A program made the position numbers and the translations under genes. From a virus: 34,278 nt of DNA. Positions 1 through 34,278 of the stretch are shown here, piece by piece. The stretch covers positions 862 through 35,139 of IMG/VR virus record IMGVR_UViG_3300002180_000287; one strand, written 5' to 3'. Every line of letters starts with the position of its first letter. Within the stretch, counting starts at the first letter, position 1. Below the pieces are notes generated by a model. It saw only the letters and a list, made by a program, of their open reading frames with translations, was not told where the DNA came from and did not search any database.

Positions 1-191
1 TGTTCCTCTGAGTTGAATGCTAAAAAATCCTGTTGGCCATGAATAATAGCGCCAGTCGTCACCATTTCAGTATAAAGAAGGGTGGTTGATGTTAGTAAAC
101 GATGGAAGTACCGACAGTGACGATCGGTCCAGTCCAGCATCGGGGCCACTGAAATTCGGTGGCCTTTATTTTTTCCTGCGTAGCGCGTCAT
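1..191 (-). CDS. dusA: tRNA-dihydrouridine synthase A, N-terminal part (cut by window edge)
   Basis: DusA reduces uridine to dihydrouridine in the D-loop of tRNAs, using FMN and NADPH. Reading the minus strand from ATG at 191 gives [20 protein letters not shown] and then [13 protein letters not shown], followed by [15 protein letters not shown]. These are hallmark DusA N-terminal motifs: the [12 protein letters not shown] flavin-site start and the TEMV/GAIIHG segment. An AGAGG ribosome site lies 5 nt upstream of the ATG. The rest of the gene continues beyond position 1. The bases from about 140 to 191, including start codon and ribosome site, are inferred to be phage-derived, because the core repeat is at 129-152 and the host's own 5' end is found at the far side of the prophage. 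The fused gene therefore looks functional, with a phage-supplied N-terminus. Confidence 0.93.
129..152. other. attachment core at left prophage end (attL side)
   Basis: This 24-bp stretch matches 34160-34183 at 20 of 24 positions. The longest perfect run is TCCAGCAT (133-140 and 34164-34171). Both copies encode the DusA motif SVAPMLDW on the minus strand and mostly differ at codon third positions, as expected for a phage attP that mimics the conserved gene. dusA is a known integration site for a specific family of tyrosine integrases. Strand exchange within this stretch is inferred. Confidence 0.85.
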
Positions 192-267
192 ACATACCTC
201 TTGCATTATCTTGCACAGTTTCCAAATTGCCGCGAATTGCTGTAAATTGCCGTATGTTTCTGTTCCC

Positions 268-287
268 GGTCACCCAATAGTCACCCA
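268..287 (+). repeat. integrase arm-type repeat, left copy
   Basis: GGTCACCCAATAGTCACCCA occurs here and again, perfectly, at 34103-34122. A further TAGTCACCCA lies at 34081-34090. Each 20-bp copy contains two GTCACCC elements. The repeats lie just inside both attachment cores, which is where arm-type integrase binding sites sit in tyrosine-recombinase phages. The left copy is immediately upstream of the integrase start, so it could also regulate int. The binding role is inferred from position. Confidence 0.65.
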
Positions 288-300
288 AAAAGGTTGGACA

Positions 301-1374
301 ATGGCAAGCTTAAGCATCGAAAAACGAAAACGAAAAACAGGTGAACCCACCTATCGCGCAATTGTTCGAGTCAAAAAAAACAAGAAGATTATACATCAGG
401 AAAGCAAAACCTTCAGAGAAGATAAACTCGCCAGGGCATGGGGTAAGCGTCGACAAAGTCTCATTGAGGCTGAGTTTGCTTCTGGCCAACCATCCAGGCG
501 AGCATGCTCTATTGGTGAAATGCTCGACCGCTACATTTCTGATGACCGGTTGTGGGATAAAGTTAAACGCTCCAGGCGCTACGTGGTCAACCTTTTGCGT
601 GACTCTATGCTGGCAAAAATTCAGACTGACGAGCTCAGCACTCAAAACCTGATTGACTACTGCAGGCTCAGAAACGGAGCCGGCGCATCACCTACTACTG
701 TTCGCATCGATATAAGTGTTCTTCGCTCAACAATGCGGATCATGTCTTCAGCACATTCGGTGGCCGTCGACCTCGGTGTTTTCGAGAACGCTACGCCCAT
801 ACTTTTTGAGTTGGGCCTTGTGTCCAAGTCTCAGCGGCGCAGCCGTCGGCCGACAGAGAGAGAGGTTGAACAGATAAGAAAAGAGCTGGCAAAGCGGCAA
901 AGTAAACGCCAGGCAAAAATTCCACTCACTGACATATTCGAGTTTTCTATATTGTCCTGCATGCGCATTGGTGAAGTCTGCAAGCTTCGATGGGATGACC
1001 TGGACGAAAGCAACAAAGCTGTCCTGGTGCGCGACCGAAAAGACCCACGCAAAAAAGAAGGCAACCACATGTGGTGCCCGTTGCTCGGCGGAGCATTTGA
1101 AATCGTTGCCAGACAACCAAGGAATGGTGAGCTGATATTCCCGTACCAATCACGATCAGTTACTGCAGCGTTTCAGCGTGTCCGGAAGAAGCTCGGCATC
1201 GAGGACCTTCGTTACCACGACCTTCGCAGAGAGGGGGCCAGCAGACTCTTCGAGCGAGGCTACTCTATTGATGAAGTAGCAAGAGTCACTGGGCACAGAA
1301 ACATCAATATGCTCTGGCAGGTTTATACAGAACTTTATCCAGGCAAGATGAGAGATTTATTCAAAGCAGATTGA
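301..1374 (+). CDS. int: dusA-type phage integrase (tyrosine recombinase)
   Basis: Site-specific recombinase expected to insert and excise the phage at dusA. The 357-aa protein has an N-terminal arm-binding region rich in lysine (KRKRKTGEPTYRAIVRVKK), a middle SAM-like core-binding region, and a C-terminal catalytic domain. Visible catalytic residues are R222 in SCMRIGEVCKLRW, H306 and R309 in YHDLRREGASRLF, H332 in VTGHRNINMLW, and the nucleophile Y342 in WQVYTELYP. ATG at 301 was chosen because it starts the MASLSIEKRKRK segment typical of such integrases. Longer in-frame starts run through the arm-repeat region. The gene lies next to attL and reads away from dusA. No excisionase was recognised with certainty; one of the small right-arm regulators may serve. 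Confidence 0.95.
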   Translation: MASLSIEKRKRKTGEPTYRAIVRVKKNKKIIHQESKTFREDKLARAWGKRRQSLIEAEFASGQPSRRACSIGEMLDRYISDDRLWDKVKRSRRYVVNLLRDSMLAKIQTDELSTQNLIDYCRLRNGAGASPTTVRIDISVLRSTMRIMSSAHSVAVDLGVFENATPILFELGLVSKSQRRSRRPTEREVEQIRKELAKRQSKRQAKIPLTDIFEFSILSCMRIGEVCKLRWDDLDESNKAVLVRDRKDPRKKEGNHMWCPLLGGAFEIVARQPRNGELIFPYQSRSVTAAFQRVRKKLGIEDLRYHDLRREGASRLFERGYSIDEVARVTGHRNINMLWQVYTELYPGKMRDLFKAD

Positions 1375-1444
1375 TGAGTAATTTAAGCACTGAATTAAGT
1401 ATATTTTACCGCGTATAAAAAAGGGGAAAATAAAGTCAGGGGGG

Positions 1445-1742
1445 GCATCGGAAAAAGGTAACATTGGTAACATTTTTTAAGAACTCGCTTACAGCCCTTT
1501 AAAATCAAGACTTTTAGTAATCTAGCAAAAGGTAACATAAGGGTAACTAAAGAGTTACATGTTACCTTTTAAAATGGTAACTTTATTATTTTGAAAAGAT
1601 GAACAAAATCAAATACTTAATTTTATGTTACCTTTTGCGTTACCCTTTGTTACCCCTAAAAGGTAACATTCAAAAACCTTTAAAATCATATGCTTACGCT
1701 GTTATTTTAAACCCCGTTACCAATGTTACCTTTTTCCGATGC
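1445..1742. repeat. GGTAAC iteron block inside a 27-bp inverted repeat; candidate replication origin
   Basis: The perfect 27-bp arms lie at 1445-1471 and 1716-1742. Each arm reads GCATCGGAAAAA followed by GGTAACATTGGTAAC, and each is flanked outside by a G or C run. Within 274 bp there are twelve exact hexamers. Six are GGTAAC (1457, 1466, 1531, 1542, 1576, 1662) and six are GTTACC (1561, 1627, 1639, 1649, 1716, 1725). The block is AT-rich, has no convincing ORF, and lies between int and cos. Iterons plus AT-rich DNA suggest a replication origin or a binding array for the phage primase-helicase. P4 alpha protein uses comparable short iterons at its ori and crr. A regulatory array is the alternative. 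Confidence 0.6.
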
Positions 1743-1911
1743 TCCCCCCGTCTACCAGAATTGTCAGAATGGATATGAAACCCCATATTTAGCCGTTGCT
1801 ATTCGTTGAAACCCGTTGTAAATAAAGGGCTGTAGAGGTTCTCTCAGGCTCTTTGCTTGGCGTGCTAACAGCCTTTCGTTTGCTCGAAAAATTTAATAGC
1901 AAAAGCGCGCA

Positions 1912-1930
1912 GGCGAGGCGGGGTTAGCAC
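1912..1930. other. cohesive-end site (cos) of P2 type
   Basis: GGCGAGGCGGGGTTAGCAC matches the 19-nt P2 cohesive end, recalled as GGCGAGGCGGGGAAAGCAC, at 17 of 19 positions. As in P2 it lies directly beside gene Q, the first gene of the packaged genome. Terminase (P with M) would cut here to give 19-nt single-stranded ends. I see no gene in 1743-1911 or 1931-1963, which presumably hold terminase-binding flanks. Confidence 0.85.
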
Positions 1931-1963
1931 CGCGCAGTTTCAGCGCAATTTTGTGGTTTTCAG

Positions 1964-1992
1964 ACAAAAAAAGACCCGGCAGGTGCCGGGCC
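1964..1992 (-). terminator. rho-independent terminator of the leftward P-Q operon
   Basis: On the minus strand a GC-rich hairpin (stem CCCGGC at 1975-1980 with GCCGGG at 1985-1990, 4-nt loop) is followed by C and seven T. It lies about 45 nt beyond the Q stop codon. Confidence 0.8.
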
Positions 1993-2034
1993 AACTCGCA
2001 GGTATTGGAGAAGCCTGCATCCAGGGAGAACGCT

Positions 2035-3021
2035 TTACTCTTTGTCTTTGGAGAGCGTGTAGGGCTTGAACCGAACGATTTCTTCACCTGCCCAGTCGTT
2101 TATTGAGGTGAATATAGCTCTCAGAGACTCCATTTCGTTTGCATCGAACACTTCAGCGGCCTTGCCTGAGTCACCAAAGCCGCCAGTGTTATTAGGAACA
2201 ATACCCATCAATTGCGGCGGCACTCGGTGAGCTGCCAGCTGATCATCACGAGACACGTTTTTGACGTTCAGGAACTCGTCTTTGGCTGCCACTTCTGATA
2301 CTGGCATCAGTTTAAGGCCGTCTTTGTTGCCACCAGGGGCGTAAAGCAGGAGGTTTCGGAAGTTGCCAGGCCCTTTGCTGTCTTTTAGTGCTTTGCGGAG
2401 TGAGTCAATGTCATCTTCTTTTTGAAGCGCATCGGTCATATAGAGGATAAAGCCAGCGTGAGACCCATTCTCATAGTACTTGCGGCGGAACAGCGTTGCA
2501 GATTCGTTCAGGAGTGAAGAGTTCATCGAAGCGGTGTAGTCTGGTATGCCATAAAGCTCCTGGTTAATGTCAGCTTCGGTTAGCTGAAACACAGAGTTTG
2601 CATTAAACTCTCGAGACTCATGGAAGTTAGGCACCCACCAGTAGTTGTCCGACTTGAAGCCTTTGCGCGTGTATTTAGCCGGCGAGCGCTTGTACTGCAA
2701 TGTCTTGCCTGTCCGGCTCTTCACTCGCTCAACATAGGCGTTAGCAAATATAAGAAAGTCGATAGCCAGCCCAGTGAACTCTGCTGTGCTCAACTTAGGG
2801 TGAGGTATAAAGCAGCTTCTCAGGATATTTCGTTTCACCTGGATAGCACTTGCATGGTGAACTGCCGCCCGGTAAATACGGGATAACCCATCGGGTGATA
2901 ACGGCATTTCATACCACTTACCGTTGTGCATGGCTTCGAGGTAGTCAAATATGTCACGGTTGTTCAGAACTGGCGAAGGCTCGCCAAACGTGAATGCTTC
3001 CATTGTTTGCTGTTTGCTCAT
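2035..3021 (-). CDS. Q: phage portal protein (P2 gpQ family)
   Basis: Portal protein forming the dodecameric DNA-entry vertex of the capsid. The 328 aa are close to P2 gpQ (about 344 aa). Family features include the N-terminal MEAFTFGEPSPVLNNRDIFDYLE with the GKWYEMPLS segment, a central LEC-like portion with LRKALKDSKGPGNFRNLLLYAPGGNKDGLKLMPVSE (read in two blocks), and the C-terminal RVPPQLMGIVPNNTGGFGD motif that is strongly conserved in P2-like portals. Its ATG overlaps the stop of P (TAATG), so the two are translationally coupled. A terminator follows. Confidence 0.96.
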   Translation of the reverse strand: MSKQQTMEAFTFGEPSPVLNNRDIFDYLEAMHNGKWYEMPLSPDGLSRIYRAAVHHASAIQVKRNILRSCFIPHPKLSTAEFTGLAIDFLIFANAYVERVKSRTGKTLQYKRSPAKYTRKGFKSDNYWWVPNFHESREFNANSVFQLTEADINQELYGIPDYTASMNSSLLNESATLFRRKYYENGSHAGFILYMTDALQKEDDIDSLRKALKDSKGPGNFRNLLLYAPGGNKDGLKLMPVSEVAAKDEFLNVKNVSRDDQLAAHRVPPQLMGIVPNNTGGFGDSGKAAEVFDANEMESLRAIFTSINDWAGEEIVRFKPYTLSKDKE

Positions 3022-4787
3022 TAGTCGTATAACTCCATAAATCCGGATTTGCTCCCGCTGCTACCTTCCAACGGCTCGTTGTGTAATGCGTGCATAATTG
3101 CCCAGGCTAAATCTGCATGACTAGCTTCTTTGGAACGACCAGCCTCATAGGTTGGCGCCCTGCCTGACGCTGTAACTGACTTGCGAATACTGATGAATGA
3201 CTGAGCGATGTCAGTACTGCCGGCATCAAATTCCAACCGGCCTTTGCTGATCACGTCATGGCCCTTCATAACCAGACGACCTTTCACCACTGGCGAGTAT
3301 TGGAAAGGCGTTGCTTGGGGGAAGAACTGTTTAACCAGCTGAAAAACGCCCTCACCAATACCAGTAATATCAATACCGATATAAGTCACCCGGTACCGCT
3401 TAGTAATATCCTTAATGGCATCAGCCTGGGCCTTGAAGTCCTTGCCTCGCCACTGATATTTCTCAAGTACTCTGAATTTTCCGCCCTCGGTTACTGGAGG
3501 CGCAATCACTGCACAGCCGGCACTGTCACCAATACCGCCTTTGGCTGGGTCGTACCCAACCCAAACTTCGCGATTAGCAAGCGGGCGCCCGGCTAATGGC
3601 TTGAAGTCTTCCCAAACTTCCCAGCTGTCTACCATGCAGCGCTGCATCATCGGCATTGAGAAAACAGAAGACGTGTCATCGATGAATTGACACATCAACA
3701 GGTTTTGGTACTCGTCCGGACTGTACTCAAGCTTTAACTGGTCGAGGTCGAAGAGGTCACAGCCGCCCTTAACCGCATCTTCAACGGTTATAATTTGACG
3801 CCAGTGGCCATCATCACACTTTTTACCATCGACAAGGTTAGCGTGAGATAGGTCCAACTGTATTTTGTCCGCTTTTGCGCGCCCACGGTTGAAGTGGTCA
3901 CCCGACCAGAACGGGTAGGCATCATGCTCAAGGCTTGAAGGTGTTGAAAAGTAGGTTTGACGCCATTTTTTATGCAGCGCCATACCCGAGGCAACCTTTC
4001 TGAACTCCTGAAACTTGTGGATCCAAAAGTATTCATCTAAGTACAGGTTGCCGTGATAACTTTGCGCCGTTCTGGCATTGGTGCCCAAGAAATAAAGATG
4101 AGCGCCATTAGGTAAAACAATTGGGTCACCTCGCAGCTCAACACCAACCGTGTCTTTTACGAACTGAACGATATATTGACGGAATACATGCGCCTGGGCC
4201 TTACTGGCCGACAGGAAGATTTGATTGCGCCCCGTTTCCATGGCATCAATAAATGCTTCATGGGCAAAATAAAAGGTCGCCCCGATTTGGCGCGACTTAA
4301 GAATGTTCCGAATACGGTGTTTCAGGCCTGCCTGGTACCAGCCTTTTTGATAGTCAAACATTGTTTCATGGAACGACTCAACCAGCTTGCTTTGCTGGTC
4401 ATCGTCAATGGCGTTTCGTTCAGGTTTTTTGCGGGGGCCTTTGTTGCGGTTAGCAACATTGGGGTTAAGGTCCACTTCATTGCCGCTGCCGTTATATTTG
4501 TGAACTCTGGCCATGCGCTCTTGCTGACGCATGAGAAGGTCTATTTCTTTAAAGTCCTTACCTTCTTTCTGGTCCTTGTTGATAAGAGTAATCAGTCGCG
4601 CCTCTAGGTTCGCTTCTACCCTGTCCAGGGGCTTAACCTTGTCCCACTGCTCACTTTTCTTCCAGGTGCTAATGGTCGACTCTGGAATGTCAAGCATTTC
4701 AGAGATTCGGCGCAGCCGATAGCCCTGCCAATATAAATTTCTGGCCTGCAGCTTCGGGTCTAAATCGGGGTTAGTTCTTATTTTCAT
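3021..4787 (-). CDS. P: terminase large subunit, ATPase-nuclease (P2 gpP family)
   Basis: Packaging motor that cuts at cos and pumps DNA into the procapsid with the small subunit M and portal Q. The 588 aa match P2 gpP in length (about 590). An N-terminal helix-turn-helix (about residues 17-45, YRLRRISEMLDIPESTISTW) probably recognises DNA. The ATPase core carries the unusual P2-type P-loop SRQIGAT at 165-171, followed by FLSASKAQAHVFRQYI. The C-terminal RNase H-like nuclease shows WVGYDPAKGG, YIGIDITGIGEG and the final SHADLAWAIMHAL acidic motif. The ATG at 4787 has no clear ribosome site and lies 56 nt from the centre of the late-promoter dyad, so its message may be leaderless. Confidence 0.97.
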   Translation of the reverse strand: MKIRTNPDLDPKLQARNLYWQGYRLRRISEMLDIPESTISTWKKSEQWDKVKPLDRVEANLEARLITLINKDQKEGKDFKEIDLLMRQQERMARVHKYNGSGNEVDLNPNVANRNKGPRKKPERNAIDDDQQSKLVESFHETMFDYQKGWYQAGLKHRIRNILKSRQIGATFYFAHEAFIDAMETGRNQIFLSASKAQAHVFRQYIVQFVKDTVGVELRGDPIVLPNGAHLYFLGTNARTAQSYHGNLYLDEYFWIHKFQEFRKVASGMALHKKWRQTYFSTPSSLEHDAYPFWSGDHFNRGRAKADKIQLDLSHANLVDGKKCDDGHWRQIITVEDAVKGGCDLFDLDQLKLEYSPDEYQNLLMCQFIDDTSSVFSMPMMQRCMVDSWEVWEDFKPLAGRPLANREVWVGYDPAKGGIGDSAGCAVIAPPVTEGGKFRVLEKYQWRGKDFKAQADAIKDITKRYRVTYIGIDITGIGEGVFQLVKQFFPQATPFQYSPVVKGRLVMKGHDVISKGRLEFDAGSTDIAQSFISIRKSVTASGRAPTYEAGRSKEASHADLAWAIMHALHNEPLEGSSGSKSGFMELYD

Positions 4788-4831
4788 GCGGTCAGTCTAC
4801 AAGCCGCAAAGCCACGTCCTATGCACTTTCA

Positions 4832-4854
4832 GTTGTTTATTAGCCTTTTACAAC
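4832..4854. promoter_or_regulatory. late-promoter activator dyad between P and O
   Basis: GTTGT at 4832-4836 and ACAAC at 4850-4854 form a dyad with 13 nt between. The same element, with the core TTGTTTATTxxxCTTTTACAA, recurs at 14214-14236 and 21319-21341. P2 late promoters carry a related TGTTGT/ACAACA dyad centred near -55 that binds the Ogr zinc-finger activator. This copy lies in the divergent P/O gap and could serve both directions. Confidence 0.75.
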
Positions 4855-4928
4855 CCCAGTAAATTGACCGCACGCGCCTGGCTACTGACCATACCGATTA
4901 AAAACCCGAAACCGACAGGACCCTGACC

Positions 4929-5762
4929 ATGGCTAAAAGTAAATTCTTTCGTGTAGCAACTGAAGGCGGCACGACCGATGGCCGAGTTATCGAGCGCAGC
5001 TGGCTTGAACAGATAGCTGCCAACTACGACCAGGACAAATACGGCGCTCGCGTATGGCTTGAGCACATTCGCGGACTAAGACCAGATAGCGATTTTAAAG
5101 CTTATGGCGATGTTGTTGCCGTTAAGACGGAAGAGAACAGCGAAGGCAAGTTAGTGCTTTACGCACAAATCGAGCCGACTGAAAGCCTTGTTAAGCTTAA
5201 TCGCGACAAGCAAAAAATTTACACATCCATTGAAGTTGAGCCTAACTTCTCTGACACCGGCGAAGCTTACCTGATGGGCCTAGCGGTAACTGATAGCCCG
5301 GCAAGCCTTGGCACTGAAATGCTGTCATTTTCTGCAAAGGCAGATAACAGCCCCCTGGCTGGCCGAAAACAGAGCCCGACCACATTGTTCAGCGCCGCCG
5401 TTGAGTTTGAATTAGAGCTTGAAGACGAAGGCTCTGAAAACGAATCACAAGAACCACCTTCTTTGCTAAGCCGTGTAAAAACACTTTTGAGCAAGCACAA
5501 GAAAGCCTCGACCGCTGACTTCACTGAGGTGCATTCAGCAGTTGAAGAAATTGCCACGCAGACCAGCGAACTAATGGGTCAATACAAGACCGAAATTGCC
5601 AAGCTGGACAAGCTGCAGAACGACTTCAACGCACTCAAAAAAGAGTACGACGATACAGCATCAGCATTCACCGAGCTGAAAAGCCAGCTAGACAGCGAGC
5701 CAGCTGGCACCCAGCGCCCTCCTGCAACTGGTGGCGGTGACACTGTAGCCACCGACTGCTAA
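4929..5762 (+). CDS. O: capsid scaffold and maturation protease (P2 gpO family)
   Basis: gpO is an internal scaffold and serine protease that trims N, itself and head-completion proteins during procapsid maturation. The 277 aa resemble P2 gpO (about 284). The N-terminal protease part begins AKSKFFRVATEGGTTDGRVI. D17, H46 (LEHIRG) and S100 (YTSIEVEP) lie where the P2 triad Asp, His and Ser would fall; this residue assignment is inferred by position. The LMGLAVTDSPASLGTEML segment is typical. The C-terminal third is a charged coiled coil (TSELMGQYKTEIAKLDKLQ) acting as scaffold, with a flexible Pro/Gly tail. It is the first gene of the rightward head operon. Confidence 0.95.
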   Translation: MAKSKFFRVATEGGTTDGRVIERSWLEQIAANYDQDKYGARVWLEHIRGLRPDSDFKAYGDVVAVKTEENSEGKLVLYAQIEPTESLVKLNRDKQKIYTSIEVEPNFSDTGEAYLMGLAVTDSPASLGTEMLSFSAKADNSPLAGRKQSPTTLFSAAVEFELELEDEGSENESQEPPSLLSRVKTLLSKHKKASTADFTEVHSAVEEIATQTSELMGQYKTEIAKLDKLQNDFNALKKEYDDTASAFTELKSQLDSEPAGTQRPPATGGGDTVATDC

Positions 5763-5801
5763 CGCGGCCAAGCAATCAACTGTTAATTAAGGAAAACAGA
5801 A

Positions 5802-6809
5802 ATGCGCAACGAGACACGAAAGCTTTTTAACGACTTCCAAAACCGGCTCGCTACCCTGAATGGTGTAGAAAGTGTTGGAGCAAAATTCACTGTTGAGCCG
5901 AGTGTTCAGCAAACGCTAGAAACACGCATGCAAGAGAGCTCAGAGTTCTTGAACAGCATTAACGTAATTGGCGTGAATGAACAGCAAGGCGAGAAGCTGG
6001 GCTTAGGCATCAGCGGTACCATTGCTGGTCGTACTGACACGAATCAGAACGACCGCCAGCCAACCGACCCAACCGATATGGAAGGCAGCTCTTACTTCTG
6101 TAAGCAGACCAACTTCGATACTGCCTTACGCTACGGCAAACTGGACGCTTGGGCTAAATTCCAGGACTTCCAGACACGCATCCGCGACGCCATTTTAAAA
6201 CGCCAGGCATTAGACCGCATCATGATCGGTTTTAATGGTACCTCTGCGGCCGCTCAGTCTGACCGTGTAACGAACCCACTGCTGCAGGATGTCAACATTG
6301 GTTGGCTGCAAAAAATGCGTGACCACGCAGCAGAGCGCGTTATGACCGAAGTGGTCGATGCTTCAGGCAAAATTACTGTTGGCACAAGTGGTGACTACAA
6401 GAACCTGGACGCCCTAGTTTATGACATGGTGAACAACCTGATTGACCCTTGGCACCAGGACGATACCGAGTTAGTCGTATTAACTGGTCGCAAACTGCTT
6501 TCAGACAAGTACTTCCCGCTAGTTAACTCTGACCTGGTACCAACTGAGAAAACAGCGGCCGACATGATGATTAGCCAGAAGCGTATTGGCGGCCTTCAGG
6601 CTGTTCGAGTACCGCATTTCCCTGCCAACACCATTATGGTGACGCGCCTGGACAACCTTAGCCTGTACTGGCAGGAAGGCTCTCGCCGCCGCAACATCAT
6701 CGACAACCCGAAACGCGACCAAATCGAAAACTACGAATCAAGCAACGATGCTTACGTAGTTGAAGACTACGGTTGCGCTGCGGTTGCTGAAAACATCGAG
6801 CTGGCTTAA
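5802..6809 (+). CDS. N: major capsid protein precursor (P2 gpN family)
   Basis: HK97-fold shell protein. The 335 aa are near P2 gpN (about 357). Family marks are the N-terminal MRNETRKLFNDFQNRLATLNGV scaffold arm (expected to be cleaved by O), GLGISGTIAGRTDTNQNDRQ, the FDTALRYGKLDAWAKF segment and the C-terminal GGLQAVRVPHFPANTIMVTRLDNLSLYWQEGSRRR (read in two parts). A good ribosome site (AAGGA) lies about 8 nt upstream of ATG 5802. It stands between O and M, exactly the P2 order. Confidence 0.96.
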   Translation: MRNETRKLFNDFQNRLATLNGVESVGAKFTVEPSVQQTLETRMQESSEFLNSINVIGVNEQQGEKLGLGISGTIAGRTDTNQNDRQPTDPTDMEGSSYFCKQTNFDTALRYGKLDAWAKFQDFQTRIRDAILKRQALDRIMIGFNGTSAAAQSDRVTNPLLQDVNIGWLQKMRDHAAERVMTEVVDASGKITVGTSGDYKNLDALVYDMVNNLIDPWHQDDTELVVLTGRKLLSDKYFPLVNSDLVPTEKTAADMMISQKRIGGLQAVRVPHFPANTIMVTRLDNLSLYWQEGSRRRNIIDNPKRDQIENYESSNDAYVVEDYGCAAVAENIELA

Positions 6810-6848
6810 TTGCCGGCTCTGCCTCTTTTCTAACTTAGGGAGCGAGCT

Positions 6849-7514
6849 ATGACACCCGCTGAAAAACACCGCCAGCGCGTACTGGCAAGCAAGCGCACCA
6901 GTGAAGATGAAAATGCTTCACGCAAAGGTGCTAATCAGTACGAGCTGATGTTAATGCAGCTGGCTGACCACAAGCGCAGCCTTAAACAAGCGCAGAGCAT
7001 TGAGCGCAAAAAAGAAATGAAGTCAAAACTTGTGGCTGAGTATGACAGCTACATTGACGGCGTTCTTGAAGCGCAATCAGGCCAGCAGGATGACGTATTG
7101 ATGACGCTGCTTATTTGGCACATTGATGCCGGCAACTACGACCGAGCATTAGAAATTGCTGAGTACGCCATCATTCATGACCTGCAAACGCCTGATCAGT
7201 ACGAGCGCACCACTGGCTGCTTAATTGTTGAAGAAATTGCAACGGCAGCTTTGGCATCAGAAAACGACGAATCACCGTTTAGCCTGGAAACACTCAACCG
7301 TGTGCAGGACCTTACGGCTGAACTCGATATGTTTGACCAGGTGCGCGCCAAGTTCTTCCGCGCATTAGCCGAAGCGCACGAGCGTGAAGGCAATGACGAA
7401 GAAGCTATTGCCTATTACGAGAAGGCGCTAAAACTGCATGACCGTGTTGGCTGTAAGCAGGCGTTAACAGCCCTTAAGAAGAAAGTTGAAAAAGACAGTG
7501 AGAGCAAAGGCTAA
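6849..7514 (+). CDS. M: terminase small subunit (P2 gpM family)
   Basis: DNA-binding partner of gpP in cos recognition and cutting. The 221 aa begin MTPAEKHRQRVLASKRTSED, the standard gpM opening, and contain the family segment YDRALEIAEYAIIHDLQTPD near the middle. The C-terminal part (FFRALAEAHEREGNDEEAIAYYEKALKLHDRVGCK) reads like a TPR helix pair, as in other gpM proteins. A GGGAGCGAG ribosome site precedes ATG 6849. Confidence 0.95.
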   Translation: MTPAEKHRQRVLASKRTSEDENASRKGANQYELMLMQLADHKRSLKQAQSIERKKEMKSKLVAEYDSYIDGVLEAQSGQQDDVLMTLLIWHIDAGNYDRALEIAEYAIIHDLQTPDQYERTTGCLIVEEIATAALASENDESPFSLETLNRVQDLTAELDMFDQVRAKFFRALAEAHEREGNDEEAIAYYEKALKLHDRVGCKQALTALKKKVEKDSESKG

Positions 7515-7550
7515 GCCTTTACTCGCTAACCGAGCGTAACCCGCGCGTCA

Positions 7551-7604
7551 GGCCGGCTCACTCCCTAATTTCTGCTCGCTGAATGACGGGAGTGACCACC
7601 GGCC
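7551..7604 (+). other. strong interrupted hairpin upstream of gene L
   Basis: GGCCGG (7551-7556) pairs with CCGGCC (7599-7604), and CACTCCC (7559-7565) pairs with GGGAGTG (7588-7594), leaving a small internal bulge and a 22-nt loop. The structure ends 6 nt before the GGAGGT ribosome site of L. It may be an mRNA-processing or translation-control element. There is no T run, so it is not a simple terminator. Confidence 0.45.
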
Positions 7605-7620
7605 ACCCACGGAGGTAAAT

Positions 7621-8085
7621 GTGAGTTTCTTTGCAGTAGAGCCAACACAAGACAGCCAGCAGATAATTCAAAGCTCTGCCTTTTGGCCTGACATCGACAC
7701 CGCCAAACTCAGGGCTACTATGCGCCTTGATGGCACCGTGACTGACGAGCGCTTAATTCACTCAACCGTCAATGCCGTATCGTCTGTTAACAGCGAGCTA
7801 AAAGAGTGGCGGCAGGAAAAAGTAACTGAGGGCTACGAGTCACTTGAAACGGTACCAGCAGAGCAAATCAACAGCGAAAGCGTGTATGTGCACCTTTACG
7901 CTCGCGCTATTTACTCATTGACCAGGGCTAACCTAATAGAGCGTTTGCGCGACTACGACACCACCGGCGCCGGCGACAATGACGTTGACGCTCTGGCTGA
8001 CACCATTACCAACCTTCACCGTGACGCTCGATTTGCCATCCGGGATATTTTAGGCAAGAACCACTCAACTGTGGAGCTTATCTGA
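7621..8085 (+). CDS. L: head completion/stabilisation protein (P2 gpL family)
   Basis: gpL joins filled capsids to seal the head for tail attachment. The 154 aa open MSFFAVEPTQDSQQIIQSSAFWPDID, and the segment FWPDIDTAKLRATMRLDGTVTDERL is the conserved gpL core. It uses a GTG start at 7621 with GGAGGT 4 nt upstream. Its TGA overlaps the ATG of X (TGATG), implying coupled translation. Confidence 0.93.
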   Translation: MSFFAVEPTQDSQQIIQSSAFWPDIDTAKLRATMRLDGTVTDERLIHSTVNAVSSVNSELKEWRQEKVTEGYESLETVPAEQINSESVYVHLYARAIYSLTRANLIERLRDYDTTGAGDNDVDALADTITNLHRDARFAIRDILGKNHSTVELI

Positions 8086-8288
8086 TGCAGGTTCGGGCAA
8101 GACAAGGCGACACCGTAGACGCCATTTGTCAGCGCCACTTGCGGCGCACAGCCGGCGTTACTGAGCAAACACTTGAACTTAATCCGGGCCTTGCAGAGTT
8201 GGGGCCTGTAATTCCGAGAGGGACGCTAATTACACTACCAGAAGTGACAGCGCCACCTCGTAAAAAAATGATCCAACTATGGGACTAG
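8085..8288 (+). CDS. X: tail protein X (P2 gpX, LysM-like)
   Basis: Small protein of 67 aa, the same length as P2 gpX, needed for tail assembly. The sequence RARQGDTVDAICQRHLRRTAGVTEQTLELNPGLAELGPVIPRGTLITLP (read in blocks) is the gpX/LysM-like fold: a QGDTVD start, an NPGLAELG centre and a PRGTLITLP end. It lies between L and the lysis genes as in P2. Confidence 0.93.
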   Translation: MQVRARQGDTVDAICQRHLRRTAGVTEQTLELNPGLAELGPVIPRGTLITLPEVTAPPRKKMIQLWD

Positions 8289-8294
8289 GCAGCG

Positions 8295-8666
8295 ATGAAT
8301 GAACCAGTAGGCGCAACCACAGCGACAACAACAGCAACGACCGCCGCCTTGGCCGCCCCACTGCTAGGCATTGACCCGCTCATTGCCATTGGCGCAGTGA
8401 CCGGTGCCGGTATTTTTATTATGAACGAGCAAGGACACAGCAAACTAAAAGCCGTGTTCCTGTTCCTTATATCGGTGGCTTGCGGCTGCCTTGGTGCAAG
8501 CATTGCAGCAGACTTAATTGCCACCCTGTTACCAGGGAAGATAGAGGTAAGCCATGGAGTCGGCGCCATACTCTCAAGCGCCGTATCAGTCCGCATTGTG
8601 CAAAAGGTTATAGCGCTGACTGAAACTCAGGCGCTACAAAATCTGCTAAAGGGCAAAACCAAATGA
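8295..8666 (+). CDS. putative holin or lysis-associated membrane protein
   Basis: Protein of 123 aa with three hydrophobic stretches, about residues 15-48 (TAALAAPLLGIDPLIAIGAV and on), 54-76 (LKAVFLFLISVACGCLGASI) and 84-105 (VSHGVGAILSSAVSVRIV). It lies between X and the endolysin, with the next gene starting at 8663 inside its end. A holin releases endolysin by forming inner-membrane lesions. The function is inferred from membrane topology and place. The Thr/Ala-rich N-terminus (GATTATTTATTAALAA) is unusual. Confidence 0.65.
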   Translation: MNEPVGATTATTTATTAALAAPLLGIDPLIAIGAVTGAGIFIMNEQGHSKLKAVFLFLISVACGCLGASIAADLIATLLPGKIEVSHGVGAILSSAVSVRIVQKVIALTETQALQNLLKGKTK

Positions 8667-9016
8667 CTATTCTCGGTATTGTTCACATTCTTGTTCTGAC
8701 CGTTATTGCTTTCCGGATAATGCTGTTTACCCGCTCCGGAAGACACAAGCCCATCATTTCTGTGCTGGCCTATATCATCATGGTGTCGGCCTTTACCGAA
8801 GTGATCGTGCACATCAGCATGCCGGCATCGGTCAGCCTCGCTCAAATCATGATGGAAGCCGCCCTTGCCCTAGCGCTTATTGCGCATCATGGCAACGTAG
8901 CTGAGCTTTTCAAAGCCACAAAAGACGGCTCCAAATTAAGCCAGCTTCTTTGCTGGACCAGCCAAAAAAAGAAGCGCAAAACAAAAACCAATAAACACCA
9001 CGAGGTGAGCCCATGA
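8663..9016 (+). CDS. putative phage holin, 3TM type
   Basis: Protein of 117 aa with three membrane segments: residues about 2-21 (TILGIVHILVLTVIAFRIML), 32-52 (VLAYIIMVSAFTEVIVHIS) and 58-74 (VSLAQIMMEAALALALIA). A basic tail, SQKKKRKTKTNKHHE, is expected in the cytoplasm. The layout resembles the 3TM phage holin family often found beside muramidases in P2-like marine phages. Its start overlaps the preceding gene by 4 nt and its stop overlaps the endolysin start (ATGA). Two adjacent membrane genes may be holin and antiholin; which is which cannot be told. Confidence 0.7.
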   Translation: MTILGIVHILVLTVIAFRIMLFTRSGRHKPIISVLAYIIMVSAFTEVIVHISMPASVSLAQIMMEAALALALIAHHGNVAELFKATKDGSKLSQLLCWTSQKKKRKTKTNKHHEVSP

Positions 9017-9894
9017 AAGTTGGAAGCAAAGGACTGGACGTAAGAACACTGCAGCAGCGCCTGAACAAAGCCGGCGCAAAGCCACAGCTTGTTGTCGACG
9101 GCTGGTATGGTGAGTCGACCAAGGCAGCCGTAATTGCCTTTCAGAAAACTGCCGGCATTATCCCTATTGGCATTGCTGGACCCAGAACCCAGCGCGCCCT
9201 TCAGGGCGCAATTGACCCTAAACAAGCCAGCCAGAGTGATCTGCAAAAAGCCGCTGACAAGCTCGGCGTCAGCCTTGCTGTCATGGCGGCAGTGGCCGAA
9301 GTTGAGTCAGTCGGAGAAGGTTTTTTCCAGGCCACCGGAAAGCCGGTTATATTGTTCGAACGCCATGTTTTTCACGGCCGAGCCAAACAAGCCGGTCTAT
9401 TTGAAGAAGCGCCCGACCTTGAAGGCAAATACCCGAACGTTTGCAACCCATCACCGGGTGGCTATGCCGGCGGTACGGCAGAGTATCAGCGCTTTAAGCT
9501 TGCCAGCACCTTGTCCGCAACAATAGCGAAAGAGAGCTGCAGCTGGGGAATGTTCCAAATCATGGGCTATCACTGGGAGCTGTTAGGTTATGACAGCGTT
9601 AAGGATTTTGTCGACGCCATGCACGAAAGCGAGGCTAACCACCTTGATGCCGTCGTTCGCTTTATCCTGGCACAACCAGAAATGCACAGCGCACTGAAGC
9701 AAAAAGAGTGGGCTGAGTTTGCCTACCGCTACAATGGCCCTGCCTACCACCGCAACCTGTACGACGTGAAGCTGCAGCGCGCCTATGAAGAAAGCCTTGA
9801 GGCATTTCCGGAAGCAGAGCCCAAGCCCCCGGCCAGTAAAAAGCCGACACCTAAGCGCAAACCATCTCGTAAAAGCCGGAGCAAACAATCATGA
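9013..9894 (+). CDS. endolysin: peptidoglycan-binding domain plus N-acetylmuramidase
   Basis: Cell-wall hydrolase of 293 aa for host lysis. Residues about 3-65 form a PG_binding_1 domain (KGLDVRTLQQRLNKAG, VVDGWYGESTKAAVIAFQK, GIAGPRTQRAL). Residues about 78-270 match the N-acetylmuramidase (DUF3380) domain: VMAAVAEVESVGEGFF with candidate catalytic E96 or E98, KPVILFERHVFHG, CNPSPGGYAGG, SCSWGMFQIMGYHW and FAYRYNGPAY. The tail is Lys/Pro-rich (PKPPASKKPTPKRKPSRK). There is no signal peptide, so export depends on a holin. The gene is flanked by holin-like genes on both sides. Confidence 0.94.
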   Translation: MKVGSKGLDVRTLQQRLNKAGAKPQLVVDGWYGESTKAAVIAFQKTAGIIPIGIAGPRTQRALQGAIDPKQASQSDLQKAADKLGVSLAVMAAVAEVESVGEGFFQATGKPVILFERHVFHGRAKQAGLFEEAPDLEGKYPNVCNPSPGGYAGGTAEYQRFKLASTLSATIAKESCSWGMFQIMGYHWELLGYDSVKDFVDAMHESEANHLDAVVRFILAQPEMHSALKQKEWAEFAYRYNGPAYHRNLYDVKLQRAYEESLEAFPEAEPKPPASKKPTPKRKPSRKSRSKQS

Positions 9895-10445
9895 ACTGGT
9901 CAGATATAAAAGGTGTTGTTGGTAAAGCAGCGCCACTGCTCGGCTCGTTACTGGGCCCGGCCGGCACCGCTGCAGGTGGTCTAATAGCATCCGCCCTGGG
10001 CGTTAATGAAAGTCCCGAAGCGGTCATGCAGGCCATACAGCAAGACCCGCAAGCTGCCGTTAAGCTGCAGCAGATAGAGCGCGAGCACGAACGCGAGCTG
10101 CGCCGCATGAAAATCGAGGCCGAAACCGCGCAAATTACCCAGATAAACGAAACCATGCGCGCAGAGCTTAAGGCCGACGGTTGGTTTAAATCTGGCTGGC
10201 GTCCGATGATCGGTTATGTCACCAGCTTTTCGTTTGCTGGACTCATGGCCGGCTTGGTCTATGCGCTATTCAAAGAGCCAGGCAATGCCTCCGACATTAT
10301 TGCCGAGGCGTCCATTGTGCTGACGGCCATGCTGACCGTTCTGGGAGTGAACATCACCCAGCGCAGCGGCGATAAGCGCGCATCGATAGGCCAAAACACA
10401 CCCGGAATACTCGGCTCAATTGCCGAGCGTATTCGCAAACGCTGA
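9891..10445 (+). CDS. 3TM holin, gene-transfer-agent release type
   Basis: Protein of 184 aa. The N-terminal half holds a glycine/alanine-rich hydrophobic segment (APLLGSLLGPAGTAAGGLIASALG) and a charged coiled coil (LQQIEREHERELRRMKIEAE). The C-terminal half has the signature KADGWFKSGWRPMIGYVTSF followed by two membrane helices (FAGLMAGLVYALF and IVLTAMLTVLGVNITQRSGD). The GWRPMIGY motif marks the holin family named for gene-transfer-agent release. Its ATG overlaps the endolysin stop by 4 nt. Confidence 0.85.
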   Translation: MNWSDIKGVVGKAAPLLGSLLGPAGTAAGGLIASALGVNESPEAVMQAIQQDPQAAVKLQQIEREHERELRRMKIEAETAQITQINETMRAELKADGWFKSGWRPMIGYVTSFSFAGLMAGLVYALFKEPGNASDIIAEASIVLTAMLTVLGVNITQRSGDKRASIGQNTPGILGSIAERIRKR

Positions 10446-10454
10446 GGTGTCAAC

Positions 10455-10667
10455 ATGAAAAACAACGTGAACGTAATCATCCCCAAAGACGGCGCCATTC
10501 TATCGGTGCCTGATGACACGCCGTTAGACTCCCTAAAAGAGCTCAGTCTGCAACTACACAACCTGTGGCCCGAGCGCAAGTTTCTGATGGTAGCCGGCGA
10601 CATTAAGAACGTTTCAGAGGATGAAATGAACGCCGCCGGATGGTACAAGCGAGCAAGCAATGAATAA
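10455..10667 (+). CDS. small hypothetical protein between lysis block and gpR
   Basis: Protein of 70 aa that I do not recognise (MKNNVNVIIPKDGAILSVPD). It is soluble, with a Trp-containing centre (HNLWPERKFLMVAGDIKNV). A GAGGTG ribosome site lies 6 nt upstream, and its stop overlaps the start of R, so it is probably co-expressed with tail completion genes. No Rz/Rz1 spanin features are seen. Confidence 0.7.
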   Translation: MKNNVNVIIPKDGAILSVPDDTPLDSLKELSLQLHNLWPERKFLMVAGDIKNVSEDEMNAAGWYKRASNE

Positions 10668-11142
10668 GCCAGGCGAACTACGGGAAATCATCAGCAGCGC
10701 AGTGCCGCACCTGAAAAAGAACCCGGACGCGCTGCACATATTCATCGATAAAGGCAAGCTCTACGCCACTGGAGCCAACCATAACCTGAGTTTTGAATAT
10801 CAGTTTGACTGCGTTGTACTGGTCACTGACTACCGCGGTCACAGCGATGACATCATGGTCCCCATTCTGGCTTGGGTAGCTCGTCACCAACCTGAGCTTT
10901 TGAATAACCGGGAGAAACGCGAAGACGGAATTACCTTCCGGGCAGAGCTTATCAACAAGAACACGGCCGACATTGAAGTAACCATTAAGATGACGGAGCG
11001 CGTAAAAGTGTCTAACGATGGTAGCGGCAATGTCGTTGAGCATTTACCAGAGCCACCGTTCGACCCTTACGACGGCTTTGACTGGGAGCTTTACATTCAG
11101 GGCGTTAAAGTAGACGACACCAGCGAGGACACCAATGGTTGA
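10660..11142 (+). CDS. R: tail completion protein (P2 gpR family)
   Basis: gpR works with gpS to finish the tail tube end that joins the head. The 160 aa are close to P2 gpR (about 155). It begins MNKPGELREIISSAVPHLKK and contains LSFEYQFDCVVLVTDYRGHSD, VPILAWVARHQPELL and the Asp/Glu-rich C-terminus with PPFDPYDGFDWELYIQGV, all typical of gpR. It overlaps the genes on both sides by 8 nt. Confidence 0.9.
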   Translation: MNKPGELREIISSAVPHLKKNPDALHIFIDKGKLYATGANHNLSFEYQFDCVVLVTDYRGHSDDIMVPILAWVARHQPELLNNREKREDGITFRAELINKNTADIEVTIKMTERVKVSNDGSGNVVEHLPEPPFDPYDGFDWELYIQGVKVDDTSEDTNG

Positions 11143-11602
11143 TGGCGTTCTTGATCCATTCGTTGACCGCGTTCAGGCGCTACTGGTTAAGCTGGATGAC
11201 GGTCAACGTAAGGCGCTGGCCAGAGACATTAGCCGGCACCTGCGCGGCAGCCAGGCAAAACGCATACGTGAGAATAAGAACCCGGACGGCAGCCCCTACG
11301 AGGAACGCAAGCCCCAACCCGAAATGCGCAAGCGTAAAGGCAGCCTGCGCATGTTCCGCAAAATACACCGCACCAAAAACCTTAAGGCCAGAGCGTCATC
11401 TGATGGAGCCAGCGTGGGCTTTACCGGCTTTGCCAACCAGGTTGCACGAGTACACCAGTACGGTTTACGTGACAGGGTAAATGAACGAGGCCTGCAGCAT
11501 AAATACCCAGAGCGGGAACTGCTAGGCCTGACTGATGAAGAGCGAGACTACATAGAAGAAACGATGGTTAAGCACGTCGACGACGCGCTTAATGGTAATT
11601 AG
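11135..11602 (+). CDS. S: tail completion/virion morphogenesis protein (P2 gpS family)
   Basis: Protein of 155 aa matching P2 gpS in length (about 150) and place after R. The family pattern is clear: LARDISRHLRGSQAKRIREN, PDGSPYEERKP, a basic LRMFRKIHRTKNLK block, VGFTGFANQVARVHQYGLRD, and the PERELLGLTDEERDYIEE C-terminal motif. Its stop overlaps the stop of the convergent gene at 11599 by 4 nt. Confidence 0.93.
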   Translation: MVDGVLDPFVDRVQALLVKLDDGQRKALARDISRHLRGSQAKRIRENKNPDGSPYEERKPQPEMRKRKGSLRMFRKIHRTKNLKARASSDGASVGFTGFANQVARVHQYGLRDRVNERGLQHKYPERELLGLTDEERDYIEETMVKHVDDALNGN

Positions 11603-12123
11603 TATAAGTGCGTAACACCTGAAATGTAGAGCCTTGATTCATCACCCGAAAGCTCCCCAAGTCTCATGCATTCTGGCAGCCCTCCCTCAAAAACCATCCC
11701 CTGGCGCTCGAACTTATTTATCACCCGAATTTCTTTAATGAAGCTTCCTTCCCATAAATCAGAATCAGACCAGGCCGAACCACAGGCCGCGTGAATCATT
11801 GCTCGGTAAATCTGTGAGGTGACACGCTTTTCCTTTGAGACAATAGTAACTATCGAGTTTTTATAGCTTAATTCCGCAGGCTCCCACAAAGAAAGATTGT
11901 TTTTTAAGCTTACAACCATTTCAGCCGGATCATAGTTTTCAACTTCGGTCTCAACAAAAACGCTTTCATCAACTGCTGTTTTAGAAACACTCTTTAGGTC
12001 TTCTGAGACCGAAGCATCCGCGCCACTTGAGGTGCCTGATGCCGGGGACTCTTCAATAAAAATTTCCGTAAGAACGAAAATGATAACAACTACAGCAAGA
12101 AGCCACTGAGCAAACCTTTTCAT
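11599..12123 (-). CDS. membrane-anchored or secreted moron protein, function unknown
   Basis: Protein of 174 aa read against the late operon. ATG at 12123 was chosen because an AAGGTGG ribosome site lies 3 nt upstream and it opens a signal anchor, MKRFAQWLLAVVVIIFVLTE. A Ser/Ala-rich acidic linker follows (ESPASGTSSGADASVSEDLK), then a globular part with two cysteines (HAACGSAW and LPECMRLGE) that could form a disulfide in the periplasm. No family is recognised. A lone reversed gene inside a late operon is a classic lysogenic-conversion (moron) arrangement, and envelope roles such as superinfection exclusion are possible but unproven. The long upstream extension of the frame overlaps sequence of the opposite gene and is unlikely. 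Confidence 0.7.
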   Translation of the reverse strand: MKRFAQWLLAVVVIIFVLTEIFIEESPASGTSSGADASVSEDLKSVSKTAVDESVFVETEVENYDPAEMVVSLKNNLSLWEPAELSYKNSIVTIVSKEKRVTSQIYRAMIHAACGSAWSDSDLWEGSFIKEIRVINKFERQGMVFEGGLPECMRLGELSGDESRLYISGVTHLY

Positions 12124-12280
12124 ATTCCACCTTAAATAATCAGTTAATTGCGAACATACATCTTGCACAATGTCGTATTTATTTACAAACAACTTGTTAA
12201 AAAACAACCCACACCGTAAGGTTTTGCCGCGCGCAAAAATCTTTAAACCGCTAACCGGTTGGCTTAAATGGAGAACACTT

Positions 12281-12598
12281 ATGATGGAATGGAAAAAATT
12301 CCAGCCGGCAGACTTTACGGAACACGTAAACTGTGCAAGACTTATCTTAGCTGGCATAGACACCCAGCGATTGAGCAGGCGGATTAGACACCCGCAAGCT
12401 TTGAACCACAAAGGTGAAATAACAGAGCCCAATTCCCCACATTCAGCCGCCTGGCTGATGCGTACAGCAAGCACGCTGTTTTCGGGGGCATGGGTCGGGA
12501 GCCAAAGAATAAGCCCCCGTCTGTGCCTTTCCTTTGTGGGGCACTGTCTTGCGGCTACCCGATCCGCCTTTGTGCTAAAAAACACAAAGGTATCTACT
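12281..12598 (+). other. in-frame leader ORF with hairpins before the Icd/Ash-like gene
   Basis: The 12124-12598 gap is structured rather than empty. An ATG at 12281 with GGAG 7 nt upstream opens a frame continuous with the gene starting at 12599, beginning MMEWKKFQPADFTEHVNCAR. The stretch holds inverted repeats: CGGGGGC (12483-12489) with GCCCCCG (12513-12519), and CCTTTGTG (12567-12574) with CACAAAGG (12583-12590). The second hides the ribosome site of the 12599 start. Either the product is a longer protein of 162 aa or this is a translated leader that controls the short one. Confidence 0.4.
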
Positions 12599-12769
12599 AT
12601 GATTTACACCTTCATTATTGCCCAGCCGTGGCAAAAAATTGCGCAACTTAAGCGCGTTCGCACCGTCAGCGCCTATGGCCGCACCGAAGCCGAAGCTCGC
12701 CGAGCCTTTAAAGGCCTCCCCCTTGTGCTGAAAAGCCGCACTCCGGACAACCAGGAGGACGCAGCATGA
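12599..12769 (+). CDS. small Icd/Ash-like phage protein (host cell division inhibitor-like, tentative)
   Basis: Protein of 56 aa (MIYTFIIAQPWQKIAQLKRV and on). The pattern of a YTF hydrophobic start, a basic middle, a TEAEARRAF segment and a short PLVLKSR end resembles the C-terminal module of Icd-like/Ash-like proteins of P1 and P4-type phages (typically with SEREAR followed by LSFAGR). The resemblance is short and from memory, so the function is tentative. AAAGG lies 8 nt upstream but is inside a hairpin. The frame is open back to 12281, giving an alternative 162-aa product. The next gene overlaps its end by 4 nt. Confidence 0.5.
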   Translation: MIYTFIIAQPWQKIAQLKRVRTVSAYGRTEAEARRAFKGLPLVLKSRTPDNQEDAA

Positions 12770-13101
12770 GTAAGGCACCCATCATTAAACTGGATAACAG
12801 CCACCACGAACACGTTGTTGAGATATTCGAGGACAACACTCTAATATCAAATGACCTTGTTGTTCATGCTGGTAGGCTCTCTATTAATGCCACTTTTGAG
12901 CAATGGGTATTAAGCATCGATGCACTTTCGGTTGATTCGAATCATGAATACGGAAGTCTCAGCATTAACCATTATGGCGAATCCAAGCCCTTTTCAGTGT
13001 TCACCAATATCGTTCTTACGCTTGAAGAAGTCGATAAAATCCGCGAGGCGTTACCTACGCTGACATTCATTGACCGTCGCAAGGGGGTGCAACATGGCTA
13101 A
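12766..13101 (+). CDS. hypothetical protein of the S-V cassette
   Basis: Protein of 111 aa (MSKAPIIKLDNSHHEHVVEI), acidic and soluble with a predicted mixed beta content (SLSINHYGESKPFSVFTNIV). No family is recognised. It starts in a 4-nt overlap with the preceding gene and ends inside the start of the next, so it belongs to one translated unit running from 12599 to 14148. Confidence 0.7.
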   Translation: MSKAPIIKLDNSHHEHVVEIFEDNTLISNDLVVHAGRLSINATFEQWVLSIDALSVDSNHEYGSLSINHYGESKPFSVFTNIVLTLEEVDKIREALPTLTFIDRRKGVQHG

Positions 13102-13330
13102 ACAACAGGACATTTTGCACCGCCTGGCACAATTGGCGCACAAGTCACAAACCACCGTGGATGCCGCAAGAGAAATTGCAGCACTACGCCAGAAGTGCGC
13201 TTACCTGCAGTCGGCATTGGCCAGCACGGCGCACCCAAACACGCTGAAGTTTTTGGCGAACGCCCGTGCAATTGATGATCATAAAGTTGTCGACTTCAAT
13301 CAAGCCAGGGAGGTAACCCGCCATGTTTGA
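13094..13330 (+). CDS. hypothetical protein of the S-V cassette
   Basis: Protein of 78 aa starting MAKQQDILHRLAQLAHKSQT. ATG at 13094 was chosen because AAGGGGG lies 7 nt upstream. It is largely helical with heptad-like leucines and alanines (AREIAALRQKCAYLQSALAS), suggesting a short coiled coil. Function unknown. It overlaps both neighbours by 8 nt. Confidence 0.65.
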   Translation: MAKQQDILHRLAQLAHKSQTTVDAAREIAALRQKCAYLQSALASTAHPNTLKFLANARAIDDHKVVDFNQAREVTRHV

Positions 13331-13871
13331 TGCAGCAACTTACTGGCGTGAACGCCCGATTAAGAAGTTCGTCATTAAGCTGGTTGACGGTGACGAGTTT
13401 CAGAACCTGCTAGTCAGCGCGCCCAACGAAAGCCGTGCCAGAAAACAAGCACTGCAGAAGACGTTCCTGAGCAACGAGCATGCCGTAGTGAAAGAAATAC
13501 GGCTGGCCGAACCGTCAGACTTAGGCGTTATGCACGTTGAGGCTATGACTCTGCACGACCACGAGCACGACTGGTACCAGAACATAGCCAAAGAGACAGG
13601 TCTTAGCCTGGTTGAGTACGGTGAAGTGAATGGCACTCGCCATTTTTACCTTTGCTCGATACCAGCACACCGAAAGCTGAACGAGTGGATGGATGAACCG
13701 GGCGATGACGAGAACCCGGCGATTGCGAAAGAGCAGCTGCACTCAGCGCTTCGCGACTGCGTCAAAGCCATGCAAAAGGTACGAAGCTTTGAAGGCTCTG
13801 ACGAAGAGTTTTACAGCGCCTTACGCATGGCCGAATACCTAACACTGGAACAGGAGGTGGAGCATGCCTAG
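13323..13871 (+). CDS. hypothetical protein of the S-V cassette
   Basis: Protein of 182 aa (MFDAATYWRERPIKKFVIKL). The first 70 residues look like a small alpha/beta domain (KKFVIKLVDGDEFQNLLVSA, then SRARKQALQKTFL). A His-rich segment follows (MTLHDHEHDWYQNIA), then an acidic helical end. I recognise no family. It overlaps its neighbours by 8 nt on each side. Confidence 0.65.
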   Translation: MFDAATYWRERPIKKFVIKLVDGDEFQNLLVSAPNESRARKQALQKTFLSNEHAVVKEIRLAEPSDLGVMHVEAMTLHDHEHDWYQNIAKETGLSLVEYGEVNGTRHFYLCSIPAHRKLNEWMDEPGDDENPAIAKEQLHSALRDCVKAMQKVRSFEGSDEEFYSALRMAEYLTLEQEVEHA

Positions 13872-14148
13872 CGAAAGCAAGCAAGCCAACTGCGAAGTAA
13901 GCATTGAAGAGGTTGCAAAAATCGCAGAGCGCCTGAGTGTTGCGAACGACTCTTTGTTTGACGCAATAGCGGTTTCTGATGGCATGGCCGCCATTGTGGA
14001 AGGCTTTCGGGACAACAACGAGCCAGGCACAATTAGCCCGGCTCAGGTCTCTATGTTGCTAGAGTCATTACAGCAAAGACTATCAACCTCTCTGGTTGAT
14101 ATTATGCAGGCTCTAGGCGACGCCTCTGAGGCAATACCTTTCGAGTAA
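13864..14148 (+). CDS. hypothetical protein, last gene of the S-V cassette
   Basis: Protein of 94 aa (MPSESKQANCEVSIEEVAKI), acidic and predicted mostly helical (VAKIAERLSVANDSLFDAIA; VSMLLESLQQRLSTSLVDIM). An AGGTGG ribosome site precedes it. A terminator follows at once, so the cassette ends here, just before the V promoter. Function unknown. Confidence 0.65.
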   Translation: MPSESKQANCEVSIEEVAKIAERLSVANDSLFDAIAVSDGMAAIVEGFRDNNEPGTISPAQVSMLLESLQQRLSTSLVDIMQALGDASEAIPFE

Positions 14149-14156
14149 CCAGCTAA

Positions 14157-14184
14157 CAGCCCGGCCAAGCGTCGGGCTTTTTGT
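14157..14184 (+). terminator. rho-independent terminator after the S-V cassette
   Basis: A hairpin of AGCCCG paired with CGGGCT around a 9-nt loop is followed by TTTTTG. It separates the cassette from the V operon promoter. Confidence 0.8.
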
Positions 14185-14213
14185 TTAGTCCCTCGCCAAC
14201 TCAATTACTTTCA

Positions 14214-14236
14214 GTTGTTTATTCTGCTTTTACAAC
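14214..14236 (+). promoter_or_regulatory. late-promoter activator dyad before V
   Basis: GTTGT (14214-14218) and ACAAC (14232-14236) are 13 nt apart. The 16 nt after the dyad (CGCACCCAATAGCCCA) are identical to those after the FI-operon dyad. A shared GCACACTTAG lies 36 nt from the ACAAC half in both and may contain the -10 region. The dyad centre is 56 nt from the V ATG. Confidence 0.78.
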
Positions 14237-14280
14237 CGCACCCAATAGCCCAAACCACAGCGCCTCGGCACACTTAGCGC

Positions 14281-14877
14281 ATGAGAGAACACATCGCCGA
14301 CATTAACCGCCGCCTTGAGAACATGCTTCGCCTCGGAACCGTTAAAGAGGTTAAGCAAGGCTACTGCCGCGTAAAGACCGGCAGCCTTGTTTTGGATTGG
14401 CGGCCTTACTGGACTCAGCGAGCTGGCACCGCAAAGACCAGCTGGCGTCCAAGCGTTGGCGAACAGGTGTTAATTTTTTCGCCAGGTGGTGATTTTCACG
14501 GCGCGCTAATTGGACCGGCGTTTTACAGCGATGAGAACGACCAGCCGGACGAGCACGAAACTCGCGACTACGTCGAGTACCCGGACGGCGCCAAGATAAT
14601 CTACGACCCGGAGACCAGCGAGCTTATTGCTCAGGGCATAAAAACCGCCCTGGTCCAGGCATCAGAAAAGGTTACGGTCGACTGCCCGGAAACAGAAACA
14701 ACCGGCAACCTGACCGTAAAAGGAAAGCTAACAGTCGACGGTGAGAGCTTACTGAAAGGCGCTAACACAATGAAAGCCGGCACAACCATTACCAGCGGCG
14801 CAGAAATTGACGGCATTAAGTTTGGCGAGCACGTTCACCCAGGCGATAGCGGCGGCAAGACAGGAGTTCCTGAGTAA
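14281..14877 (+). CDS. V: baseplate spike protein (P2 gpV family)
   Basis: gpV is the trimeric membrane-piercing spike at the tail tip. The 198 aa (P2 about 211) show an N-terminal OB domain (CRVKTGSLVLDWRPYWTQRAG, then WRPSVGEQVLIFSPGGD, GALIGPAFYSD) and a C-terminal beta-helix stretch (TGNLTVKGKLTVDGESLL) ending EHVHPGDSGGKTGVPE. The conserved HxH-type element (HVHPGDSGGKTG) is where P2 gpV binds iron at the apex. The ATG is placed at the expected transcription start, with no obvious ribosome site before it. Confidence 0.95.
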   Translation: MREHIADINRRLENMLRLGTVKEVKQGYCRVKTGSLVLDWRPYWTQRAGTAKTSWRPSVGEQVLIFSPGGDFHGALIGPAFYSDENDQPDEHETRDYVEYPDGAKIIYDPETSELIAQGIKTALVQASEKVTVDCPETETTGNLTVKGKLTVDGESLLKGANTMKAGTTITSGAEIDGIKFGEHVHPGDSGGKTGVPE

Positions 14878-15224
14878 TGTGGCAGGGCATGAACAAAAGC
14901 ACAGGGCGAAAAATCACAGACGCTGAACACATCAGCCAGTCTGTGACTGACATTATTACCACGCCTATTGGGAGCCGTGTCATGCGCCGGAACTACGGCA
15001 GCTATGTGCCGCGACTGCTGGACTACCCACAGAACAACGCCACACGCATGCGCCTAATTTCTGCAACCGTTATGGCATTGACTGAGTTTGAGCCACGCAT
15101 TCGCGTGCGCAAGGTTGAAATATACGCCGACCAGGACGGAAAAATGCTGATGACGCTCCACGCAGACCGTGCAGACAGCGGTGAAATGCTGACACTAGAA
15201 AACATACGGATGACTACGGCATGA
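14877..15224 (+). CDS. W: baseplate wedge protein (P2 gpW, gp25-like)
   Basis: Protein of 115 aa, the same length as P2 gpW, with gp25/lysozyme-like family motifs: SQSVTDIITTPIGSRVMRRNYGS (in part), YGSYVPRLLDYP, ATVMALTEFEPRIRVRKVEI. It starts at the V stop codon and overlaps J by 4 nt, the standard V-W-J order. Confidence 0.95.
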   Translation: MWQGMNKSTGRKITDAEHISQSVTDIITTPIGSRVMRRNYGSYVPRLLDYPQNNATRMRLISATVMALTEFEPRIRVRKVEIYADQDGKMLMTLHADRADSGEMLTLENIRMTTA

Positions 15225-16156
15225 GTCTATTTGAACTGATTGACATGAGCCAGGTGCCAGTGCCTGACGTTATCGAAAGGCCCAGCTTTGAGGAAAAGTT
15301 CTCGGAGCTAAAAGCTTTGGCCGTGTCACTTCACCCGGAGTCAGAAGCTACCCTTGAGCTTGAATCTGAGCCACTTACGAAACTGCTGCAGGCGTTCTCA
15401 TATAGAGAGCTTCACCTGATCGGCTTTTTCAACGACGGCACTCGGGCAAACATGCTGGCATCAGCATCAGGCAAAGACCTTGATGGCATTGCTTCACGAT
15501 ACAACATCACTCGCCTGGTTGTTCAGGAAGAAGATAATTCAACGACGCCACCAACGCCTGCCGTTATGGAGAGTGACGACGCCCTTCGCCGTCGCACCCA
15601 AATGGCATTTGATGGCCTGAACACCGCTGGCAGTAATGATGGCTACGTGTTCTTTGCGCTCGGTAGCGACGGCCGCGTTCTGGATGCTTACGCGAACAGT
15701 CCGGCACCTTGCGAAATGAATGTGTATTTACTGAGCCACGAAGGCGATGGCCAGCCCAGCCAAGACCTTATCGAAAAGGTGAGAGCAACGTTTGGCCTAA
15801 CGTCCGACGGCCTAAGCCAGCTACCAGAACCAAGCAAAGTCCGACCTCAAGGCGACCGTGTGCGCGTCCTCCCTGCCACGATTATTGAATACCAGGTTGA
15901 GGCGGAAGTATTTATTAAGCCAGGCCCCGATGCTGAGGTGGTTTTTTCTAAAGCGATGGCCGCACTGAACAAGCACATCGAGGACAATCACAAGCTGGGT
16001 AACGACATTACTCGCTCTGGTATTTATGCCGCGCTGCATCAGCCAGGCACGCACAATGTGCAGGTGACCAAACCTGTTTCAGACCTTGCGATTGACAAGA
16101 CCGAAGCACCACATTGCACAGCGGTAAACGTGACGCTAGGAGGCATCAGTGAGTGA
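15221..16156 (+). CDS. J: baseplate assembly protein (P2 gpJ family)
   Basis: Protein of 311 aa (P2 about 302), a wedge component of the baseplate. Typical segments are the early PDVIERPSFEEKFSELKAL, LLQAFSYRELHLIGFFNDGTRANML (read in parts), GKDLDGIASRYNITRLV, and DALRRRTQMAFDGLNTAGSN, where related proteins carry the RxR..LAPE/AGS motif. It begins in a 4-nt overlap with W and ends in an 8-nt overlap with I. Confidence 0.94.
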   Translation: MSLFELIDMSQVPVPDVIERPSFEEKFSELKALAVSLHPESEATLELESEPLTKLLQAFSYRELHLIGFFNDGTRANMLASASGKDLDGIASRYNITRLVVQEEDNSTTPPTPAVMESDDALRRRTQMAFDGLNTAGSNDGYVFFALGSDGRVLDAYANSPAPCEMNVYLLSHEGDGQPSQDLIEKVRATFGLTSDGLSQLPEPSKVRPQGDRVRVLPATIIEYQVEAEVFIKPGPDAEVVFSKAMAALNKHIEDNHKLGNDITRSGIYAALHQPGTHNVQVTKPVSDLAIDKTEAPHCTAVNVTLGGISE

Positions 16157-16892
16157 TTCGCTTTTACCGTCTAATGCGTCAAAGCTAGACCGCGCAATAG
16201 AAACGGTTATTGAGCACTGCACCCAGTTCCCCGTGGACGTTCGTGACCTATGGGACCCTTGGCGCTGCCCGTTTGAATTATTGCCCTGGTTAGCCTGGGC
16301 TTATTCCGTAGACAGCTGGAGCGAACACTGGCCAGAGCAAACCAAGCGCCGCGTCGTTGACAGTAGCTTTCAGGTTCACAAGCACAAAGCAACTCCGTTC
16401 GCCGTTCAGCGTGCACTCGATGCGCTGGGTATAAAGACCAACATTGTTGAATGGTGGGAGCAAGCCGGAACCGGAGAGCCCGGAACAATGAAGGTCCTAG
16501 CCCTGCTAAACGAAAATCTAACCGGCGACGCAGACGGTTTAATTAACGCCAACATGCTGCAGCTGGTAACAGAATCAATCAACGTGTCGAAGCGCGGCTC
16601 TATTCACTTTGACGTTGAGCTTGGCATTAGCTTGGAAGAGTCCATTGGCCTTGCCGCCGCCCCTTCGCCAAGCTACGGGCTGCACGACCCAGAATTTAAT
16701 GAGCAACCAGTTACCCCGGATGCACTGAGCGCCGCAACCGGCTTCTTTGCGGTTGACCACCGGGTAATTTGCGCGGACGACGACCTGAACTTTGGCAACC
16801 AAATGGAGCTCTCTGCAGACGCAGAAGCCCTACTGGCCGCTGGCGTACATCACCTACAACTTATTGATCACGATTTAACAGGAGTTGCTTAA
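16149..16892 (+). CDS. I: tail protein I (P2 gpI family)
   Basis: Protein of 247 aa, longer than P2 gpI (about 176). The conserved gpI core is at the N-terminus: LLPSNASKLDRAIETVIEHC, VRDLWDPWRCPFELLPWLAW, VDSWSEHWPEQTKRRVVDSS, KHKATPFAVQRALDALGI. The extra C-terminal part (after about residue 170) is unusual, and its middle resembles a small fibre-docking extension. GTG start at 16149 overlaps J. Confidence 0.93.
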   Translation: MSDSLLPSNASKLDRAIETVIEHCTQFPVDVRDLWDPWRCPFELLPWLAWAYSVDSWSEHWPEQTKRRVVDSSFQVHKHKATPFAVQRALDALGIKTNIVEWWEQAGTGEPGTMKVLALLNENLTGDADGLINANMLQLVTESINVSKRGSIHFDVELGISLEESIGLAAAPSPSYGLHDPEFNEQPVTPDALSAATGFFAVDHRVICADDDLNFGNQMELSADAEALLAAGVHHLQLIDHDLTGVA

Positions 16893-16893
16893 C

Positions 16894-17433
16894 ATGGCAC
16901 TGACTCTTCAATTCACCGAAGCCGGACTGGACGCCTGCATTGACGCCCAGGCAAAAGGAATAAAAGCGCCCATTACTCACATGGCGTTTGGTGACGCAGC
17001 TTACACACCAAGCAAAACACAAAGCCAGCTATCGAGCGAGAAAGAGCGCATCGAGATTAGCGACTGGCAGGACGGCAATAAAAACATCCGCATGGCCGGA
17101 ATTTTCGACGGAGAACTTGAGTATGCGATTCGCGAAATCGGTCTTTTCCTCGAGGACGGAACCTTGCTTGGCGTTTATTCAGCACCAGGCAGGACGCTTG
17201 GATATAGAACCCCTGCCGTAAAAGTTGTGCAGTGGTTCACACTCAACGTAGAGGCATTGCCGTCTGACAGTGTCACCGTGGTTGTGGGAGCTGAGAACCT
17301 TAACCTGATTTTAGATAAAGAGTTCATCGCCGACGGCGCTTCGTATTTACTACAGGGCGCCGCCGTCATTAAAAATGCTCACTGGAATATGAATCTAAGT
17401 GAGCGCATTCGTGAAATGGAGGGCTCCGCGTGA
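16894..17433 (+). CDS. H: tail fibre anchor, N-terminal collar domain only (gpH-like)
   Basis: Protein of 179 aa. ATG at 16894 was chosen because AGGAG lies 9 nt upstream; a TTG at 16885 is possible. The sequence matches the N-terminal phage tail-collar fibre domain: LTLQFTEAGLDACIDAQAKG, ITHMAFGDAAYTPSKTQSQL, REIGLFLEDGTLLGVYSAPG. P2 gpH is about 670 aa with a long shaft and receptor-binding tip. Here the protein stops after the anchor, and the DGR-diversified protein begins in a 4-nt overlap. The fibre has apparently been split, or its shaft replaced. Confidence 0.88.
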   Translation: MALTLQFTEAGLDACIDAQAKGIKAPITHMAFGDAAYTPSKTQSQLSSEKERIEISDWQDGNKNIRMAGIFDGELEYAIREIGLFLEDGTLLGVYSAPGRTLGYRTPAVKVVQWFTLNVEALPSDSVTVVVGAENLNLILDKEFIADGASYLLQGAAVIKNAHWNMNLSERIREMEGSA

Positions 17434-18659
17434 GTACTATTGCTGAAGAAATCCAAGCGCTAAAATCTGCCTCCGCAGAGCAAACAAGCGCATCGCAAAA
17501 TCTGGCACAAGAAGTGTCGGGCAAGATGGCTGACATTGACCAAAAGGTTGACCAGTCAATTGACCAGGTCGAACAATCCTACGACCAGAAAGCCAGCGAC
17601 TTAACCATCATTGCAACGGACGGTTACCGCAAAGCAATTGAGGACGCTTCAGGCGGACGCAATACGGTCGTTTATGATGCCCAGGGCAACCCTAACATCA
17701 TGGTTGTGGTGCCGCGCTTCAACATTGAAGACCTTGGACTGACAGACCTTGACTTAGGCACAGGCACGCACCCTGCCTTTCTAACTAACGGCGCCCCTCG
17801 CGGTGAAATCCTTGTAGGTAAATACCTGGCATCTTCTGCTGCCGGAGGCTCTGCTGTTGTTGGTGGCGCACAACCTCGCGTCAGCGTCGATTACGACCAG
17901 GCAAAACAGCTATGCTCAGACAAGGGACAAGGCTGGCACATGATGTCAATTCATGAGTGGGCTGCTGTCGCACTGTGGAGCATGGCGAATAGCACCGTCC
18001 CTCGGGGCAATACAAACTGGGGCCGAGCGCATGACGCAGTTCACGAAACCGCACGCCGCGCTGATGACGGCCAACCGGGCGACACCTCAGGCACCGGCCG
18101 CACCGACACAGGTAAAGGACCTGCAACTTGGAACCATGACCACAGTGAGTTCGGCATTGCTGACTTGGTCGGCAACTGCTGGGAGTGGTTAGACCAGATG
18201 AAGCTAGAAAACGGTCAAATTATAACCACCCTCGACAATGACCCAAGCATTGCGGAAGTCAACTGGCACAAGCACCCATCGTTCTTTGATTCCACATCAA
18301 ATGCAACAGAAGGCAGCAGCGTTGGAGACCCGGTACTAAACAACCAGGTAGTCAACCGTAACGGACCGCTAAACGACGACAGTCACGACTATGCCTATTC
18401 GTCGGTGTCAAACTGGGCTTCAATCACCAAAGATCCCAGCTACACACCTGTCGAATTATTGCGCAAATTACTGATTGAATCAGCGGTTACAAGCAACGCT
18501 CAGGGTGCTCTATACGTCCGGAACTACGGCGACCGCTTCCCGCTACGTGGCGGCTACTGGAGCCACGGCTCGGCTGCCGGCCTCGGGTCTCTGTACCTGA
18601 GTTACGCCCGGTCCGATTCGTACAGCGGCCTCGGTTTCCGTCCGGCTTTATTCCTGTAA
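17430..18659 (+). CDS. DGR variable protein: coiled coil plus C-type-lectin/FGE-like fold, tail tip adhesin
   Basis: Target protein of the diversity-generating retroelement, 409 aa. Residues about 3-60 are a coiled coil (EEIQALKSASAEQTSASQNL, then ADIDQKVDQSIDQVEQSYDQ), likely for trimerisation. The rest is a formylglycine-generating-enzyme-like C-type lectin domain: EILVGKYLAS, GWHMMSIHEWAAVALWSM, GNCWEWLDQM (248-257) and the C-terminal FPLRGGYW to GFRPALFL. The last 39 residues (369-407) are encoded by the variable repeat. Twelve residues differ from the template: 376, 378, 379, 382, 387, 389, 391, 392, 396, 398, 400 and 401. Place directly after H indicates a receptor-binding role (inferred). 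GTG start, with GGAGGG upstream. Confidence 0.95.
   Translation: MSTIAEEIQALKSASAEQTSASQNLAQEVSGKMADIDQKVDQSIDQVEQSYDQKASDLTIIATDGYRKAIEDASGGRNTVVYDAQGNPNIMVVVPRFNIEDLGLTDLDLGTGTHPAFLTNGAPRGEILVGKYLASSAAGGSAVVGGAQPRVSVDYDQAKQLCSDKGQGWHMMSIHEWAAVALWSMANSTVPRGNTNWGRAHDAVHETARRADDGQPGDTSGTGRTDTGKGPATWNHDHSEFGIADLVGNCWEWLDQMKLENGQIITTLDNDPSIAEVNWHKHPSFFDSTSNATEGSSVGDPVLNNQVVNRNGPLNDDSHDYAYSSVSNWASITKDPSYTPVELLRKLLIESAVTSNAQGALYVRNYGDRFPLRGGYWSHGSAAGLGSLYLSYARSDSYSGLGFRPALFL
18534..18647 (+). repeat. DGR variable repeat (VR)
   Basis: The 114 nt align without gaps to 19084-19197 (offset 550). There are 14 mismatches, each at a template adenine: 6 A to G, 4 A to T, 4 A to C. The other 90 non-adenine template positions are identical. 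The first 21 nt and the last 17 nt are unchanged. The adenine-free end (18631-18647, TCGGTTTCCGTCCGGCT) has the place and GC-rich character of the initiation-of-mutagenic-homing site. VR and TR diverge again from 18648. Confidence 0.97.
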
Positions 18660-18681
18660 CCTGTTGATTGTTTTTTGTACA

Positions 18682-18699
18682 GGCGCACGGTAGTGCGCC
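18682..18699 (+). promoter_or_regulatory. DGR target-recognition hairpin/cruciform with GGTA loop
   Basis: A perfect 7-bp stem, GGCGCAC (18682-18688) with GTGCGCC (18693-18699), closes a GGTA loop. It begins 35 nt past the end of VR and 23 nt past the stop codon of the variable protein. DGR targets such as Bordetella phage BPP-1 carry a similar hairpin with a GRNA tetraloop just downstream of VR, required for efficient homing. GGTA fits GRNA. A weaker overlapping repeat, CCTGTA (18653-18658) with TACAGG (18678-18683), also exists. Confidence 0.85.
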
Positions 18700-18721
18700 A
18701 TTAACTTAGCGAAGTAACAGA

Positions 18722-19081
18722 ATGTCAAAACCTCTGATAATTGAAGACAAGTGTCGTGAAATGATTATGTATGGATACGTAGCTCTGAAGCAGTTCCCGC
18801 GCTCAGAGAAGCATGGATTAGCAGCTGAGATACGAAGCTCAATGTGGAGTGTTCAGCGTTTAATTATCACCGCTTTGAAGCGTTATCATAAGAAGACCAC
18901 ACTCACAGAGCTTGATGTTGAGCTCGCAATTCTCAAGCGCCAGGTGCGCCTGGCCAAAGACTTGCGTTACATCGACCTCAAGAAGTATCGAGTATGGTCT
19001 GAAAGCCTGGTTGAAATCGGGCGCATGGTTGGCGGCTGGCTCCGCTCTGTCTATGAAAGCAAAAAGGCGGCGGCATTATGA
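18722..19081 (+). CDS. avd: DGR accessory variability determinant (Avd)
   Basis: Avd forms a barrel-shaped pentamer of four-helix bundles that binds the DGR reverse transcriptase and template RNA. The 119-aa protein is all-helical and strongly basic. It shows the family pattern: IIEDKCREMIMYGYVALKQFPRSEKHGLAAEIRSSMW (in part), LIITALKRYHKKTTLTELDVELAILKRQVRLAKD (in part), YRVWSESLVEIGRMVGGWLR. The length is near the usual 110-130. The stop codon TGA (19079-19081) overlaps the first ATG of the RT frame, and the template repeat begins 2 nt later. Confidence 0.95.
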   Translation: MSKPLIIEDKCREMIMYGYVALKQFPRSEKHGLAAEIRSSMWSVQRLIITALKRYHKKTTLTELDVELAILKRQVRLAKDLRYIDLKKYRVWSESLVEIGRMVGGWLRSVYESKKAAAL

Positions 19082-20340
19082 TGCGCTTCCCGCTACGTGG
19101 CGGCAACTGGAACAACGGCTCGAATGCCGGCCTCGGGTATCTGAACCTGAATAACGCCCGGTCCAATTCGAACAGCAACATCGGTTTCCGTCCGGCTCTT
19201 GATTCCGCCAGTAACACGCTGCCCAAGGGCGCGTGTCCGTGCAATTTTCAAAAGGATGCCGCAGCCTCGGCAAATGCCGAAACATACATTAAGCCTGTGG
19301 ATGCGTCTGCAGGCTGCCTTTTCGAGCAGATATATAACTTTGATAACTTGCTTAGCGCGGCCTACTCATGCAGGCAAGGTAAAGCCCACAAGCAATCAAC
19401 GCTAAAATTCTTCAATAAGCTCGAAGAAAATATAATTGCCCTGCAGAATGAACTTATGTGGGGAACTTACGAGTCATCACCCTACTATCAATTTTTTGTG
19501 TATGAGCCTAAGCGCCGACTGGTGTCTGCCCCCAACTTTCGCGACCGAGTTATTCACCGCTCTATTTACGACCGGCTCTACCATCTGTTTGACAAAACAT
19601 TTATAGACGACTCTTACGCTTGTCGAGTCAACAAAGGGACGCACAAAGGTGCAGACCGAGCCCAGCGATTCATCCAGAGAGTGGAGAACCGCCACGGCAA
19701 AGCTTATGCGTTGAAGGCTGACATCAGTAAATACTTCTCGAGCATCAATCACGACATACTGAAAGCCATGCTCGCGCAAAAAATCAAATGCCCACATACG
19801 CTGCAGCTGCTTTTTTACATCATTGATGCCAGTCCATCAGACGGTCCAGGCGTTGGCATCCCATTGGGCAACTTAACAAGCCAGCTTTTTGCGAACATTT
19901 ACCTGCACGAGCTAGACCGCTTTGTTAAACACGAATTAAAAGAGCGCTTCTACGTCAGATACATGGACGACTTTATTGTTATCCATCACGACAAGGCGCA
20001 TCTACACAAAATCCGAGTGAGAATCGAGGCCTACCTACTGCAGATTTTAAATCTACGCACGAATAAAAAGACGCAAGTGTTTCCTATTGCGGTAAAAAAT
20101 GGACGCTCGCTCGACTTCCTCGGCTATCGAATATATTCATCGCATCGGTTGCTTCGCAAGTGCAGTGTGAAGCGAATAAAAACCAAGCTTAAAAAATTCC
20201 GGAAGCAATTTGCTGCCGGCGAAATTTCCCTGCAGGAAATAAACCCTAAGCTGCAATCGTGGTTCGGCCATGCCAGCCACGCCAACACAGCTAACCTAAG
20301 AAACGCAATTTTCCAAAAACCGTTTAGGAGAGACTCATGA
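19078..20340 (+). CDS. DGR reverse transcriptase
   Basis: Copies TR RNA into adenine-mutagenised cDNA. Numbered from ATG 19078 (420 aa) the conserved domain starts near residue 79 (GCLFEQIYNFDNLL). Motifs are KRRLVSAPNFRDRVIHRSIY (motifs 1-2), ALKADISKYFSSINHDIL with D215 (motif A), GIPLGNLTSQLFANIYL (the SQ-containing motif 4 typical of DGR RTs), RYMDDFIVI with YMDD at 295-298, and LDFLGYRIYSSHRLL (motif 7). There is no maturase, endonuclease or retron features. The 19078 start overlaps the avd stop and would translate the whole TR. The next in-frame plausible start is GTG 19297 (347 aa). The stop overlaps the next gene (ATGA). Confidence 0.96.
   Translation: MMRFPLRGGNWNNGSNAGLGYLNLNNARSNSNSNIGFRPALDSASNTLPKGACPCNFQKDAAASANAETYIKPVDASAGCLFEQIYNFDNLLSAAYSCRQGKAHKQSTLKFFNKLEENIIALQNELMWGTYESSPYYQFFVYEPKRRLVSAPNFRDRVIHRSIYDRLYHLFDKTFIDDSYACRVNKGTHKGADRAQRFIQRVENRHGKAYALKADISKYFSSINHDILKAMLAQKIKCPHTLQLLFYIIDASPSDGPGVGIPLGNLTSQLFANIYLHELDRFVKHELKERFYVRYMDDFIVIHHDKAHLHKIRVRIEAYLLQILNLRTNKKTQVFPIAVKNGRSLDFLGYRIYSSHRLLRKCSVKRIKTKLKKFRKQFAAGEISLQEINPKLQSWFGHASHANTANLRNAIFQKPFRRDS
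19084..19197 (+). repeat. DGR template repeat (TR)
   Basis: Invariant 114-nt template copied by the RT into cDNA with errors at adenines. It contains 24 adenines, of which 14 are changed in the present VR. Read in the VR frame it has ten AAY (Asn) codons, and all ten encode another residue in VR. AAY codons can vary widely without producing stop codons. It begins directly after avd and lies inside the open frame of the RT, in the same phase as VR. Confidence 0.97.
19198..19296 (+). other. putative DGR spacer RNA (Sp) region between TR and RT domain
   Basis: These 99 nt separate the TR end from GTG 19297 and the conserved RT start (GCLFEQIYNFDNLL). In BPP-1 the stretch after TR is noncoding Sp RNA that folds and primes cDNA synthesis. 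Here it is open in the RT frame, but the peptide (DSASNTLPKGACPCNFQK) is unlike RT N-termini. A spacer role is inferred from place. Confidence 0.5.
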
Positions 20341-20879
20341 GTTTTCAATACATCTTCAAAGGTCAGGCACACACGAATACTGATCGCGAATACATGCTGA
20401 ACATTGGCATGGACACCGAACAGATTGAATCGGTTCTGCAGCAGCAGGAATACGAGCTGGCCACATCGATTGTAGGCAAGAACTACAGCACCATGACTGA
20501 CGCTGAAGTTGAGAAAGCCTGCCGAGACGCCATCGACGAAGCAGCCGGCAATGTTCGCATCGCCTACATTTCAAAAGGCTTGCTAGTTGAAGAAGAATAT
20601 CGACTGGCAAAAACTCAAGCCGAGAAATGGATTGCTGACGGCAAGCCAAATGAAGTGCCTGACGCCGTTCAATCTTGGGCTGACGCTGCAAACATGACGC
20701 CGGAAGAGGCGGCTGATGACATAGCGGCTACAGCGTTAAGCTGGGAAGGCGTTCTGGCTACCGTTCGTCAGGCGCGCTTATCAGGCAAAGCAGCGCTTAA
20801 TTCAGCAAGCTCACGCGCCGAACAGGTCACAGCTGCTGCTGAGCAAGTCGCGCTTATTAATGAGTTAATGCCGGCATAA
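20337..20879 (+). CDS. putative tail fibre assembly or fibre-associated protein
   Basis: Protein of 180 aa (MSFQYIFKGQAHTNTDREYM), start overlapping the RT stop by 4 nt. It is acidic and helical, with LATSIVGKNYSTMTDAEVEK, a central RLAKTQAEKWIADGKPNEVP and an Ala-rich C-terminus (ATVRQARLSGKAALNSASSR). P2 has the fibre assembly chaperone G at this position, and helical, alanine-rich sequence is compatible with that kind of role. I do not recognise a specific family, so the assignment rests on place. Confidence 0.55.
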   Translation: MSFQYIFKGQAHTNTDREYMLNIGMDTEQIESVLQQQEYELATSIVGKNYSTMTDAEVEKACRDAIDEAAGNVRIAYISKGLLVEEEYRLAKTQAEKWIADGKPNEVPDAVQSWADAANMTPEEAADDIAATALSWEGVLATVRQARLSGKAALNSASSRAEQVTAAAEQVALINELMPA

Positions 20880-21295
20880 TGCAAACGGTTGTTATATTTG
20901 GCACTAACAAGCTACCACTAAGCTGGACCATCCGCTTCTTCACCAGAAGCCGATGGTCCCATGTTGGTGTCGTATCAAATGGCATGGTGTATGAGTCTGT
21001 TTTTGGTGAAGGTGTTCGCATTTCATCGCTCAAATCATTCACCAAGAAGTACCCGCGATACGCAATGGCGGCAATTCCCTGCAGTCAATCAGGGGCAATA
21101 GAAGCGATAAAACAAGAGCTTGGCAAGCCGTATGACCTAAAAGCTATATTCGGCCTGCTGCTGTGGCGCAAGTGGGACAAGAAAAATGCCTGGTTCTGCT
21201 CTGAACTTGTTGCCCATGCTTCAGGGTTATTCAGAAAAACGGGTATAAAACGAGTAACCCCAGAGGACATTTGGAAAGTCTCAACCGATATTTAG
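20879..21295 (+). CDS. permuted NlpC/P60 (YiiX-like) cysteine peptidase/amidase
   Basis: Protein of 138 aa with the order of a circularly permuted papain-like fold: FTRSRWSHVGVVSNGMVYES with candidate His28 and Glu39 first, then KPYDLKAIFGLLL, and WFCSELVAHASGLF with candidate nucleophile Cys107 last. The H...C order and the WFCSELV motif are typical of YiiX/LRAT-like NlpC/P60 proteins, which cleave amide or ester bonds in peptidoglycan or lipids. There is no signal peptide. As the last gene of the fibre/DGR segment it could be a virion-associated envelope enzyme or a moron. The substrate is unknown. Confidence 0.78.
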   Translation: MQTVVIFGTNKLPLSWTIRFFTRSRWSHVGVVSNGMVYESVFGEGVRISSLKSFTKKYPRYAMAAIPCSQSGAIEAIKQELGKPYDLKAIFGLLLWRKWDKKNAWFCSELVAHASGLFRKTGIKRVTPEDIWKVSTDI

Positions 21296-21318
21296 GCGTG
21301 AAGTGTCACGCCTTTTTT
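21294..21318 (+). terminator. rho-independent terminator after the DGR/fibre segment
   Basis: An 8-bp stem, AGGCGTGA (21294-21301) with TCACGCCT (21306-21313), has a 4-nt loop and a run of six T (21313-21318). The stop codon of the amidase-like gene lies inside its 5' side. Confidence 0.88.
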
Positions 21319-21341
21319 GTTGTTTATTCTGCTTTTACAAC
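21319..21341 (+). promoter_or_regulatory. late-promoter activator dyad before FI
   Basis: GTTGT (21319-21323) and ACAAC (21337-21341), spacing 13, follow directly on the terminator T run. This is the third copy of the late-promoter element. Downstream sequence matches the V promoter for 16 nt, and again at GCACACTTAG (21373-21382). Confidence 0.78.
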
Positions 21342-21428
21342 CGCACCCAATAGCCCACACGCCCTGCCAAATGCACACTTAGCCTTGCAAATACCAAACT
21401 GTATTAGTCAACCGGACCGGAGATAATC

Positions 21429-22601
21429 ATGACTGAATACCATCACGGTGTGCGCGTCGTTGAAATCAACGATGGCACACGCACCATTCGCACGGTGGCA
21501 ACGGCGGTTATCGGCGCTGTCTGTACTGCATCAGACGCTGACGCTGAAATGTTCCCGCTGAATGAACCCGTGCTATTTACACGCCCTAAAGACGCCATTG
21601 CCGGCGCAGGTACAGAAGGCACTTTACGCAATACGCTGGAAGGCATTTCAGATATGGTGAACACCCCCACCATTATTGTTCGCGTAGAAGAAGGTCTGGA
21701 CGCTGCAGAGACTACCAGCAACGTGATTGGCACCGTCGAAGCTGATGGCTCTTACACAGGCCTGCAGGCGTTATTAACGGCCCAGGCGTCATTGGGTGTT
21801 AAGCCTCGCATTTTGGGCGCACCTGGGCTTGATGAGCAGGCAGTAGCCACCGAGCTTGCCGCCATTGCTAAGAAGCTTCGCGCGTTTGCCTACGTAAGCA
21901 GTGCCGGCGCAGCGACTAAAGAAGAAGCGATTACCTATCGCGACAACTTTGGTGAGCGCGAATTGATGGTTGTTCATGGTGACTTTACTGCCTGGAACAC
22001 AACCACCAGTCAATCAGAGCCAAGCTATGCTGTTGGTCGTGCGCTCGGCTTACGTGCTTACATCGACAAAACCATGGGCTGGCACAAGACACTGTCTAAC
22101 GTTGCCGTCAGTGGCGTTGACGGTTTAACCAAGCCGGTATTCTGGGACCTGCAAGACCCATCAACCGACGCCAACATGCTTAACGAAAACGACATTACTG
22201 TTCTGATTCGTGAGCAAGGCTTCCGCTTCTGGGGCTCTCGCACCTGCTCTTCTGACCCGCTATTCCAGTTCGAGAACTACACGCGAACCGCGCAAATTCT
22301 TGCCGACACTGTGGCAGAAGCTCACATGTGGGCCGTCGACAAACCGATCACTCCAACATTGGTGAAAGATATTGTCGAAGGTATCAACGCCAAGTTCCGC
22401 GAACTTCGCACCCAGGGTTACATCGTAGATGCGCAAGCCTGGTACAACGAAGAGCTCAACGATAAAGATACGCTGAAAGCCGGCAAGCTCTTTATCGATT
22501 ACGACTACACGCCAGTGCCGCCGCTTGAAGATTTAACCTTCCAGCAACGCATCACTGACCGTTACTTAATTAACTTTGCCAGCGGCTCAGCTGCAGCCTA
22601 A
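21429..22601 (+). CDS. FI: contractile tail sheath protein (P2 gpFI family)
   Basis: Polymerises around the tail tube and contracts at injection. The 390 aa match P2 gpFI (about 396). Family segments are YHHGVRVVEINDGTRTIRTV at the N-terminus, LNEPVLFTRPKDAIAGAGTEGTL (in part), SVDGLTKPVFWDLQDPSTDAN-like VSGVDGLTKPVFWDLQ, EQGFRFWGSRTCS and the C-terminal PVPPLEDLTFQQRITDRYL. GGAGAT lies before ATG 21429. Confidence 0.97.
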   Translation: MTEYHHGVRVVEINDGTRTIRTVATAVIGAVCTASDADAEMFPLNEPVLFTRPKDAIAGAGTEGTLRNTLEGISDMVNTPTIIVRVEEGLDAAETTSNVIGTVEADGSYTGLQALLTAQASLGVKPRILGAPGLDEQAVATELAAIAKKLRAFAYVSSAGAATKEEAITYRDNFGERELMVVHGDFTAWNTTTSQSEPSYAVGRALGLRAYIDKTMGWHKTLSNVAVSGVDGLTKPVFWDLQDPSTDANMLNENDITVLIREQGFRFWGSRTCSSDPLFQFENYTRTAQILADTVAEAHMWAVDKPITPTLVKDIVEGINAKFRELRTQGYIVDAQAWYNEELNDKDTLKAGKLFIDYDYTPVPPLEDLTFQQRITDRYLINFASGSAAA

Positions 22602-22611
22602 GGAGTAACTC

Positions 22612-23127
22612 ATGGCTTTACCTAAGAAACTGAAACACATGAACGTATTTGTCGACGGCACTAGCTGGGCTGGCGTTGCTGAATCGTTCACACCTGCAAG
22701 CCTAGCGCGCCAAACCGAAGCCTATCGGGGTGGCGGAATGCCGGGCGGCGTAAAAATTGACATGGGCTTTGAAGATGACGCCCTTGACACCCAAGCGGTA
22801 TTTGGTGGTTTTGTCGCAGACATGATTCGTCACCAAGCAAAAGAAACAGTTGACGGGCTGATGGTTCGTTTTGCTGGGTCTTACCAGCGTGACGACACCG
22901 GCGAAGTTGAGACCGTAGAAGTTGTGCAGCGTGGTCGCATTCTCAATGACGACCAAGGCGAACAGAAAGGCGGCGAAAGCAACCAGATGACAGTCTCGTT
23001 TGCAAACAGCTACTACAAACTGACAGTCAATGGTGAAGTTGTCCGAGAGGTCGACTTAGTTGCCATGATTGATAGCGTCAACGGCGAAGACCGGATGGAG
23101 AAACATCGTCAAGCGATTGGTGTTTAA
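22612..23127 (+). CDS. FII: major tail tube protein (P2 gpFII family)
   Basis: Protein of 171 aa, almost exactly P2 gpFII (about 172), building the inner tube. Motifs are MALPKKLKHMNVFVDGTSWA, QTEAYRGGGMPGGVKIDMGF, and the C-terminal YYKLTVNGEVVREVDLVAMI. It follows FI by 10 nt with AAGGAG upstream. A UUCG-type terminator follows. Confidence 0.96.
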   Translation: MALPKKLKHMNVFVDGTSWAGVAESFTPASLARQTEAYRGGGMPGGVKIDMGFEDDALDTQAVFGGFVADMIRHQAKETVDGLMVRFAGSYQRDDTGEVETVEVVQRGRILNDDQGEQKGGESNQMTVSFANSYYKLTVNGEVVREVDLVAMIDSVNGEDRMEKHRQAIGV

Positions 23128-23141
23128 GCTTTGCGTTCATT

Positions 23142-23164
23142 AGCCCCTTCGGGGGCTTCTTTTT
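23142..23164 (+). terminator. TTCG-loop terminator between FII and E
   Basis: AGCCCC (23142-23147) pairs with GGGGCT (23152-23157) around a TTCG loop, followed by TCTTTTTCT. It is probably partial, lowering expression of E-T relative to the abundant tube and sheath proteins. Confidence 0.75.
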
Positions 23165-23186
23165 CTAAACCTTGGAGAACATAACC

Positions 23187-23510
23187 ATGAATCAAAAAAA
23201 TGCGCCGGTTACCGCAACTGTAGAGCTCGACTACCCCATCAAGCGCGGGGACAAAGAAATTAAAACCATTGAGCTGCGAAAGCCTCGTGCTGGGGAAATG
23301 CGCGGACTATCACTGACTGACGTGCTGCAGATGGAATACAACGCGCTAAACCGCCTGCTACCCAGAATCACTCAGCCGACCTTGACCGAAGCTGAGATTA
23401 TGAATTTAGACCCAGCTGACTTGCTACAAATTGGCACCGAGGTGACCTCTTTTTTGTTAAGCAAGAAGATGCGTGGGGAGATGGACGAGGAAGCTCAACC
23501 GAGCAGCTAG
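23187..23510 (+). CDS. E: tail assembly chaperone gpE (P2 gpE family)
   Basis: Tape-measure chaperone of 107 aa. ATG 23187 has GGAG 9 nt upstream. The sequence (TATVELDYPIKRGDKEIKTI, ELRKPRAGEMRGLSLTDVLQ) is the family core of P2 gpE/Mu gp41-like chaperones. The codons TCT TTT TTG at 23448-23456 create T TTT TTG (23450-23456), a -1 slippery heptamer in the correct frame. Slippage yields the E+E' fusion. Confidence 0.92.
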   Translation: MNQKNAPVTATVELDYPIKRGDKEIKTIELRKPRAGEMRGLSLTDVLQMEYNALNRLLPRITQPTLTEAEIMNLDPADLLQIGTEVTSFLLSKKMRGEMDEEAQPSS

Positions 23511-23671
23511 AGCTGCCCAATAAAGTTGATGACTTGATGGCGGACATTGCCGCCATCTTTCAGTGGCCACTCAGCGACATGTACGAGTTAGAGCTTGACG
23601 AACTCAGCGCGTGGCACGAAAAGGCAATTGACCGGTACAACCGGATGAACGGAGTTAAAAGCCGTGGCTAA
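23450..23671 (+). CDS. E': gpE' extension, made by -1 frameshift from E
   Basis: The -1 frame from the slippery site T TTT TTG (23450-23456) is open to TAA at 23669-23671. It passes the E stop and contains LMADIAAIFQWPLSDMYELE and LDELSAWHEKAIDRYN, the P2 GpE' family signature. The shifted product from ATG 23187 is 161 aa (P2 E+E' about 142). An internal ATG at 23537 could give E' alone (44 aa) but has no strong ribosome site. The stop overlaps the T start. Confidence 0.9.
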   Translation, partial: FFVKQEDAWGDGRGSSTEQLELPNKVDDLMADIAAIFQWPLSDMYELELDELSAWHEKAIDRYNRMNGVKSRG

Positions 23672-26600
23672 ACAATTAAAGCTTGAAGTGCTGCTGGCAG
23701 CAGTCGACAAAGTGACCCGACCACTTAAGACCATGAACGAGACAGCCGGCAAAGTTTCTGCTGAGTTCCGCCAAACCAAGTCGCGTTTGAATGACTTGAA
23801 CAAACAAGCCGGCATGATAGACGGCTACCGCAAAAGCAACAGCGCTCTGCAGGCAACATCAGCCAAACTCGAAAACGCTAGGGAGAAAGCCAGTCGTTTG
23901 GCGCGTGAGTTTAAGGCCACTGAAAACCCCACCAAAGCCATGAAGCGCGAGCTTGATAACGCTCGCTCTACGGTTAAGAGTCTCGATAACTCCAAAACAA
24001 AACTAACCAGGACCGTTCAGGAGCAACGACAAAAGCTCGAGCAAAATGGTGTGTCCACAAAGAATCTTTCTGCTGCACGTTCAAAGCTACGCAACGAAAC
24101 CAAGCGTCTGAACAATGAGCTGGCTCAACAAAAGGATCGGCTCAGCGCTGTCACCAAACAGCAAGAGCGACTGAATAAAGTCTCTAAGACTTACCAGCAA
24201 ACCCGAGAGCTTCAGCAAAAAATGGCAGGTGCTGGCACTAAGATGCTGGCAACAGGCGGCGCTGCGCTTTATGGCGGCGCAAGAATGCTGGCTCCCGGAC
24301 TGGATTTTGGCGAGGTAATGAGCAGCGTCCAGGCAAAAACTGGACTAGAAAAAGACAACCCTTTGTTTATCGCATTGAAAGAGCAGGCCAGGGAGCTTGG
24401 CGCTACCACCAGCTTCGCAGCCACTGAGGTTGCTGCAGGACAAGACTTCTTAGCGATGGCTGGATTCGATCCAAAAGAAATAACGCAAGCCATGCCCGAC
24501 ATGCTTGCCTTATCTAAAGCAACCGGTACTGCGCTTGACCAAACCTCTGATATAGCCTCCAACATAATGGGTGCTTATGACATTCCGGCAACGGAAATGG
24601 GGCGTATTGCAGATGTGCTTTCAGCTACAACATCAAGCGCTAACGTCGACCTTTCGATGCTGGGTGACACCATGAAGTACGTTGGGCCCATAGCCAAGAA
24701 GATGAACGTGGGGCTCGAAGAGTCTGCGGCAATGGCAGGCTTGTTAGGTAACATCGGCATTCAGGGTAGTCAGGCAGGGACCGTCATGCGGTCGATGCTG
24801 AATAGGCTAGCAAGTCAAACCGGGCCAGCGAAAGATGCCATTGCAGAACTAGGCGTTACAACAAAGGATGCAGCTGGCAACTTAAGAGCTGTTCCGGACA
24901 TTCTTCAGGATGTTGTAAAAGCCACTGACGGAATGGGTAACGCCGACCAGGCCGGGTACCTGAAAGCTATATTCGGCGAAGAGGCTGGAGCTGGTGTAGC
25001 TCAGCTAATAGAAGAACAAGGCGCTGGGCAGATAGAGAAATTAACTGCAGCTTTACAAAGCTCGCAAGGGCGCGCTCAGCAAATGGCTGATGTTATGGCC
25101 GACAACGCTGCAGGAGATTTAAAAAGCCTGGGTTCTGCCTGGGATGATGTTCGAATTGAGCTTTTCGAATCGAACGACGGACCGATAAGAGACCTGATCC
25201 AAAGCGTGACTGAAATCGTTCGCAATATCGGCGACTGGATGAAGCAAAACCCTGAGCTAGCTGCGACGCTTGCGAAAGTGGCTGCTGTTATCGCTGCGCT
25301 GGTAACTGTAGGTGGAGCGCTGGCACTAACCATTGCCGGTTTACTTGGGCCCATTGCAGCTGCCCGCATGGCGTTTTCAATTCTGCATATTAAGACATTC
25401 CCCGGTGTAACCGTCGCAGCCAAAGCAGCCGGCAGAGCTTTATTATCAACAGGCAAGTCGGCGCTTATAGCAGCCAAGTCCACAGGAGTAAAAGCCTGGA
25501 ACTTCCTAACAGGTAAAATCAAAGCGGCCACGGCCGCTACGGCTTCTTACAGAAAGTCGAACGGCTTGCTGGCTACTGTTATGGCTAGCTCAAAAGCAGC
25601 CCTTCTAGGTGTTGGCAAAACCATTACCGGCGCCGTTCTTGCACCGCTTAAGTTCTTGAAGCTCGCCATAATGGGCGTGACAAAAGCGCTTGTTATGAAT
25701 CCCATTGGAGCCATTATTGCTGCCATCGCTGTTGCAGCGCTTCTCATATATAAATACTGGGAGCCCATAAAAGCCTTCTTCATAGGCATGTGGCAGGGCA
25801 TTAAAGAAGCATTCGCGCCAGTTGGTGAGCTCATGACCGACATATTCTCAGAGGTTGGCCAAGTGCTTGCGCCACTCAAGCCTTTGTGGGATGGAATAGC
25901 TTCGGTTCTTGGTAAAGTTTGGGGCTGGATTAGCCAGTTATTTAAACCGTTCCAGGCGACCTCAGAAAACCTTCAAGGGGCAACCGACGCTGGACGGTCA
26001 TTCGGTAAAATTTTCGCTTCTGTATTTTTGTTCATTCCAAAGCTTGTGCTTGGTGCAGTGAAAATGGTTATCGGTATATTTAAAAAGATACCGGGAGCTG
26101 TCAGTGCCGTATGGGATGCTCTCAAGAAAATTTTCTGGTGGTCACCCGTTGGCTTAATTATTAAGGCGTTCAGTAAAGCATTCGACTGGCTGACCAATAT
26201 CGACTGGGCTGGCATTGCCGGCAGAGCCTGGGAAACAATCAAGACCATATTTAAATGGTCTCCATTGGGGCTGATTGTTCGTGGGTTTAGCGCAGCGTTC
26301 AACTGGATCGCAAATATCGATTGGGCCGGTTATGCCTCGGCAGCATGGGAGAGACTGAAACAAGTCTTCTCATGGTCGCCGCTGGGCTTGATTATCAGGG
26401 GGTTTACCAAGGCGTTCAGTTGGATAACGAGCATTGACTGGGCTGGAAAAGCTTCAAGTGCCTGGGAAAGTATCAAGTCCGTATTCAGCTGGTCACCGCT
26501 GGAAGCTATCAAGAACGGCTTTAACGCAGCACTCAATTTTCTTCGCGGCTTGCCGACTAAGTTTTCTCAGCTTGGCTCTGACATCTTAAGTGGCCTGGTC

Positions 26601-27182
26601 GACGGCATCACCGGAGCGCTTGGCAAGGTTAAGGACGGTATTGTTGAGGCAGCCAGTTCAGTCAGCAGCTGGTTCAAAGAAACGCTGGGTATTAACTCTC
26701 CGAGCAAAGTGTTCATGCTGCACGGCGATGACACCATGCGCGGTCTAGCGCTTGGCCTTAGAGGTAACGACGAGCCGGTAAAAGAAGTTAACCGCACCAG
26801 CGGCCAGCTCAAAAAGGCAGCGGCCGGCATGGCAATAACAGCGGCTGTTTCAATGCCGGTGGCTGCAGAGCAGCCCGCCGACCTGGTGCGGAATATCAAG
26901 TACCAGGAAGAGTCGCTTAACTTACCAGGCATTCAGGATACCGTTCAGCGCATTCAGACGAGAGAGATTGAGCGAACTACTGAAACACAGCAGGCAACTC
27001 AAAAATCTCAGCGGCCAGTCACAGTTGAAAGTAATCTCAACATTAGCGAGGGCGCTATAGTTATTCACGCTGGAGATAAATCCGACGCTAGAGAAATAGC
27101 CCGCCAAGTCGAACAAGCACTAGAGCGAATTGAGCGTAAGCGCGCCATAGAAAACCGTTCAAAATTGAGGGACTTAGACTGA
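23664..27182 (+). CDS. T: tail tape measure protein (P2 gpT family)
   Basis: Sets tail length and is threaded through the tube at injection. The 1172 aa exceed P2 gpT (about 815), implying a longer tail. N-terminal coiled coil about 1-190 (KLEVLLAAVDKVTRPLKTMN onward). A TP901-type tape measure domain follows, with GEVMSSVQAKTG, LGATTSFAATEVA and MAGLLGNIGIQGSQAGTVMR. Hydrophobic segments lie near residues 535-570 and 675-695 (PIGAIIAAIAVAALLIYKYW). Tandem 39-residue repeats start at 817. The C-terminus has FKETLGINSPSKVFMLHGDD. GTG start at 23664 overlaps E' by 8 nt. Confidence 0.96.
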   Translation: MAKQLKLEVLLAAVDKVTRPLKTMNETAGKVSAEFRQTKSRLNDLNKQAGMIDGYRKSNSALQATSAKLENAREKASRLAREFKATENPTKAMKRELDNARSTVKSLDNSKTKLTRTVQEQRQKLEQNGVSTKNLSAARSKLRNETKRLNNELAQQKDRLSAVTKQQERLNKVSKTYQQTRELQQKMAGAGTKMLATGGAALYGGARMLAPGLDFGEVMSSVQAKTGLEKDNPLFIALKEQARELGATTSFAATEVAAGQDFLAMAGFDPKEITQAMPDMLALSKATGTALDQTSDIASNIMGAYDIPATEMGRIADVLSATTSSANVDLSMLGDTMKYVGPIAKKMNVGLEESAAMAGLLGNIGIQGSQAGTVMRSMLNRLASQTGPAKDAIAELGVTTKDAAGNLRAVPDILQDVVKATDGMGNADQAGYLKAIFGEEAGAGVAQLIEEQGAGQIEKLTAALQSSQGRAQQMADVMADNAAGDLKSLGSAWDDVRIELFESNDGPIRDLIQSVTEIVRNIGDWMKQNPELAATLAKVAAVIAALVTVGGALALTIAGLLGPIAAARMAFSILHIKTFPGVTVAAKAAGRALLSTGKSALIAAKSTGVKAWNFLTGKIKAATAATASYRKSNGLLATVMASSKAALLGVGKTITGAVLAPLKFLKLAIMGVTKALVMNPIGAIIAAIAVAALLIYKYWEPIKAFFIGMWQGIKEAFAPVGELMTDIFSEVGQVLAPLKPLWDGIASVLGKVWGWISQLFKPFQATSENLQGATDAGRSFGKIFASVFLFIPKLVLGAVKMVIGIFKKIPGAVSAVWDALKKIFWWSPVGLIIKAFSKAFDWLTNIDWAGIAGRAWETIKTIFKWSPLGLIVRGFSAAFNWIANIDWAGYASAAWERLKQVFSWSPLGLIIRGFTKAFSWITSIDWAGKASSAWESIKSVFSWSPLEAIKNGFNAALNFLRGLPTKFSQLGSDILSGLVDGITGALGKVKDGIVEAASSVSSWFKETLGINSPSKVFMLHGDDTMRGLALGLRGNDEPVKEVNRTSGQLKKAAAGMAITAAVSMPVAAEQPADLVRNIKYQEESLNLPGIQDTVQRIQTREIERTTETQQATQKSQRPVTVESNLNISEGAIVIHAGDKSDAREIARQVEQALERIERKRAIENRSKLRDLD
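26112..26520 (+). repeat. 117-bp tandem repeats in the tape measure gene
   Basis: Repeat units start at 26112, 26229, 26346 and 26463 (last one partial). Each begins with a Trp codon and encodes 39 residues with the pattern W..(L/I)K..F.WSP(V/L)GLI(I/V)(K/R).F..AF.W(L/I)..IDWAG.A..A. The unit length is exact while bases differ, so the duplications are old and protein-constrained. Confidence 0.92.
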
Positions 27183-27183
27183 T

Positions 27184-27627
27184 ATGATGGCACTTGGATT
27201 CTTTGTTTTTGGCCTTAAGACCGCGTCGCCCGACAGCGTTGACGAGCAAATTAACTGGCGGCATGCCAGCCAAAATAGGGTTGGCTCTAACCCGGCTTAT
27301 CAATTCGTTGGCCAAGGGCCACAAACTGCCAAGCTGCCGGGCGTGCTCTACCCAGAGCTTACCGGCGGCACCGAGCAGCTGGACGAGCTGCGTAAAATGG
27401 CTGACACCGGTAAAGCATGGCCTTGGGTAGATGGCTCTGGGGAGTTGAAGGGGTATTACTTCATTACCGACATCGAGAAAAAATCAACTTCGTTTTTCCC
27501 GGATGGTACCGCACGGAAAATAGAATTTTCCGTAAGTCTTACCAGGGCCGATGAAAACAACTCTGAGAATCTAGCCGGCAACGACGTTCTCTCAATGTCC
27601 GGTGGCATGGGAGGCTTAGTCGCATAA
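27184..27627 (+). CDS. U: tail terminator protein (P2 gpU family)
   Basis: gpU caps the tail tube and sheath. The 147 aa (P2 about 159) start MMALGFFVFGLKTASPDSVD; the ATG at 27187 is an equal candidate. Family segments are YQFVGQGPQTAKLPGVLYPE, QLDELRKMADTGKAWPWVDG and GYYFITDIEKKSTSFFPDGT. It lies one base after the T stop and overlaps the D start by one base. Confidence 0.94.
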   Translation: MMALGFFVFGLKTASPDSVDEQINWRHASQNRVGSNPAYQFVGQGPQTAKLPGVLYPELTGGTEQLDELRKMADTGKAWPWVDGSGELKGYYFITDIEKKSTSFFPDGTARKIEFSVSLTRADENNSENLAGNDVLSMSGGMGGLVA

Positions 27628-28646
27628 TGTCTGAGTTCGTTAAAGTCCCCGACTACGAAGTGCTGGTTGACGGTAAGGACATCAGCGGCCTGCTGCGCTC
27701 TCGCCTGGTCAGTCTGTCTATCACAGACAAGCGCGGCTTTGAAGCCGACACCGCCTCGGTAACGATTGATGACGCCGACGGCAAAGTAGCGATACCGCCG
27801 CGGGGGGCAAAGATGCAGGTTTCTATTGGCTGGAAAGGTGAGCCGCTATACAACAAAGGTACATTCTTCATTGACGACGTTGAACACTCTGGGCCGCCTG
27901 ACCAGTTAATCATAAGCGGCAAGTCGGCGGACATAGCCAGTAGCTTTCAGGAGTTGCGAGAAGAGTCTTACCACGAAAAAACGCTGGGTGATATTCTCGA
28001 GGTGGTGGCTGGCAGAAATGAAGTAAGCGCCCTTGTCGCTGACGAACTAGCTAGTAAAGCCATTGCTCACATGGATCAGCAAAACGAATCGGACATGGCG
28101 TTTATGACTCGCCTGGGCGAAGAGTTCGACGCGCTGGCCACCATAAAAGAAGGCAAGCTTTTATTTATGCCCAATGGTCAGGGTAAAAGCGGTTCAGGTC
28201 AGGCGCTGCCGGCATTCACTATTCGCAGAAAATCGGGTGATCAGCACAACTTCACGGCCAACGACAGAAATGAGTACACCGGCGTTATTGCTCGGTGGCA
28301 GGATGATCGCGCAGCAGAAATAAAAGCCGATGAAAAAGACGGTGCTCCGACGCAATTCCTAGCAGGCTCTGAGGGTAACGTGAAGGTATTAAGGCACCTC
28401 TATGCTACCGAGGGTAATGCCCAACGCGCTGCAGAAGCGCAATGGTCTAAAATGAAACGCTCAGGCGCGAAGTTTAATATGAATCTCGCCACTGGTGAGC
28501 CCGGCCTGTTTCCTGAGGTGCCGGTAACGGTGTCTGGCTGGAAGCCTGAAATTGACCAGGCTAAATGGATAATCAAGCAGGTCACCCACGAAATAAGCGA
28601 CTCCGGCTTAACGTCCGCGATAAACCTAGAGTCGCTAAAAGGCTAG
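27627..28646 (+). CDS. D: baseplate hub / late control protein (P2 gpD family)
   Basis: gpD is the hub that links tube and spike. The 339 aa (P2 about 387) show VPDYEVLVDGKDISGLLRSR, LVSLSITDKRGFEADTASVT, IGWKGEPLYNKGTFFIDDVE, SDMAFMTRLGEEFDALATIK and a C-terminal KWIIKQVTHEISDSGLTSAI. It is the last gene of the rightward late operon, as in P2. The convergent repressor gene ends within its last codon. Confidence 0.95.
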   Translation: MSEFVKVPDYEVLVDGKDISGLLRSRLVSLSITDKRGFEADTASVTIDDADGKVAIPPRGAKMQVSIGWKGEPLYNKGTFFIDDVEHSGPPDQLIISGKSADIASSFQELREESYHEKTLGDILEVVAGRNEVSALVADELASKAIAHMDQQNESDMAFMTRLGEEFDALATIKEGKLLFMPNGQGKSGSGQALPAFTIRRKSGDQHNFTANDRNEYTGVIARWQDDRAAEIKADEKDGAPTQFLAGSEGNVKVLRHLYATEGNAQRAAEAQWSKMKRSGAKFNMNLATGEPGLFPEVPVTVSGWKPEIDQAKWIIKQVTHEISDSGLTSAINLESLKG

Positions 28647-28999
28647 TCTTTCAATAATAGTGTGATCAGTTCCTGGACGATTTGCTGAGCGTGTTGGTCT
28701 AGCTCGGCAAATCTTTTTTCAATGTGACCCTCCGGGTGAGTAACCCGTTTTCCTGTAAGAATAAAGCAGACATCAGCGCCCGTTTTCTCTAGCTCAAGAA
28801 GCTTGTCGGCCGTTATAGAACGCTTCCCCTGCTCGTACCTTACATAACTGGTTAAGGCTATCCCCATAGCGTCAGCGAACGAATTTTGATTAAGACCTAT
28901 TCGGTTTCGCTCCGTCTTTAGCCGTGCGGAAATTTCACCATTCGGTGAAACTTCACTTGCATTATTGTCCATTTGGTTTAATAATCCTGATTGTGACAT
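28643..28999 (-). CDS. phage repressor-like XRE-family HTH protein
   Basis: Probable lysogeny repressor; with ATG 28999 it has 118 aa. The helix-turn-helix is plain: ISARLKTERNRIGLNQNSFA, then DAMGIALTSYVRYEQGKRSI and TADKLLELEKTGADVCFILTGK (in part). The C-terminal tail (HIEKRFAELDQHAQQIVQEL) may dimerise; there is no peptidase domain. The start is uncertain: ATG codons at 29017, 28999 and 28972 are all possible and none has a strong ribosome site. It is divergent from the small regulators starting at 29033, the usual place for a lytic/lysogenic switch. Confidence 0.85.
   Translation of the reverse strand: MSQSGLLNQMDNNASEVSPNGEISARLKTERNRIGLNQNSFADAMGIALTSYVRYEQGKRSITADKLLELEKTGADVCFILTGKRVTHPEGHIEKRFAELDQHAQQIVQELITLLLKD
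28933..28950. promoter_or_regulatory. 18-bp palindrome in repressor 5' end, candidate operator
   Basis: TTTCACCATTCGGTGAAA has perfect 7-bp arms and a 4-nt spacer. It lies at the start of the repressor gene near the divergent switch. Its place suits autoregulation, but it is also coding sequence and no second copy was found nearby. Confidence 0.35.
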
Positions 29000-29032
29000 T
29001 TTATCTTGCATAATCATAAAGGTGGTTCCCAC

Positions 29033-29236
29033 ATGAAACAACAACAACCTAAGCGCCTCTACCGCTCGCCCAAAGGTGTTGTGACAAACAAGCCGATTTA
29101 CGTCCGACTCATGCCCGATGAACTGGAAAAAATGCAAAACATTTCCAGTCAAGAGGTCCGGTCAATCAGCGCCCAAGCTCGACTATTTATCATTGAGGGT
29201 ATGAACAACTACCTCGACGAAGCCGAGCACCAGTAA
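29033..29236 (+). CDS. small ribbon-helix-helix regulator
   Basis: Protein of 67 aa starting at ATG 29033, where AAAGGTGG lies about 9 nt upstream. After a basic arm (KQQQPKRLYRSPKGVV) comes an Arc/MetJ-like pattern: a strand NKPIYVRLMPDELEKMQNIS and helices EVRSISAQARLFIIEGMNNY. It is the first gene after the divergent repressor, as expected for a Cro-, Cox- or Apl-like early regulator, possibly the excision factor. The DNA target is unknown. Confidence 0.7.
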   Translation: MKQQQPKRLYRSPKGVVTNKPIYVRLMPDELEKMQNISSQEVRSISAQARLFIIEGMNNYLDEAEHQ

Positions 29237-29292
29237 AGCTATCGGTAACGGCGCTCAACCGCACTCAACTTAATTTGTTTAAGGATGATGAC

Positions 29293-29583
29293 ATGAACAA
29301 CAAAACAACAGGCCGCATAGAGAGCACGCTTCGCAGCGCTCTAAATGGGTCAGCACGGCATGATGTCCGCGAAGCCATCGGCTGGGACGACAGCCAAGTG
29401 TCTCGGTTTTTGAGCGGCCAACAAGGAATAACTATTGACCGCATTGAGGAAATGTTCAATGCCGTTGGTATTTCCCTGGTTACTCGAAAGTATCTGGACG
29501 CAATGGCAACACTATGTGAAGTCGGCGCAAGCTGTGAATGCGCTCGAAATGGCAACGGAGAATGCGGAGCAAAACGACAATGA
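29293..29583 (+). CDS. CII-like transcriptional regulator
   Basis: Protein of 96 aa from ATG 29293, with AAGGA 7 nt upstream. The helix-turn-helix at about residues 22-52 (ARHDVREAIGWDDSQVSRFL, SGQQGITIDRIEEMFNAVG) is like lambda CII family proteins, which act as tetrameric activators. The Cys-rich end (CEVGASCECARNGNGECGAK) is unusual and may bind metal. Its stop overlaps the next ATG (ATGA). Confidence 0.65.
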   Translation: MNNKTTGRIESTLRSALNGSARHDVREAIGWDDSQVSRFLSGQQGITIDRIEEMFNAVGISLVTRKYLDAMATLCEVGASCECARNGNGECGAKRQ

Positions 29584-29816
29584 GTAGAAGAGTTTCATCA
29601 GTCTGCCCACACTGCGGCGAAGTGGCAAAAGTGCGCACCAGTAAAAGCATAAGCGCGCTGGTAACCCAGCGTTACTACGCTTGCCAAAACCACCTGTGTG
29701 GGCACACCTATTCAGCTATTGAAGAAGTGACCCACTCTATTTCCCCATCGGCATCGCCTAATGCGCAAGTTCGTCTTGAGGTTCGGCCGGTTACACGAAC
29801 AGCAAAACAAGACTAA
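29580..29816 (+). CDS. ogr: late-gene transcription activator, Ogr/Delta zinc-finger family
   Basis: Protein of 78 aa (P2 Ogr 72). The start MSRRVSSVCPHCGEVAKVRT and the Cys set C-X2-C-X22-C-X4-C (CPHCG ... YYACQNHLCGHTY) define the Ogr/Delta zinc-binding family. Ogr binds dyads near -55 and recruits RNA polymerase to the late promoters, so the three GTTGT-N13-ACAAC sites in this window are the likely targets. P2 keeps ogr directly after D; here it has moved behind the switch region, into the early operon. Confidence 0.93.
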   Translation: MSRRVSSVCPHCGEVAKVRTSKSISALVTQRYYACQNHLCGHTYSAIEEVTHSISPSASPNAQVRLEVRPVTRTAKQD

Positions 29817-29851
29817 ACGTGGTGCGCGGGTAAGCAGACGTCGGAGGGAGA

Positions 29852-32536
29852 ATGAACGTACAACTAAGAGAAGAGGTGGTAACACGCCTCCTGCGAGACT
29901 TTGACTTTAAAACAAACAACAAAGACTTTTTTCAGCAAGGCCGCTGCCCCAGTTGTGGCAAAAAAGAATTATATGCGCCGGCTGAAACCCCCTGGGTAGT
30001 TCGCTGCGGACGCATGAATAAATGCGCAGCCGAATACCACATCAAAGAATTATATCCTGAGCTTTTTGAATCCTGGTCTGATCGCTATAAGCCGACACCG
30101 AAAAGCCCGACTGCCTCAGCCGATGCGTATTTGCGCGACGGGCGCGGCTTTGATATTGCAAAACTCAAAGGCTGGTACAGCCAAGGCAGCTACTATTGCA
30201 CTGACCGCCAAATTGGTACCGCCACGGTTAAGTTTGAATTGCCTAATGGCTCGTCATGGGAGCGCTTCATTGATAAGCCTCAGCGCTTTGGCAAAATGAA
30301 AGCCAACTTTGTAGGCAAATACAAAGGTCACTGGTGGCAGCCACCAACGGGTATCCCGGAAGACACCAAAGAAATATGGTTAACCGAAGGTATATTTGAC
30401 GCTATATCCCTGATCCAATCCGGCATTACTGCAGTTAGCTTAATGAGCTGCAATAACTACCCAAGCACGGCGCTCGATGCGCTAAAAAAAGAATACCAAA
30501 AGCACGACCGTCAATTGCCTTGCCTGGTGTTTGCGCTTGACGATGGACCTGCCGGTGAATCATTCACGCGCAAGTTTGTCAACTACGCACGCAAAGCCGG
30601 CTTCCCGGCAACGGCAGCGCAGCCGCCAAAGGGCAAAGTAAAACTGGACTGGAACGAGTTGTTTCAGCGTGGCCGACTAACCCGAAAGCACTTAGAAGAA
30701 TACCGTTACCTGGGCAGCTTACTGATCGCGAAAAACGCGACAGAGAAAGCCCGGTTAATGCACCAGAAAACGCAGCAAAAAGAGTTCCCCTTCCGATTCG
30801 ACAACCGCCTTTTCTGGTTCAAGATTGACTACGACCGCTACGTAAAAGCAATGAACACTCTCGGTTGGGACGCGGAAGATGATAAGCAGGCCAGCGAAGC
30901 TGACATCGAGAATGCGCTTAAAGAGTCGTCTTCAGTTGTTGAATTGGCAGCATGTTACCCAGAAGCCCTTTATTACCAGGCACACGAAGTAACAGACGAA
31001 AGCTGGTACTACTTCCGCGTCAGTTTCCCGCACGACAACGCTCCTATAAAGAACACGTTCAGCGGTGGCCAGTTATCCAGTGCCAGTGAATTTAAAAAGC
31101 GCTTAATGAGCGTTGCGCCTGGTGCAGTATGGACCGGCTCAAGTGGTCAACTTGACCGGCTAATGAAACAGCAGCTTTACGACATTAAGCGGGTGCAGGG
31201 TGTCGACTTCGTTGGTTATTCACGAGAATACGGCATTTACATACTGGGTGACCTTGCCGTTAAAGACGGTGTTACCAAGCCACTTAATGACGAAGACTTT
31301 TTTGACTTCGGAAAACTCAACATTAAGACGCTGAACAAGTCAGTTTCACTTAATGTTAATCCGGACTTAAAAGAGCTCAACCCTGAGTGGGAGCAAAACC
31401 TTTACACCGCCTTTAAAGAGAATGGCTTAATTTCACTGGCTTTCTGGTTCGGCTCGCTATACGCAGAGCAGGTTCGGGCGTTTGATAAAACCTACCCTTT
31501 CCTTGAGCTTATTGGTGAACCGGGCTCTGGTAAGTCAACGCTAATAGAATTTATGTGGCGCCTTTGTGGCCGCCCGGATGAAGAAGGTTTTGACCCGGTC
31601 AAGTCGACTGCAGCGGCTCGCGCTCGTCGGTTGTCCCAAGTAGCCAACTTGCCGGTTGTTCTCATTGAGGGTGACCGCGGCGACGCCAAAGACATGAAGC
31701 AAAGAAGCTTCGATTGGGACGAATTGAAGACTGCTTACAACGGCCGCTCACCGCGAAGCCGAGGTGTAAAGAATGCTGGCAACGAAACCTATGAGCCACC
31801 ATTCAGGGGCACAATAGTTATATCGCAAAACGCAGAGGTCCAGGCTTCACAAGCTGTGCTCGAGCGTATCATTCACATTAAAACAGACCGCAAAGGCCAC
31901 AACTCCGAAACAAGACAAGCAGCAAGAGCGCTCGAAACCATGCCGATTGAACAGGTTTCCGGTTTTATTCTTAAGTGCGCATTAGCCGAGAAACGAGTGC
32001 TCGAGCTTTACAAAGAGAAGTTACCACATTACGAAGCCATGCTTGCTGAAAACGACGACCTGAAAACCCACCGGATAATAAAGAACCACGCGCAAATAAT
32101 GGCAATGCTTGATTGCCTGGCGTTAGTCACTGGCTTTAAAGGCAGTCAAATTGAAGGCGCAAAAGAGAAGTTGGTTGAACTCGCGCTGCAGCGTCAGCAA
32201 GCCATAAGCGCAGACCACCCAATGGTTCAACAATTTTGGGACGTGTTCGACTACCTGGAAGAGAAGTTTGAGTGGCCTGTTGTTAACCACTCGAAAGACG
32301 ACGGTTTAATAGCTGTTAATTTGAATCACATGGAAGAGGAAGCCGGCGAGTTCCGCCAAAAACTTCCTCCACTTCCTGATCTTAAAAAGCACCTAAAAGC
32401 CTGTAAGTCGCGCAAGTTCCTTGAGGTTAAGACCGTGCGCAGCGCCGTGAACGAACATTTTAATAAAGGCAGCAACATAGCCGGACCAAGAAAGCCGGCC
32501 AGCGTTAAGTGCTGGGTATTCGAAAGGGAGCGTTAA
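29852..32536 (+). CDS. TOPRIM primase-helicase, P4-alpha-like replication protein
   Basis: Large replication enzyme of 894 aa. A zinc-binding primase module has C32, C35, C52 and C58 (GRCPSCGKKELY; VVRCGRMNKCAAEYH). A TOPRIM domain follows: IWLTEGIFDAISLIQSG with E179 and D183, and CLVFALDDGPAGES with D230/D231. The helicase part holds Walker A GEPGSGKST (555-563) and a Walker B-like VVLIEGDRGD (E606, D608). The C-terminus (from about 800) may bind DNA. A GGAGGG ribosome site precedes ATG 29852. It replaces the rolling-circle gpA expected in P2-like phages and may act at the GGTAAC iteron block. Confidence 0.92.
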   Translation: MNVQLREEVVTRLLRDFDFKTNNKDFFQQGRCPSCGKKELYAPAETPWVVRCGRMNKCAAEYHIKELYPELFESWSDRYKPTPKSPTASADAYLRDGRGFDIAKLKGWYSQGSYYCTDRQIGTATVKFELPNGSSWERFIDKPQRFGKMKANFVGKYKGHWWQPPTGIPEDTKEIWLTEGIFDAISLIQSGITAVSLMSCNNYPSTALDALKKEYQKHDRQLPCLVFALDDGPAGESFTRKFVNYARKAGFPATAAQPPKGKVKLDWNELFQRGRLTRKHLEEYRYLGSLLIAKNATEKARLMHQKTQQKEFPFRFDNRLFWFKIDYDRYVKAMNTLGWDAEDDKQASEADIENALKESSSVVELAACYPEALYYQAHEVTDESWYYFRVSFPHDNAPIKNTFSGGQLSSASEFKKRLMSVAPGAVWTGSSGQLDRLMKQQLYDIKRVQGVDFVGYSREYGIYILGDLAVKDGVTKPLNDEDFFDFGKLNIKTLNKSVSLNVNPDLKELNPEWEQNLYTAFKENGLISLAFWFGSLYAEQVRAFDKTYPFLELIGEPGSGKSTLIEFMWRLCGRPDEEGFDPVKSTAAARARRLSQVANLPVVLIEGDRGDAKDMKQRSFDWDELKTAYNGRSPRSRGVKNAGNETYEPPFRGTIVISQNAEVQASQAVLERIIHIKTDRKGHNSETRQAARALETMPIEQVSGFILKCALAEKRVLELYKEKLPHYEAMLAENDDLKTHRIIKNHAQIMAMLDCLALVTGFKGSQIEGAKEKLVELALQRQQAISADHPMVQQFWDVFDYLEEKFEWPVVNHSKDDGLIAVNLNHMEEEAGEFRQKLPPLPDLKKHLKACKSRKFLEVKTVRSAVNEHFNKGSNIAGPRKPASVKCWVFERER

Positions 32537-32538
32537 CA

Positions 32539-32796
32539 GTGAATACAGTGCTTTTGCTATTGGCCAAGTACGAACGTTCGCCAGTGCCTCTCGGCGAAGT
32601 GTGCGAAGAGTTCTTTGGCATAAAGGAAAAACAAGCAGCCATGTTGGCCGCCGCGCAATCGCTGCCGGTACCAACATTCAAGCTTCGAGACTCAGAGCGT
32701 GCAAAGTGGATGGTGGACTTGCGCGACTTAGCCGAACACATCGATAACAAACGCCGCCAGGCGTTAAACGATTACACAGAAGTAAACGCAATATAA
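32539..32796 (+). CDS. PrtN-family transcription activator-like protein
   Basis: Protein of 85 aa from GTG 32539, with AAAGGGAG 8 nt upstream. The pattern MNTVLLLLAKYERSPVPLGE, VCEEFFGIKEKQAAMLAAAQ, LPVPTFKLRDSERAKWMVDL and RDLAEHIDNKRRQAL matches the pyocin activator PrtN family (PrtN drives pyocin genes in Pseudomonas). Prophages of many gammaproteobacteria carry such genes. The target here is not known. Confidence 0.8.
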   Translation: MNTVLLLLAKYERSPVPLGEVCEEFFGIKEKQAAMLAAAQSLPVPTFKLRDSERAKWMVDLRDLAEHIDNKRRQALNDYTEVNAI

Positions 32797-32811
32797 ATAA
32801 GGAGGAAGTCA

Positions 32812-33021
32812 GTGGCTGACAACATCGATAGAGCAAATGAAATAACAGAGCAGCTGCAGGAGCGGCAAATAAAAGCAGCAAGAGCTAACACCTCAGTTGC
32901 TGACGCAACGGGCTACTGCCTGAACTGTGGTGAGGATTTGAGTGACAGCCGGCGTTGGTGTGACTCTAGCTGCAGGGATGATTGGGAAAAACTAAATAAC
33001 AAAACATATGGGGTAATTTAA
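32812..33021 (+). CDS. small C4 zinc-finger protein, TraR/DksA-like
   Basis: Protein of 69 aa from GTG 32812 (AGGAGG about 7 nt upstream). The N-terminal helix (MADNIDRANEITEQLQERQI) resembles phage TraR/DksA proteins, and residues 36-54 give four cysteines (YCLNCGEDL; RRWCDSSCRDDW). The second pair is spaced C-X3-C, closer to a simple zinc ribbon than to TraR, so the RNA-polymerase role of TraR is only a possibility. Confidence 0.7.
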   Translation: MADNIDRANEITEQLQERQIKAARANTSVADATGYCLNCGEDLSDSRRWCDSSCRDDWEKLNNKTYGVI

Positions 33022-33023
33022 AA

Positions 33024-33206
33024 ATGAATACGTTGAGAGATTTAATTATTGAAGGGTTGAATACTTGGGGGTTGCGCGGCTATGAGGGCATAGTCCGACA
33101 CATGGAGCGCTCCGGATATGAACGCACAAGCGTTGTGGCTGAGATGAACCTTATGATAGATAAAGGCGAAATTATTCATGACCGTTCAGGGGTTCATTTG
33201 CCGTGA
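33024..33206 (+). CDS. small hypothetical protein of the early operon
   Basis: Protein of 60 aa (MNTLRDLIIEGLNTWGLRGY) with a possible winged-helix-like pattern (YEGIVRHMERSGYERTSVVA, EMNLMIDKGEIIHDRSGVHL). It follows the zinc-finger gene by 2 nt and its stop overlaps the next start (GTGA). No family is recognised. Confidence 0.65.
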   Translation: MNTLRDLIIEGLNTWGLRGYEGIVRHMERSGYERTSVVAEMNLMIDKGEIIHDRSGVHLP

Positions 33207-33373
33207 ATACGCTTAACAAAATGACCCGTTTGCAGGCTCTAGTTTGGTTGTGGCGCCATGATTCAGAGGCGAAGTGGTTCTGGTTATGGTGTGCCATAAA
33301 GGGCTGTCATCTTCGAGAGGCGGTAAAAGATAACTACCGCGATTTTGGCTTGATAGGTAAAGGTACGTTATGA
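33203..33373 (+). CDS. very small hypothetical protein of the early operon
   Basis: Protein of 56 aa from GTG 33203 to TGA 33373: [20 protein letters not shown], then [20 protein letters not shown] and a short end. It is rich in Trp (five) and basic. The start overlaps the previous stop and the stop overlaps the SSB ATG (both 4 nt), so it fills the gap exactly and is probably real. Function unknown. Confidence 0.6.
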
Positions 33374-33750
33374 ATCGTGGTATTAATAAAGTCATATTAA
33401 TTGGCAACGTCGGCGCAGCTCCTGAAGTCCGATACACGCAAAACAGCACTGCCATTGCAACGCTTTCGGTGGCCACCACGGAAACGTGGAAGGATAAGCA
33501 AACCGGAGAGCCGCGCGAGCAGACTGAATGGCATCGCGTTGTCATGTATCGACGCCTGGCAGAGATAGCCGGCGAATACTTACGCAAGGGATCAAAAATC
33601 TACATTGAAGGTAGATTGCAAACACGTAAATGGACGGGTGAAGACCGGGTTGAAAGATACATCACTGAGGTTGTCGGGAACGACATGCAAATGCTGGACG
33701 GCCCGCGCAACGATAACCAGACTCAAGGCTATGGAGGCGGCAATGTTTAA
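33370..33750 (+). CDS. ssb: single-stranded DNA-binding protein
   Basis: Coats and protects single-stranded DNA in phage replication. The 126 aa cover the OB fold: [80 protein letters not shown]. The tail is cut short ([17 protein letters not shown]) and lacks the acidic DDDIPF-like tip by which bacterial SSB recruits partners. It works beside the primase-helicase encoded upstream. Confidence 0.95.
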
Positions 33751-33862
33751 GTTAAATAGAATAACCCTATCAATTCGCTGGGCTATAAACTTCAACCATA
33801 GTTCGCCTGGCGCAATCGACTCGGCTGAGGCTTTTTACATAAACACCGGAGGCGACCAATAA
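33743..33862 (+). CDS. very small hypothetical protein
   Basis: Protein of 39 aa ([20 protein letters not shown] and on) from ATG 33743 to TAA 33862. It overlaps the SSB end by 8 nt and the next ATG by 1 nt, and AGGCGG lies just upstream. The exact fit between neighbours favours translation. No family is recognised. Confidence 0.45.
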
Positions 33863-34083
33863 TGAACAATAAAGCGCAATACAAAAAGTCGATGACGGAA
33901 ACTGAAATGGCTCTTTTTGGCTTTGCTGACTCTATCAGGAGCAACATGCAAAGCTACCTTGATGTTCAGGTTCAAGCAGCAAAAGTTATAAAGGCTCGCT
34001 ACGACGCGCTAATAAAGGAAGGTTTTAACGAGCACCAAGCTCTTGAGTTGGTTAAAGGTGTCCGCCCAAGCGAGCTTTTGTAG
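33862..34083 (+). CDS. small hypothetical protein, last prophage gene
   Basis: Protein of 73 aa ([20 protein letters not shown]), predicted helical, with a C-terminal segment (IKEGFNEHQALELVKGVRPS) like the HNH-type helix pairs seen in small phage proteins that bind nucleic acid or partner proteins. GGAGGCG lies 9 nt upstream. Its stop codon is the first triplet of an arm-type repeat. Function unknown. Confidence 0.65.
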   Translation: MNNKAQYKKSMTETEMALFGFADSIRSNMQSYLDVQVQAAKVIKARYDALIKEGFNEHQALELVKGVRPSELL

Positions 34084-34122
34084 TCACCCACGAAATTTAA
34101 AGGGTCACCCAATAGTCACCCA
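34081..34122 (+). repeat. integrase arm-type repeats, right copies
   Basis: TAGTCACCCA occurs at 34081-34090 and again at 34113-34122, the latter inside a perfect 20-bp copy (34103-34122) of the left-end repeat at 268-287. Five GTCACCC elements in total flank the prophage termini. Their role as integrase arm sites is inferred from place. Confidence 0.65.
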
Positions 34123-34156
34123 CGATTTATTGCAGCCCTTTAGAATCAACAAAGTT

Positions 34157-34210
34157 TTACCAATCCAGCATAGGCGCTACTGAGAGCTTGTAAGAATATG
34201 GTACAGCCAA
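34157..34210 (-). pseudogene. dusA: displaced 5' fragment of host dusA
   Basis: On the minus strand, TTG at 34210 (GGTGG about 7 nt upstream) opens [17 protein letters not shown] and stops at once with TAA. This is the original start of the host DusA, cut off by integration. No in-frame ATG lies upstream before a stop; GTG at 34219 is an alternative start. Bases 34211-34278 are host DNA upstream of dusA, with no further gene seen. Confidence 0.8.
34160..34183. other. attachment core at right prophage end (attR side)
   Basis: Partner of 129-152 with 20 of 24 bases identical. On the minus strand it encodes SVAPMLDW of the native host dusA, after which the frame meets TAA at 34157-34159 in phage DNA. 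Confidence 0.85.
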
Positions 34211-34278
34211 AACATCCACCCGGTTAAAAAGTTAGTCAATAAATTTCGAGTAATTGCCTGACATTTTAACTCAGAATA

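Follow-up and report, generated by a model that had tools for sequence, protein, structure and literature searches.

The VHML/VP58.5/ACA subgroup of phage DGRs

The Vibrio phages VP58.5 and VHML (Vhmlvirus) possess P2-like tail genes, yet they are telomere (linear-plasmid) phages. Together with the Pseudoalteromonas ACA phages, they carry the closest relatives of the diversity-generating retroelement (DGR) that we analysed in a stretch of viral DNA of 34,278 nucleotides (the window), and by sequence comparison this DGR is a member of the already described VHML/VP58.5/ACA subgroup. It resembles the VP58.5 and VHML elements in its target (72-73% amino acid identity), avd gene, ATGA overlap, TR-containing RT ORF (RT 71% identical to that of VP58.5), hairpin position and downstream orf, but differs from both in belonging to an integrated P2-like prophage at dusA, and from VHML in a 1-nt insertion that the latter carries between TR and RT. 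ACA1, ACA2 and proACA1-A (Peduoviridae) are likewise P2-like and located in dusA, with a split tail fibre and anti-receptor and an RT at 68% identity, and translation of TR as an N-terminal extension of RT was previously noted for the ACA phages (PMC10612066); they differ from the window in host genus, tail-gene order and target identity (57-58%). The more distant DGR of BPP-1 (mtd-avd-TR-brt) shares component order, Avd, RT (41%), GRNA hairpin and adenine mutagenesis, whereas its TR and spacer precede brt and lie outside the brt frame, brt starting 144 nt after the annotated TR. TR and the 5' end of the RT ORF also overlap in structural group 3 of DiGReF (PMC3521204), but this group is defined by annotation and includes 3' overlaps, and frame, start codons and spacer structure are not analysed in the available part of its description (PMC3521204).

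An Idiomarina P2-like prophage with mapped att sites and an empty-site genome now joins the few VHML/ACA-type phage DGRs. The window very probably holds a complete DGR of the VHML/VP58.5/ACA subtype that has been active in recent times, located in the tail-fibre slot of a P2-like prophage of ~34 kb inserted at the 5' end of dusA in Idiomarina. The TR/VR pattern, the components, the spacer covariation, the in-frame architecture and the natural VR variation are read from sequence; the biochemical steps of retrohoming would follow by homology with the BPP-1 DGR (PMC3240598, PMC12875486).

Components of the DGR

The target gene (17430..18659, + strand, as are all features of the DGR) encodes an FGE/C-type-lectin-like tail protein, a putative anti-receptor with VR at its C-terminus, that matches PF03781 (E=6e-6) and PHROG 2889 (E=1.6e-152), and whose profile matches PDB 5vf4 (E=2e-87). 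The predicted fold of this protein was set aside at a pLDDT of 35. Upstream lie the gene for a gpH-like tail-fibre N-terminal/attachment protein (16885..17433; PF12571, PHROG 3737 tail fiber) and, directly before it, a P2 gpI homologue (16149-16892). Downstream, avd (18722..19081; PF22296) scores above the NCBIfam equivalog cut-off of NF033474 (111 versus 80 bits) and also matches PHROG 3206 ('Avd protein of DGR'). It is followed by an RT ORF of 420 aa (19078..20340) that harbours the YMDD and LTSQ motifs and whose first ~80 codons are TR and spacer; a profile of this RT together with its relatives gives a match to the RT in PDB 8ub7 (E=1.9e-128). A last gene of undescribed function (20337..20879), linked to the DGR by an ATGA overlap with the RT stop, is conserved only in its N-terminal ~45-80 aa and occupies the same position in relatives, with homologues in ACA1, VHML, VP58.5, p0908, pMR24a and phiARM81mr.

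A GC-rich hairpin with a 4-nt GRNA loop 3' of VR is a criterion for DGRs (PMC3240598), and a target-site hairpin with a 7-bp stem and a GGTA loop (GGCGCAC-GGTA-GTGCGCC, 18682..18699) begins 34 nt 3' of VR. Relatives carry a GRNA-loop hairpin in the same register after VR, with different stem sequences, and none after TR in those compared. The complete DGR that had been proposed in a preliminary description of this DNA, with Avd, a DGR-type RT and a GRNA hairpin, was confirmed by family searches and a repeat search, as TR/VR pattern, Avd, RT, target and hairpin were each found. Neither Rfam families nor tRNA genes were detected in the window.

Adenine-restricted differences between TR and VR

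VR (18534..18647) and TR (19084..19197, in frame with RT as codons 3-40 of its ORF) align without gaps over 114 bp, with homology ending abruptly on both sides. All 14 mismatches fall on adenines of TR, of which there are 24, and comprise six A>G, four A>T and four A>C changes, while the non-adenine TR positions are identical in VR (90/90), a restriction with a hypergeometric probability of 6e-12 from position alone. All ten Asn codons are altered by the substitutions, as are a Tyr codon and an Ile codon. Every count put forward in the preliminary description was recomputed and holds, whereas its figure of 4^24 variants stands as a ceiling for nucleotide sequences and not as a measure of protein diversity. 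A repeat search of the 37,416-base record returned this TR/VR pair as the sole one of its kind and no additional VRs, and the avd-TR stretch was without a match in 243 of the 247 genomes of the host's family that were searched.

Natural variation of VR among relatives

An IMG/VR metagenome contig (L004) that is ~90% identical to the window carries an identical TR (114/114), yet its VR differs from that of the window at 11 positions, all on TR adenines (11/11). Ahead of VR, the target genes of the two differ at 130 of 1104 sites, and 113 of the 121 changed codons are synonymous. Divergence between window and L004 is low from ~18630 to ~19340 and ~10% on either side, which could reflect recombination or constraint. 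A comparable picture emerges from p0908 (L017), a Vibrio plasmid, and L031, a MAG contig labelled Kiloniella. Between the VR end and the RT end they share 1695 bases without a difference, whereas their VRs show 18 differences, 17 of them on TR adenines; pAMBAS45 and p0908 on the one hand and the ACA trio on the other present a like pattern, near-identical DGRs with different VRs. The target gene 5' of VR differs at 110 of 526 sites (ungapped count) between L031:1-526 and L017:2917-3442, and such target divergence beside a constant DGR may point to an exchange of target modules.

The comparison of VRs among relatives, which the preliminary description had offered as a way to refute the DGR, thus yielded differences almost only on TR adenines. 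A tally over 88 loci (1129 of 1168 mismatches at adenines) is biased, as its pairs were selected for adenine bias, and we left it out and confined the evidence on VR variation to the clade and L004 comparisons. From this natural variation, the DGR of the prophage apparently was active recently, and the comparisons reveal cassettes acting in nature, with the same template and enzyme genes accompanied by different VRs in different hosts. One close metagenome contig (L008, 1-1400) has lost avd, TR and most of RT but retained the VR hairpin, the deletion junction lying within a shared 6-bp AAAACC microhomology. Its VR differs from the window TR at 5 non-adenine positions, a drift to be expected if TR no longer serves to reset VR.

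A structured spacer RNA downstream of TR

TR is followed by a spacer of ~120 nt that is in frame with RT and has the covariation of a structured RNA (19189..19318, overlapping the last 9 nt of TR). Its first helix is formed by the end of TR plus CTT, paired with AAGGATGC. Across 11 sequences, 96.5% of the cells paired, and double-sided changes occurred in 42 cells; shuffles gave 13.9 such cells, and slid controls no more than 7. A covariance model (R1) built from the 11 clade sequences located a spacer directly after TR in 17 further DGRs spanning several phyla, 15 of which do not have an open TR-RT frame. These 17 spacers again exhibited strong covariation, though their alignment leans to model R1. 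R1 did not match the spacer of BPP-1, for which a structure and the recruitment of RT-Avd are reported (PMC12875486). Because R1 matches after TR in 17 distant and mostly unfused DGRs, the spacer RNA looks like a general part of DGRs that, in the VHML/ACA clade, was taken up into the coding sequence of RT. The covariance model thereby finds this element across several phyla.

TR and spacer within the RT reading frame

The RT ORF extends from 19078, where its ATG overlaps the avd stop as ATGA, with TR and spacer in frame inside it, an arrangement that the preliminary description had overlooked; conserved RT homology starts only at ~19297-19318 (RT residue ~75-81). TR is in frame and open into RT in 20 of the 70 DGR loci that have TR just upstream of RT, including all VHML-type loci other than VHML (14/14), where the spacer measures 120 nt (123 in one). 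Even proACA1-A and a Photobacterium plasmid, whose RTs bear lesions further on, keep the TR-RT frame open. In the RT tree the window falls into an 11-row clade with VHML/ACA-type elements (support 100/99); over the whole tree the fused TR-RT state requires 6 changes and hence does not define a single clade. An extra base in the TR-RT spacer of VHML itself (L013:4106-4236) breaks the frame that all its close relatives keep, and the RT match of VHML is split.

Several features of the spacer bear on whether the frame is maintained. Its RT frame contains no stops in 401 codons, compared to 9 and 40 in the other two, and the product of the shuffle probabilities over six separated clade members is 6e-6, while the spacer of the window taken alone is open in 31% of shuffles. 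Among ten clade members a single spacer indel occurs, and it is 3 nt long. Canonical DGRs, which mostly have longer TR-RT gaps than VHML-type loci, have, in 42 of 50 cases, a start codon lying 12-27 nt ahead of the RT core (ATG in 28 of 50). An ATG at this place is absent from the ten distinct clade members compared; VP58.5, ACA1 and p0908 have no ATG, GTG or TTG between TR and the RT core, nor does VP58.5 have one inside TR. The ATG before TR that overlaps the avd stop is kept across the VHML/ACA clade, and we infer that the RT extension made of TR and spacer is translated from it.

At the protein level the extension is predicted to be unstructured (pLDDT ~25), and we dropped the idea of a folded domain. 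Second codon positions change more in the spacer (0.264) than in RT (~0.16), so protein-level constraint on the spacer codons is weak. As the extension is predicted to be unstructured, constraint more likely acts on the RNA and the open frame than on a folded domain.

It could be argued instead that RT starts at an internal GTG (19297..19299, +) and that the open frame is a by-product, TR being open since VR must be and the spacer being open by chance. This GTG lies 21 nt before the RT core, that is at the start-codon place of most canonical DGRs, and it is retained in the window and L004; the predicted disorder of the extension and the open spacer in 31% of window shuffles are also compatible with such a start, whereas a Shine-Dalgarno sequence was not seen at the GTG. 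We nevertheless regard an internal start as unlikely, since the frame is kept in 14 of 14 VHML-type loci other than VHML, three of the relatives (VP58.5, ACA1, p0908) offer no other start between TR and the RT core, the sole spacer indel among ten is 3 nt long and the ATGA overlap is conserved. Translation from the ATG at the avd stop would thus include TR and spacer. We found no published description of an embedded structured spacer or of a clade-wide loss of the RT's own ATG, and the clade-wide embedding of TR and structured spacer in RT is what merits the attention of specialists.

Model for retrohoming and alternatives

The gene order is target, avd, TR, spacer, RT and orf, probably within one late operon. 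By analogy with BPP-1, Avd and RT would bind the structured spacer that directly follows TR and synthesise cDNA across TR, with random bases opposite the template adenines. With the VR 3' end and the GGTA-loop hairpin as guides, the cDNA would then take the place of VR at the 3' end of the anti-receptor gene, which would diversify about 12 codons of the tail-tip protein. With TR and spacer as the first ~80 RT codons, one RNA stretch would act as template, RT-recruiting structure and coding sequence, making this clade a clean case of a single RNA segment in all three capacities, and one in which the separation of translation and template use becomes testable. A speculative reading, which we hold with little confidence, is that ribosomes and the Avd-RT complex compete in this clade for one obligatory coding/template RNA. 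In an equally tentative extension, translation would make RT and block template use until rising RT/Avd stops translation and starts mutagenesis, or new RT might copy its own mRNA in cis.

Other explanations of the locus fare less well. The presence of two similar repeats 550 bp apart might suggest a tandem duplication followed by point mutation or gene conversion with no retroelement involved, but differences that are adenine-only and one-directional (p=6e-12), next to RT and Avd genes, leave such an origin with practically no probability, and a plain duplication or gene conversion was ruled out by the adenine-only differences. It is also quite improbable that the DGR in this prophage has recently lost its activity, with genes intact but silent. 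The frameshifts in the relatives VHML and proACA1-A (PMC10612066) and the loss of the cassette in L008 would speak for such inactivation; in the window, however, all ORFs are intact with catalytic motifs present, the 90 non-adenine positions match and VR differs from that of a relative. As to the role of the diversified protein, we infer a change of host range from where its gene lies, from published work on the ACA phages (PMC10612066) and from the natural variation of VR among relatives. The ACA anti-receptor is oddly abundant in mass spectra and prophage-type (PMC10612066), which could fit a function outside receptor binding, such as decorating the virion or acting on the lysogen surface. 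This we judge improbable, as the target gene comes right after gpI and the gpH-like N-terminus and is homologous to described phage anti-receptors.

The prophage, its integration site and host

The window corresponds almost exactly to a single integrated P2-like prophage. Its genes follow a P2-like order and comprise those for head and lysis (portal and inverted terminase, scaffold, capsid, small terminase, lysis proteins), those for the tail (tail completion, V, W, J, I, the gpH-like fibre N-terminus, sheath, tape measure, U and D, matching V/W/J/I/H and T/U/D of the P2 set) and those for a repressor, a primase and SSB. The tyrosine integrase ORF (211..1374, +; PF00589, E=1.5e-23; PHROG integrase) probably starts at an internal ATG at 301. 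An attL-like site inside host dusA (129..152, +) and an attR-like site (34160..34183, +) were delimited by a 24-bp flank overlap relative to an empty site. To the left lies host dusA and to the right a Zur/Fur-type regulator and an M1-type peptidase, all named by inspection of translations. In an Idiomarina genome (G251, L121; the genus of Idiomarina sp. ATCH4) the dusA DNA is 99% identical and the site uninterrupted, its two halves mapping to both window sides with the 24-base overlap, while the capsid gene has no match in this genome. This overlap delimits an element of ~34.0 kb that sits at the 5' end of dusA, and from these sequences its host is an Idiomarina, a marine bacterium. The P2-like prophage with a contractile tail and a DGR in the tail-fibre slot, as initially described, is therefore borne out by gene-family matches and the integration site. 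Elements with dusA-specific integration are a described family (PMC4482086), and ACA1 is likewise inserted at the dusA 5' end (PMC10612066).

Inside the att sites, near the prophage ends, an exact 20-bp repeat (GGTCACCCAATAGTCACCCA, at 268-287 and 34103-34122) possibly represents integrase arm-binding sites. A 47-bp element with a GTTGT...ACAAC dyad occurs three times (4827-4873, 14209-14255, 21314-21360), ahead of the divergent head operons, of the baseplate V operon and of the sheath operon; the copies are probably activator-dependent late promoters, by analogy with P2. Between the tail-completion and baseplate genes lies a cargo region (11599-14148) whose ORFs on the plus strand match nothing in Pfam, PHROG or PADLOC, and whose minus-strand ORF (11599-12585) matches PHROG 3807 at its C-terminus. 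Finally, a small protein encoded at 32509-32796 scores above the Pfam cut-off for the pyocin activator PrtN (E=5e-19).
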